Positions 1 to 64,000 of a stretch of DNA of 64,000 nucleotides are shown one piece after another. Position 1 is the first letter of the stretch, and the number at the start of each line of letters is the position of its first letter. The notes below the pieces were generated by a model. The model was given only the letters and a program-made list of their open reading frames with translations. It had not been told where the DNA came from and made no database searches. The stretch spans positions 1 to 64,000 of the forward strand of contig RFYV01000001.1 of assembly GCA_009921265.1 (NCBI GenBank). Reading direction: 5' to 3'. Made by a program: the position numbers and the translations under genes. This DNA is from Betaproteobacteria bacterium. Its GTDB lineage: Bacteria > Pseudomonadota > Gammaproteobacteria > Burkholderiales > Burkholderiaceae_C.

Positions 1-258
1 TCCGCTTTCAATGGCCAAGGTATTGAATTCAATCAATGGATTGGCGGCAATGCCTGTGTGTAATTTGGCGCGAAACACTTCAATGCCGTTGTACAGACAA
101 ATGAAATCGGTGAGGATGTCGCGCTCGATGCGTTGACCGTTTTCATTGTGTCTAAATCCATTTTCCATGGGGTGTTGCGCCAAGGCGCGAACGGTGATCA
201 ATTGGTCACGTGTTGCTTTGGGTGGAGCCGTAACAATGGTTCTTAAGGGGCGCGTCAT
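1..258 (-). CDS. soxZ: Sulfur oxidation carrier protein SoxZ (3' end truncated by window edge)
   Basis: Manual translation of the minus strand from ATG at 258: MTRPLRTIVTAPPKATRDQLITVRALAQHPMENGFRHNENGQRIERDILTDFICLYNGIEVFRAKLHTGIAANPLIEFNTLAIESG; matches the SoxZ pattern (HPMEtGFR, CxYNGxEVFRA, aNPlieF). Start overlaps the upstream stop (ATGA). Confidence 0.88.
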   Translation of the reverse strand, partial: MTRPLRTIVTAPPKATRDQLITVRALAQHPMENGFRHNENGQRIERDILTDFICLYNGIEVFRAKLHTGIAANPLIEFNTLAIESG

Positions 259-701
259 CTTTCCTCCGTACATGCAGAGGTGGTAACCAAGGTGTCTGCA
301 TAACCACGCCAAAAACTACCATTGCTCATTTGCGCAATGGCCCATACGCGTTGATTTTCTGCAAGGCGAACACGACTCATCACTTGTGCGCGTCCACTGC
401 GTGGCGTGAAATACGCGCTCAATATATGGGGGAGTGGATTACCTTCGGCCAACACATGAACCGATTTCACATAATCTTGTTGGGTCATTGGACTTTCAAC
501 TTGCAGCGTCATGACAACTGAGTTTCCGTTTTCAATCAGAGGTGGAATATCAAGAATGACTCGACCCGTTTGAACGATTTTATCGCCTACCAACGTTTGA
601 ATCGCTAGTTTGGCTTGATCAGGGCTTGCAAATGCAATGCTGTGAGGAGCCAGCCCGAGTGCGCTTAACCAAGTCAAGCAATCACGTCTTTGAATCGTCA
701 T
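255..701 (-). CDS. SoxY-related carrier protein with variant C-terminal arm (ends VTTSACTEER, not GGCGG)
   Basis: 148 aa with Tat-like N-terminus (MTIQRRDCLTWLSALGL) and SoxY-like domain; overlaps soxZ by 4 nt. The C-terminal Cys is kept but the flanking glycines are not. Confidence 0.85.
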   Translation of the reverse strand: MTIQRRDCLTWLSALGLAPHSIAFASPDQAKLAIQTLVGDKIVQTGRVILDIPPLIENGNSVVMTLQVESPMTQQDYVKSVHVLAEGNPLPHILSAYFTPRSGRAQVMSRVRLAENQRVWAIAQMSNGSFWRGYADTLVTTSACTEER

Positions 702-1144
702 GGTTTAAGTGTTTCCAAAAAAGCAATCACGTCTTCAATTTCTTGCGCAGTCAAAATGGTTTGTCCTTTAAAACTTTGCAACACACGAGTGAGTCCTTCT
801 GTTCGATAGTAAGAGGGCATGATGGTTTGCGGATTGAATTGACTGGCGTCTACGATACGAGCACGCAGTTGTGCTGCATTGAGTCGTTGCGCAATCAAAC
901 TTAAGTCGGGTGCCAAGTTACCTTGAAAACGATCTTCAGGAATGGGTCCTTGGTGGCACAACAAACACAAACTTTTTTGTTTGTTGCTCACCAATGCGCG
1001 ACCCCGATCGGCTTGTCCAATCAATCCTTGAAGGGGTTGCGTCATTTCTTGTTGCGCTAATGCACTTAGCGGAAATGACAGCAACAATCCCAAAAAAATT
1101 GAACTGACATGGGGGATGTAACAAATTAGATGTTGCAACCCCAT
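698..1144 (-). CDS. soxX: Monoheme c-type cytochrome, SoxX-like
   Basis: CLLCH heme motif, signal peptide, and SoxX-like segment FQGNLAPDLSLIAQRLNAAQLRARIVDASQFNPQTIMPSYYRTEGLTRV...ILTAQEIEDVIAFLETLK. ORF opens at 1261 but the likely start is the internal Met at 1144 preceding the signal peptide. Confidence 0.85.
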   Translation of the reverse strand: MGLQHLICYIPHVSSIFLGLLLSFPLSALAQQEMTQPLQGLIGQADRGRALVSNKQKSLCLLCHQGPIPEDRFQGNLAPDLSLIAQRLNAAQLRARIVDASQFNPQTIMPSYYRTEGLTRVLQSFKGQTILTAQEIEDVIAFLETLKP

Positions 1145-1161
1145 GTAACGCCGCCTTTGAA

Positions 1162-3354
1162 TCAAACCAAAGTTAAACCATGATTTTTGAGTGGCACAGT
1201 GCGATAGCGTTTTCCCGTTGCTTTGGCAATGGCGTTGAGCACAGCAGGTGCGGCCACACAAATCGTGGGTTCACCAATACCACCCCATTCGGCACCTCCA
1301 CCTTCGATGATGATGGTTTCAACTTTAGGCATTTGTGCAATGCGCATCGAACCAAATGTATCGAAGTTGGTTTGAACAATGCGACCGGCTTTGACCGTGC
1401 ATTCTTGTTCAAACAATGCGGATAAACCGTACACAAATGAGCCCGAAACTTGTCGCTCAATTTGTGCGGGGTTAACGGCATAGCCAGGATCGGTTGCAGC
1501 GACGATGCGGTGAATTTTGACCTTGCCATTTTTTACCGATAACTCGCAAGCAGCAGCGACAAAACTTCCAAATGCTTTCATTTGCGCAACGCCTCTGTAA
1601 ACACCTTTTGCTGGTTTTTTAGTCCAACCAATTTTTGCAGCAACAGCATTGAGTACAGCAAGATTGCGTGGATAGTCGCCCATGTATTTGCGTCTAAATG
1701 CAACGGGGTCCATACCAGCAGTTTCTGCTAATTCGTCGACAAAGCATTCAAAGAAAACAGCGTTTTGGTTTGCATTGACACCACGCCAGAATCCTGGCGG
1801 CACATGCGGGTTACGCATCGCATGATCAATCAATAAATTTGGAAATGTGTATCCAAATGCATGTTCGCCCGCATCTGCCACACCTTGAAACACCAAGGGG
1901 TCACGTCCTTTTTGTTGTTCGAGCACAGCTGGGCGAACAGCGGCCAAGATAGATTGACCCGACAAGCGCATGTGAACGCCTGTGAGGTTTTTATTGGCGT
2001 CAAAAGTACCTGTGAGTTTGCAAGCCATGACGGGGTGATAGCGACCTTGCGTCATGTCTTCTTCACGCGTCCAAATGAGTTTGATGTGAATGCCAGGTAT
2101 TTGCTTGGCAATTAACACCGCTTGTGTGGTGTAGTCTTGGAATGCACCACGACGACCAAAGCCACCACCCAAATTGATTTTGTGAACATCGCATCGATCG
2201 GATGGAATACCCGCTGCAGCAATCACCGCCGCTAAAGACGCTTCACCATCTTGTGTGGGAACCCATGCATCACAACGCTCTGGCGTCCAACGTGCAGTTG
2301 CATTCATCGGCTCCATGGGGGCGTGATTCAAGAAGGGGTAGAAATAAACGCCTTCTGTTTTGTGTACTGCAGATGTCAGCGCAGCAGGCATATCGCCCGC
2401 TTTGTTGCCCACAAAAGCTTGTTGAGCCGTTAAGCCTTCTTGAAGCATGGCGCCAATGCTTTCGCTTGATACTTGTGCATTGGGACCTTCGTCCCAAACG
2501 ATATTGACTTTATCTAAAGCAGTTTTGGCTTGCCAAAATGTTTCTGCAACCACGGCCACTGCGGTTTCGCCCACTTGCAGTACGTTTTTAACACCTTTCA
2601 TTGAAGAGGCTTGCGTTGCATCAAAGCTTTTGACTTTGCCGCCAAACACAGGACACTCTTTGATATTGGCAACCAACATATTCGGGAATTGAAGGTCGAT
2701 GCCGTAAATTTGTTTGCCATTGACTTTGTTGCGAGTATCTAATCGACGTATACGCTTGCCAATGATTTTCCATTCTTTGGGATCTTTTAATTTGATTTGT
2801 GCAGGAGCTGGAACGGGCAGCTTGGCGGCGGCATCTGCAACTTTGCCGTAAGAAATTTTGCGTGCGCTTGCTGAATGCGTGATGACGCCTTTTGCAGCGG
2901 TGCATTGATCAGGACTCACGCCCCAAGTATTGGCGGCGGCTTGAATCAACATCATGCGCGCAGCAGCACCGCCTTGGCGAACGTATTCTTGTGATTCACG
3001 AATACCACGACTACCACCTGTGGAGTAACTGCCCCATACGCGTTTGCGTTTGAGACTTTCACCAGGCGTTGGATATTCGGTTGTGACTTTGCTCCAATCG
3101 CATTCGAGCTCTTCTGCAACGAGTTGAGCCAAACCTGTGAGGGTGCCTTGCCCCATTTCAGAGCGAACAATGCGCACAACAACTGTTTCATCGGGTTGAA
3201 TGACTACCCATACGCCGATTTCGGGTGCGGCATCAGCGGCAACTGCTTGTGTGGGGTTTAAAAGCATGGGGATTCCCAATGCCAGGCCAGAGCCCATGGC
3301 TGCTGTACCGCCCATGAATTGACGACGCGTTGGTGTTGAAAGAATTTCGTTCAT
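1162..3354 (-). CDS. Xanthine dehydrogenase-family molybdopterin-binding subunit, IorB-like, Tat-exported
   Basis: Tat signal TRRQFMGGTAAMGSGLALG; GGGFGRR, PPGFWRGVNANQNAVFFECFVDELA and GGGAEWGGIGEPTICVAAPAVLNAI motifs of IorB/aldehyde-oxidase-type subunits. Likely start MNEILSTPTRRQF at 3354. Confidence 0.92.
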   Translation of the reverse strand: MNEILSTPTRRQFMGGTAAMGSGLALGIPMLLNPTQAVAADAAPEIGVWVVIQPDETVVVRIVRSEMGQGTLTGLAQLVAEELECDWSKVTTEYPTPGESLKRKRVWGSYSTGGSRGIRESQEYVRQGGAAARMMLIQAAANTWGVSPDQCTAAKGVITHSASARKISYGKVADAAAKLPVPAPAQIKLKDPKEWKIIGKRIRRLDTRNKVNGKQIYGIDLQFPNMLVANIKECPVFGGKVKSFDATQASSMKGVKNVLQVGETAVAVVAETFWQAKTALDKVNIVWDEGPNAQVSSESIGAMLQEGLTAQQAFVGNKAGDMPAALTSAVHKTEGVYFYPFLNHAPMEPMNATARWTPERCDAWVPTQDGEASLAAVIAAAGIPSDRCDVHKINLGGGFGRRGAFQDYTTQAVLIAKQIPGIHIKLIWTREEDMTQGRYHPVMACKLTGTFDANKNLTGVHMRLSGQSILAAVRPAVLEQQKGRDPLVFQGVADAGEHAFGYTFPNLLIDHAMRNPHVPPGFWRGVNANQNAVFFECFVDELAETAGMDPVAFRRKYMGDYPRNLAVLNAVAAKIGWTKKPAKGVYRGVAQMKAFGSFVAAACELSVKNGKVKIHRIVAATDPGYAVNPAQIERQVSGSFVYGLSALFEQECTVKAGRIVQTNFDTFGSMRIAQMPKVETIIIEGGGAEWGGIGEPTICVAAPAVLNAIAKATGKRYRTVPLKNHGLTLV

Positions 3355-3368
3355 GATTGTTTTTCCTT

Positions 3369-3818
3369 TCAAGACTTGGAAACGCTGTGAATGGCTGCAC
3401 GAACTTCTTGAAAAGTTCCACAACGACAAATATTGGTGATCGCTTCATCAATATCTGCATCGGTTGGTTTTGGTTTTTTTCTGAGTAAAGCAGTGGTGGC
3501 CATCACCATGCCGCTTTGGCAATAACCGCACTGGGGCACTTCGTGTTGCACCCAAGCTTTTTGAATTTTCGAGAGTTGACCTTGTTTTTCTAAACTCTCA
3601 ATGGTTTCGATTTTTTGGTTGCTAATGGCGCTTAAAGGAATCACACAAGTACGAACGGCTTCACCATCCATCAACACAGTGCATGCACCGCATTGCGCAA
3701 CACCGCATCCATATTTGGTACCTGTCATGCCCAATTGTTCTCGGATGACCCATAGAAGTGGCGTGTTGGGGTCTGCATCGACTGTGTGAATTTTTCCGTT
3801 TACATTGATTTTGGTCAT
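3369..3818 (-). CDS. (2Fe-2S)-binding subunit of molybdenum hydroxylase, IorA-like
   Basis: YGCGVAQCGACTVLMDGEAVRTC and CGYCQSGMVM / NICRCGTFQEVRAAI cysteine motifs of the two [2Fe-2S] clusters. Confidence 0.94.
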   Translation of the reverse strand: MTKINVNGKIHTVDADPNTPLLWVIREQLGMTGTKYGCGVAQCGACTVLMDGEAVRTCVIPLSAISNQKIETIESLEKQGQLSKIQKAWVQHEVPQCGYCQSGMVMATTALLRKKPKPTDADIDEAITNICRCGTFQEVRAAIHSVSKS

Positions 3819-3931
3819 TGGTTTTCCTCGAGTTGATATTTTTTATAAATTCAACACGGAAATGTAATCAAAAAATAATAAAATAAAACTAGTAATTGTC
3901 CTAATCAAGCATTTAATAAGTATGAATCAAT

Positions 3932-3964
3932 TACTTTTGGCGATGGTCGTAATCACCAAAAGTA
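3932..3964 (-). terminator. Stem-loop just downstream of the 3970-6078 gene, possible transcription end or mRNA-stabilising element
   Basis: TACTTTTGG (3932-3940) / CCAAAAGTA (3956-3964), with GAT/ATC extending the stem inward past one mismatch; no clear U-tract. Confidence 0.45.
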
Positions 3965-3969
3965 CTACT

Positions 3970-6078
3970 TTATTTCAATACTTTGCTCTCTTGGGCTTCA
4001 TTGATCAAACGATTCGCGTCGTCTTTTAATAAAAAACCAGCGCGAATGGCTCTCGTCGTGGCTTTTTTCACGGCTTCTACATAGCCCTCATGGTTCACAT
4101 AGCGTTCTTCGAGTGATGGACGTGGATCGCTATTGGATTGGCGTTCTTGCGCGGTTTTTGCAAATGGAATCATCCCGCCAACGTAGTTGCAAATTTGTCC
4201 TTGATGAAATGGTCTCGCACCACCTGCTGTGATGTTCCAACCCATGTAGGTACCCAATGGCGCATCGAGTAAAACAACAGGTACACCACCGTATTCATTG
4301 CCGTCACCATCCACTTTGGGTGCGTACATCGGTAAAACTTGTTTGATGGATGGTGGTGTGCGACTGATGACCCCAGAACCATCGGCTGCATTGAAACCTT
4401 CACCCCAGTCGTAATCAATCACGGGCATGATGAAATCTATTTCTGGCGCAGTCGATCGAAGTTGTTTGAGTGTTGGAAAACCTATTGCTGTTTTATTTGC
4501 GGGTACTAATGTTTTATTAGATAACTTGGGCCATTGACTTGGTGGTGGTGCAACATTTCGCATCACCCAATTGCGAAAGTGAACACGCAATGCATTGACT
4601 GTTTCTGTATGGGGCACAGGATTGGCAGGATAAATTGCGCTCCCATAGTTGTTGCCTGGGCACGTTGGCGGCTGCGCTGGCAAGGCAACGCCAGGCAAAC
4701 TGGTATTGAATCCACCCGCGCCACCGCCATGCGCGGAACTGGCGATGTAGTAACGACGCACATTGGAAGGCAAGGGCAAATCTTTTTTCGCGTCGGTTCC
4801 TATCCACTCAGGTGTGAGTTTGAGAGCCCATACTTCGGCTGATCCAAAATGTTCCATGATTTTTGGACAGGTGCGCGTTGCTTGACAACGATCCAATAAA
4901 CCGATTGATCGAATTCCTCTGACAGGATCAGGGTGAGGTAACCACCATTGTGGTCCTTCGCTGCCAGCTTGATACAACTCTAAAACACCATCGGGTTGCG
5001 CCCACCGAAAGTTCAGTGCAATGCGACGTCCTGCAATGATGGGCCAAAGACCATCGTGAACTTGTTTGCCCGCTTCATTTTGATTGAAGCCTAAATGCAA
5101 CCAACCGCGTAAAAAATTTCCTGATTGTGAAACGCCACGTCCTATGCTGTGAGAAACAAGATTGGCAATGGGGTTGGGTGTTCCAGCGTCGTCGGTCTTT
5201 GCAGTTTTAAAAAAAGTGCCCACATCGCGCCATGCTGCAAAGCCAACGCCTAGTGCATAGGCATCATCGGATGGAAAAACAACTTGATACAACTTAGACG
5301 CATCAAATCCATTTTTTAAACAAATCTGTGTGGCGTCGGATGTACCCGGAAAAGGATTGTTGGCGTCGCATTTTGCCCAAGCCCAATCGGCAGAAGCAAT
5401 TTCTGTTTCACCAATGACTTCACCGCGAGTGGACTCGCCAACACGCGACACCAATTTTGATTTTTGTGTATCCAAGGTATTGGGTTTGTATGGAACAGGA
5501 TTGGATTGAATAATCAGTGGTTGAGAGGCGGGGCCACTTTTGTTGACAATTCTTGCGAGAACATTGCCTGTGATGGGACTGCCGTCTAATTGCTTTGCAA
5601 TTGGCAACTGCAACCAGTGTGGCTGATCCACACCTGCGTAAGCTCGAACAGCGGTTGCGCCAGAGTTATCGCCTTGCCATGCACTGGTTAAATCGATGTC
5701 GCCGTTGGCACGTTCAGCAATCACGTTTGGACGTTTCAATCCTCTATTCGGTACTTCGTGCCATAACAAGCCACTGCTTTGTTTGGAATCCACAGGTTTG
5801 GTGATGACAAACGTTGCGACATATCGAACCTTTCCATCTTTGTCGTTGATGAATTGAATGTCGTTGATGATTCGATTGACACGACTTGTGGGGTCAATTT
5901 CTCCAAATGCACGTCCCGCAATTTGTTCGGTGGCGACGCCCCCTGATTCTGCCGCTGCAAAAGGTTTCACTTCATCGATAACGATTTTGGTGATGCGCGC
6001 ATGCGCAGAAAAAGCACAAGCTGTTAATAATAAAAAACAAAGTTGACGTGACGCGTGATGCGTAATTGAATTTTTCAT
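3970..6078 (-). CDS. Exported alpha/beta hydrolase domain-containing protein
   Basis: 702 aa with signal peptide; GRGVSQSGNFLRGWLHLGFNQ nucleophile-elbow-like motif and overall pattern of the Abhydrolase_10-type family. Confidence 0.75.
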   Translation of the reverse strand: MKNSITHHASRQLCFLLLTACAFSAHARITKIVIDEVKPFAAAESGGVATEQIAGRAFGEIDPTSRVNRIINDIQFINDKDGKVRYVATFVITKPVDSKQSSGLLWHEVPNRGLKRPNVIAERANGDIDLTSAWQGDNSGATAVRAYAGVDQPHWLQLPIAKQLDGSPITGNVLARIVNKSGPASQPLIIQSNPVPYKPNTLDTQKSKLVSRVGESTRGEVIGETEIASADWAWAKCDANNPFPGTSDATQICLKNGFDASKLYQVVFPSDDAYALGVGFAAWRDVGTFFKTAKTDDAGTPNPIANLVSHSIGRGVSQSGNFLRGWLHLGFNQNEAGKQVHDGLWPIIAGRRIALNFRWAQPDGVLELYQAGSEGPQWWLPHPDPVRGIRSIGLLDRCQATRTCPKIMEHFGSAEVWALKLTPEWIGTDAKKDLPLPSNVRRYYIASSAHGGGAGGFNTSLPGVALPAQPPTCPGNNYGSAIYPANPVPHTETVNALRVHFRNWVMRNVAPPPSQWPKLSNKTLVPANKTAIGFPTLKQLRSTAPEIDFIMPVIDYDWGEGFNAADGSGVISRTPPSIKQVLPMYAPKVDGDGNEYGGVPVVLLDAPLGTYMGWNITAGGARPFHQGQICNYVGGMIPFAKTAQERQSNSDPRPSLEERYVNHEGYVEAVKKATTRAIRAGFLLKDDANRLINEAQESKVLK

Positions 6079-6091
6079 TTGTACCTAAGGG

Positions 6092-7150
6092 TTATTTCAA
6101 ACGAGGTGCAGATTGAATCAGTGAGCCAACTTCATTTTTCCACCATTTGGCTTGTCCTGTTGTGCCGTGACCTGCTGTTTGATCGCTTGCGGGAATAAGC
6201 AACAAGCGTGAACGAGGAATTTTTGCCAATGCAAGTTCCATGATTTTGAGCTCGGGCGGATTTCGCTCGTCGTCTGCTGAGTTGATCGCAAGAACAGTTG
6301 CCTTGATTTGCTGGACCTTGTCAAACGGACTGAAGTCTCTGGATGAGTCCCACTGATAAAGTTGATCGTTGGCATCGCCGTCAAACTTTGCATTCAATCG
6401 TTGATCTATCAGTTGATCGGCTTTGGCGCGTGTTGGTGCTACTCGTTGTAATGCCTGGTTGCCGCCACTGGTTCCAATTGCATAAAAAACAGACGCAAAT
6501 TGCAGACTGCGCGGTTGCTTGACGTAATTACCATTCATCCAATCTGGATCGTTTCGAATCGAGTCAATGATGAGTCGACGCATCATCCAATTGCGCCCTG
6601 ACATCTCTGAAGGTGTTGACGCCATGGGAACCAAAATATCCATGAACTCTGGGTAATAAATACCCCAAAGCCACGTATGCATACCACCCATTGAATTTCC
6701 TAAAATCATGCGCACGTGTTTGAGTTTGAGTCCTTCTGTGATCAAGCGATATTGAGCCAATACCATATCGTCATAGTTGTATTTTGGAAATTTGGCTTTT
6801 AATCCATCGGATGGCTTGCTTGATTTGCCTGTACCAATTGCATCAGGCAAGATGATGAAGTATTTGTTGGCATCTAAGGGTTGACCCGGCCCAAATAATT
6901 CGCCACCAAATGCGGTATTGAGCATTCCGATGCCAGTGCCCGTTGTACCGTGCAGTATCACAACGGGTTCTCCTGAGGGGTTGCCTAAGGTCGTGTATCC
7001 AATATTCATGGATGGCATGATTTCACCAGTGTGAAGCCGAAAGTCTTTTGCGACCCAAACATCACTTTGTGGTGTTGCTGTATTTTGTGCAAATGCTTGT
7101 GCGCATAAAACCAAAAATAAAACGTTCAACCATTTGTAAATAATTTTCAT
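6092..7150 (-). CDS. Exported alpha/beta fold hydrolase, homoserine acetyltransferase (MetX)-like
   Basis: Signal peptide; VVILHGTTGTG, LGNSMGGMHTWLWGIYYPEFMD nucleophile elbow, late catalytic HGTTG. Confidence 0.85.
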   Translation of the reverse strand: MKIIYKWLNVLFLVLCAQAFAQNTATPQSDVWVAKDFRLHTGEIMPSMNIGYTTLGNPSGEPVVILHGTTGTGIGMLNTAFGGELFGPGQPLDANKYFIILPDAIGTGKSSKPSDGLKAKFPKYNYDDMVLAQYRLITEGLKLKHVRMILGNSMGGMHTWLWGIYYPEFMDILVPMASTPSEMSGRNWMMRRLIIDSIRNDPDWMNGNYVKQPRSLQFASVFYAIGTSGGNQALQRVAPTRAKADQLIDQRLNAKFDGDANDQLYQWDSSRDFSPFDKVQQIKATVLAINSADDERNPPELKIMELALAKIPRSRLLLIPASDQTAGHGTTGQAKWWKNEVGSLIQSAPRLK

Positions 7151-7374
7151 GGGGGAGTCCTTCGGTTGAATGGTATGGATATCAATGAATCGACCGTTTA
7201 AATTATTATGGAAAGGGTTGGGGTCATGTCAGCGATTCACTAAGGGATTACGCTAGTCCATTTGCAGTTAATTTACGGTTTGTCGCCTGAGGGACTCTGA
7301 TGCCTAGAGGCGAATGATGATTTAACACCACAATCGAATCTAAGCTAGGTGTTTCATCTATTTTTAAAGGACGA

Positions 7375-8343
7375 ATGACAATGAATCAATTTAATATCAA
7401 CAAAGGCGGCGCGTTCAAAATCACGTGCGCCATACCCTTCATCGCTTCTTTACTTTTTAGTGTGTCGAGCAATGCGGGTACAAGCGTATTATTCATTGGC
7501 AATAGCTTCACTTATGGGCATGGTTCCCCTGTCAGATATTACAGACCGCATACGGTCAAGGATCTGAATCTTGAAGGGCAAGGCGGTGTGCCCGCTTTGT
7601 TTAAATCCTTTACGCAACAAGTCGGTTTGGATTTTGATGTGGCTATCGAAACGCGCGGTGGAACAGGTATCGACTGGCATCTTGCCAATAAACTCAGTGT
7701 GATTACGCAAAAGCCATGGGATATTGTTGTTGCTCATGGTTTTAGTACGCTTGATTCTCAAAAGCCAGGTGATGCGACAAAATTAATTGAGACATCCAAG
7801 CAATTGGCGACGGCTCTTGTGCAAAGAAATCCAAAAGCAGATTTAAGACTTGAAGCAACTTTTCCGCGTGCAGATGAAACATACGGACCTAAAGGCGCTT
7901 GGTATGGAAAAACAATTGGGGACATGGCCAAAGATATTCGCACTGGCTATGACCAAGCTGCCAAATCGCATCCCGCCATCAAGGGCGTCATCCCTGTTGG
8001 AGAGGCATGGGTGAGAGCGATGGATGCGGGTGTCGCTGATAAAAATTCTTTAGATGGTGTTGATGCTGGAAAATTAAATTTATGGACCTACGACAACTAC
8101 CATGCAAGTACAGCAGGGTATTACTTAAAAGCCTTGGTTGTGTTTGGCGCTTTGACGCTTCGCGATCCACGATCATTGGGGGGTAATGAATGCTCGGGTT
8201 TTGAGCTCGGATTATCTGTCTCAGATGTGAAAGCATTGCAACAAGTGGCTTTTGATCAACTGATTGTGGGATATTCAATCACTGCATCGCCCTTGCAAAA
8301 CTTAACAACAGAGCCTGCACAACGCTGTCAACCCGGGCTTTGA
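7375..8343 (+). CDS. Exported SGNH/GDSL-type hydrolase family protein
   Basis: Signal peptide; FIGNSFTYGHG block and Asn-His region (NLWTYDNYHASTAGYYLKALVVFGAL). Confidence 0.75.
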   Translation: MTMNQFNINKGGAFKITCAIPFIASLLFSVSSNAGTSVLFIGNSFTYGHGSPVRYYRPHTVKDLNLEGQGGVPALFKSFTQQVGLDFDVAIETRGGTGIDWHLANKLSVITQKPWDIVVAHGFSTLDSQKPGDATKLIETSKQLATALVQRNPKADLRLEATFPRADETYGPKGAWYGKTIGDMAKDIRTGYDQAAKSHPAIKGVIPVGEAWVRAMDAGVADKNSLDGVDAGKLNLWTYDNYHASTAGYYLKALVVFGALTLRDPRSLGGNECSGFELGLSVSDVKALQQVAFDQLIVGYSITASPLQNLTTEPAQRCQPGL

Positions 8344-8436
8344 TTCAAGTTAAAACAGATGTGACCTGCGTTTAAAAACTGATCCAATTTGAGTGAGAGA
8401 AACTTTATTTTTTATCACTCGAAAGGATTAATTTAT

Positions 8437-8520
8437 GCCAAAAGGCGTTGGATTAAAGTCCGAGCTGATGTATTTGATTACATTGAAGCCTTTCGCAATA
8501 AAACGCTGCGACATAGCAAT
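8437..8520 (+). pseudogene. Remnant of IS3-family transposase (OrfB C-terminal region)
   Basis: Frame at 8437 reads AKRRWIKVRADVFDYIEAFRNKTLRHSN* , resembling the IS3-type ...RADVFDYIExFYNxxRRHS... C-terminal signature; no intact ORF around it. Confidence 0.75.
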
Positions 8521-9136
8521 TAGGGTTCGAATCCAAAAAGAAAAAAGTTAGACGCAGGTTAGGGGCTCGAACTTATTTTGGCAAAAGTTCTAATCCTGAT
8601 ACGGTTCAAAAGTGAGGTGGACAACAACGATTCTGTTTGCAGTGAAATCAGTTAGACTAAAAAATCTTACTTAGATTGTTTCAACATTTAACTCAGGTCA
8701 GGGCTATTCCCAAAACAGGAGGTGAGGCTGCGATGGGGTCTGGGTTGGCTGGCAATTGAATAGTGCACCCCAATGATTAGTCAAATGCTAAAACGAATTA
8801 AAACAAATTTTGGCCGTCCGAAGACCGCATCTTTTTACCACCATGCTCGATAAGAAGGTTGATGCGGTCGTTGGGTCAACTAGTGATGGCACTTTAATCT
8901 AACCATGAAAAACTAGTATCATCTCGTGTGAATGCACGACAATAATTTAAGACCTTTTTAAATTAATTTTTGTGTAGTTGCAAAAGGCGATCAAGACTTT
9001 GAAAAAGGGTCATTTCGCGTACGAAATATGTGTAATCTATGTGTAGTTCGTGTGTAATTTGGGGTCTTTTTCTGTACGCCACCGTACGCTAAGTTGTTGA
9101 TTTGTAAGGGTTTTTGTACTAGGGTAAACCCTATAT

Positions 9137-9221
<85 letters not shown>

Positions 9222-9252
9222 ATTCAGGAAAGAAAGAAATTCTATCAAACAA

Positions 9253-11520
9253 ATGAATACAACACGTATCAATCTCCTCGATGAGTTTGATGGCATCGTT
9301 CAAGGACATCGCGATGGACATGGGTTTGTTCAACGCGACGATGGACAATCCGATGTTTATTTACCTCCCAACGAAATGCGCGCTGTGTTGCATCGCGATT
9401 TGGTTCGTGTGCGTATTGCTCGTATGGATCGCAAAGGCCGACCCGAAGGTCGCATCTTAGAAATTATTGAAAGACCTGCACTAGCCATTATTGGAAGGTT
9501 GCTTCAAGAAAGCGGCGTTTGGTTGGTTGCGCCAGAAGATAGGCGATACGGTCAAGATGTATTGATACCTAAAGGTGCAACGGGTGAAGCCAAGATCGGT
9601 CAAGTGGTTGTGGTTGAACTCACTGAGCCGCCTAGTTTGTATGGTCAACCCGTGGGTCGCGTGATCGAAGTACTCGGTGAGATGGACGACCCTGGAATGG
9701 AAATTGAAATTGCGGTGCGCAAATATGGTGTGCCCCATCAATTTTCTGATGCTTGTTTGGAATTGGCCAAAACATTACCTGATCAAGTGCGTCCTACTGA
9801 TAAAAAAAATCGAATCGATCTCACCGATGTGCCATTGGTGACGATTGATGGAGAAGATGCAAGAGATTTTGATGATGCTGTTTATTGCGAGCCCGCCAAA
9901 GTAGGCAAGGGAAAAGGTTGGCGATTATTGGTTGCAATTGCAGATGTGAGTCATTATGTCGATACCAATAGTCCGATTGATATCGACGCTTACGATCGTG
10001 CAACCAGCGTTTATTTTCCTCGACGTGTGATCCCCATGTTGCCCGAAAAAATATCCAATGGTTTGTGTTCACTCAATCCCGATGTGGAACGCTTATGCAT
10101 GGTTTGTGACATGTTGATTTCAGAAGAGGGCGATATCTACGCCTATCAATTTTATTCTGCAGTCATGTTTAGTCATGCTCGATTCACTTACACAGAAGTG
10201 GCTGCTATTTTGACAAATACCCGCGGCCCCGAGGCTGCGAAGCGAAAAGCACGAGTCCCTGATCTTCTAAATTTATATGATGTTTATCGCGCATTGTTAA
10301 AAAGCAGACATCGCCGTGGCGCCGTTGACTTTGAAACCACTGAAACTCAAATTGTGTGCGATGAAAGTGGTCGTATCGAAAAAATCGTGCCGTGTGTTCG
10401 CAATGAAGCGCATCGATTGATTGAAGAGGCCATGCTAGCGGCCAATGTGTCGAGTGCAGATTTTATTTTGCAGAGCAAGCATCCCGCAGTTTTTCGTGTG
10501 CACGAAGGTCCAACGCCAGAAAAACGCGAAACCTTGCGCAACTATCTCAAGGCCATTGGTGTGACTGCGGCGCTGAGCGAAGAGCCCACCACCGCACAAT
10601 TTCAAGCCATTGCTTTGGCCACCAAAGACCGACCCGACGCAAAACAAATTCACACAATGCTGTTGCGCTGCATGCAACAAGCCATCTACACGCCTTTTAA
10701 TAGTGGTCACTTTGGATTGGCTTATGAGGCCTACACCCATTTCACCAGTCCAATTCGTCGATACCCTGATTTATTGGTTCATCGAGTCATCAAAGCGATC
10801 TTGGCTAAAAAAACTTACAACCTACCTGCCTTGCCTTTGCCAGGTGAGGCGCACGCCAAGTTGGCCAGACGCTTAGCGGTACAACAGGCGTCAAAAGAAA
10901 ATAAAAAACCCAAAAAAACCAGTCCAGATTTGTTGGCTTGGGAAGCGGCAGGTTTGCATTGCAGTGCCAATGAGCGCAGGGCAGACGAAGCCAGTCGCGA
11001 TGTGGAGTCATGGCTCAAATGTCAATACATGCGCGAGCATTTGGGCGAAGAATTCGGTGGAGTTGTTTCTTCAGCAACCAATTTCGGATTGTTTGTCACG
11101 CTTGACGCTATGTATGTTGAAGGCTTGATTCATATCACCGAATTGGGTAGCGAGTATTTCCGTTTTGATGAGGCCAGACAAGAGCTTCGCGGGGAACGCT
11201 CAGGCATTCGTTATGCCATTGGTTCGCGCGTTCGCGTGCAAGTCAGTCGTGTTGATCTCGACGGTCGCAAAATTGACTTTCGATTGGTCAATGACGAAGA
11301 GCCGTCGACCTATTCTTCACGCAGCTCAAGTGGTTCCGGTGCAATAGATTGTGAAAGCAAGTCGAGTTCCAAAAAGAAGAAAGCCACGGCGCGGGATGAT
11401 ATTAGCTCAGGTGACAAAAACAATTCCTCAATTAGAGGAAAATCACCGTTGACTCAATTAACAGCACAAGTTAAAAAAGCCGTAGCCAAAAAACTCAAAA
11501 GTCGCAAGTCGCGACGCTAA
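9253..11520 (+). CDS. rnr: Ribonuclease R
   Basis: 755 aa; RNB motifs (TIDGEDARDFDDAVYC, AIADVSHYV, FTSPIRRYPDLLVHR), S1 domain and Lys/Ser-rich C-terminal tail. Confidence 0.95.
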   Translation: MNTTRINLLDEFDGIVQGHRDGHGFVQRDDGQSDVYLPPNEMRAVLHRDLVRVRIARMDRKGRPEGRILEIIERPALAIIGRLLQESGVWLVAPEDRRYGQDVLIPKGATGEAKIGQVVVVELTEPPSLYGQPVGRVIEVLGEMDDPGMEIEIAVRKYGVPHQFSDACLELAKTLPDQVRPTDKKNRIDLTDVPLVTIDGEDARDFDDAVYCEPAKVGKGKGWRLLVAIADVSHYVDTNSPIDIDAYDRATSVYFPRRVIPMLPEKISNGLCSLNPDVERLCMVCDMLISEEGDIYAYQFYSAVMFSHARFTYTEVAAILTNTRGPEAAKRKARVPDLLNLYDVYRALLKSRHRRGAVDFETTETQIVCDESGRIEKIVPCVRNEAHRLIEEAMLAANVSSADFILQSKHPAVFRVHEGPTPEKRETLRNYLKAIGVTAALSEEPTTAQFQAIALATKDRPDAKQIHTMLLRCMQQAIYTPFNSGHFGLAYEAYTHFTSPIRRYPDLLVHRVIKAILAKKTYNLPALPLPGEAHAKLARRLAVQQASKENKKPKKTSPDLLAWEAAGLHCSANERRADEASRDVESWLKCQYMREHLGEEFGGVVSSATNFGLFVTLDAMYVEGLIHITELGSEYFRFDEARQELRGERSGIRYAIGSRVRVQVSRVDLDGRKIDFRLVNDEEPSTYSSRSSSGSGAIDCESKSSSKKKKATARDDISSGDKNNSSIRGKSPLTQLTAQVKKAVAKKLKSRKSRR

Positions 11521-11539
11521 ATCTTTTGAAAGGTAAAAC

Positions 11540-12292
11540 ATGACAAACTCAAAAATTGCAATTGTGACAGGCGCAGGTTCGGGTGTAGGAAAAGCTGCTG
11601 CGTTGGCTTTGCTCAAAGATGGTTGGAGCGTTGCCTTGGCGGGTCGCAGGCTAGAACCTCTTCAAGAGGTGGCTCAAGAGTCGGGCGCAAAAGATCGGGC
11701 TTTCGCTGTTTCTACCGATGTAGCCAACCCTGATTCTGTCAAAAATTTATTCGATCAAACTGTAAAAAAATGGGGTCGATTGGATGTTTTATTCAACAAT
11801 GCGGGCGTCAATGCGCCTGGTATTTTGTTAGAAGACCTCACCGTTGAGCAATGGAGGAATGTAGTTGATATCAATCTCAATGGCATGTTTTATTGCATTC
11901 AGCATGCATTCAAAACAATGAAATCACAATCGCCCATGGGCGGTCGCATCATCAACAACGGATCTATATCTGCCCACGCACCAAGACCAAACTCGATTGC
12001 CTATACGGCAACCAAACACGCTGTCACGGGTTTGACGAAAACTGCGGCGCTCGATGGACGCAAGTACGATATTTGTGTGGGGCAAATTGATATTGGCAAT
12101 GCTGCAACTGAGATGGCCGCTCGCATGGCCAAAGGTGTTCCGCAAGCCAATTTAGAAATCAAGATTGAACCGTTGATGGACGTTAATATTGTGGGCCAAT
12201 CCGTTTTGTACATGGCTAACTTACCTCTTAGCGCTAACGTGTTGTTCCATACCGTGATGGCCACCAAGATGCCATTTGTTGGAAGAGGCTAA
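11540..12292 (+). CDS. SDR family oxidoreductase
   Basis: [15 protein letters not shown] Rossmann motif, [30 protein letters not shown] active site. Confidence 0.92.
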
Positions 12293-12300
12293 TTTCCACT

Positions 12301-13542
12301 TCAAGGTTTTTTAAATGTAAAGCCTTGGGTGTTAATTTCAGTTGTCAGTCCGCTCATTAAGTCTGCAATGATGCGAGCACTACCATTACTGAGTGCCCAA
12401 CCACTCGATCCGTGTCCCGTATTGAGCCATAAACCAGGGATATGCGTTTCGCCAATCATAGGCGGACGATTTGCAAACATGGGTCGAGCGCCTTTCCAGA
12501 CCTGAAGGTTGTCGTTGTGTCGCGCAGCACTGGGAAACCAATCGTTTAAAACTTTATACAAAGTTGAAATCGCTTTTTGATCTTGCCCTTTTGGGTCACC
12601 ACCTATTTGTGCGCCACCCGCAATTCGAACGCGTTGTCCTAATCGAGAAATAGATACTTTGTATCGCTCATCCATCAAGCCACTGTGGGGCGCGTCCATC
12701 GGTTCTTTGATGGCTGCACTGATCGAGTAACCGTAAACAGGCAGCATGGGAATTTTGATGCCCAGTGGAGCGAGCAATTGCGCGCTCGATATGCCTGTAC
12801 AAATAACTACGGATTCATAAGAGACCTGACCGCTCGATGTGCGAATTTCCAGTGGATGGGTCGATTGCAGTGGTGCAATTTTTTGACCAAATTTAAATTC
12901 AACGCCTAACCGTTGTTCACAAAAATCTTTTAAAAGAATAGCAAACTGTCGGCAATTAGCAACCTCATCATCGGGCAAATAAATAGCAGCTTTGAGCTTG
13001 GTGTCGGTGTTGAGCGCGGGTTCGATCGCATAGGCTTCTTGCGCGCTGAGTTGTTTGGCGCTGTTTCCTGTTTCCTTGAGCATTTCTAGGGTGGGCGCCA
13101 TCAAATTAACTTCTTGATCGCCGCGCAATAAAACCATGTAGCCTTGGGTTTTTTCGTAATCTAATCTATGTCGAATCGTGATGTCGTGCAAAATTTTACG
13201 ACTATAAAAAGCCAGCCTGTGGAGATGGTGTTTTTGACCTAAATAGGTTTCTTTTCGGCAAGCGCGCAACCAATGCCAAATCCATTTGAGTTCGGCAGAA
13301 CCCAAGCCCTTGACCCGAACGGGTGCGTGTTTTGAAAAAAGGTAGCGAAGAACCTTGGCAGGCATGCCAGGAGCGGCCCAAGGCGTCACGTAACCTGGAG
13401 CGAGCACGCCGGCATTGGCAAAACTTGCTCCTTCTGCGCAGAAGCTGTGTTCCTCGTAGACGCTAACAGAATGGCCTTTTTGAGCCAATTCAAATGCGGT
13501 CGTAACGCCCACAATTCCAGCACCGATAACGGCAATTTTCAT
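12301..13542 (-). CDS. dadA: D-amino acid dehydrogenase
   Basis: N-terminal FAD motif VIGAGIVGVTTAFELAQKGHSVSVYEE, FANAGVLAPGYVTPWAAPGMP, C-terminal GLWLNTGHGSSGWALSNGSARIIADL. Confidence 0.9.
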   Translation of the reverse strand: MKIAVIGAGIVGVTTAFELAQKGHSVSVYEEHSFCAEGASFANAGVLAPGYVTPWAAPGMPAKVLRYLFSKHAPVRVKGLGSAELKWIWHWLRACRKETYLGQKHHLHRLAFYSRKILHDITIRHRLDYEKTQGYMVLLRGDQEVNLMAPTLEMLKETGNSAKQLSAQEAYAIEPALNTDTKLKAAIYLPDDEVANCRQFAILLKDFCEQRLGVEFKFGQKIAPLQSTHPLEIRTSSGQVSYESVVICTGISSAQLLAPLGIKIPMLPVYGYSISAAIKEPMDAPHSGLMDERYKVSISRLGQRVRIAGGAQIGGDPKGQDQKAISTLYKVLNDWFPSAARHNDNLQVWKGARPMFANRPPMIGETHIPGLWLNTGHGSSGWALSNGSARIIADLMSGLTTEINTQGFTFKKP

Positions 13543-13735
13543 TTGGCAGGCCCCTGATTGGGGTGGGATGTCTGTGCTACAATATTTAAGCTTTGCATTG
13601 ATAGACTTTTTGTTTTATTTGCAGGGTAAATCACAAACCGGTTCTTTCAAGGTGTTGTGTTTCGTGCAAATTTCATTATTTGTTTGAATCTCAATCATGA
13701 GCCGGATTTTAGACCTAACCTTCGGAGTTTTTAAA

Positions 13736-14491
13736 ATGTCAACTACTATGCGTGAAATGTTAGAGGCGGGCGTCCATTTTGGTCACCAAACCCGCTTTTG
13801 GAATCCTAAAATGGCCCAGTACATCTTTGGCCATCGCAACAAAATCCATATTATTAATTTGGAAAAAACGCTTCCCCTGTATCAAGAAGCAACCAAATTT
13901 GCCAAACAACTCAGTGCCAACCGCGGAACCATTTTGATGGTGGGCACCAAACGACAAGCGCGTGAAATCGTCGCAACAGAAGCTAAGCGCGCAGGCGTTC
14001 CTTTTGTCGACCAAAGATGGTTGGGTGGCATGCTCACCAACTTCAAAACCGTCAAAGCTTCTATCAAGCGTCTCAAAGAAATGAAGATCCAGCAAGAGTC
14101 GGGTCTTGACGCTTTGTCCAAAAAAGAGCAACTCATGTTCTCGCGCGAACTCGAAAAGCTAGAAAAAGACATCGGTGGCATTCAAGACATGGCCACATTG
14201 CCAGATGCAATTTTCATCATCGACGTGGGCTATCACAAAATCGCCATTGCAGAAGCTAAAAAATTAAGCATTCCTCTCATTGGTGTCGTGGATACTAACC
14301 ATTCGCCAGAAGGCATAGACTACGTCATTCCTGGTAACGACGACTCTTCCAAGGCTGTTACTTTGTATGCACGTGGAATCGCTGACGCCATTCTTGAAGG
14401 ACGTGCCAATGCGGTCAACGACGTGGTCAAAGCGGTATCAGAAACTGATTCGGATGAGTTTGTCGAAGTTGAGGATGAGGCTTCTGCCTAA
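13736..14491 (+). CDS. rpsB: 30S ribosomal protein S2
   Basis: [26 protein letters not shown]...[12 protein letters not shown]; start chosen at the internal Met at 13736. Confidence 0.97.
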
Positions 14492-14512
14492 TCTCTTCAT
14501 CGTCTAGATCAT

Positions 14513-14535
14513 AGGGGCTTGTGAGCCCCTTTTTC
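14513..14535 (+). terminator. Intrinsic terminator/attenuator after rpsB
   Basis: AGGGGCT-TGTG-AGCCCCT followed by a T-tract. Confidence 0.85.
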
Positions 14536-14581
14536 TTAATTTCTATTGAATGAATATTTGAACTGAAACTGGAGAAGGCAT

Positions 14582-15475
14582 ATGGCAGCAATAACAGCAA
14601 GCATGGTTGCAGAGCTTCGCGCAAAAACAGATGCGCCCATGATGGAGTGCAAAAAAGCACTCACCGAAGCCGAAGGCGATATGAACAAAGCAGAAGAAAT
14701 TTTGCGCGTCAAGTTGGGTAGTAAAGCGGGTAAGGCTGCATCACGCGTCACTGCGGAAGGTGTAGTCACCAGTTCTATCAGTGGCCATGTGGGCTCATTA
14801 CTTGAAGTCAATTGCGAAACTGATTTCGTCACCAAAAACGACAGTTTTTTGGCCATGGCTCAAGCCGCCGCGCAACTGATTGTTCAACATAAGCCTGCTA
14901 CTCTTGAAGCTCTCGGCGCACTTTCGTATAGCCAAGATGGATTCGGTCCAACACTAGAAGACGTCAGAAAAGGACTAATTGGAAAAATCGGCGAGAACAT
15001 GAGCTTTCGTCGCTTCCAACTTTTTTCTGGCGCCACACCCGTTACCTCTTATTTGCATGGGACACGCATTGGCGTGATGGTCGAATACACAGGCGACGAA
15101 GTCGCCGCGCGCGACGTGGCAATGCACGTGGCGGCCATGAAACCCGTGTCGCTCACCAGTGCGGATGTTCCTGCAGAATTCATTGAGCGTGAGCGTTCGG
15201 TTGCAGTTGCAAAGGCTGCTGAAACCAATAAGCCTGCAGACATCATTCAAAAAATGGTCGAGGGTTCGGTTCAAAAATACCTCAAAGAAGTCTCTTTGTT
15301 TAATCAGACCTTTGTCAAAAACGACAAGCAATCTGTAGAGCAAATGCTCAAGGCTACTAACACCACGGTCAAGGGATTTACGCTCTATATTGTGGGTGAG
15401 GGCATTGAGAAAAAGACCGATGATTTTGCCGCCGAAGTGGCCGCTCAAGTAGCTGCCGCCAAACAATCGGCTTAA
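14582..15475 (+). CDS. tsf: Elongation factor Ts
   Basis: [40 protein letters not shown]. Confidence 0.97.
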
Positions 15476-15484
15476 ACCATTCAT

Positions 15485-15509
15485 GGGGACTCAGGTCCCC
15501 TTTTTTTTT
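15485..15509 (+). terminator. Intrinsic terminator after tsf
   Basis: GGGGAC-TCAG-GTCCCC followed by nine T. Confidence 0.9.
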
Positions 15510-15557
15510 ACCTTGCAGACCATAACAACGCTAAACTTGCACATATAGGAGTAATCA

Positions 15558-16280
15558 ATGAAGGCTGACAAGACCCCCCATAAGAGAATTTTGTTAAAAC
15601 TCTCTGGCGAGGCCTTGATGGGGGACGATGCATTTGGAATTAACCGAGCAACCATTGTTCGGATGGTTGAAGAAATTGCAGAGGTCACACGTTTAGGCGT
15701 TGAGGTGGCGGTTGTTATTGGTGGTGGAAATATATTTAGAGGTGTTGCAGGTGGTGCCGTCGGAATGGATAGAGCCACAGCCGATTACATGGGTATGTTG
15801 GCCACCGTGATGAATGCCTTAGCTCTAGCCGACACCATGAACAAAGCGGGTTTGACAGCTCGCGTCATGTCTGCGATTGGTATTGAACAAGTGGTTGAGC
15901 CCTATGTCAGGCCCAAGGCACTGCAATATTTAGAAGAAGGCAAGGTTGTGATATTTGCGGCAGGAACAGGCAATCCATTTTTTACAACCGACACCGCTGC
16001 TGCATTAAGGGGCGCAGAAATTGGCGCAGAAGTTGTGCTCAAAGCCACTAAAGTCGATGGTGTTTATTCTGCAGATCCCAAAAAAGATCCCCATGCAACG
16101 CGTTACAGCAGTATCAGTTTTGATGAAGCCATTGGAAAAAATTTAGGCATCATGGACGCCACTGCATTTGCGTTGTGTCGCGATCAAAAACTACCAATCA
16201 AAGTTTTTTCTATTTTTAAAAATGGCGCGCTGAAGCGGGTTGTGATGGGTGAAGACGAAGGCACTTTGGTTTATGCCTAA
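15558..16280 (+). CDS. pyrH: UMP kinase
   Basis: [46 protein letters not shown]. Confidence 0.97.
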
Positions 16281-16307
16281 ATAATCAATTGATGCAAGGA
16301 GAAAAAA

Positions 16308-16871
16308 ATGGCTACGATTGCCGAACTCAAAAAAAGCATGGAAACCAAAATGGATCAAACCATTGCGGCTTTTAGCAGTAATCTCACAAAAATCAGAACA
16401 GGTCGCGCCAACCCTGTGTTTCTCGATAGCGTGATTGTCGACTATTATGGAAATCCAACGCCACTCAATCAAGTCGCCAATGTTTCATTGCTCGACACTA
16501 GAACCATCAGCGTTCAGCCATGGGAAAAAGGCATGGGAGCCAAAATTGAAAAAGCCATTCGCGATAGCGATTTGGGTTTAAATCCATCAGCGATGGGTGA
16601 CTTGATTCGTGTGCCGATGCCCGCAATGACCGAAGAGCGTCGAAAAGAATTAACCAAGGTTGTTCGAAACGAAGGTGAGAGCGCCAAAATTGCAATCAGA
16701 AATTTAAGACGCGATGCCAACGACGCTGTCAAAAAAATAGTCAAAGACAAGTTGGCTTCTGAGGACGAACAAAAACGCGCTGAAGCCGATGTCCAAAAAG
16801 TAACCGATAAACACATTGTCGATATTGACAAAATGATTGCTGGCAAAGAGCAAGACATAATGGCTGTATAA
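16308..16871 (+). CDS. frr: Ribosome recycling factor
   Basis: [46 protein letters not shown]. Confidence 0.97.
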
Positions 16872-16877
16872 GCCCGT

Positions 16878-17711
16878 ATGCTCAAGCAACGTATCATCAC
16901 TGCTGTTATTTTGTTGGCCTTATTTTTGCCAGCATTTTTTTATCCAGACGCCAGCTTATTGGGTGCTTTGTCGTTGGCCTTCATTGGAGCTGCTGTTTGG
17001 GAGTGGGCAAAACTCAATCAACTCAAAACCTTTGTATCTATGGTCTTGGCAGCATTGTGCGTCTTGATTTGTTTGTTTATTTGGGATCGCGGTATGCTAG
17101 ATAGCAATTGGCGCCAACTATGGTTAGGTGTTGGTTGTTTATGGGTGATGGGTAGTCTCTACATCATTCGAATCGGTGTGAGTGGTTGGCAGTCAATCAA
17201 TCCAATTGTGCGAGTCATTGTTGGATTAATGGTTTTGATTTTTACTTGGTGTGCTATTTACCAAGCCAAATCGATGAGCACCAATTTAATATTTACAATG
17301 TTGGCTTTAGTATGGGTTGCAGACATTGGTGCTTATTTTTTTGGTCGCGCATGGGGTAAGCGCAAACTCGCTCCTGCTATTAGCCCTGGCAAAAGTTGGG
17401 AAGGCGTTTGGGGTGGTATGTTTTGCGTCTTCGTACTGGCCTTGATTTGGATGCAGATTGAAGAATCATTGGCTTGGAACTCCCCTAGTTTGTTTAAATT
17501 ATTGTGGAAGCATGGTTGGCTTTATGGTTTGATGTCCTTGTTTTTTTTATCAGCCATGAGCGTTGTCGGTGATCTGTTTGAATCATTGGTCAAGCGAAGT
17601 ACTGGCGCCAAAGATAGCAGCCAGTTACTGCCGGGGCACGGCGGCGTATTAGACCGAGTGGATGCATTGCTTACTGCATTGCCACTTTCCATGATGTTGG
17701 TGCTTTTATGA
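16878..17711 (+). CDS. cdsA: Phosphatidate cytidylyltransferase
   Basis: Multi-TM; C-terminal signature SVVGDLFESLVKRSTGAKDSSQLLPGHGGVLDRVDAL. Confidence 0.95.
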   Translation: MLKQRIITAVILLALFLPAFFYPDASLLGALSLAFIGAAVWEWAKLNQLKTFVSMVLAALCVLICLFIWDRGMLDSNWRQLWLGVGCLWVMGSLYIIRIGVSGWQSINPIVRVIVGLMVLIFTWCAIYQAKSMSTNLIFTMLALVWVADIGAYFFGRAWGKRKLAPAISPGKSWEGVWGGMFCVFVLALIWMQIEESLAWNSPSLFKLLWKHGWLYGLMSLFFLSAMSVVGDLFESLVKRSTGAKDSSQLLPGHGGVLDRVDALLTALPLSMMLVLL

Positions 17712-18907
17712 ATCAGTCAAAAAAACAACTCACCATTTTGGGTTCTACAGGCTCCATTGGTAAAAACACATTGAATGTTGTCAGTCATCATTTGGATCGC
17801 TTTGAATTGTTTGCGCTCACGGGCGCTCAACAAGTCGATTTGATGTTTTCGCAATGCATGCAATTTAAACCGAAGTATGCAGTGATGGTTCAAGATGACT
17901 GTGCAAAATCATTAAAAGAAAAACTTAAAAATGCAGGCTCATCGGTTAATGTATTGTCGGGCTCGCATTCATTAGACGAGGTGGCAAGTGACCCGCAAGT
18001 CGATATGGTCATGGCAGCTATTGTGGGTGCAGTGGGTCTTTCCTCTTGCATATCTGCTGCCAAAGCAGGCAAGCGCTTGTTGTTGGCCAACAAGGAAGCC
18101 TTGGTTGTTGGCGGTCAAGTCTTTTTAAGTGCGGTGCGTGAAGGTGGTGCCTTGTTGTTGCCCATTGATAGCGAGCATTCTGCTATTTTTCAATCGATGC
18201 CAGAAGATCGTTCCACTTGGATAGATCGTGTCGAAAAAATCATTCTCACCGCTTCTGGCGGACCGTTTCGTCAGATGGCGATTGAACATCTCAAAAATGT
18301 AAAGCCTGATCAAGCCTGCGCTCATCCCAATTGGGTCATGGGCAGAAAAATATCCGTGGATTCAGCCACCATGATGAACAAGGCCTTAGAAGTGATTGAG
18401 GCACGTTATTTGTTCGATTGGATGCCCCAAAAAATTGAAGTGGTGATTCACCCAGAAAGCATTATTCATTCAATGGTGGAATACAAAGACACCTCGGTGA
18501 TGGCTCAATTGGGTACGCCTGATATGCGAATGCCTATTTCTTATGGCCTGGGTTGGCCCTATCGTTTGAGTTCGGGCGCATCCAAGCTCGACTTCATGAA
18601 TTTGCCGCCGATGACTTTTGAATCGATTGAGTCCAATCAACATCGTTTGCGTTTTCCTGGATTGCAATTAGCTTGGGATTCGCTCAATGCCAAAGGTGGA
18701 ACAACTGCTGTTTTAAATGCGGCCAATGAGGTGGGGGTGGCGGCGTTTTTGGCGGGGCAGATTCGATTTGATCAAATCCATCATGTCACCATTCAAACTC
18801 TATCGACCCTTGCCTATTCAGCGCCTACAGAATTAGGTCATTTGCTTCAAATCGATCATGAAGCAAGACTTTACGCTAACTCGTTTGTGAAGCAGTGGAG
18901 CGCCTAA
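17708..18907 (+). CDS. dxr: 1-deoxy-D-xylulose 5-phosphate reductoisomerase
   Basis: LTILGSTGSIGKNTLNVV, ALANKEALVVGG-like motif, PIDSEHSAIFQ, HPESIIHSMVEY. Confidence 0.97.
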   Translation: MNQSKKQLTILGSTGSIGKNTLNVVSHHLDRFELFALTGAQQVDLMFSQCMQFKPKYAVMVQDDCAKSLKEKLKNAGSSVNVLSGSHSLDEVASDPQVDMVMAAIVGAVGLSSCISAAKAGKRLLLANKEALVVGGQVFLSAVREGGALLLPIDSEHSAIFQSMPEDRSTWIDRVEKIILTASGGPFRQMAIEHLKNVKPDQACAHPNWVMGRKISVDSATMMNKALEVIEARYLFDWMPQKIEVVIHPESIIHSMVEYKDTSVMAQLGTPDMRMPISYGLGWPYRLSSGASKLDFMNLPPMTFESIESNQHRLRFPGLQLAWDSLNAKGGTTAVLNAANEVGVAAFLAGQIRFDQIHHVTIQTLSTLAYSAPTELGHLLQIDHEARLYANSFVKQWSA

Positions 18908-18911
18908 AAAC

Positions 18912-20285
18912 ATGCTGACCTTTCTTTCTTTTCTTTTAGCGCTCGTCGTTATTATTTTTGTGCATGAATATGGGCACTACCGTGCAGCATTGGCTTGTGG
19001 CGTCAAGGTTACTCGTTTTTCTTTGGGCTTTGGAAAACCATTGATGAGTTGGCAGGTTCGTCAACACTCGGTTCAACAACAAACTGAATTTGTGATTTCT
19101 GCACTTCCATTTGGCGGTTATGTACAAATGCTCGACAGCAAAACCTGTTTGCCCGATGAGCAAAAATGGGCCTTAGATACACAAAGATTGTGGAAAAGAG
19201 TGGTTGTTGTTTCTGCTGGTCCTTTGGCTAATTTCGCCCTGGCCATTTTGATTTATTCAGCCTGTTTCATTTACGGAGAAATACAACCGCGTGCGATTTT
19301 GTCAGCGCCGTCAACCCATTCATTGATGCATGAAGTGGGGCTACGCAGTGGGGACCTCATTACCAAAGGCGCGCTTATCAATGATGAGTTCAGGGCATTG
19401 CAAGGTTACAGCAGTCTCAATTGGTTGATGATCAAAGCGAGAATGTCTGGTAGCGATGTCTTGCTCGAGGTTCAATCGCGTGGAAAGTCCGCAAGAGAAA
19501 TCATTGTTCCCCTGAGTCAATTGCCAGCGGATAAATCCAAAGATTTTTCACTCAAAGATATCGGCCTCACGGGCCCATGGACTGCGCCAGTCATTGCTGA
19601 GCCTTTGCAAGGCGGAGTGGCTCAATTAGCGGGTTTGAAGCGTGGCGACGTTGTCCTCAAAGTGCAGGGCGAAGCCATTGAAGACGCCGGCCAGTTAAGA
19701 GAAAAAATTAGACAATCGGGGCGACTGGGTGACCCAGAGATGCAGTTGTGGGAAGTCAATAGGCGCGGCCAAGGCCTTGTCTTGATCGAAATTAAGCCCA
19801 AAAGAGTATGGATTAATGAAGAGCCCTTTGGTCGAATTGAAGCAAAAATAGGTGAGGCTCCTACTTTAGAAACGATTCGCTACGACTTTTTCACCAGCTT
19901 GCAGATGGGTGCGGAGAAGACTTGGGAGCAGTCGTGGCTCACTCTAGAACTCATGGGCCAAATATTAGTGGGATTGGCCTCTTGGCAGCATTTAAGCGGC
20001 CCCATCACCATGGCAGACGCCGCTGGAAAATCTGCCGAGTCAGGCTGGCAGTCTTATCTGCAGTTTTTGGCCTTGGTGAGTGTCAGCGTGGGTATTTTGA
20101 ACCTTTTGCCCATTCCCGTATTAGATGGCGGACACCTGTTGTATTATCTTTGGGAGGCCGTTGTAGGTACTTCACCTTCTGAGGTTTGGTTGGAGCGGTT
20201 TCAGAAATTGGGTTTAGGCGTTATCTTGATGCTGATGTCCTTTGCTTTATTTAACGATCTCCAACGCTGGATTGGTGCTTTTTAA
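18912..20285 (+). CDS. rseP: RIP metalloprotease RseP
   Basis: HEYGHY zinc site, PDZ region, NLLPIPVLDGGHLLYYLWE. Confidence 0.95.
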   Translation: MLTFLSFLLALVVIIFVHEYGHYRAALACGVKVTRFSLGFGKPLMSWQVRQHSVQQQTEFVISALPFGGYVQMLDSKTCLPDEQKWALDTQRLWKRVVVVSAGPLANFALAILIYSACFIYGEIQPRAILSAPSTHSLMHEVGLRSGDLITKGALINDEFRALQGYSSLNWLMIKARMSGSDVLLEVQSRGKSAREIIVPLSQLPADKSKDFSLKDIGLTGPWTAPVIAEPLQGGVAQLAGLKRGDVVLKVQGEAIEDAGQLREKIRQSGRLGDPEMQLWEVNRRGQGLVLIEIKPKRVWINEEPFGRIEAKIGEAPTLETIRYDFFTSLQMGAEKTWEQSWLTLELMGQILVGLASWQHLSGPITMADAAGKSAESGWQSYLQFLALVSVSVGILNLLPIPVLDGGHLLYYLWEAVVGTSPSEVWLERFQKLGLGVILMLMSFALFNDLQRWIGAF

Positions 20286-20304
20286 TCATTCAACAACAAA
20301 CAAA

Positions 20305-22602
20305 ATGAATTTCTGTAATTCTTCTTTTATACAGAAACTGGTTCGCTCCTTGTTTTTGGTTTTGGTGCTCGCTCAATCGGCATGGGCGGTTGAACCATTC
20401 ACTGTTTCTGATATTCGCGTTGAAGGATTACAAAGAGTTGAGCCAGGAACTATTTTTGCCACCTTGCCTTTTCGTGTGGGTGACAGCTATAACGACGAAA
20501 AAGGCACGCAGTCGATTCGTGCATTGTTTAATTTGGGCCTGTTTAAAGATATTCGAATTGAAGTCAATGGCACGGCTGTGTTGGTTGTGATTGAGGAGCG
20601 CCCCACAATTGCGAGCGTTGATTTTGTGGGTGCCAAAGAGTTCGACGCTACTACTTTAAGAAAAGCTTTGCGTGATATTGGATTGGCTGAGGGACGGGCT
20701 TTTGATAAATCGTTAGCTGATAAAGCCGAACAAGAACTTAAAAGGCAATACATCAATCGAAGCCTTTATGGTGCCGAGGTCGTTACAACTATTACCCCTA
20801 TTGATCGCAATCGCGTTAATTTATCCTTTAACGTGATCGAAGGCGATGTGTCCAAAATTAAAAGCTTACGCATCATTGGAAATAAATACTTTTCAGAATC
20901 TGAATTGCTCGATCAACTGGATTTGTCCACGCCCAATTGGCTTTCTTGGTACACCAAAACCGATCGCTACTCTCAGTCCAAACTTAATGCTGACATTGAA
21001 ACCCTCAGATCCTATTACCTGACCCGAGGGTTTTTAGAGTTCAATATTGATAGCACTCAAGTTTCGATTTCATCCAACAAGCAAGATATTGCGATCACTA
21101 TCAATATCACCGAGGGCCAAAAATATGTGGTATCTGACATCAAATTAGAAGGCTATTATTTAGGACGTGAAGACGAATTTAAATCTCTAATCACCATCAA
21201 GCCAGGTAGTCAATACAACATCAACGATGTGACGCAAACAAGCAAAGCCTTTGTTGAATATTTTGGAAATTTTGGATTCGCATTTGCCAGAGTCGATCCT
21301 ATTACTCAAATTGATCGAGAGCGCAATTTGGTTTCAATTGTTTTACGAGCCGATCCTTCTAGGCGCGCTTATGTTCGACGGATCAATATCACTGGAAACT
21401 CCAAAACGCGTGATGAAATTGTGAGGCGCGAATTTCGACAAATGGAGTCTTCATGGTACGACGGAGAAAAAATTCGACTCTCGCGTGATCGCATCGATCG
21501 TTTGGGTTACTTCAAGGACGTCAATATTGAAACGCAAGAGGTTCCAGGCTCGGCTGATCTCATAGATATAAATTTATCGCTGGTTGAAAAACCTACAGGT
21601 GCACTAACATTGGGTGCGGGGTTTTCAAGCGTAGAAAAAATTATTTTTAATTTTGGAATCACGCAGGATAATTTTTTAGGTTCGGGTAATTATTTGGGGT
21701 TTAACGTTAACCTTAGTAAATTCAATCAAATCTTTGTTTTGAGTGCAACTGACCCCTATTTCACCGTGGGCGGCATTTCTCGCACCTACGATCTGTACCA
21801 TCGAGAGTCAAAACCCTACAATGCCGAATTGGGTAACTTCAGGTTGGCCACTTCTGGAGCAGGTATTCGTTTTGGCTTGCCCTATAGCGAAAAAGACAGG
21901 GTTTTTGTAGGGGCAGGTTTGGAGCAAACTACCATCTATAAGGGCAACAATATTCCCTCAGCTTATATAGATTATTGCAATTCATTTGGTTGCAAAAGTA
22001 ATACCTTGCCACTTACTTTGGGTTGGGCAAATGACTCTAGAGATAGTGCACTTGCACCAACCAAGGGGCGATATGCCCGACTGAGTGGTGAAATGGGTGT
22101 TGCAGGTGATATCCACTATCTAAAAACCAGTGCGCAAATGCAAAACTATATGCCTCTATCCAAAAAATACACATTGGCATTTAATGCGGAGTTTGGGTAT
22201 GGAGAGGGTTTAAAAGGTCAACCATTTCCTGTATTTAAAAACTTTTATTCGGGAGGTTTGGGCTCTGTTAGAGGATTTACACAAGGAAGTATGGGTCCGA
22301 GAGATGTTACAGGCTTGGCTATTGGGGGTACTAAAAAAATATTACTCAACACCGAATTTCAATTGCCTTTCCCCGGTGCTGGCAATGACAGAACGCTTCG
22401 ATTGTTTGGTTTTTACGATGTAGGAAATGTATTTGGCGCCGATCAACCGATGTTAGTCAAGGAGTTGCGTACTTCAACAGGTATTGGTCTCAATTGGGTA
22501 TCGCCCATGGGGCCTTTGCGTATTGGTTTTGCAAGACCAGTTACCAAGCATTCTGGGGATAGAATCGAGAAGTTTCAATTGCAAATTGGATCCACTTTTT
22601 AA
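20305..22602 (+). CDS. bamA: Outer membrane protein assembly factor BamA
   Basis: Signal peptide, repeated POTRA-like segments, C-terminal barrel ending ...FQLQIGSTF; VRGF motif (GGLGSVRGFTQGSMGPRD). Start set at the internal Met at 20305. Confidence 0.96.
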   Translation: MNFCNSSFIQKLVRSLFLVLVLAQSAWAVEPFTVSDIRVEGLQRVEPGTIFATLPFRVGDSYNDEKGTQSIRALFNLGLFKDIRIEVNGTAVLVVIEERPTIASVDFVGAKEFDATTLRKALRDIGLAEGRAFDKSLADKAEQELKRQYINRSLYGAEVVTTITPIDRNRVNLSFNVIEGDVSKIKSLRIIGNKYFSESELLDQLDLSTPNWLSWYTKTDRYSQSKLNADIETLRSYYLTRGFLEFNIDSTQVSISSNKQDIAITINITEGQKYVVSDIKLEGYYLGREDEFKSLITIKPGSQYNINDVTQTSKAFVEYFGNFGFAFARVDPITQIDRERNLVSIVLRADPSRRAYVRRINITGNSKTRDEIVRREFRQMESSWYDGEKIRLSRDRIDRLGYFKDVNIETQEVPGSADLIDINLSLVEKPTGALTLGAGFSSVEKIIFNFGITQDNFLGSGNYLGFNVNLSKFNQIFVLSATDPYFTVGGISRTYDLYHRESKPYNAELGNFRLATSGAGIRFGLPYSEKDRVFVGAGLEQTTIYKGNNIPSAYIDYCNSFGCKSNTLPLTLGWANDSRDSALAPTKGRYARLSGEMGVAGDIHYLKTSAQMQNYMPLSKKYTLAFNAEFGYGEGLKGQPFPVFKNFYSGGLGSVRGFTQGSMGPRDVTGLAIGGTKKILLNTEFQLPFPGAGNDRTLRLFGFYDVGNVFGADQPMLVKELRTSTGIGLNWVSPMGPLRIGFARPVTKHSGDRIEKFQLQIGSTF

Positions 22603-22614
22603 ACGAGTCAATTT

Positions 22615-23109
22615 ATGAGATATTTCATTACTTTTCTTTTGGCAGGTTTTGTGTCTGGGGCAGCTTTGGCACAAGAATTTCGTATTGGCTTTATCAATAC
22701 CGACCGAATTTTCCGTGAGGCCAATACAGCCAAGGCCGCTCAGACTCGCTTGGAGCAAGAATTTTCTAAGCGCGAAAAAGAAATGGTCGACATGGGCAAC
22801 ACGCTTAAAAACAATTCCGAAAAATTCGAACGTGATGCGCCCACTTTGTCTGAAACACAAAGGGCCACAAGACAAAGGCAATTCAGCGATTTAGACCGTG
22901 ATTTACAACGCAAACGTCGTGAGTTTCAAGAAGATTTAAATGCACGTAAAAATGAAGAGTTTCAAATTGTTTTAGAAAGAGCCAACCGCATCGTCAAGCA
23001 AGTGGCCGAAGCCGAAAAATATGATTTGATTATTCAAGAAGCGGTTTGGATCAACCCCAAGCACGACATCACTGACAAGGTGATCAAGACCATCAACGCA
23101 ACCAAGTGA
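22615..23109 (+). CDS. skp: OmpH/Skp family periplasmic chaperone
   Basis: Signal peptide, [16 protein letters not shown], coiled-coil charged body; slot between bamA and lpxD. Confidence 0.92.
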
Positions 23110-23116
23110 TGCCTCA

Positions 23117-24088
23117 GTGCTCTTGCTCCTAGGTCAGATTCATCAAGCGCTCGGTGGAGCATTAATCGGTTCTAAGAGCATAGAGATAGTGGGCTTGGCG
23201 CCCATTGCATCAGCCAAGGCTGGAGACATTACTTTTTTAAGTCATCCCCAATTTGCCGATCAACTTCAAAAGACGCAAGCGTCTTGCGTGATTGTTTTTC
23301 CACAGTTTCAAGACTTGGCATCACAACGAGGTGCGTGCATTGTTGTTGATAACCCTTATGCTTACTATGCACGATTAACGCAATTATGGAAATCACAGCA
23401 CTCCCCTGAGCCGCAAGCTTTCGTTCATCCAACGGCATGGATTGATCCCTTGGCGCAAGTTCATCCGAGTGCGCGCATCGGTCCATTTTGTTGGGTTGAT
23501 GCGGGTGCTACTATTGGCGCTAACACTTGGCTCAAGTCACATGTCAGCGTTTCTCGACAATGCAAGGTCGGTGCAAATTGCATCATTCATTCGGGCGTTG
23601 TCATTGGTGCCGACGGATTTGGTTTCGCACCCGAAAATAGTCATTGGATCAAGATCGAGCAACTAGGGGGCGTGCACATTGGAGATGACGTCGAAATAGG
23701 TGCCAATTCATGCGTTGATCGCGGTGCTCTCGAAGACACAGTGATTGAAAACGGCGTCAAACTCGATAACTTGGTTCAAATCGGACACAACGTGCACGTC
23801 GGCGCCCATACGGCAATGGCTGGATGTGTGGGGGTGGCAGGCAGTGCGCGTATCGGTGCGCATTGCACCATTGGTGGAGGCGCTGTGGTTTTAGGTCATC
23901 TGCAATTGGTCGACCATGTTCATATATCGGCGGCCTCTGTAGTGACGCGCTCCATTCTTCAAGCGGGTAATTACACGGGCTTTTTTCCAATCGACCACAA
24001 TGCGACTTGGGAAAAAAATGCAGCAAGCCTGCGTCAGTTGAATCAATTGCGACATCGATTGAAAGGTCTTGAAAAAGGTAACACTTAA
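23117..24088 (+). CDS. lpxD: UDP-3-O-(3-hydroxymyristoyl)glucosamine N-acyltransferase
   Basis: Hexapeptide repeats; [44 protein letters not shown]. Confidence 0.96.
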
Positions 24089-24098
24089 AGAAAAAACC

Positions 24099-24536
24099 AT
24101 GGATATCCATCAAATCTTAAAAAAATTACCCCATCGCTATCCCATCTTGTTGGTGGATCGCGTGTTGCAGATCGAAAAAGGAAAATCGATCCAAGCACTT
24201 AAAAATGTCACAATCAATGAACCTTTTTTTGAAGGGCATTTTCCGCATCGACCCGTCATGCCAGGCGTCTTGATGTTGGAAGCCTTGGCGCAAACAGCCG
24301 CTTTGTTGGCTTTCGAAACGCTCGATGTCGTGCCAGACGAAAAGACGGTTTATTATTTTGCAGGCATTGATGCGGCGCGTTTCAAGCGTCCTGTTGAGCC
24401 CGGCGATCAACTCATTTTGAATGTCGAACTCAGTCGCATGAAAGCTGGTATTTTTAAATTCAAAGCTTGGGCCACAGTGGGAGAAGAATTGGCCGTCGAA
24501 GCCGAATTGATGTGCACCATGCGAACCATCGAATAA
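24099..24536 (+). CDS. fabZ: 3-hydroxyacyl-ACP dehydratase FabZ
   Basis: [48 protein letters not shown]. Confidence 0.97.
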
Positions 24537-24546
24537 TTTATTTGAC

Positions 24547-25341
24547 ATGTCATTGATTCACTCTACGGCTGTTATTGATCCGAAGGCGCAAATCGATAGT
24601 AGTGTCACGATTGGGCCATATTCCATTATTGGACCTCATGTCAAGATTGGCGCAGGTACAAGCATTGGTGCGCATTGCGTAATTGAGGGACGCACGGCGA
24701 TAGGCAACAACAATCAAATTTTTCAATTCAATTCATTAGGCGCTATTCCGCAAGACAAAAAATACAACGGTGAGCCTACGCAGCTTCAAATTGGAAACGG
24801 CAACACCATTCGAGAATTTTGTACTTTCAATCTGGGTACGGTGGGAGACCAATCGATAACCAGCGTTGGGGATGACAATTGGATCATGGCGTATGTGCAT
24901 TTGGCGCATGATTGTCGGGTGGGCAATCACACGATTTTTGCCAATAACACCCAATTGGCGGGGCATGTGCATGTGGGGGACTGGGCTATTTTGGGTGGCT
25001 TCACCGTTGTCCATCAATTCTGTCGCTTGGGTGCGCACAGTTTTACAGCCATGTATTCTTTGTTATTTGCAGATTTACCACCCTATGTAATGTGTCAGGG
25101 GCAGCCCGCACAAGCACGGTCCATGAATTTTGAAGGCTTGCGTCGTCGCGGATTTTCTGCGCTACGCATCTCTGCCGTCAAAGCCATTCACAAAATTTTG
25201 TATCGCGACAATCTGACATTAAAACAATCCATCGATACCATCGAACAACTCAAGCCCATATATCCAGAGGCTTTGCAAGATATTGACATACTGCTTGATT
25301 TTTTAAAAACAAATCCTGAGCAACGTGGCATTGTTCGATAA
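24547..25341 (+). CDS. lpxA: UDP-N-acetylglucosamine acyltransferase
   Basis: Hexapeptide repeats; IREFCTFNLGT, AYVHLAHDCRVGNHTIFANNTQLAGHV. Confidence 0.96.
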   Translation: MSLIHSTAVIDPKAQIDSSVTIGPYSIIGPHVKIGAGTSIGAHCVIEGRTAIGNNNQIFQFNSLGAIPQDKKYNGEPTQLQIGNGNTIREFCTFNLGTVGDQSITSVGDDNWIMAYVHLAHDCRVGNHTIFANNTQLAGHVHVGDWAILGGFTVVHQFCRLGAHSFTAMYSLLFADLPPYVMCQGQPAQARSMNFEGLRRRGFSALRISAVKAIHKILYRDNLTLKQSIDTIEQLKPIYPEALQDIDILLDFLKTNPEQRGIVR

Positions 25342-25359
25342 AGAGGGCGATTCTTAACA

Positions 25360-26505
25360 ATGTCTATCACCGCACCACAAATTGCCATGGTGGCGGGAGA
25401 GGCTTCAGGTGATCTATTAGCCAGCCTTATTTTGCCGTCTCTTTCACATCAGTGGCCACAATCGCGATTGTTCGGCGTGGGTGGACCTCGGATGACAAAG
25501 TATGGGTTTGATGCGCAATGGTCCAGCGATCAATTGGCTGTGCGTGGTTATATTGAAGTGCTCAAACATTACAAGCGCATCGTAGGTATACGCAATCAAC
25601 TCAAAGCGCAATGGACCGCGCAAAAGCCTGATGTTTTTATTGGCGTTGATGCGCCAGACTTTAATCTTGATTTAGCCCAGCATCTCAAAAAAAATGGAGT
25701 ACCCACCATGCAATTGATTTGCCCATCGATTTGGGCTTGGCGGGCAAAACGTGTACATCATATTCAAAAAAGTGTCGTTCATGTTCTTTGTATTTTTCCA
25801 TTCGAAACAGAGTTGCTTGCCCAGCACGGAATTGAAGCCACATTTATAGGGCATCCTCTGGCGCAAGTCATTCCTATGAATCCCGATCAATCAAAAGCCA
25901 GAGCGACATTGGGTTTGAGCTGCGAAGATAAATTGGTCTGTGTGATGCCTGGTTCGCGTGCGTCTGAAATCGAACAAATGCTAGATCGATTTTTAAAGGC
26001 CTCTCAGCTGATGTTGAATCAATCGCCACGTCTCAAATTTGTTTTGCCAACACTGCCTGCATTTCAACAACAAATCAAACAAAAGATTGCGCAGTATCAA
26101 CTCACAAATCACATGATCTTGCTCGATGGGCAATCGCACACTGCGTTGGCTGCGTGTGATGTGGCGATGGTAGCCAGTGGCACCGCAACACTCGAGGCTG
26201 CATTGTTCAAACGCCCCATGGTGATTGCATATCACATGCCTTGGATCAGTTGGCAAATCATGCGTAGACAAAAACTCCAAGAATGGGTGGGATTGCCCAA
26301 TATTCTTAGTCAATCGTTTGTCGTTCCCGAATTAATTCAAGAAAAAGCACAGCCCAAAAACCTAGCCCATGAAGTTTTACAATGGCTGGATCAACCGCAA
26401 CGTTGTCAAATGGTGCAATCGAGATTTCACGAATTGCATCAAACACTACTCAAAGACACGGCTCAATTAGCTCTTCATGCGATCCAAAAAATTCTTACGC
26501 GCTGA
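25360..26505 (+). CDS. lpxB: Lipid-A-disaccharide synthase
   Basis: [46 protein letters not shown]. Confidence 0.96.
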
Positions 26506-27115
26506 ACAAGCCCCTCTGCAATGGGAGGCCCCAGGACTCGTTGCTGGCGTTGATGAAGCGGGACGTGGCCCTTTGGCCGGACCCGTGTATGCAGCAGCAG
26601 TTATCTTGGACGATCAAAATCCAATCAAAGGACTGGCCGATTCAAAAAAACTCACTGCAAAGCAGCGCGATCGTTTGTTTGATGAAATTCGTGCCAAAGC
26701 TTTGTGCTGTAGTGTTGCAGAAGCCAGTGTCGAAGAAATTGATTCGCTCAATATTTTGCAAGCCACAATGCTTGCGATGCAAAGAGCAATTGCCGGTTTG
26801 CGACTCAAACCATATCGGGTATTGGTTGATGGCAATCGTTTACCCGTATTAGATGTGTTGGCAGAAGCTATTGTCAAAGGGGACTCCAAAGTTCCTGCTA
26901 TTTCGGCCGCCTCCATTTTGGCTAAAGTTGAGCGCGATCGTTGGTGCGCGCAATTGGCAACGCAATTTCCTCAATATGGGTTTGACTCCCACAAAGGTTA
27001 TGGAACCGCGTTACACATGCAAGCATTGCAACTGCATGGTCCCACTATTTGGCATCGCAAATCATTTGCGCCTGTTGCATTGGCATTAGAGCAAAAAGGA
27101 TTGAGCCATGTCTGA
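26477..27115 (+). CDS. rnhB: Ribonuclease HII
   Basis: [52 protein letters not shown]; overlaps lpxB by 29 nt. Confidence 0.96.
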
Positions 27116-27914
27116 ATCGATCGAACCTATTTTTATTTCATCCAAAGAAAATCCCTTTGTGAAGCAATTGCGTTTGTTAACGTCTGAAAATATGAAATAC
27201 AGAAAGATGGGTAAGGTATGGATTGAGGGCGAGCATCTGTGTCATGCGTTAATGATTTATCCTACTTATACATTTGAAGCTGTATTCGAAAAAATTTATT
27301 GGGATTCGATTAGTTTTGATTTGCAAAAAAAATATGCCAGAGCCGCGCAAAAAATATATTTGTTAGATCACGCGTTGATGAAAAATCTAAGCACATTGTC
27401 ATCGCCTCAAGCGATGGGTTTTGTGATTGATTTGTCCGTAACACCTGTTATTGAGCCTTTGATGCCGAGCGTGATTCTTGATGGTGTTCAAGACGCTGGC
27501 AATGTAGGTTCTATTTTGCGAACTGCTGCGGCATTTGGTTTTGTTCAAATTTTGGCGGTCAAAGGAACGGCGGCCCTTTGGGGTCCCAAAGTATTGCGCG
27601 CTGGCATGGGCGCTCATTTTGGTTTGCATTTAATTGAATCCATTGATGAAGACGCGATCGACGCACTCCAAATTCCAATTTTGGCGACAAGCTCACACCA
27701 AGGGCAATCGCTCAAGTTATCATCCAAAATTTCAATGCCTTGTGCTTGGTTATTCGGGCACGAAGGGCAGGGTGTTAGAGAAGAAATGTCTCACCGTGCC
27801 ACTGATTGGATAAGAATCTATCAGCCAGGAGGCGAAGAATCCCTTAATGTGGCAGCCGCCGCCGCCATTTGTATGCACGCCAGTGCAACCAACGCGTCGA
27901 CTCGTCCTAATTGA
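27108..27914 (+). CDS. TrmH/SpoU family RNA methyltransferase
   Basis: [47 protein letters not shown] knot motifs. Confidence 0.92.
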
Positions 27915-27964
27915 TACTTTCCTTCACCTAAAAACCATCCATTCTTCGAGGAAAACCTGTCAGC

Positions 27965-27970
27965 TATAAT
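27965..27970 (+). promoter_or_regulatory. Candidate -10 element (TATAAT) upstream of carA
   Basis: AGCTATAATGAGAGGC about 45 nt upstream of the carA GTG start. Confidence 0.5.
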
Positions 27971-28015
27971 GAGAGGCTTTTTCGCACACAACTTTACGCC
28001 TATACGGAGAACCCA

Positions 28016-29179
28016 GTGCTTTTGTCTCTTCAGGGAAAATTCCCCTCCGCCATTTTGGCGTTAGCAGACGGCACAGTCTTTGTGGGTCAATCGATCGGAA
28101 GTTCTGGCACCACGGTGGGTGAAGTGGTTTTTAATACCGCCATGACTGGCTATCAAGAAATACTGACCGACCCCAGTTATTGCCAACAATTGGTCACACT
28201 GACCTATCCCCATATTGGCAATTACGGTATCAATTCAGAAGACATTGAAGCCCAACAAGTCTATGCCGCTGGTTTAATCATTAAAGATTTACCCCTATTA
28301 GCTTCTAACTTTAGAAGTCAAGAAAACTTATCGAGTTATTTAATTCGCAACAGCACGGTTGCCATTTCAGATATCGATACGCGCAAACTCACAAGACACT
28401 TGCGTAGCACGGGTGCACAAAACGGCGCGATAGTCGGTCTGGCGATCGATGAAGAATCCACACAACAAAAAATAGACGAAGCCATTCGTGCGGCGAAATC
28501 TGCACCATCGATGGCCGGTTTGGATTTGGCAAAAAAAGTTTCGACAGCGCAATCTTATTTTTGGACTCAGACCGAATGGAAATTGGACGTAGGCTACACC
28601 GATTTAATGCAATCGCTTTTTCACGTTGTTGCCTACGACTTTGGCGTCAAGAAAAATATTTTGCGAATGCTGGCCCAACGCGGTTGCAAAGTCACGGTTG
28701 TTCCCGCACAAACATCGGCGCAAGAGGTTTTAAAACTCAAACCCCATGGTGTCTTTTTATCCAACGGCCCTGGGGACCCACAGCCTTGCGATTACGCCAT
28801 TGACGCTGCGCGCACTTTAATTGATTCAGGTATTCCTACTTTTGGAATTTGCTTGGGGCATCAAATCATGGCTTTGGCCAGCGGTGCCAAAACTTTCAAA
28901 ATGAAATTCGGCCATCACGGCGCCAATCATCCCGTCAAAGATTTGGACAACCATCGCGTGTCAATCACAAGTCAGAATCACGGATTCGCCGTTGACGAAA
29001 AAACATTACCACCCCATCTAAGAGCCACACACATCTCTTTGTTTGATGGCACTTTGCAAGGACTGGCTCGCACCGACAAGCCCTCATTTTGTTTTCAGGG
29101 GCACCCTGAAGCATCACCCGGTCCACACGATATCAGCTATCTATTCGATCGCTTTATCCATTTGATGGAGGCTGTTTAA
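28016..29179 (+). CDS. carA: Carbamoyl-phosphate synthase small subunit
   Basis: GTG start; [49 protein letters not shown]. Confidence 0.97.
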
Positions 29180-29180
29180 C

Positions 29181-32100
29181 ATGCCTAAGCGTACAGACAT
29201 AAAAAGCATTCTCATCATTGGTGCAGGTCCCATCATCATTGGACAGGCTTGCGAGTTTGATTACTCGGGCGTGCAGGCTTGCAAAGCTTTGCGCGAAGAG
29301 GGTTACAAGGTTATCTTGATCAACAGCAATCCTGCAACCATCATGACCGATCCTGCAACGGCCGATGTGATTTATATCGAACCCATTACTTGGCAGACCG
29401 TTGCAAAAATTATTGCCAAAGAAAACCCCGATGCGATTTTGCCCACCATGGGTGGTCAAACAGCGCTCAATTGCGCGCTTGATTTATGGCGCAATGGAGT
29501 ATTGGATCAATATACAGTTGAGCTCATCGGTGCATCTCCAGAAGCCATTGATAAAGCAGAAGATCGACTCAAGTTCAAAGACGCCATGACCAAAATCGGA
29601 TTGGGTTCTGCGCGTTCAGGTATCGCACACAACATGGACGAGGCTTGGGTTGTCCAAAAGAGTGTTGGATTTCCAACGGTCATTCGCCCCAGTTTTACGT
29701 TGGGCGGAACGGGTGGCGGCATTGCATACAACGCCGAAGAGTTTGAAACCATTTGCAAACGTGGTTTAGAGGCGTCACCTACCAATGAGTTATTAATTGA
29801 GGAGTCTTTGCTGGGTTGGAAAGAGTACGAGATGGAAGTTGTCCGCGACAAGGCCGACAATTGCATCATTGTTTGCTCAATAGAAAATTTAGACCCCATG
29901 GGCGTTCATACGGGTGACTCCATTACAGTTGCGCCAGCACAAACACTCACCGATAAAGAATATCAAATCATGCGTAACGCCTCATTGGCCGTGTTGCGCG
30001 AAATTGGTGTTGATACGGGTGGATCTAATGTGCAGTTTTCTATCAATCCCAAAGACGGTCGAATGATTGTTATTGAGATGAACCCGCGTGTGTCGCGCTC
30101 ATCTGCATTGGCATCCAAAGCAACGGGCTTTCCGATTGCAAAAGTAGCGGCCAAATTGGCGGTTGGTTATACATTAGATGAATTGCGCAATGAAATCACA
30201 GGCGGTGCAACGCCAGCATCATTTGAGCCCTCTATTGATTATGTGGTTACCAAAATTCCACGTTTTGCATTCGAAAAATTTCCAACAGCCGATAGCCGAC
30301 TCACTACACAAATGAAATCGGTGGGAGAGGTTATGGCAATTGGGCGCACCTTCCAAGAGTCATTTCAAAAAGCCTTGCGCGGTCTTGAAGTGGGTGTGGA
30401 TGGGATGAACGAAAAAACCCAAGATCGTGAAGTACTCGAAAAAGAATTGGGTGAACCAGGCCCCGATCGCATTTGGTATGTGGGCGACGCTTTTGCCATG
30501 GGGATGAGTGTGCAAGAAGTTTTTGATCTCACTAAAATTGATCCATGGTTTTTGATTCAAATCGAAGAGATCGTCAAAATTGAACTAGAGCTTGAAACCA
30601 CAACGCTAGAAGCTATCACTCCCAAAGAATTTCGTATTCTCAAAAAAAAAGGTTTTTCTGACAGACGCATGGCCAAGTTGCTCAAGAAAACCGAAAAACA
30701 AGTGCGCGATCATCGTCGCAGCTTAGGAATTCGTCCTGTTTATAAGCGAGTTGATACCTGTGCGGCAGAGTTTGCAACCAACACGGCCTACATGTATTCA
30801 ACTTACGAAGAAGAATGCGAAGCCGAACCTACCAACAATAAAAAAATCATGGTGCTAGGTGGCGGCCCCAATCGAATTGGTCAAGGTATCGAGTTTGACT
30901 ATTGCTGTGTGCACGCCGCGATGGCCATGCGAGAAGATGGTTACGAAACCATCATGGTCAATTGCAATCCCGAAACAGTTTCTACCGATTACGATACATC
31001 CGATCGTTTATATTTTGAACCACTGACCTTAGAAGATGTGCTTGAAATTGTTGACAAAGAAAAACCTTTGGGGGTTATTGTTCAATACGGCGGACAAACA
31101 CCACTCAAATTAGCCTTGGGTCTAGAGGCCGAAGGCGTGCCAATTATTGGCACAAGCCCAGACATGATTGACGCGGCCGAAGACCGCGAGCGTTTCCAAA
31201 AACTATTGCACCAATTGGGTTTGCGACAACCCCCTAATGCCACTGCACGCACAGAGCCTGAAGCGCTAGAAAAAGCGGCGCAGTTGGGTTATCCATTGGT
31301 TGTTAGACCCAGTTATGTATTGGGTGGGCGCGCAATGGAAATTGTGCATGAACAACGCGATCTTGAGCGTTACATGCGAGAGGCCGTCAAAGTCAGCAAC
31401 GATTCACCTGTATTGTTGGATCGCTTTCTTAATGATGCGATTGAATGTGATGTGGATTGTTTGTCCGACGGAGAAACCACATTCATCGGTGGCGTGATGG
31501 AGCACATTGAACAAGCGGGTGTTCACAGTGGAGATTCCGCTTGCTCGTTGCCACCTTACTCCTTGTCGTCTGAAACAATCATAGAGCTCAAACGTCAAAC
31601 ATCGGCCATGGCCAAAGCATTGCATGTGGTGGGTCTCATGAATGTGCAGTTCGCGATTCAACATGTAGATGATAAAGACGTCATCTATATTTTAGAAGTC
31701 AATCCGCGCGCTTCTCGCACAGTACCTTATGTTTCTAAAGCAACTGGCATTCAATTGGCCAAGGTTGCTGCTCGTTGTATGGCGGGGCAAAGCTTGGCGT
31801 CGCAATGCATCATGCACGAAGTCACGCCACCTTATTTCAGCGTCAAGGAAGCCGTGTTTCCCTTCGTTAAATTTCCTGGTGTGGACACGATACTTGGTCC
31901 TGAAATGAAATCCACAGGCGAAGTGATGGGTGTTGGTAAAACATTTGGCGAAGCATTCGTCAAAAGTCAATTAGGCGCAGGCACCAAATTGCCGCGACCC
32001 ACTGACAATGTTAAAAAAGTTTTCTTAACTGTTAAAAATAACGATAAGCCAAGAGCTGTTAATATTGCACGCCAACTAAGTGCGATGGGATTTGAGTTGT

Positions 32101-32414
32101 TAGCGACCAAAGGCACAGCAGCAGCCATTTCAAATGCGGGTATCTCTGTGACTGCAGTTAACAAGGTTACCGAAGGTCGTCCCCATGTTGTCGATATGAT
32201 CAAAAACAATGAAATCGCATTGGTTATCAACACCGTTGAAGAGCGCAGAAATGCAATTGCGGATTCTCGTCAAATTCGCACTTCTGCATTGCTGGCGCGG
32301 GTCACCACCTTTACTACCATCGCTGGCGCACAAGCTGCTGTTGAGGGAATGAAATACATGGATAATTTAGACGTGTATTCAATTCAAGAATTACACGCAC
32401 AACTCAAAGCATAA
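29181..32414 (+). CDS. carB: Carbamoyl-phosphate synthase large subunit
   Basis: 1077 aa; [37 protein letters not shown] and duplicated ATP-grasp halves. Confidence 0.98.
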
Positions 32415-32420
32415 AAAATC

Positions 32421-32897
32421 ATGGCCACTATTCCAATTACCAAGCGCGGCGCTGAAAAACTCAAAGAAGAGTTGCACGAACTCAAAACTGTGCAACGTCC
32501 ATGGGTGATCAACGCTATTGCTGAGGCGCGTGCGCAAGGCGATTTAAGCGAAAATGCGGAGTACGATGCGGCCAAAGATAGACAAGGTTTTATTGAGGGC
32601 CGTATTCAAGAAATTGAAAGCAAATTGTCGATTGCGCAAATCATCGATCCCACTTCATTGAATGCTGAAGGTAAAGTGGTATTTGGCTCGACCGTCGAGT
32701 TAGAAGACGAAAAAACAGGCGAAAAAGTAACCTATCAAATAGTGGGAGAAGACGAAGCCGATCTCAAACTAGGACTGATTAATATCAGCAGTCCCATCTC
32801 ACGTGCCATGATAGGTAAAGAAGAAGGCGATGTAGCCGAGGTGCAAGCACCTGGTGGCATCAAGCGATATGAAATCATCGCCGTTCACTACCGTTAA
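32421..32897 (+). CDS. greA: Transcription elongation factor GreA
   Basis: [17 protein letters not shown]...[33 protein letters not shown]. Confidence 0.97.
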
Positions 32898-32924
32898 GCA
32901 TCAAGAAGATTGATTGCTTTTTTT
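32897..32924 (+). terminator. Intrinsic terminator of greA, lying inside the 3' end of the convergent yhbY-like gene
   Basis: AGCATCAA - GAAGA - TTGATTGCT stem (one bulge) followed by TTTTTTT. Confidence 0.7.
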
Positions 32925-33377
32925 GATTGATTTGAGCTTGGGCTTGTTGCGCTTGACTTGACCGCCAGGCGTTAATCGTTGGTTGCCCAGTACACGGACC
33001 ATTTTCACTTCAGGTCTTTGCCCGCCACGCTTGCTGTATTTCAAAACTTTGAAGTCTCTTGGGCCCGCCATTCGATCTTCATCAACCGTGCGTTGTTTTT
33101 CGGGTTGGGGTCTCCAAAGCACCAAAAGTTTGCCAATGTGTTGAATGGGCGCGGCGTTCAGTTGATCTGCCAAGGTTTGATACATCGCTTCACGAGCAAC
33201 CCGATCGTCGCCATGGACGCGAATTTTTATCAAACCGTGTGAATTGAGGGCTGAGTCAGTTTCTTTGATGACGGAGGGGGTTAATCCATCCCCGCCGATC
33301 ATAACCAATGGGTCTAAGTGATGGGCTTGTGCGCGATGCACCTTACGTTGGGAGGGTGTTAAGAGTATGGCAGTCAT
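32901..33377 (-). CDS. YhbY family (CRM domain) RNA-binding protein
   Basis: LTPSQRKVHRAQAHHLDPLVMIGGDGLTPSVIKETDSALNSHGLIKIRVHGDDR; basic C-terminal tail. Confidence 0.9.
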   Translation of the reverse strand: MTAILLTPSQRKVHRAQAHHLDPLVMIGGDGLTPSVIKETDSALNSHGLIKIRVHGDDRVAREAMYQTLADQLNAAPIQHIGKLLVLWRPQPEKQRTVDEDRMAGPRDFKVLKYSKRGGQRPEVKMVRVLGNQRLTPGGQVKRNKPKLKSIKKSNQSS

Positions 33378-33412
33378 AGGCGCTATTATCCCTGCTCCCG
33401 AGAGGAAAAGAG

Positions 33413-34084
33413 TTGAAAGTTAAAACACAAAGCAAAAAAGTCAATAAATCATGGCTCAATGACCATGTCAATGACCCGTATGTCAAATTAGCAAAAAAAG
33501 ATGGATACCGTGCTCGTGCGGCCTATAAGCTTAAAGAAATAGACGAAACCATGGGGCTGATCAAGCCTGGGCATGTCATTGTTGATTTAGGATCAACACC
33601 AGGCGCATGGAGTCAATATGTTCGTCGAAAACTTTCGCCCCAAGGCGCAGCAGTTGGCGACCTCAACGGGGTCATCATCTCCGTCGATTTATTGCCGATG
33701 GAGCCCGTTGAAGGCGTTATTTTTTTACAAGGTGATTTTCGAGAAGACGAGATAAATCAACAATTATTGAAAGTCTTGGATGGGCGACCCGTCAATGTGG
33801 TGGCGTCGGATATGGCTCCCAATTTATCGGGTATTGAATCGGCTGACGCGGCACGCATTGCACATCTCGTGGAATTAGCCATCGAATTTTCTATTCAATA
33901 TTTGCACCCGCAAGGCGCGTTGATCACCAAGGTTTTTCACGGCAGTGGTTACAGCCAATTGGCCAAACTTTTTAAGGAAACCTTCAAGGTTGTTAAGCCT
34001 TTTAAACCCAAGGCCAGTCGTGATAAATCTTCAGAAACCTTTTTGGTTGGCGTTGGACTCAAATCGCACACAAAAAGCAAATAA
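33413..34084 (+). CDS. rlmE: 23S rRNA (uridine-2'-O)-methyltransferase RlmE/FtsJ
   Basis: TTG start; [54 protein letters not shown]. Confidence 0.95.
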
Positions 34085-34277
34085 ACCTATTTAATTGAAT
34101 ACAAAATAATTATATAATGATGGGTGGATTTCTGCTTCAGCCCTTCAAAAAACAATACCCTTTTTTATAAGTGGCTGAAATGTATCGCTTTTGAGGATTT
34201 ACTTCTTGAAAAGCCTAAAATAAGTCGCAAATGTACTTGAAGCCCTGTCTCAAGTGCTGTTCATTCTGGAGCCTATT

Positions 34278-36188
34278 TTGAACAATCAATGGTTCTCTAA
34301 ACTTGCTGTTTGGCTAGTCATCGCCTTGGTACTGTTTACTGTTTTTAAACAATTCGATACCCGAAGCGGTACAAGCTCGGGCTACATGGCCTATTCTGAT
34401 TTCTTAGATGAGGTGCGAAGCAAACGCATCAAAACTGCGACCATCCAAGAGGGACAAGGCGGCACAGAAATCATCGCTGTTACGAATGACGAAAGAAAAA
34501 TTCGAACCAACGCAACGTATTTAGATCGCGGCTTGGTGGGTGACTTGATCGCCAACAACGTGAAGTTTGACGTGAAGCCACGTGAAGAAGGTTCATTGCT
34601 TATGACTCTTCTCGTCAGTTGGGGCCCCATGTTGTTGCTAATTGGCGTGTGGATTTATTTCATGCGACAAATGCAAGGCGGTGGCAAAGGTGGCGCATTC
34701 AGTTTTGGCAAAAGCAAAGCGCGCATGCTCGATGAAAGTAGCAATCAAGTCACATTTGCAGACGTTGCGGGTTGCGACGAAGCCAAAGAAGAAGTCAAAG
34801 AAGTGGTTGACTTTCTCAAAGACCCACAAAAATTTCAAAAGCTCGGCGGACGTATTCCACGTGGCTTGTTATTGGTTGGTCCTCCAGGAACGGGCAAAAC
34901 ATTGATAGCCAAAGGAATTGCTGGCGAAGCCAAGGTACCTTTCTTCAGTATTTCTGGTTCTGACTTTGTTGAAATGTTTGTGGGTGTGGGTGCTGCACGT
35001 GTGCGTGACATGTTTGAAAACGCAAAAAAAAACGCACCTTGCATTATCTTTATCGATGAGATCGATGCCGTGGGTCGTCAACGTGGCGCTGGCCTCGGTG
35101 GTGGTAACGATGAGCGTGAACAAACACTCAATCAAATGTTGGTTGAGATGGATGGGTTTGAAACCAATCTCGGTGTGATAGTTGTCGCAGCAACCAACCG
35201 TCCCGATATTTTGGATTCGGCTTTGCTCAGACCTGGACGCTTTGATAGACAGGTCTATGTCACATTGCCTGATATTCGTGGCCGTGAACAAATTCTTAAT
35301 GTACACATGCGAAAAATTCCTGTGGGACAAGATGTGGCGCCTGCTGTGATTGCACGCGGGACACCAGGCATGAGTGGCGCTGATTTAGCCAATCTCACCA
35401 ACGAGGCCGCATTGATGGCCGCTCGACGCAATGCACGAGTGGTTGAGATGCAAGACTTTGAAAAAGCAAAAGACAAAATTTTGATGGGCCCCGAGCGTAA
35501 AAGTATGGTCATGCCCGAAGAAGAAAAGCGCAACACTGCTTATCACGAATCGGGTCATGCGCTCATTGGCAAACTCTTGCCTAAATGCGATCCTGTTCAC
35601 AAAGTTACCATCATTCCGCGTGGTCGCGCTTTGGGCGTCACCATGAGTTTGCCCGAAAAAGATCGCTACAGTTACGACAGCGAATACATGCTCAATCAAA
35701 TCAGCATGTTGTTTGGTGGTCGTATTGCTGAAGAAGTTTTCATGAAGCAAATGACCACTGGTGCATCCAATGACTTCGAGCGAGCAACACAAATTGCGCG
35801 CGACATGGTGATGCGCTATGGGATGACTCAGGCTTTAGGCCCGATGGTTTATTCTGAAAACGAAGGCGAAGTGTTTTTAGGACGATCCGTTACCAAAACA
35901 ACCCACATGAGTGAGTCCACCATGCAAAAAGTGGATAACGAAGTTCGTCAAATCATTGATCGCCAATACGACTTGGCACGCAAACTGATTGAAGAAAATT
36001 CTGACAAGATGCACGCCATGGCTAATGCACTTTTGGAGTGGGAAACCATTGATGCTGATCAGCTCGATGACATCATGGCAGGTAGACCGCCGCGTCCTCC
36101 TAAAGATTGGACACCTCGCACACCTTCTTCTGGTGATGGTGGTGGTAATACAGCTGTACCCGCTCAGCCTTCTCCTAAAGTGGCCTGA
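34278..36188 (+). CDS. ftsH: ATP-dependent zinc metalloprotease FtsH
   Basis: [12 protein letters not shown] (TTG start at 34278; ORF track opens at GTG 34254); [25 protein letters not shown] zinc site. Confidence 0.96.
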
Positions 36189-37063
36189 TGCCTGTCAGCC
36201 ACGATCAGATGAACATGGGGCTTCGGCCCCATTTGCCTTTTTGGCAAACCTCTCGCTTTCAACTCTCGCTCAAGCTTCCCTTGGTAATGGGCATTGTGAA
36301 TGTCACGCCAGATTCTTTTTCTGATGGCGGACATTTTCATCATGTCGATGCCGTACTCCAACATGCACATCAATTAATTGATGAGGGTGCCGACTTATTA
36401 GATATTGGAGGCGAGTCTTCAAGACCGGGCGCACCCGCATTGCATGCCGATGAAGAATGGTCTCGCATAGAGCCTGTGCTCAAACAACTCATAGCTATTC
36501 AGCATCCTATTTCAGTAGATACCTATCACGCTATGAATATGCAACGTGCACTCGATATCGGTGTGGATATCATCAATGACATTTGGGGCTTTAGGCAACC
36601 AGGGGCTATCGAAGTGGTGGCCCATCATCCGAACTGCGGTATGTGCATCATGCACATGCACGGGAATCCACAAAACATGCAACGCAATCCATTACAAGCC
36701 GATGCGGTGCATACGGTCAGGCATTTTTTAAATGAACAAATACAAACCGCTTTGTCGCATGGCATTGATCCGCATCGCATATTGATCGATCCTGGCATTG
36801 GATTTGGAAAATCAGTGGCGCAAAATTTTTCATTATTACACCACCAAGACCAATTGCTTCAGTTGGGTTATCCACTCTTGGCGGGATGGTCACGCAAATC
36901 ATCATTAGGTGTGGTGACGCAGACATCGGTCGGTCAAAGGCTTGTGCCCAGTGTGGCTGCTATGTTATTAGCCGTTGAGCGCGGTGCCCATGTGGTTAGG
37001 GTGCATGATGTGGCCGCTACGGTTCAAGCCTTGCAAGTGCGCGCAGCAGCCTTGCAAATTTGA
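36188..37063 (+). CDS. folP: Dihydropteroate synthase
   Basis: [37 protein letters not shown]. Confidence 0.96.
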
Positions 37064-37094
37064 GACAATACAACTTTTAAATATAAATCATTTC

Positions 37095-38435
37095 ATGACC
37101 CGACAATACTTTGGAACAGACGGCATTCGTGGCATAGTAGGGTATCAGCCTATAACGCCTGACTTCATGTTGCGCTTGGCACATGCGGTCGGTCAAGTGC
37201 TCAAACGTCACCACAAACGCCCAACGGTATTGATTGGAAAAGATACACGCATATCGGGCTACATGTTGGAATCGGCCTTAGAAGCGGGATTCAATTCTGC
37301 GGGCGTGGATGTTTTGCTACTCGGCCCTATTCCTACACCAGCCGTTGCTTATCTCACCCGCGCACAACGCGCGTCCTTGGGTGTGGTCATCAGCGCCAGT
37401 CACAATGCTTTTCAAGACAACGGCATTAAATTTTTTAATGCGCAAGGCAGCAAGTTGAACGACGCGTGGGAAATTGAAGTCGAACAACAATTGCAATTAG
37501 AGTCTCGCTGGGCACAATCGGCCGATTTAGGAAAAACCAAACGACTCGATGATGCAGCTGGCCGCTATATTGAGTTTTGTAAAAATGCATTTGCAAGAGA
37601 TTTGAATTTAGATGGACTCAAAATTGTGGTCGACGCTGCTCACGGCGCCGCTTACCAAATTGCACCCAAAGTTTTTCATGAATTGGGCGCGCAGGTTTTT
37701 TCAATCGGATGTGCGCCCAATGGTTTGAATATCAATGACCATGTGGGAGCAACGCATCCACAAGCGTTGCTTTCAGCGGTGCAAGAGCACAAAGCAGATT
37801 GGGGTATTGCACTCGATGGCGATGCCGATCGTTTGCAGTTGGTTGATGCCAATGGTCGATTGTTCAATGGCGACGAGTTGCTTTATTTGATGTTGCAAGA
37901 TCGCATCAAGCGTGGTGAAACAATCAAAGGTGTGGTGGGCACTTTGATGACCAATTTGGCGATCGAAAAAGCCATACATGCTTTAGGCGTTGATTTTGTC
38001 AGAGCTAAAGTAGGCGACCGTTATGTATTGGAAGAACTAGAAAAAAACAAATGGATTTTGGGCGGTGAAGGCTCGGGACATTTGCTAGCTTTGGATAAGC
38101 ATTCAACCGGTGACGGCTTGGTGAGTTCATTGTTGGTTTTAGAGGCCTGTGTGCGTGCCAAACAAACGCCGAGTCAATTGTTGCAAGGCATTTCTTTGTA
38201 TCCGCAAACACTCATCAATGTTCGTTTGCAAGCGGGGCAAGATTGGAAGTCGTCAGATGCTCTCGTTCAAGCCCAAGAAAAAGCGCTCAAACAACTCGGT
38301 GATACGGGCAGAATTTTGATACGACCCAGCGGCACCGAGCCACTGCTACGAGTGATGGTGGAGGCCCAAGATGCTCAGTTGTCACAAAGTTGTGCGCAAA
38401 TGATCGCTCAATCGATCAATTTATCTCAAAAATAA
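37095..38435 (+). CDS. glmM: Phosphoglucosamine mutase
   Basis: [54 protein letters not shown]; start set at the internal Met at 37095. Confidence 0.97.
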
Positions 38436-38472
38436 ATACTAATTAGTTAATAATAGACCCGTCTAAATTATT

Positions 38473-38490
38473 TTGACACGGTTTTGTCAT
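38473..38490 (+). promoter_or_regulatory. Candidate Pho box upstream of pstS
   Basis: TTGACAC-GGTT-TTGTCAT, two 7-mers separated by 4 nt; the 3' half fits the CTGTCAT-type half-site well, the 5' half weakly. Lies 78 nt upstream of the pstS ATG. Confidence 0.5.
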
Positions 38491-38567
38491 ATTTGAAGGT
38501 TATCTTCAAGTCTGCTCTTGATCAAGATTGTTGACAAGACACCGTAGTCCTTTACTTTGGAGTTGAC

Positions 38568-39587
38568 ATGTTAAAAATGAAATCAATGCTAGTCGCGCTT
38601 GGAATTACAGCACTCACTGCCACTGCTTGGGCGGCTGATATCACAGGTGCAGGTGCCACCTTTCCTTACCCCATGTATGCCAAGTGGGCTGAAGCCTACA
38701 AAAAAGCCAGCGATGTGGGTCTTAATTACCAATCCATTGGATCGTCTGGTGGTATCCGTCAAATCAAAGCCAAGACCGTTACATTTGGTGCCAGTGATGC
38801 ACCTTTGAGCGGTGAAGAGTTGGACAAAGACGGATTGGTTCAGTTTCCTGCCATTATTGGAGGCACTGTACCTGTTATTAATTTAGAAGGCTTCAAGCCC
38901 GGTGAATTGCGCGTTACAGGTGCTGTTTTGGCTGATATGTTCATGGGAACAATCAGTAATTGGAATGACGCCAAAATTGCCGCACACAATCCTGGCAAAA
39001 AACTACCCGATCAAGCCATCACAGTTGTGCATCGCGCAGATGGTTCTGGTACTACTTTTAATTTCACCGATTATTTGAATGAAGTGAGTAAGTCTTGGGC
39101 CGAAAAAGTAGGCAAGGGCGCAGCAGTTAAATGGCCTGCCAACTCTTCAGTGGGTGGTAAAGGTAATGAGGGCGTTGCTGCCAACGTTTCTCGCATCAAA
39201 GGATCTTTGGGTTATGTGGAGTATGCCTACGCAAAGAAAAACAATATTCCTCATTTGGCCTTACAAAATAAAGATGGTAAATATGTAGAGCCCGATGATT
39301 TGACTTTTGCGGCCGCTGCCGCTGGCGCTGATTGGTTCAGCGTTCCAGGTATGGCGTTATCCATCGTCAATCAAAAAGGTGCAACAGCTTGGCCGATCAG
39401 TACAGCCTCTTTTATTTTGATGTACAAAGATCCTTCAGACAAGACTGCTTCCAAAGAAGTCATTAAATTTTTTGACTGGGCTTTTAAGAACGGCAAGAAG
39501 ATGGCTGAAGAGCTAGATTATGTGGCGCTTCCCGATGCGCTAACCAATCAAATTCGCCAGCGTGTGTGGTCACAGATTAAAAATTAA
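38568..39587 (+). CDS. pstS: Phosphate ABC transporter substrate-binding protein PstS
   Basis: Signal peptide; ITGAGATFPYPMYAKWAEAYKK, QSIGSSGGIRQI, HRADGSGTTFNFTDYL. Confidence 0.97.
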   Translation: MLKMKSMLVALGITALTATAWAADITGAGATFPYPMYAKWAEAYKKASDVGLNYQSIGSSGGIRQIKAKTVTFGASDAPLSGEELDKDGLVQFPAIIGGTVPVINLEGFKPGELRVTGAVLADMFMGTISNWNDAKIAAHNPGKKLPDQAITVVHRADGSGTTFNFTDYLNEVSKSWAEKVGKGAAVKWPANSSVGGKGNEGVAANVSRIKGSLGYVEYAYAKKNNIPHLALQNKDGKYVEPDDLTFAAAAAGADWFSVPGMALSIVNQKGATAWPISTASFILMYKDPSDKTASKEVIKFFDWAFKNGKKMAEELDYVALPDALTNQIRQRVWSQIKN

Positions 39588-39598
39588 GTGTGGATAAT

Positions 39599-39631
39599 GT
39601 CATGCCATCACCCTATAGGTCATGGTATGAC
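39599..39631 (+). promoter_or_regulatory. pstS-pstC intercistronic stem-loop
   Basis: GTCATGCCAT (39599-39608) / ATGGTATGAC (39622-39631), 10-bp stem with one G-U pair and 13-nt loop. Confidence 0.6.
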
Positions 39632-39659
39632 TTATTCCTTATCATTGAGTGATTGACTC

Positions 39660-40664
39660 ATGTCACAAGGGCTCATCATGGACGCATCAGTTGCCGTTAA
39701 TAATATGCCCACACAAGGCATGCTTGCTGTTGTCAAAAAACAGCGTCTGCAAGACTTTTTTTTTCATAAAATCACTTTAACTTTTTCGTTGTTGGTTTTA
39801 TTTGCCTTAATGGGCATTATTGTTTCTCTCATCATCAACGCATGGCCAGCCTTTTCAAAATTCGGTTTGTCATTTATTTGGCGTGTTGAATGGGATATCG
39901 TTAATCAAGAGTTTGGTGCTGCGATCGCTATTTTTGGCACGGTCATGAGTGCCGTTATTGCTTTGATTATTGCGGTGCCGCTTTCTTTTGGCATTGCACT
40001 TTTCTTAACTGAAACATGTCCCACTTATTTACGTAGACCTTTGGGTACGGCCATCGAATTATTGGCCGCTGTGCCTTCTATTATTTATGGCATGTTTGGT
40101 TTGTTTGTGTTTGCGCCCTTATTTGCAGATTATGGTCAGCCTGCGCTACAAAGCGTGCTTGGAAAAATGCCCATCATTGGCAGCTTATTTGGTGGTGCCA
40201 TGAACGGAATTGGTATTTTGGCTGCAGGCATTGTGTTGGCCTTCATGATTTTGCCTTTTATTGCGGCGGTGATGCGCGATGTGTTTGAAATTGTACCCCC
40301 TGTGTTGCGCGAATCTGCGTATGGATTGGGTTGCACCACATGGGAGGTTGTGCGCCACATCGTGTTGCCATACACACAAAAAGGTGTGATTGGCGGAATC
40401 ATGCTGGGTATGGGACGCGCTTTAGGAGAAACCATGGCGGTCACATTTGTTATTGGTAATTCGCAACGATTGAGTGCATCTTTATTTTCTCCTGGTACAT
40501 CCATTGCGTCTACCTTAGCCAATGAATTTGGCGAAGCAGACGACTTTCATTTATCTACTTTATTCGCCTTGGGTTTTTTGTTGTTTGTCATCACATTGGT
40601 TGTCTTAGCTGCAGCCAAAATTATGATCAGACGCACAGAAAAATCCAAAGGCAGCAAAACTTAA
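39660..40664 (+). CDS. pstC: Phosphate ABC transporter permease PstC
   Basis: Multi-[62 protein letters not shown]. Confidence 0.96.
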
Positions 40665-40674
40665 AAGCTATATT

Positions 40675-41523
40675 ATGGACCTTCAAATTTATCAACGCAG
40701 AAAAATGGTTAACCAAGTTGGCCTCACGCTCTCAATGTTTGCCATGTGTTTAGGCTTATTTGTTTTGGTTTGGATTTTGTTTGTTCTCTTCAAAAATGGA
40801 ATTCAATCGCTCGATTGGGCCATGTTCACACATTCCACACCAGCACCCGGTTCAGAAGGCGGTGGATTGGCCAACGCCATCGTCGGCAGTTTAATGATGG
40901 TCTTGGTCACCACCGTTATTGGAACACCGATTGGTATTTTGGCGGGCGTTTATTTGGCAGAATACGGGGACGAAAGCTATACAGCAGAGCTCACACGATT
41001 TGTAACCGATATCATGTTGTCTGCACCTTCCATTGTTTTGGGATTATTTGTTTACGCGATTTTGGTCGCGCAAGTCAAACACTTTTCAGGCTGGGCAGGT
41101 TCATTGGCATTAGGTTTAATTGCGATTCCTGTGATTGTGAGAACCACCGAAAACATGTTGCGCTTGGTGCCCGGTAGTTTGCGTGAAGCCGCATTTGCAT
41201 TAGGCGCACCGCGCTGGAAAGTGGCCACCATGGTTACATTGCGAGCTGCTAAATCGGGTGTAATTACTGGATTGCTGTTGGCCTTAGCGCGTATCAGTGG
41301 CGAAACAGCTCCACTGTTGTTTACTGCACTTAATAACCAATTTTTCTCATGGAATATGAATGCACCGATGGCTAATTTGCCAGTGGTGATTTTTCAGTTT
41401 GCGATGAGCCCCTACGACAACTGGATTCGATTGGCCTGGGGCGGGGCATTGCTCATCACGCTCACCGTTCTGATTCTTAACATCATGGCTCGTGTCTTTT
41501 TCAGAGAAAAAGTACAAGGCTGA
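40675..41523 (+). CDS. pstA: Phosphate ABC transporter permease PstA
   Basis: [45 protein letters not shown]. Confidence 0.96.
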
Positions 41524-41539
41524 TTCAATTCTTAACCAT

Positions 41540-42319
41540 ATGCCAAATACTACACTCATTCCACCCAAATATGCGATTGAAATTCGCAATCTCAATTTTT
41601 TTTACGGCACATTCAAAGGCCTTAAAAATATTGACCTCAATATTGCAGAGCATCAAGTCACGGCCTTCATTGGACCGTCGGGTTGTGGTAAATCCACATT
41701 GCTTCGCACACTCAATCGCATGTACAGTTTGTATCCAGGGCAACGTGCAGAAGGTGAAATTAGTTTTTATGGAAAAAATATTTTAGATGCCGACCAAGAT
41801 TTGAATTTATTAAGAGCGCGAGTCGGCATGGTGTTTCAAAAGCCGACGCCTTTTCCAATGTCGATCTATGGAAACATCGCCTTTGGTATTCGTTTATACG
41901 AAAACCTGTCACGCTCCGACATGGACGATCGCGTCGAATGGGCTTTGAGTAAAGCGGCTATTTGGAATGAAGTCAAAGACAAATTAGGCCAAAGTGGTTT
42001 GTCATTGTCTGGTGGTCAACAACAGCGTTTGTGCATTGCACGAACGGTTGCGGTCAAACCATCGGTGATTTTGCTGGACGAACCCACTTCAGCACTTGAT
42101 CCCATCTCTACGGCTAAAGTCGAAGAGTTGATTAATGAACTAAAAAGTGAATACACCGTTGCTATCGTCACACACAATATGCAACAAGCCGCGCGTGTAT
42201 CCGATTACACCGCTTACATGTACTTGGGCGAGATGGTGGAATTTGGTCAAACCGAGCAAATTTTTATGAAACCCGCGCGTCAAGAAACAGAAGATTACAT
42301 CACTGGCCGATTTGGTTAA
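41540..42319 (+). CDS. pstB: Phosphate ABC transporter ATP-binding protein PstB
   Basis: Walker [51 protein letters not shown]; start set at the internal Met at 41540. Confidence 0.97.
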
Positions 42320-42336
42320 TTACAAGGAATATTGCA

Positions 42337-43038
42337 ATGGATAAACATATATCAACACAATTTGATTCAGAATTGACCAGCGTTTCGTCGCGTGTTTTAC
42401 AAATGGGTGGCATGGTCGAGGTTCAAATCAGACACGCCATGCTTTCTTTGTCGCAATTCAATGTCGATGAGGCGGATCATGTAATTGCAGAAGAAAAAAA
42501 TATCAATTCCTTAGAGGTGGAAATTGACAAAGACTTGTCCACCATTATTGCGAGACGACAACCAACTGCGCGTGACTTGCGTTTGTTGATGGCTATTTCA
42601 AAAATCACGACTAATTTGGAGCGTGCGGGCGATGAGGCTGAAAAAATTGCGCGTATGGTCAAGCACATTGTGAGTAACGGCACGTATCGCAATTTACCTG
42701 CATCTGAATTGCGCATTGCATCCGATTTGGCTTCTGGTTTGTTGCGCAAAGCCTTGGATGCATTTGCTAGATTAGATGTGAAATCTGCGCTAACGATTCT
42801 CAAAGAAGATGATTTGATTGACACCGAGTTTGACGGTTTTGTTAGAAAACTCATTACTTACATGATGGAAGATCCGCGAACCATTGGACAGGGCCTTGAT
42901 TTGTTGTTTGTGGCCAAAGCCATTGAGCGTATCGGTGACCATTCCAAAAATATAGCTGAGTTTATTATTTATGTGGTGAATGGTAATGATGTGCGTCATA
43001 CATCGATTGCTGACATCGAGTCATCGCTCAATAGTTAA
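42337..43038 (+). CDS. phoU: Phosphate signaling complex protein PhoU
   Basis: STIIARRQPTARDLRLLMAISKITTNLERAGDEAEKIARM; RIGDHSKNIAEFIIY. Confidence 0.96.
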   Translation: MDKHISTQFDSELTSVSSRVLQMGGMVEVQIRHAMLSLSQFNVDEADHVIAEEKNINSLEVEIDKDLSTIIARRQPTARDLRLLMAISKITTNLERAGDEAEKIARMVKHIVSNGTYRNLPASELRIASDLASGLLRKALDAFARLDVKSALTILKEDDLIDTEFDGFVRKLITYMMEDPRTIGQGLDLLFVAKAIERIGDHSKNIAEFIIYVVNGNDVRHTSIADIESSLNS

Positions 43039-43044
43039 AACATC

Positions 43045-43740
43045 ATGCGAAACTTGCCCCGTGTTTTGATTGTTGAAGATGAGTCGGCGATTGCAGAGCT
43101 CATCGCAGTTAATTTACGACACAACGGTTTAACGCCTATATGGGCCGAAAACGCCGAACGTGCACAAATTGAAGTTGATGCTGTGTTGCCTGATGTGATT
43201 TTGCTCGATTGGATGTTGCCTGGGCAAAGCGGGCTTACATTGGCTCGCAAATGGCGTTTGGATAGTCGCACCAAGGGTGTGCCGATTATTATGCTCACCG
43301 CAAAAAGCGAAGAGGGCGATAAAGTCAGTGGCTTAGATGCAGGCGCCGATGACTACATCACCAAGCCTTTTTCGACGCAAGAGTTGTTGGCGCGTATTCG
43401 TGCGGTTTTGCGAAGAAGAACGCCAGAGCAGGCTAGCGACAATGTCACTTTGGGCGAACTCACCTTAGATGGCGCCTCGCATCGTGTATCTCATGCGGGT
43501 CAGCCCATTAAAATGGGGCCTACAGAATTTAAGTTGTTGAATTTTTTAATGCATCATCCAGAGCGCGTACACAGCAGAGCCTCCTTGTTGGATAAGGTTT
43601 GGGGCGATCATGTTTTTATCGAAGAGCGTACCGTCGATGTGCATATCAAGCGTTTGCGAGAGGTGCTCGGTCTTGCTGGCGATATGGTCGAGACCGTGCG
43701 GGGTGCAGGTTATAGAATCACCACCTTACAGCAAAAATAA
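43045..43740 (+). CDS. phoB: Phosphate regulon response regulator PhoB
   Basis: Receiver domain (LIVEDESAIAEL, LLDWMLPGQSG) plus OmpR-type wHTH; directly downstream of phoU. Confidence 0.95.
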   Translation: MRNLPRVLIVEDESAIAELIAVNLRHNGLTPIWAENAERAQIEVDAVLPDVILLDWMLPGQSGLTLARKWRLDSRTKGVPIIMLTAKSEEGDKVSGLDAGADDYITKPFSTQELLARIRAVLRRRTPEQASDNVTLGELTLDGASHRVSHAGQPIKMGPTEFKLLNFLMHHPERVHSRASLLDKVWGDHVFIEERTVDVHIKRLREVLGLAGDMVETVRGAGYRITTLQQK

Positions 43741-43757
43741 TAGTCTGGAATTCAAAA

Positions 43758-45104
43758 ATGATTGCTAGAGCCTTTGGCCTGCTCATTTGCATAGCATCGG
43801 GTGCATGGTTCGGCCATGCTTTTTTACCTATACTTTTCTCCTCATTCAATCAAGCCTTGGGCGCGAGTTTGGGAGCGCTTGTATGGATGATTTGGGATCA
43901 CATTCAAATTTCGCGCGTATGGCGACAACTTTTGAATGAGAAGTTACCCCAGTCCATTTCTTGGGCAGGTATTTGGAATGAATGGCTAGAAAAATTTTCT
44001 AAAGAGCGTCGTACATTTCGGCAGCAATTGATTCAAAGCAATCTTCGCTTGCAACAATTTTTATCAGCGATTCAAGCTTCACCCAATGGCGTGATCTTGT
44101 TGGATTTGGAAAGTCGCATCGAATGGTGTAATTTAATGGCCGCACAACAGTTAGGCATTGATGTAACACGAGATCATATGCAGCATATTGCGCATTTGGT
44201 GCGCGACCCCACGTTTCATTTGTTTTTAAATGACGAATTAGAAAGTCATGAACTTGTGATTGATTCACGTCAAACGCGTGTTGATTTCACTCAGCGTATA
44301 TCTTTTCAAATTTTTCCTTATGGTGAGGGGCGACGTCTACTGTTATCGCGCGATGTCACGCAAATTGAGCAAGCAGAAGCCATGCGACGTGATTTTGTGG
44401 CCAATGTCTCGCATGAAATTCGAACACCACTCACCGTGCTGGCAGGTTTTGTCGAAACCTTGCAAAACCTCAAACTTGATCAGGCGAGTCAAGACGAATT
44501 TTTGGCATTGATGGCCCAGCAAGCCAAACGTATGCAAACCTTGGTCGAAGATTTGCTCACTTTATCCAAACTAGAGGGAAGTCCATTGCCAGGTATGCAA
44601 GAACTTTCGCCGCTTCAAAGCATTTGGGAAAACTGTATACATAACGCCATTTCACTCTCCAATACTTTGTATCCAGAACAAAAACAAATCATCGATGCAG
44701 ACACCGCAACGTTTTTACAAGATTTATCTTTTGCGGGTTCTAGCCAAGAGTTGATCAGCGCATTTGATAATTTGGCCAGCAATGCCGTTCGTTATACACC
44801 GCCAGGTGGATCGATACATTTTGGATGTGTGGCAATTGAAGGACGCATCGAATTTATTTTCCAAGACTCTGGACCTGGAATTGCCGTCGAGCATTTACCT
44901 CGACTCACAGAGCGTTTTTACAGAGTCGATCGAAGTCGCTCACGCGAAACAGGGGGGACAGGTTTGGGTTTGGCGATTGTGAAGCACGTCGCACAGCGAT
45001 TGGGCGGCGAATTAAAAATTCAAAGTCAATTGGGTGTCGGTTCGCGCTTTTCTTTCACACTGCCGCAAGAGCGCATCAAGCTTGAAGTCGAATCAGAGAT
45101 TTAA
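43758..45104 (+). CDS. phoR: Phosphate regulon sensor histidine kinase PhoR
   Basis: FVANVSHEIRTPLTVLAGFVETL H-box; N, G1, G2 ATPase boxes. Confidence 0.94.
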   Translation: MIARAFGLLICIASGAWFGHAFLPILFSSFNQALGASLGALVWMIWDHIQISRVWRQLLNEKLPQSISWAGIWNEWLEKFSKERRTFRQQLIQSNLRLQQFLSAIQASPNGVILLDLESRIEWCNLMAAQQLGIDVTRDHMQHIAHLVRDPTFHLFLNDELESHELVIDSRQTRVDFTQRISFQIFPYGEGRRLLLSRDVTQIEQAEAMRRDFVANVSHEIRTPLTVLAGFVETLQNLKLDQASQDEFLALMAQQAKRMQTLVEDLLTLSKLEGSPLPGMQELSPLQSIWENCIHNAISLSNTLYPEQKQIIDADTATFLQDLSFAGSSQELISAFDNLASNAVRYTPPGGSIHFGCVAIEGRIEFIFQDSGPGIAVEHLPRLTERFYRVDRSRSRETGGTGLGLAIVKHVAQRLGGELKIQSQLGVGSRFSFTLPQERIKLEVESEI

Positions 45105-45114
45105 CTTATTTTTC

Positions 45115-46449
45115 TTAATAAATGGATAGTCTTTTATTCAAAATCCAAATTAATAAAGTGGATGTGAAGCATAAGGCGAATGAACTGCTGATCCAAAATA
45201 CTTCGGGTGTAGCAACCGCAGGTTGAAAAATCGTCCTTCCGTATGCCCAAAAATAGCCGCCCATCAATCCAACGCCCCAAAGCAAGGTACTATAAATGAG
45301 TAATGGCGATAGAGTGATTCGAAAACATCGCAGCAAGAAAAAACACATCACTTGCATCGAATCGGCCAGATGATAGAGAGACAACCATCCTAAAAGCAAA
45401 GCCGCCATTTCAACTACTTGAGGGTCTTTGGCATATAAGCTGGCAATCGGATAACGCAACAAAGCCAGTAAGGATGCGTTAACAAGTGCGCACAAAATAG
45501 TGATTTCAAAACCCGAACGAATGGCTTGCTTCATTTGATGTTGATTTTCTGCACCGATCCAATAACTCACGCGAGCGCTCGTAGCAATTGAAAGCGATAG
45601 AGGAATCATATAGGTGAGCGCCGCCATACTTGCGACCACCTGATGGCTCGCCGATGCATGCGTGCCCATGCGAGCAATAAACAAAGCCATCAACGTAAAA
45701 GAAGTCACCTCGACGGTGATGCTCAATCCGTTGGGCACGCCAATCTTTAATAGTTTTTTAATTTCTACCCAATCGGGCGCTTCCAACTTTTTCCATATTT
45801 CATATGGATGGTAGAGAGCATTGATCTTCAACATCGCCACAGCTGTTAAGGCCATGGTTAGATTGACAATCAAAGTGGCATAGGCGCATCCAATCAAACC
45901 TTGCTCAGGAATGCCCCACATACCAAAAGTCAATATGATGGATAAAGGAACTTTGATAATAAATCCTGCGATTTGAATCAAGGTAACATTTTTTGGATGT
46001 CCCAAACTTTGATTCAATGTACCGAACATCCGAAAAAAAAGTGCGGTCGGCAATGCAAAAGTGAGTATGGCCAAGTAATGACTGACCTCGATTCTCAGTT
46101 CAGTAGGAATTTCTGTGGCGTTGAAAAAAAATTCAGGAGAAAGTAGAACGATAGAGCCGATAGCACTTCCAAAAATGCAGAGATACAACGATTGCCTAAA
46201 ACTTTTTCCAACATGCGGCAATCGATTGGCTCCGCGATGCTCTGAAAGCATAGGAAGCAGGGCTTGCAAAATACCCATCAGTGCAACAAAGACTGTGATA
46301 AAAATCGAAGAACCTACTGAGAGCGCTGCAAGTGCCTTGGTATCGTAGCGCCCTGCCACAATCGCATCCGTGATGCCAAATGCCATTACCGCCAACTGGC
46401 CAATTAAAACAGTTCCTGCATGTCTTGCAATGGTTTGTCGCTCACTCAT
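45115..46449 (-). CDS. MATE family efflux transporter
   Basis: 12-TM pattern; LIGQLAVMAFGITDAIVAGRYDTKALAALSVGSSI. Confidence 0.88.
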   Translation of the reverse strand: MSERQTIARHAGTVLIGQLAVMAFGITDAIVAGRYDTKALAALSVGSSIFITVFVALMGILQALLPMLSEHRGANRLPHVGKSFRQSLYLCIFGSAIGSIVLLSPEFFFNATEIPTELRIEVSHYLAILTFALPTALFFRMFGTLNQSLGHPKNVTLIQIAGFIIKVPLSIILTFGMWGIPEQGLIGCAYATLIVNLTMALTAVAMLKINALYHPYEIWKKLEAPDWVEIKKLLKIGVPNGLSITVEVTSFTLMALFIARMGTHASASHQVVASMAALTYMIPLSLSIATSARVSYWIGAENQHQMKQAIRSGFEITILCALVNASLLALLRYPIASLYAKDPQVVEMAALLLGWLSLYHLADSMQVMCFFLLRCFRITLSPLLIYSTLLWGVGLMGGYFWAYGRTIFQPAVATPEVFWISSSFALCFTSTLLIWILNKRLSIY

Positions 46450-48143
46450 TCGGACTTATATATTTTCCGCTGAAAGACAATAACGTCTTCGTTGTCATCC
46501 GATGGTCGACGAAACTTTTGTGGCATCGACCAATCATCCATTTGATTTCTGAGAGCGGCTTGCGAAAGTGCATCCGCATCAACAATCAACCAATCGCAAG
46601 AGGTTTGTTTTTCTTTCGGATTCAATACCAATAATTGATAGGCGCCGTGGTATTGGAATCCTGCAAGTTGTCCGCTAGAGAGCCCATAAACATAGACACA
46701 CGCGTCGTTGGGTACGACGCGACTGACGTTTGAAATGAGGGGTTTGTAACTGCGCGCAAAATCTAACAGCGGCAACCAAAGTGTGGTGAGCAAGACCCAA
46801 CACAAGGCCGCACCGCCGGCAGGTAATGCAAGGCTTTTCCAAATTGCATAGCGATGACGTCCAACGCGCCAATGAACCAATCCGATCCAACAAATGGTCC
46901 ACATAAGCGCAATTAAAAAAGTAATCCCATCAAATTGAGTTTGAAAACCAGGTAGCAATCGAGCCACGTTGGCCGCTGGTTGTGCAGGCCAATCTGTTAC
47001 GGCGGCAAGCCATACCACCCAAATAACAAATGCACACGAGCTAAAAAATAAAAGTGTGAACCAGTCAATTAATGCCAAAACACTTCTGTTCAAAGTAGGT
47101 AAAGCAAAAACAGCCAATGCAGACATGCAGGGTAAGGCTAATATGAGCGTTCTATCGGTTGACCAGGTGAGCCAAGCGCTAACAATACCAATCAGCGAAA
47201 ACATCAATGGAACCTGTAAGTGACGTACCACTTGTTTGAGATTCCAAGCCGAGCGCCATCGCCACAATGCCAATACGCAAAGTGGCCAAACGGGCCATGT
47301 GAACCAAATCAATAATCGAAACCAATTGCGCAGACTGATCAGGTTATCTGGAGTTGCAATGCGCCATCGAAATAAATCTAAACTAAAAATACAAGCCACT
47401 GTAAAAGCAAGAACAATTAAAAACCATGTAGAGGTAGTTTTACTTCTGACCTCGCGATCCAATCGGGTCGTGACCCAGGTCCACAATCCAATCACACAGG
47501 CAATCGTGGGCGCGCCACTTAACGACAAGCCAATGATTGCGATGGAAGATGCAGCAAAGCTTCGAATCGGTCTAAATGGCATCATGCAGGCACCTGAAAA
47601 TGCCATTGCAAAAAAGCCCAACTGGAAAACCATGGGCGTGATTTCATGCGAAGGTTGTGCAAGCCCTAAACAAGAGACAAACGCCAGCACACTGGCATCG
47701 GCCAATGCTCTTGCGTAGTCTTTGGGCTTGGCTTCACCGCCAAACGCAAATGCAATCGGTTGCGCCTGTGGGCTGCGTGCAAGGTAATACACCGCATACC
47801 AAGTGCATGTGAATGCAAGTGTCATCATCAACATAAATGGTAAGCGTGATGCTAATGCGGGTGTGAGCCACTGACCGAATAAATAAATAAACAATGCGCC
47901 TGCGTTATAGGGAATCAATCCATCCACTTCGGGAGCTTGTCCCAAGATCTCGGGGCGTAACCAATCGGTTTGACCCGTTGCCAAGTTCAACATGAATCCA
48001 AACGCGTTTATGTCGACCGCTTTCCATGGTTCTCTTCCAATGAATCCCGCCAAAATATAAATGCCACACAAGATGAACAGCAGCCAACGGGGAAGTTGCT
48101 GTACAGCTTGTTGCGACACGATTGCTGGATTGGTTTGATTCAC
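46446..48143 (-). CDS. Multi-spanning membrane protein, glycosyltransferase 39/ArnT-like
   Basis: Many TM helices; N-terminal GFIGREPWKAVDINAFGFML resembling GT39-type membrane proteins; 4-nt overlap with the MATE gene. Confidence 0.6.
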   Translation of the reverse strand: MNQTNPAIVSQQAVQQLPRWLLFILCGIYILAGFIGREPWKAVDINAFGFMLNLATGQTDWLRPEILGQAPEVDGLIPYNAGALFIYLFGQWLTPALASRLPFMLMMTLAFTCTWYAVYYLARSPQAQPIAFAFGGEAKPKDYARALADASVLAFVSCLGLAQPSHEITPMVFQLGFFAMAFSGACMMPFRPIRSFAASSIAIIGLSLSGAPTIACVIGLWTWVTTRLDREVRSKTTSTWFLIVLAFTVACIFSLDLFRWRIATPDNLISLRNWFRLLIWFTWPVWPLCVLALWRWRSAWNLKQVVRHLQVPLMFSLIGIVSAWLTWSTDRTLILALPCMSALAVFALPTLNRSVLALIDWFTLLFFSSCAFVIWVVWLAAVTDWPAQPAANVARLLPGFQTQFDGITFLIALMWTICWIGLVHWRVGRHRYAIWKSLALPAGGAALCWVLLTTLWLPLLDFARSYKPLISNVSRVVPNDACVYVYGLSSGQLAGFQYHGAYQLLVLNPKEKQTSCDWLIVDADALSQAALRNQMDDWSMPQKFRRPSDDNEDVIVFQRKIYKSE

Positions 48144-48176
48144 GGTGTCAAATGGAATTAATGAATTTTTTAGACA

Positions 48177-48210
48177 TAAAAAAAGGCAGCTCGACCAAGC
48201 CGGGCTGCCT
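48177..48210 (-). terminator. Intrinsic terminator of rpmE2
   Basis: Minus strand GGCAGC...GCTGCC stem followed by a T-run (A-run at 48178-48184 on plus). Confidence 0.85.
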
Positions 48211-48227
48211 TGATGAATGAAATGAAA

Positions 48228-48485
48228 TTAGTTTGCTGCTGTTTTACCAAAGCGATTGCGAAAGCGTTCAACGCGTCCACCCATGGTATCCACAGATTTT
48301 TGTGTGCCTGTGTAGAAGGGGTGTGACTCGCTTGAAGTATCAAGCTTGTAAAGGGGTAATTCGCGACCATCGTCCATTTTGATGGTTTCTTTGGTATTGG
48401 CGCAAGATCGTGTAACAAACTTAAACCCATTGGACAAATCGACAAAGCAAATGTCTTGGTACTTGGGATGAATGCCTTCTTTCAT
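48228..48485 (-). CDS. rpmE2: 50S ribosomal protein L31 type B
   Basis: MKEGIHPKYQDICFVDLSNGFKFVTRS...SSESHPFYTGTQKSVDTMGGRVERFRNRFG. Confidence 0.96.
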   Translation of the reverse strand: MKEGIHPKYQDICFVDLSNGFKFVTRSCANTKETIKMDDGRELPLYKLDTSSESHPFYTGTQKSVDTMGGRVERFRNRFGKTAAN

Positions 48486-48583
48486 GATATTTCCTTGATA
48501 GACGCAGCAGCCTCGATGGCCTATTCCATCTCACTTTCCGCAAATTCTACAATTATGCCACTTTTGTAGCCATTTTGGCCTGT

Positions 48584-49846
48584 TTAGCCGCCTCGACGCA
48601 TCAAATCGAAGAAGTCAACATTGGATTTTGTTGCTTTCATGTTCTTGAGCATGAGTTCCATCGACTCAATTTCATCCATGTTGTAGATGAATTGACGCAA
48701 AATTCGGGTTTTTTGGAGAATTTCTGGGGCCAAAAGCAATTCTTCGCGGCGCGTACCACTGCGGTTGAGTTGAATAGCTGGGAAAACTCTTTTTTCGTAC
48801 AAACGGCGATCGAGGTGAATTTCACAATTACCTGTTCCTTTGAATTCTTCAAAAATCACCTCATCCATACGGCTACCCGTATCGACCAAAGCGGTTCCGA
48901 TGATGGTGAGCGAGCCACCCTCTTCAATTTTGCGAGCCGCGCCAAAAAAACGCTTGGGTCTTTGTAAGGCGTTGGAGTCCACACCACCCGATAAAACCTT
49001 GCCAGAACTAGGCACCACATTGTTGTAGGCACGGGCTAATCGTGTAATCGAGTCGAGCAAAATCACGACATCTTTTTTGAGTTCGACCAAGCGCTTGGCT
49101 CGTTCAATCACCATTTCTGCAACGTGCACATGACGAGCAGCGGGCTCATCAAATGTGGATGCAATCACTTCTCCTTTGACACTGCGTTGCATCTCGGTCA
49201 CCTCTTCAGGGCGCTCATCAACGAGCAAAACCATCATGTGACTGTCGGGGTAATTGGCTGTAATGGCGTGAGCAATATGCTGCATCATCACGGTTTTTCC
49301 ACTTTTGGGTGGCGCAACTAATAATGCACGTTGACCTTTACCAATCGGTGCAATGATGTCAATGATGCGACCTGTGATGTTTTCTTCACCTTTGATATCA
49401 CGTTCCAAACGCATGTGTTCTTTGGGGAACAAGGGCGTTAAGTTTTCAAACATGATTTTGTGTTTGTTATTCTCTGGCAAGTCACCATTAACCTTGTCAA
49501 GTTTGGTGAGTGCAAAGTAGCGTTCGCCTTCTTTTGGGATACGTACTTCGCCTTCGATCATGTCGCCTGTGTGAAGATTGAATCGACGCACTTGACTTGG
49601 ACTGATGTAAATATCGTCTGTGCTTGCGGTATAGCTCGTATCGGGGCTGCGCAAAAAACCAAACCCATCGGGCAAAATTTCTAATACACCGTCAGCAAAT
49701 ACTTGTTCGCCAGCGCGTGCACGTTTTTTAATGATGGCAAACATGAGCTCTTGCTTGCGCATACGGCCCGTGTTTTCAATTTCAAGCTCGTCAGCTTGTT
49801 TCAATACTTCAGACACGTGAAGTGCCTTGAGTTCGTTCAGATGCAT
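48584..49846 (-). CDS. rho: Transcription termination factor Rho
   Basis: [86 protein letters not shown]. Confidence 0.98.
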
Positions 49847-49911
49847 ATGATCACTCCAATTGGGAGTTCGAAAAAAACAAGGGGGAGGTCAATAAAGAAG
49901 CGAGGAGTGCT

Positions 49912-49928
49912 TCAAGACCGGTTCTTGA
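49912..49928. repeat. Inverted repeat in the rho leader
   Basis: TCAAGA-CCGGT-TCTTGA, 6-bp perfect arms. Confidence 0.6.
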
Positions 49929-49976
49929 CCCGATCGCCAAAAAGGGTGGGCGGGATAGTGAAGAGATTATGACAGG

Positions 49977-50008
49977 AAAAAAGACCGCAGTTGGATGGTT
50001 GCGATCTT
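49977..50008 (-). terminator. Intrinsic terminator between trxA and rho
   Basis: Minus strand AAGATCGCA-ACCATCCAAC-TGCGGTCTT-TTTT (one G-U pair). Confidence 0.75.
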
Positions 50009-50018
50009 GGGGGAATAT

Positions 50019-50351
50019 TTAGGCGAGTTCCTGATTTAAAAACTCAGTCAGTTGGGCTTTGCTGAGAGCGCCAACCTTGGTTGCTGCCAAGTGACCGCCT
50101 TTGAAAAGCATCAGGGTGGGGATTCCACGAATACCAAGCTTGCTGGGTATGTCGCGATTTTCATCTACATTGACCTTGGCTATTTGCAACTTACCCGCAT
50201 AGGTGCCAGCCATTTCGTCAAGAATGGGAGCGATGGACTTGCAGGGACCGCACCACTCTGCCCAAAAATCGACCAATACGGGTTGCGCCGATTGAATGAC
50301 ATCGGCGTCAAAACTAGCGTCGGAAACATGTTTAATTAACTCGCTGGCCAT
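50019..50351 (-). CDS. trxA: Thioredoxin
   Basis: [36 protein letters not shown]. Confidence 0.97.
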
Positions 50352-50488
50352 GCTGAATCCTTGTGAAATGAATCTTAATTTTGATGGATACCCCGATTGT
50401 GACAGAAAGGTGTGGCTTTGACTCAGCAGAGGATATTTAACATCTTTTTTGATTCCCCCTAGGGTATCTAAGAACCTACAATAGTTGC

Positions 50489-53400
50489 ATGTTTGTTCAC
50501 CTACGCCTGCACACCGAATTTTCGATACAAGACGGAACTACCCGTATTGATGATGCATTGCAAATGGCAACACAACACGGTCAACCGGCCTTGGCCATTA
50601 CTGATTTGGGTAATTTATTTGGCGCAATCAAATTTTATAAAGCTGCTTTTTCTAATGGCATTCAACCCATTATTGGCGCTGATATTTATTTAAAAGACGA
50701 CACATCTCAGCAAAGCGAGATCAGTCGATTGTTGTTGATTGCACAAAATCACCAAGGCTATCTCAACTTATGTGAACTGCTCACGCGTGCATGGTCGCAG
50801 ATGGGCGCGCATGCGCAAGGGGTTGTTCAATTAACTCAGTTAGAAAAATTATCCGAAGGCTTGATTGTTTTATCTGGCGCCCAAGACGGCGTTGTGGGCA
50901 AAGCCTTGATACAAGGCAAACAACAACGTGCTTCCGAATTCGCACTTCAATTGGCGCGTATATTTCCGCATCGCTTTTATTTGGAAATTCAAAGAGCGGG
51001 GCGAATCGATGATGAATTGCATGTGAGTGCCACCGCGCAATTGGCCTCTCGATTGAAACTTCCATTGATTGCTACGCATCCTGTTCAATTTACAAACCCC
51101 GATGATTACGAATCGCACGAAGCGCGTGTTTGTATCTCCGATGGCGAAATATTAGGCAACACTAGACGCGTTCGAAAATTCACGCACGATCAGTTTTTTA
51201 AATCAACCGATCAGATGTTGGAATTATTCAAAGACTTGCCTTCAGCGATTCAAAACACACTCGAAATTGCCAAACGTTGTCATCTCACGTTGGATTTAGG
51301 AAAGGCCCAGTTACCCGATTTCCCAACACCTATCGTCGATGGAAAACCGCTGCCGATTGAAACTTTTTTTCATGAGTCTTCGCATCAAGGATTGCAACAA
51401 AGGTTGCTGCATCTCTATCCCGATCAAATAGAACTTGAAAAAAATCAACAGCATTACAAAGACCGTTTGGATTTTGAAATCAAGACCATTATCAAGATGG
51501 GATTTCCTGGTTACTTTCTGATCGTTAGTGACTTTATCAATTGGGCAAAAAAAAATGGCTGCCCTGTTGGACCTGGCAGAGGATCAGGCGCGGGTTCCTT
51601 GGTTGCATATGCCCTCAACATCACTGATTTAGATCCCTTGCAATACAACTTGCTGTTTGAGCGGTTTCTCAATCCTGAGCGTGTATCGATGCCTGACTTC
51701 GATATTGATTTTTGCCAAACCAATCGCGACCGTGTGATTGAGTATGTCAAACAAAAGTACGGTCGTGATGCGGTCAGTCAAATCGCCACATTTGGAACCA
51801 TGGCCGCACGAGCTGCAATCCGCGATGTCGGGCGCGTGCTTGATTTAAGTTACAACTTTTGCGATGGCATCGCAAAGCTCATTCCCAATAAGCCCGGACA
51901 GCACATGACGATTGCTAAGGCTATTGAAATTGAACCTGTGCTGGCGCAACGACTCGACAAAGAAGAAGATGTGAAGGCTTTGTTGCACTTGGCTCAAAAA
52001 TTGGAAGGCATTGCTCGCAATGTGGGCATGCATGCTGGAGGTGTATTGATTGCTCCAGGCAAGCTCACCGATTTTTGTCCACTGTATCAACAGCCTGGAA
52101 GTGATGCGGCGATCAGTCAGTTTGACAAAGACGATGTGGAAGCCGTTGGTTTGGTCAAGTTTGACTTTTTGGGATTGGCAACGCTCACTATCCTGGAAAT
52201 TGCTAAAGATTTAATCGTCAGTCGCCATCAAGGACAAGAAAATTTTTCATATGAAAATATTCCGCTCAAAGATGCCGCAACTTATCAACTGTTTGCAAAA
52301 GGCAAAACAGAAGCTGTTTTTCAATTTGAAAGTCGCGGTATGCAAGGCATGTTGCGCGATGCAAAGCCTTCACGCCTGGAAGATTTAATTGCGCTCAACG
52401 CCTTGTATCGCCCGGGTCCCATGGATTTAATCCCCAGTTTTGTGGCGCGCAAAAATGGCCGTGAAAAAGTGGAATATGCGCATCCCTTGGTTGAGTCGGT
52501 GTTGTCTGAAACCTACGGAATCATGGTGTATCAAGAGCAGGTGATGCAAACCGCACAAATATTGGGTGGTTACACATTGGGCGGTGCAGATTTATTGCGT
52601 CGTGCAATGGGTAAGAAAAAACCAGAAGAGATGGCCGAGCACCGTAATATTTTTAGAGAAGGTGCGGCCAAACAAAACATCAGTCCGAACAAAGCAGATG
52701 AAATTTTTGACTTGATGGAAAAATTTGCGGGTTACGGCTTTAACAAATCACACGCCGCTGCGTATTCACTGTTGGCCTATCACACGGGCTGGCTTAAGGT
52801 CCATTACACCGCAGAATTTTTCTGCGCCAACATGACTGTTGAGATGGACGACACGGACAAACTCAAAGTCTTGCACGAGGACGCAGTCAAATTGGGTTTG
52901 AGTTTTGAAGCGCCCGATATCAATCGTGGAAATTATCGATTCGAGCCCGTCTCTAATCGTGTGATTCGATATGGTTTGGGCGCCATCAAAGGTTCGGGGC
53001 AGCAAGCGATTGAGGCTGTTGTCAAAGCCCGACAAGCAGGGGGTGCATTCACCAGCCTGTTTGATTTTGCAGTTCGTGTCGATCGCTCAAAATTTAATAA
53101 ACGCACACTCGAGTCATTGATCAAAGCGGGTGCATTTGACACCATCAATCTCAATCGTGCGTCGTTACTTGCTTCGGTTGATCGTGCATTTGATTTTTCT
53201 CAATCACAGCAGGTCAATGCCTTGCAAAGTGGTTTATTTGACAGCGCAGATACGCACGGATCGAGTACCCAAGAGCCCGACTTGATCCAAGTGGTTCCTT
53301 GGCACGTCAAAGAAAGATTAACGCAAGAAAAAACAGCCGTTGGTTTTTATTTGTCTGGTCATTTATTTGATGAGGTCGATAGTGAGGTGAGGCAATTTGC

Positions 53401-53956
53401 CAAATTGCGATTGAAAGATTTGATTGAATTGAGCGAGCCAGTGGTTGTCGCAGGTATCGTTAGTGACTTGCGTCAAATCAATATACAAAGAGGCAAGCTC
53501 ACATTTTTTAAACTCGATGACAAATCAACCTCTATCGAGGTCACAGTGGATGAGGCGGTCTTCAATGCGAACAAACATTTAATAAAGGACGATCAATTGG
53601 TCATACTGATGGTTAAAGCTCAGCCCGATCGTTTCTCGGGTGGTTTGCGTATTCAAGTTCAACAAGCGTGGGATTTGGCGGGCGCGCGTTGTCGGTTTGG
53701 AAAATACATGCAAATCAACGTCAACGGCAAACTACCTGATTTGGATCGAATCCTCAAAGATCATCCTGCACGCGTGGAGTCCACAGAAAATGGCAATTTA
53801 ATTCGTGGCTTGTCAGTAAGGTTTCAGTTGATTCGTGATGGCGCGCAGGCGCAAATTGATTTGGGCGAGGCGGCCAAATTTTTCCCTACGGATGCAGCTT
53901 TGGCCGCATGGACTTCACAGGCACATCAAGGTCAAGCCCAAATTATTTATGATTGA
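50489..53956 (+). CDS. dnaE: DNA polymerase III alpha subunit
   Basis: 1155 aa; PHP domain ([15 protein letters not shown]), [43 protein letters not shown]. Confidence 0.98.
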
Positions 53957-53962
53957 AACCTA

Positions 53963-54529
53963 ATGTTCTTTAATATTCCCACTTTGTTTACTTGGACGCG
54001 CATTATTGCGATTCCCTTAATGGTTGCCGTTTTTTATTTACCCTTGGATGTTCAAACGCACAATTTAGTAGCCACTGTGATGTTTGTTATTTTTGCACTC
54101 ACCGATTGGTTGGATGGATACTTGGCTCGCAAACTCAATCAAACCTCTGCGTTCGGTGCTTTTTTAGATCCGGTTGCTGATAAATTTTTGGTTTGCGCAA
54201 GCCTCTTAATTCTTGTTCATTTGGGTCGCGCCGATGTTTTTGTGTCGCTCATTATTATTGGTCGCGAAATCGCCATTTCTGCTTTGCGTGAATGGATGGC
54301 ACAAATGGGAGCCACCAAAAGCGTGGCGGTTCATATGCTTGGAAAAATAAAGACCACCGTGCAAATGATCGCTATTCCATTTTTGTTGTTTGATGGCGTT
54401 TTGTTCGGTTGGATGGATACTCATATTTGGGGATTATTTTTAATTTGGATCGCAGCCATTCTTACTGTGTGGTCGATGATTTTTTATTTGCAAAAAGCCT
54501 TGCCATTTATTCGCTCCAGCGTTAAATAA
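53963..54529 (+). CDS. pgsA: CDP-diacylglycerol-glycerol-3-phosphate 3-phosphatidyltransferase
   Basis: NIPTLFTWTRIIAIPLMV; DWLDGYLARKLNQTSAFGAFLDPVADK (CDP-alcohol phosphotransferase signature). Confidence 0.95.
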   Translation: MFFNIPTLFTWTRIIAIPLMVAVFYLPLDVQTHNLVATVMFVIFALTDWLDGYLARKLNQTSAFGAFLDPVADKFLVCASLLILVHLGRADVFVSLIIIGREIAISALREWMAQMGATKSVAVHMLGKIKTTVQMIAIPFLLFDGVLFGWMDTHIWGLFLIWIAAILTVWSMIFYLQKALPFIRSSVK

Positions 54530-55422
54530 TGTTTAAATTTAAATCCTTGCTAGGCATCAATAGCATGCCTATCGTTTTTGTTCTGATCTGGAGCACGGGT
54601 TTTATTGTCGCTCGATATGGAATGCCCTATGCTCCGCCTTTTCATTTTTTGGCTTGGCGTTATCTTTTTTCGATTACTTGCTTTTTATTTTGGGTTTATT
54701 TTGCAAAAGTTGCATGGCCCAATCACTCCAGGCAATGGTTTCATTTGGCGGTAACTGGCGCATTGATGCATGCTGGATATTTAGGGGGCGTGTGGTCAGC
54801 GGTCAAACTCGGAATGGGCGCGGGCCTGACATCTCTGATCGTTGGATTTCAGCCTGTGTTAACTGGCATATGGCTTTCCTCAACAGGAGGGAAAGTCACA
54901 AAACGTCAATGGTTGGGATTGATTCTCGGTTTTTTGGGTTTGATGTTGGTGGTGTCCAAAAAAATTGAATCTTCATTAGAAGTCACCCCTTGGAGTTTGC
55001 TTTGTATTTTAACTGCTCTCGCATCGATCACCATTGGCACGCTCTACCAAAAAAAGTTTGTTCAACCCTGCGATGTCAGAAGCGCTAATACTGTTCAATT
55101 AATTTCTGCGCTTTTATTAACAGCGCCACTGGCATTTCTAGAAGCAGGCGACATGCAATGGAATCTTCAGCTGTGGGGATCGATGGCTTGGTCAGTTTTG
55201 GGTCTCACCCTAGGCGGCAGTTCTTTGTTATACATGTTGATTCAACGCGGTGCGGCAGCCTCCGTCACTAGTTTAATGTATTTGGTGCCGCCCACAACAG
55301 CTTTGTTGGCTTGGATTTTGTTTGACGAGGTGATTACGGCACTTACATTAATCGGAATTGCCCTAACGGCGGTGGGAGTCAGCTTGGTCGTGCGTCCAGT
55401 CAGCACACAGTCAGACAAATAA
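54529..55422 (+). CDS. DMT/EamA family transporter
   Basis: 10-TM pattern; FVLIWSTGFIVARYGMPYAPPFHFLAWRY. Confidence 0.92.
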   Translation: MFKFKSLLGINSMPIVFVLIWSTGFIVARYGMPYAPPFHFLAWRYLFSITCFLFWVYFAKVAWPNHSRQWFHLAVTGALMHAGYLGGVWSAVKLGMGAGLTSLIVGFQPVLTGIWLSSTGGKVTKRQWLGLILGFLGLMLVVSKKIESSLEVTPWSLLCILTALASITIGTLYQKKFVQPCDVRSANTVQLISALLLTAPLAFLEAGDMQWNLQLWGSMAWSVLGLTLGGSSLLYMLIQRGAAASVTSLMYLVPPTTALLAWILFDEVITALTLIGIALTAVGVSLVVRPVSTQSDK

Positions 55423-55463
55423 CGAGCAATGATTTATCATTGAAAAATTCTAAAGAGGTAATT

Positions 55464-56552
55464 ATGTCGAACAAAAAAATTGCTGTGATCGCAGGAGACG
55501 GGATTGGCAAAGAGGTTATGCCCGAAGGTTTGAGGGTATTGGATGCCGTCGCGCGAAAAATGAATATCCCACTCACATTCAATCATTTTGATTTTTCATG
55601 CTGGGACTATTTTGAAAAACACGGAAAGATGATGCCCGATAACTGGAAAGAGCAAATCGGTGGGCATGATGCTATTTATTTTGGTGCTGTGGGTTGGCCC
55701 GATAAAATTCCAGATCACATCTCGTTATGGGGTTCTTTACTTTTATTTCGCCGTGAGTTTGATCAATACATCAATTTGCGGCCCGCCCGTTTGATGCCTG
55801 GCATCATTGCACCCGTGGTTCGCAGAGATGGCTCTGCGCGACAACCTGGCGAAATCGATATGTATATTTTGCGTGAAAACACCGAAGGCGAATACTCCAG
55901 TATCGGTGGCCGCATGTTTGAAGGAACGTCACGTGAAATCGTGATGCAAGAAAGTGTCATGACACGAATTGGTGTTGATCGTGTGCTCAAGTTTGCATTT
56001 GATTTAGCGCAGTCAAGACCCAAAAAGCATCTCACCAGTGCCACTAAATCCAACGGTATTGCAATCACCATGCCTTATTGGGATGAGCGAGTTGCGCTCA
56101 TGGGTAAACAATATCCGCAAGTCAAACTCGATAAATTTCATATCGACATTTTGACTGCGCACTTTGTTCAGCGCCCTGATTTTTTTGATGTGGTCGTGGC
56201 GAGCAATTTATTTGGTGACATATTGAGTGATCTTGGCCCTGCCTGCACAGGCACGATTGGTATTGCACCCAGTGCCAACCTTAATCCATCGCGTGAAATG
56301 CCTTCTTTGTTTGAACCTGTGCATGGCTCAGCGCCTGATATTGCAGGCAAAGGTATTGCAAATCCAATTGGTCAAATTTGGTGCGGTGCCATGATGTTGG
56401 AATTTTTGGGCTATAAAGATGCTCACGATGCCATATTGTCTGCAATAGAAAAAACCCTTGATCCCAAAAGTGGGGCGCCGCGCACACCCGATTTAGGGGG
56501 TAAGTCAAGTACTTCTGACCTAGGGAAAGCCATAGTCAGCACATTAGGGTAA
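55464..56552 (+). CDS. Isocitrate/isopropylmalate dehydrogenase family protein, tartrate dehydrogenase-like
   Basis: IAVIAGDGIGKEVMPEGLRVL...FDFSCWDYFEKHGKMMPDNW; NLFGDILSDLGPACTGTIGIAPSAN. Start set at MSNKK (55464). Confidence 0.88.
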   Translation: MSNKKIAVIAGDGIGKEVMPEGLRVLDAVARKMNIPLTFNHFDFSCWDYFEKHGKMMPDNWKEQIGGHDAIYFGAVGWPDKIPDHISLWGSLLLFRREFDQYINLRPARLMPGIIAPVVRRDGSARQPGEIDMYILRENTEGEYSSIGGRMFEGTSREIVMQESVMTRIGVDRVLKFAFDLAQSRPKKHLTSATKSNGIAITMPYWDERVALMGKQYPQVKLDKFHIDILTAHFVQRPDFFDVVVASNLFGDILSDLGPACTGTIGIAPSANLNPSREMPSLFEPVHGSAPDIAGKGIANPIGQIWCGAMMLEFLGYKDAHDAILSAIEKTLDPKSGAPRTPDLGGKSSTSDLGKAIVSTLG

Positions 56553-56568
56553 AAAAATATTTTTTACC
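56548..56568. repeat. AT-rich inverted repeat spanning the 55464-56552 gene's stop codon
   Basis: GGTAAAAAA-ATA-TTTTTTACC, 9-bp perfect arms. Confidence 0.8.
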
Positions 56569-56651
56569 TGTCTGCGAATTAAAAAAGAATAGAATTCGAC
56601 TTCTTTGAAAATTAATGTGATTTTGATACCAGTTTGTTAGGGGATTTTTTT

Positions 56652-56924
56652 GTGAATAAAAATGAATTGATTGAACATATTGCCAAGTATGCGGATATTT
56701 CTAAAGCTGCTGCAACGCGTGCACTTGAAGCGACGATTGGTGCTGTTAAAACAACACTTAAAAAGGGCGGAACGGTCTCTTTGGTCGGTTTTGGTACTTT
56801 TGCGGTCACCAAACGTGCGGGCCGCACAGGCAGAAACCCACGCACTGGAGAACCTATTAAAATAAAGCCAGCGAAAGTTCCTAAGTTCCGTCCAGGTAAA
56901 GCACTCAAAGATGCTCTAAACTAA
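56652..56924 (+). CDS. hupB: DNA-binding protein HU
   Basis: GTG start; (M)[66 protein letters not shown]. Confidence 0.95.
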
Positions 56925-56939
56925 CATATTGAATCGGTG

Positions 56940-57015
56940 GGGTGCTTAGCTCAGTTGGTAGAGCGGCGCCCTTACAAGGCGTAGGTCGGCGGTTCGAGAC
57001 CGTCAGCACCCACCA
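56940..57015 (+). tRNA. tRNA-Val(TAC)
   Basis: GGGTGCTTAGCTCAGTTGGTAGAGC...CTTACAA...GGTTCGAGACCGTCAGCACCCACCA; 7-bp acceptor stem, anticodon TAC, encoded CCA. Confidence 0.97.
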
Positions 57016-57078
57016 AAGATTCAAAGGCGAACAGGGTTCGCCTTTTCTTTTTTCTTGACCCCAACCGAGTTCTCAAGC

Positions 57079-58992
57079 ATGTTTGATTTTGTTCGTCAGC
57101 ATAAAAAGATCATGCAGTTTCTGCTGGTCTTGCTCATCTTTCCATCATTTGTTTTATTTGGAATTGATGGATATAACCGTTTCCGTGATACTGGAGCCGC
57201 TGTCGCTGTTATCGATGGCGTTGAAATCACTCAATCACAGTGGGACGCTGCGCATCGAAGCGAAGCCGATCGAACTCGCAACTCTATGCCCAACATCGAT
57301 TTAAAAATGTTGGACTCGGACGCTTTTAAATACAGCGTTTTGGACCGCATGGTTCGTGATCGAATTTTGCAAGCCGCTGTAGAAAATGCCAAACTCACCG
57401 CCAGTGATTCCAAACTTGCCCAAGAGCTTCAACAAAACCCAACTATTGCAGCTTTGCGCAAAACTGATGGCTCATTAGACGTCGAGCGTTACAAGCAATT
57501 GTTGGCGGCTCAAAGCATGTCACCCGAAATGTTCGAGGCATCGATTCGAAGTGATTTGTCGGTGCGTCAAGTCATGGTGGGTGTTTCTGCTTCTGCATTT
57601 GCCAAGCCAGTATGGGCCAATATAGCTATAGATACTTGGTTGCAACAACGCGAAGTTCAAGTTGTGCAATTTTTAGCATCCGATTACCGTATGCAAATCA
57701 AACCCACCACGGAACAAATTCAAGCGTTTTACGACAAAAATAACCAACGTTTTCAATCCACCGAAAAAGCCGACATCGAATACGTTGTATTGGATTTGGC
57801 ACAAGTTGAAAAAACCATCACACTCAACGAAGCCGATTTAAAAACTTACTATCAACAAAATCAAGAAAGACTCTCTGCCAAAGAAGAAAGACGTGCAAGT
57901 CATATTTTGATAAACGCACTTCAGTCTGCTTCGCAGGCTGATCGACAAAAAGCCAAATCATTGGCCGATCAATTGCTTCAAGAAGTACGCAAAGCACCGC
58001 AAAATTTTGCTGAAGTGGCCAAAAAACATTCACAAGACCCAGGCTCTGCACCTAAAGGTGGAGATCTTGATTTTTTTGCGCGGGGCGCCATGGTCAAACC
58101 CTTTGACGAGGCCGCATTTGCACTGGCAAAAGGGGACGTTAGCGATGTAGTAGAGTCCGATTTTGGATATCACATCATCAAACTTACTGACATTAAATCA
58201 CCTAAGCTGCCTAGTTTTGAAGAAATGCGCCCCAAAATTGAAGCCGAGGTTCGCAAGCAACAGGCTCAGCGTAAATTTGCTGAAGTGGCTGAGCAATTTA
58301 CCAATACTGTTTATGAGCAATCAGACAGTTTGCAGCCCTTGGTTGAAAAACTCAAGTTACAAATTCAAAAATCATCTGGTCTCACGCGAATTGCAGATAC
58401 ATCGCTCAAAAATATTTTGTCTAACTCTAAATTATTGAATGCAATTTTTTCTGCTGATAGCTTAGACAAAAAACGAAACACCGAAGCCGTTGAAACCGCA
58501 CCCAATCAATTGGTATCCGCGCGTGTCACGAAATATTACCCTGCTAAAACTTTGGCCTTAGATGAGGTCAAGCCACTTGTCACAGAAACCTTGGTCAAAG
58601 ATCAATCTGCCGAGTTGGCCAAAAAAGAAGGCGTTCAAAAATTAGATTCATGGAAAAAAGGCGAGCCCGCTCAAAAATTGAGTGCGGCTGTTAACTTGTC
58701 TCGCAACAAACCCTCCAACTTACCTCCACAACTCTTGGATGCTGTTTATAGAGCGCCAGCGGAAACACTTCCTGCGTGGGTCGGTGCTGATTTGGGTGCG
58801 CAAGGTTATGCCATCGCTCGTATTAATCAGGTGAGTGCAGCTACCGAAAAAACCGACAAAAAGGCAATGCATGAAAGATTGCAGCAGTTAATTTCTGCAG
58901 CCGAGAGTTTGAGTTACTACAACTTCCTCAAAGAAAAATTCAAGGTGCAGATTCGTGTGCCCAGCCCTTTGAGTCCAACCAAGGCCTCTTGA
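57079..58992 (+). CDS. ppiD: Periplasmic folding chaperone/peptidylprolyl isomerase PpiD
   Basis: SurA_N-like N-terminus (MFDFVRQHKKIMQFLLVLLIFPSFVLFGI) and parvulin domain (ASHILI...GGDLDFFARGAMVKPFDEAAFAL). Confidence 0.94.
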   Translation: MFDFVRQHKKIMQFLLVLLIFPSFVLFGIDGYNRFRDTGAAVAVIDGVEITQSQWDAAHRSEADRTRNSMPNIDLKMLDSDAFKYSVLDRMVRDRILQAAVENAKLTASDSKLAQELQQNPTIAALRKTDGSLDVERYKQLLAAQSMSPEMFEASIRSDLSVRQVMVGVSASAFAKPVWANIAIDTWLQQREVQVVQFLASDYRMQIKPTTEQIQAFYDKNNQRFQSTEKADIEYVVLDLAQVEKTITLNEADLKTYYQQNQERLSAKEERRASHILINALQSASQADRQKAKSLADQLLQEVRKAPQNFAEVAKKHSQDPGSAPKGGDLDFFARGAMVKPFDEAAFALAKGDVSDVVESDFGYHIIKLTDIKSPKLPSFEEMRPKIEAEVRKQQAQRKFAEVAEQFTNTVYEQSDSLQPLVEKLKLQIQKSSGLTRIADTSLKNILSNSKLLNAIFSADSLDKKRNTEAVETAPNQLVSARVTKYYPAKTLALDEVKPLVTETLVKDQSAELAKKEGVQKLDSWKKGEPAQKLSAAVNLSRNKPSNLPPQLLDAVYRAPAETLPAWVGADLGAQGYAIARINQVSAATEKTDKKAMHERLQQLISAAESLSYYNFLKEKFKVQIRVPSPLSPTKAS

Positions 58993-59038
58993 ACAAAAAA
59001 CGAGGTCTTTGCGCAAGTCGTTATAATTGTATTTCTAC

Positions 59039-59115
59039 GGTGGCTGTAGCTCAGTTGGTAGAGTCCAGGATTGTGATTCCTGTTGTCGTGGGTTCGAGCC
59101 CCATCAGCCACCCCA
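59039..59115 (+). tRNA. tRNA-His(GTG)
   Basis: G-1 plus GTGGCTG...CAGCCAC acceptor stem, anticodon loop TTGTGAT, TTCGAGCC T-loop, encoded CCA. Confidence 0.96.
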
Positions 59116-59120
59116 AATTT

Positions 59121-60095
59121 TTAATTCACCATCACCAATTTGCCCATGACTTGTCGTGACCCCATACGGGCATAGGCTTGTTTCAATTCCGACATGGGCA
59201 TGGTGCAGTCAATTGATGGTTTGATCTTTCCATTTTTATACCAACCCACTAATTTTTCCATCATGGCCGCATTGGCATCGGCTTCACGCCTCGAAAAATC
59301 ACCCCAAAAAACGCCAACCATCGATGCGCCTTTGAGTAATGCTAAATTGAGTGGCAATGAAGGAATCGTGCCGCCTGCAAATCCAACGATCAAATAGCGA
59401 CCGCGCCACGCAATCGAGCGAAACGCGGGTTCTGCCAGATCACCGCCAACAGGGTCATAAATCACGTCAGGTCCTTTGCCGTTGGTGATTTCTTTCAATC
59501 GTTCACGTAAATTTTCTTTTGTGTAATTCATGGTCTCGTCAGCGCCCAATTGTTTGCACAATCGGCATTTTTCATCCGAGGAACTAGCCGCAATGACTTT
59601 GGCGCCCATGTTTTTTGCGATTTGAATGGCCGAGGAACCCACACCACCTGCCGCACCTAATATCAATACGGTTTCGCCTTTTTGGAGTTGGCCACGATCG
59701 ACGAGTGCGTGATAAGAAGTGGCGTAAATCATGATGAATGCCGCCGCGTCAACGGCGGGAAAGTCTTCGGGCAATGCAATACATGATTTGGCAGGTGCCA
59801 GTGTGTGAGTGCCAAAACCGCCCGTGCCATTGAGGCAGGCTACTCTTTGTCCTGCCTTGAAATGCGTGACATCGGGCCCAACAGAAACAATCTTGCCTGC
59901 GTATTCGGAGCCTGGTACAAAGGGGCGTTCGGGTTTGAACTGGTATTTGTTTTGAACGATTAATAGATCAGGAAAATTGAGACTGGCCGCTTCAATTTGG
60001 ACCAAGACTTGGCCATTTGCGGGTTGAGGTGTCGGGAGTTCTTTCCATGTCACGGCATCGATGCCAACGGGGTCTTCGCATAGCCAAGCGTGCAC
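59121..60095 (-). CDS. NADPH:quinone oxidoreductase family protein
   Basis: MDR superfamily: SLNFPDLLIVQNKYQ, VPGSEYAGKIVSVG, VLILGAAGGVGSSAIQIAKNMGAKVIAA. Confidence 0.92.
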   Translation of the reverse strand: MHAWLCEDPVGIDAVTWKELPTPQPANGQVLVQIEAASLNFPDLLIVQNKYQFKPERPFVPGSEYAGKIVSVGPDVTHFKAGQRVACLNGTGGFGTHTLAPAKSCIALPEDFPAVDAAAFIMIYATSYHALVDRGQLQKGETVLILGAAGGVGSSAIQIAKNMGAKVIAASSSDEKCRLCKQLGADETMNYTKENLRERLKEITNGKGPDVIYDPVGGDLAEPAFRSIAWRGRYLIVGFAGGTIPSLPLNLALLKGASMVGVFWGDFSRREADANAAMMEKLVGWYKNGKIKPSIDCTMPMSELKQAYARMGSRQVMGKLVMVN

Positions 60096-60181
60096 AACAG
60101 TCTCCTTTTTTGAATTAAGACATCATAAAGTATAGAAATGAACGCGATGTGGCCCCTACAATCGGCATTAAGGCAACACAC

Positions 60182-60946
60182 ATGAAAATTCTTCTCTCTA
60201 ATGACGACGGTTATCAAGCCTCTGGCATTGTTCAGTTGTACGACGCACTCAAAGGCATGGCTGAGGTAGAAGTGGTTGCTCCAGAACAAAACAACAGTGC
60301 CAAATCCAACTCGCTATCGTTGTACTCGCCGCTTTATGTTCATCGCGCGTCCAATGGTTTTCGCTATGTCAATGGCACGCCCGCCGATTGTGTTCACATA
60401 GCGCTCACGGGTTTGTTGGGTTATCGGCCCGATATGGTCGTTTCTGGTTTCAACAATGGGGCCAATATGGGTGACGACACGATCTATTCAGGAACAGTCG
60501 GCGCCGCCATGGAGGGGTATTTATTTGGCGTGCCTGCGATTGCTTTTTCGCAAGTCGAAAAAGGTTGGAAACATTTAGACGCTGCAGTGCTGAAAGCTCA
60601 ACAGATGGTGTCTGAGTTACTCAAGCGTGTTGCAAAAGACCCCAAGCCTTGGTTGCTCAATGTCAATATGCCCAACGTGGCCACTCATCAAATGGGTGAG
60701 ATCAAAATTTGTCGATTGGGCAGAAGACACGCCGCAGAAAAAGTCGTGACACAACAAAGTCCACGCGGAGAAACCATGTATTGGATTGGTGGCGCAGGTC
60801 CTGCCAAAGACGACGCGCATGACACCGATTTTTTTGCAACGGCGCAGGGTCATATTTCTGTGACACCTCTGCAGGTTGATTTAACAGAGCATTCACAACT
60901 GCAAAGTTGGAATCAAAGTATTTCTGAGTGGCAAAAAGCCAAATGA
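60182..60946 (+). CDS. surE: 5'/3'-nucleotidase SurE
   Basis: MKILLSNDDGYQASGI; VSGFNNGANMGDDTIYSGTVGAAMEG; start set at 60182. Confidence 0.96.
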   Translation: MKILLSNDDGYQASGIVQLYDALKGMAEVEVVAPEQNNSAKSNSLSLYSPLYVHRASNGFRYVNGTPADCVHIALTGLLGYRPDMVVSGFNNGANMGDDTIYSGTVGAAMEGYLFGVPAIAFSQVEKGWKHLDAAVLKAQQMVSELLKRVAKDPKPWLLNVNMPNVATHQMGEIKICRLGRRHAAEKVVTQQSPRGETMYWIGGAGPAKDDAHDTDFFATAQGHISVTPLQVDLTEHSQLQSWNQSISEWQKAK

Positions 60947-61743
60947 AAAAACGTCCAGGCTTCCCTCTCAAATTGGAGCAGTTTGCGCCTCCTAAGCCTG
61001 TAAAAACGCATCCTGACCCCTACCGACAATTACCCAAAGACTTAATCGCTAAACCGTCGGCACCCATGGAGAGTCCTACGGGCATTGGATTGGACTCATC
61101 GGCCGTGCGCGCTCGAATGGTTGCTAAGTTAGAGGCTCAAGGTATCGATGATGCGATGGTTTTAGATGCCATGGGAAAAATCGAACGACATCGTTTTGTT
61201 GATAGTGCGTTGGTTAATCAAGCGTATGAAGATACCAGTTTGCCGATCGGTTTAGGACAAACAATTTCTAAGCCCAATGTGGTTGCCCGAATGATTTCAT
61301 TATTACGTCAAGGTCGCAATTTAATGATCACCGGAAAATTAGGTCGTATATTAGAAATAGGAACGGGTTGCGGTTATCAAGCGGCATTGCTCAGCTGTGT
61401 TGCAAAAGAGGTTCACAGCATTGAGCGACTCAAAGGTCTTCACGAAAAGGCGCGTGAAAATTTAAGGCCAATGCGAATCGCCAATTTGCAATTGATTTTG
61501 GGTGATGGCATGTTAGGTTACAGTGATTGCGGGCCCTACTCAGGCATCATCTCAGCCGCAGGTGGTGAGTCCTTACCTCAGGCTTGGATTGATCAACTAG
61601 CGGTGGGTGGTCGAATTGTGGCGCCAATGGTCAATTCCAATGGTAGTCAGTATTTGTTGGTCATCGATAAAACACCCCATGGGATTGAACAGCAACAACT
61701 AGAGCCTGTTCATTTTGTGCCTTTAAAATCAGGGCTTGAGTAA
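60943..61743 (+). CDS. pcm: Protein-L-isoaspartate O-methyltransferase
   Basis: PIGLGQTISKPNVVARMISLL, LEIGTGCGYQAALLS; follows surE. Confidence 0.93.
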   Translation: MKKRPGFPLKLEQFAPPKPVKTHPDPYRQLPKDLIAKPSAPMESPTGIGLDSSAVRARMVAKLEAQGIDDAMVLDAMGKIERHRFVDSALVNQAYEDTSLPIGLGQTISKPNVVARMISLLRQGRNLMITGKLGRILEIGTGCGYQAALLSCVAKEVHSIERLKGLHEKARENLRPMRIANLQLILGDGMLGYSDCGPYSGIISAAGGESLPQAWIDQLAVGGRIVAPMVNSNGSQYLLVIDKTPHGIEQQQLEPVHFVPLKSGLE

Positions 61744-61760
61744 TCATTAGGAAAATATCA

Positions 61761-62606
61761 ATGCAACGACTGATGTCGGTTTTTTTAATCACCATTTTTG
61801 CAAGCATTGCTTTAGTTGGCTGCGTTGTTGCCAGTCATGGTGTGCCTGCACCTGTTGAAGATCGAACCATTAGTAAACCTCGTGCGCAGTCCGCTTCAAC
61901 GACCAAAGCTGCTGTTGCGCCTGTTATATCTGAAAATGCAGCCAAACCAGGTTTTTATACTGTCAAGCCCAACGACACTTTGATTCGCATTGGCTTGGAT
62001 CAAGGACAAAACTGGCGTGACATCGTGCGATGGAACAATATTGACAACCCAAATAATTTAGAAGTCGGTCAAGTCTTGCGAGTTGTGCCACCAGGCACAA
62101 CGGTGAACCCCGAAGGTGTGGTTGTTCGCCCAGTCACATCACCCACAACAACAACGTCCAATCAACCCCTTGCGGCAACAGAACCACAAAAGCCTGCTAA
62201 CGCAGTTGCCCCACAACCGCCTACCGAACCCACAGAAGACGCGATTACTTTTGTTTGGCCTGCACAAGGCGGTGTCCTCACTGGTTTTGATGAGGCCAAA
62301 AATAAAGGCATTGATATTTCAGGAAAAGCAGGTGACCCCGTGTTGGCGTCTGCCGATGGTCGCGTGGTGTATGCAGGCTCGGGTCTGAGGGGATACGGCA
62401 ATCTGATTATTCTTAAACATAACAATACTTTTTTAACTGCATACGCACATAATCAAACAATTTTAGTGCGCGAAGATCAAAGTGTTAAACGCGGACAAAA
62501 AATTGCTGAGATGGGCAATAGCGATGCTGATCAAGTCAAACTCCATTTTGAAATCAGACGCACGGGCAAGCCCGTCGATCCACTCAAATTCTTAGCTGCG
62601 CGTTGA
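61761..62606 (+). CDS. nlpD: LysM/M23-family lipoprotein NlpD
   Basis: Lipobox-like VGC, LysM (FYTVKPNDTLIRIGLDQGQNWRDIVRWNN), LytM domain with KLHFEIRRTGKPVDPL; the first catalytic His is replaced (NKGIDISG), as in amidase activators. Confidence 0.93.
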   Translation: MQRLMSVFLITIFASIALVGCVVASHGVPAPVEDRTISKPRAQSASTTKAAVAPVISENAAKPGFYTVKPNDTLIRIGLDQGQNWRDIVRWNNIDNPNNLEVGQVLRVVPPGTTVNPEGVVVRPVTSPTTTTSNQPLAATEPQKPANAVAPQPPTEPTEDAITFVWPAQGGVLTGFDEAKNKGIDISGKAGDPVLASADGRVVYAGSGLRGYGNLIILKHNNTFLTAYAHNQTILVREDQSVKRGQKIAEMGNSDADQVKLHFEIRRTGKPVDPLKFLAAR

Positions 62607-62626
62607 CCTCGTATTGATTGTTCAAC

Positions 62627-64000
62627 ATGCAGGAAAAAAATAAAGTTTGGCCAGAACAATCATTGCTGATTGAATCTCTCGATTTAGACGCGCAAGGGAT
62701 TGCGCATCGCGAAGATGGCAAGGTTGTTTTTGTGGATGGTGCGCTGCCCTTTGAAAGAGTCAGCGTCAATATCAATCGCAAAAAAAATAATTGGGAAAAA
62801 GGTTCACTCACTCAAATTCATTTAGCCTCTTCTCAGCGGGTAACTCCAAAATGCAAGCACGCGGGCTATCACGCAGGTGCATGCGGTGGTTGCAAAATGC
62901 AGCATCTCAACAGCCCCTCGCAAATTGCGGTCAAGCAACGCGTCCTAGAAGATAATTTATGGCACCTAGGAAAAATCAAACCTGATCTTATTTTGCGACC
63001 TATTCATGGCCCCAGCTGGGGATATCGATACAGGGCACGTCTATCTGTTCGTTTTGTCATTAAAAAACAAAAAGTGTTGGTGGGTTTTCATGAAAGAAAA
63101 AGCGGTTATGTAGCAGACATGGAATCTTGCGCTGTGTTGCCCGGACATGTGAGCGCCATGTTGATACCTTTGCGTGAAATGATTGGCAAGCTCGATACGC
63201 GAGATGCTTGCCCTCAAATTGAATTGGCGTGTGGAGACGATGTAACGGCCTTGGTTTTGCGTAATCTCGAACCCCTAACTGAGCGCGATCAAAACACATT
63301 ACAAGAATTTGCCCATCAATACCCTGTTCAGTGGTGGTTGCAACCCGGCGGTCTTGATTCGATTCATCTGATGGATTCTTCTCAATCGCTTTCACTTTCA
63401 TATTCATTACCCGAATTTGATATCCAAATGCCGTTCATGCCAACTGACTTTACGCAAGTCAATCCTTGGATTAATCGGGTGTTGGTTGCGCAGGCCTTAC
63501 AACTTTTAGCGGTTCAAAAGCAAGACAGAGTGATTGACTGGTTTTGTGGATTGGGTAACTTCACATTACCACTGGCAACGCAAGCAAAATCGGTTGTTGG
63601 TGTGGAGGGAAGCGCTCAGTTGATTCAGCGATCGAAAGAAAATTTTATCTTTAATCAAACCAAACGACAAACACTTGGATCGAACGCTTTGTGTGACGTG
63701 CAATTTAAAAGCAAAAATTTATTTGAAATCAATTCAAGTGAATTGCAAGAATTGGGCTTTGCCCATAAATGGCTCATTGACCCACCCAGGGAAGGTGCTT
63801 TTGAATTAATCAAAGCCTTGGTTGAGTTGATACAAAATAATGATTTAAGTAGTGACTGGAAGCCACCGTCGCGTATGGTGTATGTCAGTTGCAATCCTGC
63901 AACTTTGGCCAGGGACGCAGAGCTATTGGTAAATCAAGGGGGCTATGTATGCTCTCAAGCGGGTATTGTGAATATGTTTCCTCACACCGCCCACGTTGAG
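62627..64000 (+). CDS. rlmD: 23S rRNA (uracil(1939)-C(5))-methyltransferase RlmD (3' end cut by window)
   Basis: Open frame of 458 codons with no stop, absent from the ORF track: [45 protein letters not shown]...[19 protein letters not shown] (Fe-S cysteines)...[16 protein letters not shown]...[12 protein letters not shown]. Confidence 0.94.

Follow-up and report, generated by a model that had tools for sequence, protein, structure and literature searches.

What does a SoxY-type sulfur carrier do when its swinging arm has lost the GGCGG ending? The question is raised by a gene, here called soxY', at one end of a 64,000-nucleotide stretch of a betaproteobacterial genome (the window; GenBank assembly GCA_009921265.1, contig RFYV01000001.1, positions 1 to 64,000). 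SoxY' probably serves a second sulfur-carrier pathway that is still uncharacterized. The most informative fact about it is its linkage to an IorAB-type molybdenum hydroxylase, which was missed in a preliminary description of this DNA.

The SoxY' carrier and its swinging arm

The soxY' gene lies on the minus strand at 255 to 701 and encodes a SoxY-related AACIE-arm carrier of 148 amino acids. Its reading frame is intact, with an ATG start, a TGA stop at 257-255, and the C-terminus ADTLVTTSACTEER. The protein ends in VTTSACTEER, directly before the stop; these ten swinging-arm codons occupy 258 to 287 (minus strand), with Cys144 at 270-272. The gene overlaps both neighbors by 4 nt: its stop codon shares the letters ATGA with the start of soxZ' (ATG at 258-256), and soxX' overlaps soxY' at 698-701. 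The preliminary description had read the arm from the minus strand, with the Cys kept and GGCGG lost, and had reported the soxZ overlap; its coordinates and residues are exact.

The closest relative, L003 (85% amino acid identity), has an identical arm, with synonymous changes inside the arm codons, and 20 other relatives have near-identical arms. A143, C144, T145, and E146 do not vary across 19 aligned SoxY' relatives, among which R5 and R6 of a twin-arginine signal are also invariant. Pairwise dN/dS between SoxY' and L003 is ∼0.06, a rough, indicative value given a dS of ∼1.6. The assembly is fragmented, with 267 contigs, and that of soxY' breaks off 255 bp from the gene, but the idea that a frameshift or assembly error masks a GGCGG end, or that soxY' is a decaying paralog or pseudogene, is already refuted by these related sequences and by a soxZ' that stays in frame past the overlap, and its probability is negligible.

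An HMM search places SoxY' in a named family. Against NCBIfam TIGR04487, “SoxY-related AACIE arm protein,” it scores 179.5 bits (cutoff, 172) over profile positions 2 to 146 of 146, whereas it falls far below the true-SoxY model TIGR04488 (73.8 bits; cutoff, 125). The AACIE-arm family had been named in the preliminary description, correctly as it turns out, and neither of the outcomes named there as fatal to that reading, a best match to canonical SoxY or a sequence error hiding GGCGG, was found. The Pfam SoxY model PF13501 also matches (E = 5e-25). The model for quinoprotein-associated, fused SoxYZ-like carriers (TIGR04557) gives 51 bits against a cutoff of 140, which excludes that identity, and here Y and Z are separate genes. 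The best fold match of the AlphaFold2 model of SoxY' (mean pLDDT, 73.5) is SoxY of the Paracoccus SoxYZ complex (2oxg; TMt, 0.81); the nine C-terminal residues of the model (140 to 148) have pLDDT below 50, as would be expected of a flexible arm. The arm is of the AAC type, with the motif SACTE, an acidic residue after the Cys, and no GGCGG. Both marks of a true SoxY, a GGCGG end and linkage to soxB, are missing: the arm is SACTEER and the operon lacks soxB.

Phylogeny gives the same division. In a tree of 107 SoxYs, built with the arm left out of the alignment, all IorAB-linked SoxYs, together with two whose only link is to soxXA, split from all canonical SoxYs with branch support of 97/90. 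The curated cutoff and the tree together exclude true SoxY identity. The TIGR04487 cutoff of 172 bits reaches just 17 of the 47 genomes of the order that carry the clade, so many clade members are probably named otherwise in databases.

Linkage to a molybdenum hydroxylase

The neighbors of soxY' in the window all lie on the minus strand. The soxZ' gene (1 to 258) encodes a SoxZ-like partner (PF08770, 61 bits). Contig C1 ends at window base 1, so that only 85 of the ∼109 residues of SoxZ' remain and the next gene is missing. The cut protein scores 57.1 bits against TIGR04490, under the cutoff of 76, and the full L003 homolog scores 74.9 bits. Upstream of soxY', soxX' (698 to 1144) encodes a c-type cytochrome SoxX with a CLLCH heme motif and a conserved Met (TIGR04485, 74.4 bits; cutoff, 61). 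Further upstream lie iorB (1162 to 3354), for a xanthine-oxidase-family molybdenum subunit (PF02738/PF20256) with a twin-arginine signal (TIGR01409) and the catalytic Glu in GIGEPT, and iorA (3369 to 3818), for the [2Fe-2S] subunit (PF01799, PF00111). With its MoCo-binding domains, [2Fe-2S] subunit, and catalytic Glu, the pair is a xanthine-oxidase-family hydroxylase of the IorAB type; the best solved homolog of IorB is 8gy3_C, an aldehyde dehydrogenase large subunit. Beside the window's genes there is no flavoprotein of the FCSD type (flavocytochrome c sulfide dehydrogenase type; SoxF in sox clusters), and scans for promoters and terminators did no better than chance.

Elsewhere in the genome, contig C206 carries the second, canonical SoxY that the preliminary description had proposed to look for. 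It ends in VTLGGCGG and belongs to a complete operon, soxC-soxD-soxY-soxZ-soxA-soxX-soxB, with an FCSD-type flavoprotein ∼2 kb upstream; thiosulfate oxidation is therefore provided for apart from SoxY'. A search of the genome with L003 SoxA' returned canonical SoxA alone. The soxA' gene is missing from this assembly, yet it directly follows soxZ' in nearly all relatives with soxX'.

Protein searches recovered the order iorA-iorB-soxX'-soxY'-soxZ'-soxA' in 21 relatives, wherever the contig permits. The same iorA-to-soxA' order recurs in further Burkholderiales and in alphaproteobacterial genomes, as well as on plasmids of Neorhizobium and Methylobacterium, whose genes NCBI annotates as (2Fe-2S)-binding protein, molybdopterin cofactor-binding protein, SoxX, SoxY-related AACIE arm protein, SoxZ, and SoxA. 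In several lineages (L144-L149, L057, L164, and L165), iorB and soxX' are separated by an FCSD-type flavoprotein; in L165, a short protein annotated as cytochrome C is inserted there too. In three sampled genomes (L080, L081, and L092), iorBA is divergent from soxXYZA. An XdhC/MobA-type maturation protein is encoded next to the cluster in one lineage. Four loci (L015, L016, L023, and L069) have two tandem iorAB-type hydroxylase sets directly ahead of soxX'Y'Z'A'. Three IorB copies (G225:C13:184870-187092, G180:C1:296042-298261, and G012:C11:264584-266755) have one in-frame stop each in the matched stretch and could be decaying paralogs or sequencing errors.

The cluster also has a minimal form, iorA-iorB-soxY'-soxZ', without soxX' or soxA' (L063, L066, L067, L070, L073, L074, L088, and L089). 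Arms of this form carry Gly after the Cys (ITGCG, VAGCGL, SDCGL, and TACGG). Other arrangements were seen as well. L075 has soxX'Y'Z'A' without iorAB, an arm of TACLDASDIT, and SoxC/SoxD-like genes nearby on the opposite strand. L079 and L172 are divergent iorAB-soxY'Z'A' loci with the arm GSACYDGT; soxA' is present and there is no soxX. A SoxYZ-only group (L128, L130, L132, and L138) has GGCAG or GGCAN arms and no other sox genes recognized nearby, and further SoxYZ pairs (L076, L078, and L163) have AASGCGM or ATNGCK arms, with an FCSD flavoprotein adjoining L076 and L163.

How tight is the link to IorAB? We sampled 250 genomes of the order, calling SoxY' present at 98 bits or more to TIGR04487 and IorB at E <1e-150. 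SoxY' occurs in 47 of them, and IorB in all 47; at 46 of the 52 SoxY' loci, an IorB gene is found within 7 kb. The association has a Fisher P of ∼1e-43, uncorrected for shared ancestry. It holds in one direction only, since iorAB pairs of related type also occur alone, without soxYZ. Neither soxB nor soxCD is part of the SoxY' operon.

Arm type follows the partner. SoxB-linked SoxYs end in GGCGG in 27/27 cases, whereas none of the 55 arms linked to both iorAB and soxXA does so, and 53 of these 55 have D or E at Cys+2. Among iorAB-linked loci without soxXA, 8/11 have a C-G arm end. These C-G loci form a single clade (99/96), so the contrast between arms with and without soxXA amounts to roughly a single event, and acidic arms are retained at three further loci that lack soxXA (L058, L082, and L086). 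Hence, we do not claim that arm type proves adaptation to soxXA loss.

The partners keep their functional residues. SoxA positions were transferred by alignment with a PDB structure, and their roles, including those of the Arg residues proposed to bind thiosulfate, are taken from previous work (PMC4423706). All 53 SoxA' sequences retain both CxxCH motifs, the active-site heme ligand Cys, and the two invariant Arg, which excludes lost catalysis; L003 SoxA' passes TIGR04484 at 197.9 bits (cutoff, 110). The heme C, C, and H and the ligand Met of SoxX' are conserved in 52/52 relatives, and the catalytic Glu of IorB is kept in 66/66. The IorAB-SoxX'Y'Z'A' set is thus predicted to be enzymatically live and, given the conserved Arg residues of SoxA', able to bind an anionic thiol. 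At the level of genes, the analysis establishes that three components are encoded together, apart from canonical sox: a carrier of the SoxYZ type whose arm has a single Cys, the cytochromes SoxX and SoxA with their catalytic and heme residues intact (SoxA' from relatives), and a molybdenum/[2Fe-2S] hydroxylase with a Tat export signal.

Possible functions of the SoxY' system

We tentatively propose a dedicated periplasmic system, IorAB-SoxX'Y'Z'(A'), with SoxY' as its carrier subunit, in which a thiol is loaded by SoxXA' and the conjugate is processed by IorAB. SoxXA' would oxidatively couple a small thiol (R-SH), probably an anionic one, to Cys144 of the arm, forming a mixed disulfide; this step is modeled on SoxAX and thiosulfate. 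The SACTE/AACLE-type arm, with its bulkier residues and an acidic one at Cys+2, may then offer the conjugate to IorAB instead of to SoxB/SoxCD. IorAB would hydroxylate or oxidize the carrier-bound group, or finish an organosulfur compound whose sulfur parks on the carrier, and its electrons would pass via [2Fe-2S] to c-type cytochromes. Where the operon includes an FCSD, as it does in several lineages, this may reoxidize sulfane sulfur left on the carrier. Several points count against this scheme. Some iorAB-soxY'Z' loci lack soxXA, so loading by SoxXA' cannot be universal, and related IorAB pairs stand alone. The substrates of xanthine-oxidase-family enzymes are free small molecules, attacked at C-H or aldehyde groups, and we know of no such enzyme that acts on a carrier-bound substrate.

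The strongest competitor, which we regard as unlikely but deserving of attention, is that SoxY' is an ordinary isoform of the Sox carrier. SoxXA'Y'Z' would bind thiosulfate or sulfide-derived sulfane and pass it to canonical SoxB/SoxCD, and IorAB would be a co-regulated but chemically unrelated aldehyde or heterocycle oxidase. SoxX' and SoxA' do pass the curated SoxX and SoxA models, some operons include an FCSD flavoprotein, and most carriers, the window's genome included, have canonical SoxB. The Arg residues proposed for thiosulfate binding are retained in SoxA', and this is equally compatible with thiosulfate as the substrate. However, SoxB is above the cutoff in only 33/47 SoxY' genomes, and whole genera have SoxY' clusters without it: the full iorAB-soxX'Y'Z'A' set occurs without SoxB in all four sampled genomes of g18 and all three of g11. 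The absence of GGCGG from every arm linked to iorAB and soxXA, and the adjacency of iorAB in nearly all SoxY' loci, also speak against a plain isoform.

Published data point the same way. Starkeya novella has a second sox cluster, noted in 2013, that consists of soxX2Y2Z2A2F2 and a xanthine-oxidase-family molybdenum enzyme (Snov_1975/1976) and has no SoxB or SoxCD; it is barely transcribed on glucose, methanol, or thiosulfate, and its SoxAX and SoxYZ went undetected (PMC3797975). In Bradyrhizobium diazoefficiens, thiosulfate oxidation requires soxY1 of locus I and not soxY2 (PMC5748708), and we infer that the dispensable soxY2 belongs to the SoxY' group. For the SoxY' system, the SoxB-free genomes indicate INDEPENDENCE from thiosulfate oxidation, and the published data agree. 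The suggestion in the preliminary description that the cargo of the carrier may differ from standard thiosulfate-derived sulfur thereby gains indirect support, from the operon partners, the soxB-free genomes, and the lack of expression in S. novella. Thiosulfate appears a less likely substrate than an organic thiol or another sulfane.

The minimal iorAB-soxY'Z' form, as we read it, points to IorAB as the partner with which the carrier directly functions. It favors over the plain isoform either processing by the hydroxylase, as proposed above, or a maintenance role, of which we think much less. In the maintenance role, SoxY'Z' would bring periplasmic sulfane sulfur to sulfurate or resulfurate the molybdenum center of IorAB, because the exported enzyme cannot go back to cytoplasmic XdhC-type sulfuration, and SoxXA' and FCSD would load or clear the carrier. 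Besides the fact that iorAB-soxY'Z' alone is the smallest conserved unit, SoxYZ-like proteins are also linked to PQQ alcohol dehydrogenases, another class of periplasmic dehydrogenase (TIGR04557; PMC12997753). On the other hand, related iorAB pairs manage without soxYZ, the maturation protein beside the cluster in one lineage is itself of the XdhC/MobA type, and periplasmic resulfuration is without precedent.

A final alternative, improbable in our judgment, involves no sulfur oxidation: the arm Cys would hold an aldehyde as a hemithioacetal, IorAB would oxidize it, and the resulting thioester would be hydrolyzed. This would suit the aldehyde dehydrogenase (8gy3) that is the closest solved homolog of IorB, and a SoxH-type metallohydrolase adjoins the PQQ-linked SoxYZ-like carriers (PMC12997753). 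However, we identified no metallohydrolase within SoxY' operons, whose neighbors are annotated in part, and both the FCSD flavoprotein and the intact Cys-ligated heme chemistry of SoxXA' speak for thiol or sulfane chemistry.

It is tempting to go further than a dedicated carrier system. There could be a second Sox-type pathway that does not depend on thiosulfate oxidation and is widespread among beta- and alphaproteobacteria. Its molybdenum hydroxylase, of the xanthine oxidase family, would take the place of SoxCD/SoxB and act on an organosulfur group tethered to the SoxY' arm, so that an enzyme that hydroxylates C-H groups would be working on a substrate bound to a protein. This broader version we offer as a rather doubtful possibility.

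Significance and comparison with known systems

The SoxY' family is already named in NCBIfam, and one cluster with the same gene content was described in 2013. Our literature search for AACIE or for SoxYZ with xanthine dehydrogenase returned one passing description (PMC3797975), and, in a search thin on subscription papers, we found no paper on the order-wide IorAB linkage, the SoxB-free genera, or the correlation between arm and partner. A 2024 survey of SoxY dropped sequences without GGC, which puts the SoxY' group outside its coverage (PMC11237559). With its almost exclusive link to IorAB, a family that had been an orphan now comes with a two-enzyme hypothesis that can be tested. If the molybdenum hydroxylase does act on sulfur compounds bound to the carrier, organic sulfur would have a new route of turnover in the periplasm. 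There is also a practical consequence. Databases label the cytochromes and SoxZ of SoxY' clusters as thiosulfate-oxidation genes, so metagenomic counts of soxX, soxA, and soxZ, and of SoxY when it is called with a broad model like that of Pfam, can give wrong numbers of thiosulfate oxidizers; the freshwater Polynucleobacter and Limnohabitans would be among those affected.

How does SoxY' compare with systems already known? Within TIGR04487 (SoxY_para_1), it shares the full-length match and an arm of the form [S/A]AC[T/L/I][E/D], and members on Neorhizobium and Methylobacterium plasmids have the same annotated neighborhood; the namesake arm is AACIE, and that of the window is SACTEER instead. 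The second cluster of S. novella, likened here by gene content alone, has the same SoxX, SoxY, SoxZ, SoxA, and xanthine-oxidase-family enzyme, but it holds an FCSD-type SoxF2, which is lacking beside the window's genes. Canonical SoxYZ (TIGR04488/TIGR04490; PDB 2oxg and 4uwq) shares the fold, the arm Cys, the Tat-type export signal, and the SoxZ partner; unlike it, SoxY' has no GGCGG and no linkage to soxB or soxCD, and it falls in a separate clade. IorAB/AldFGH-type hydroxylases (PDB 8gy3) resemble the window's IorAB in their Tat-exported molybdenum and [2Fe-2S] subunits and catalytic Glu, but the window's IorAB is encoded together with a SoxXYZA set. Finally, the TIGR04557 carrier is, like SoxY'Z', a SoxYZ-like carrier tied to a periplasmic dehydrogenase; it differs in its fused Y and Z, its PQQ enzyme, and its SoxH-like hydrolase.
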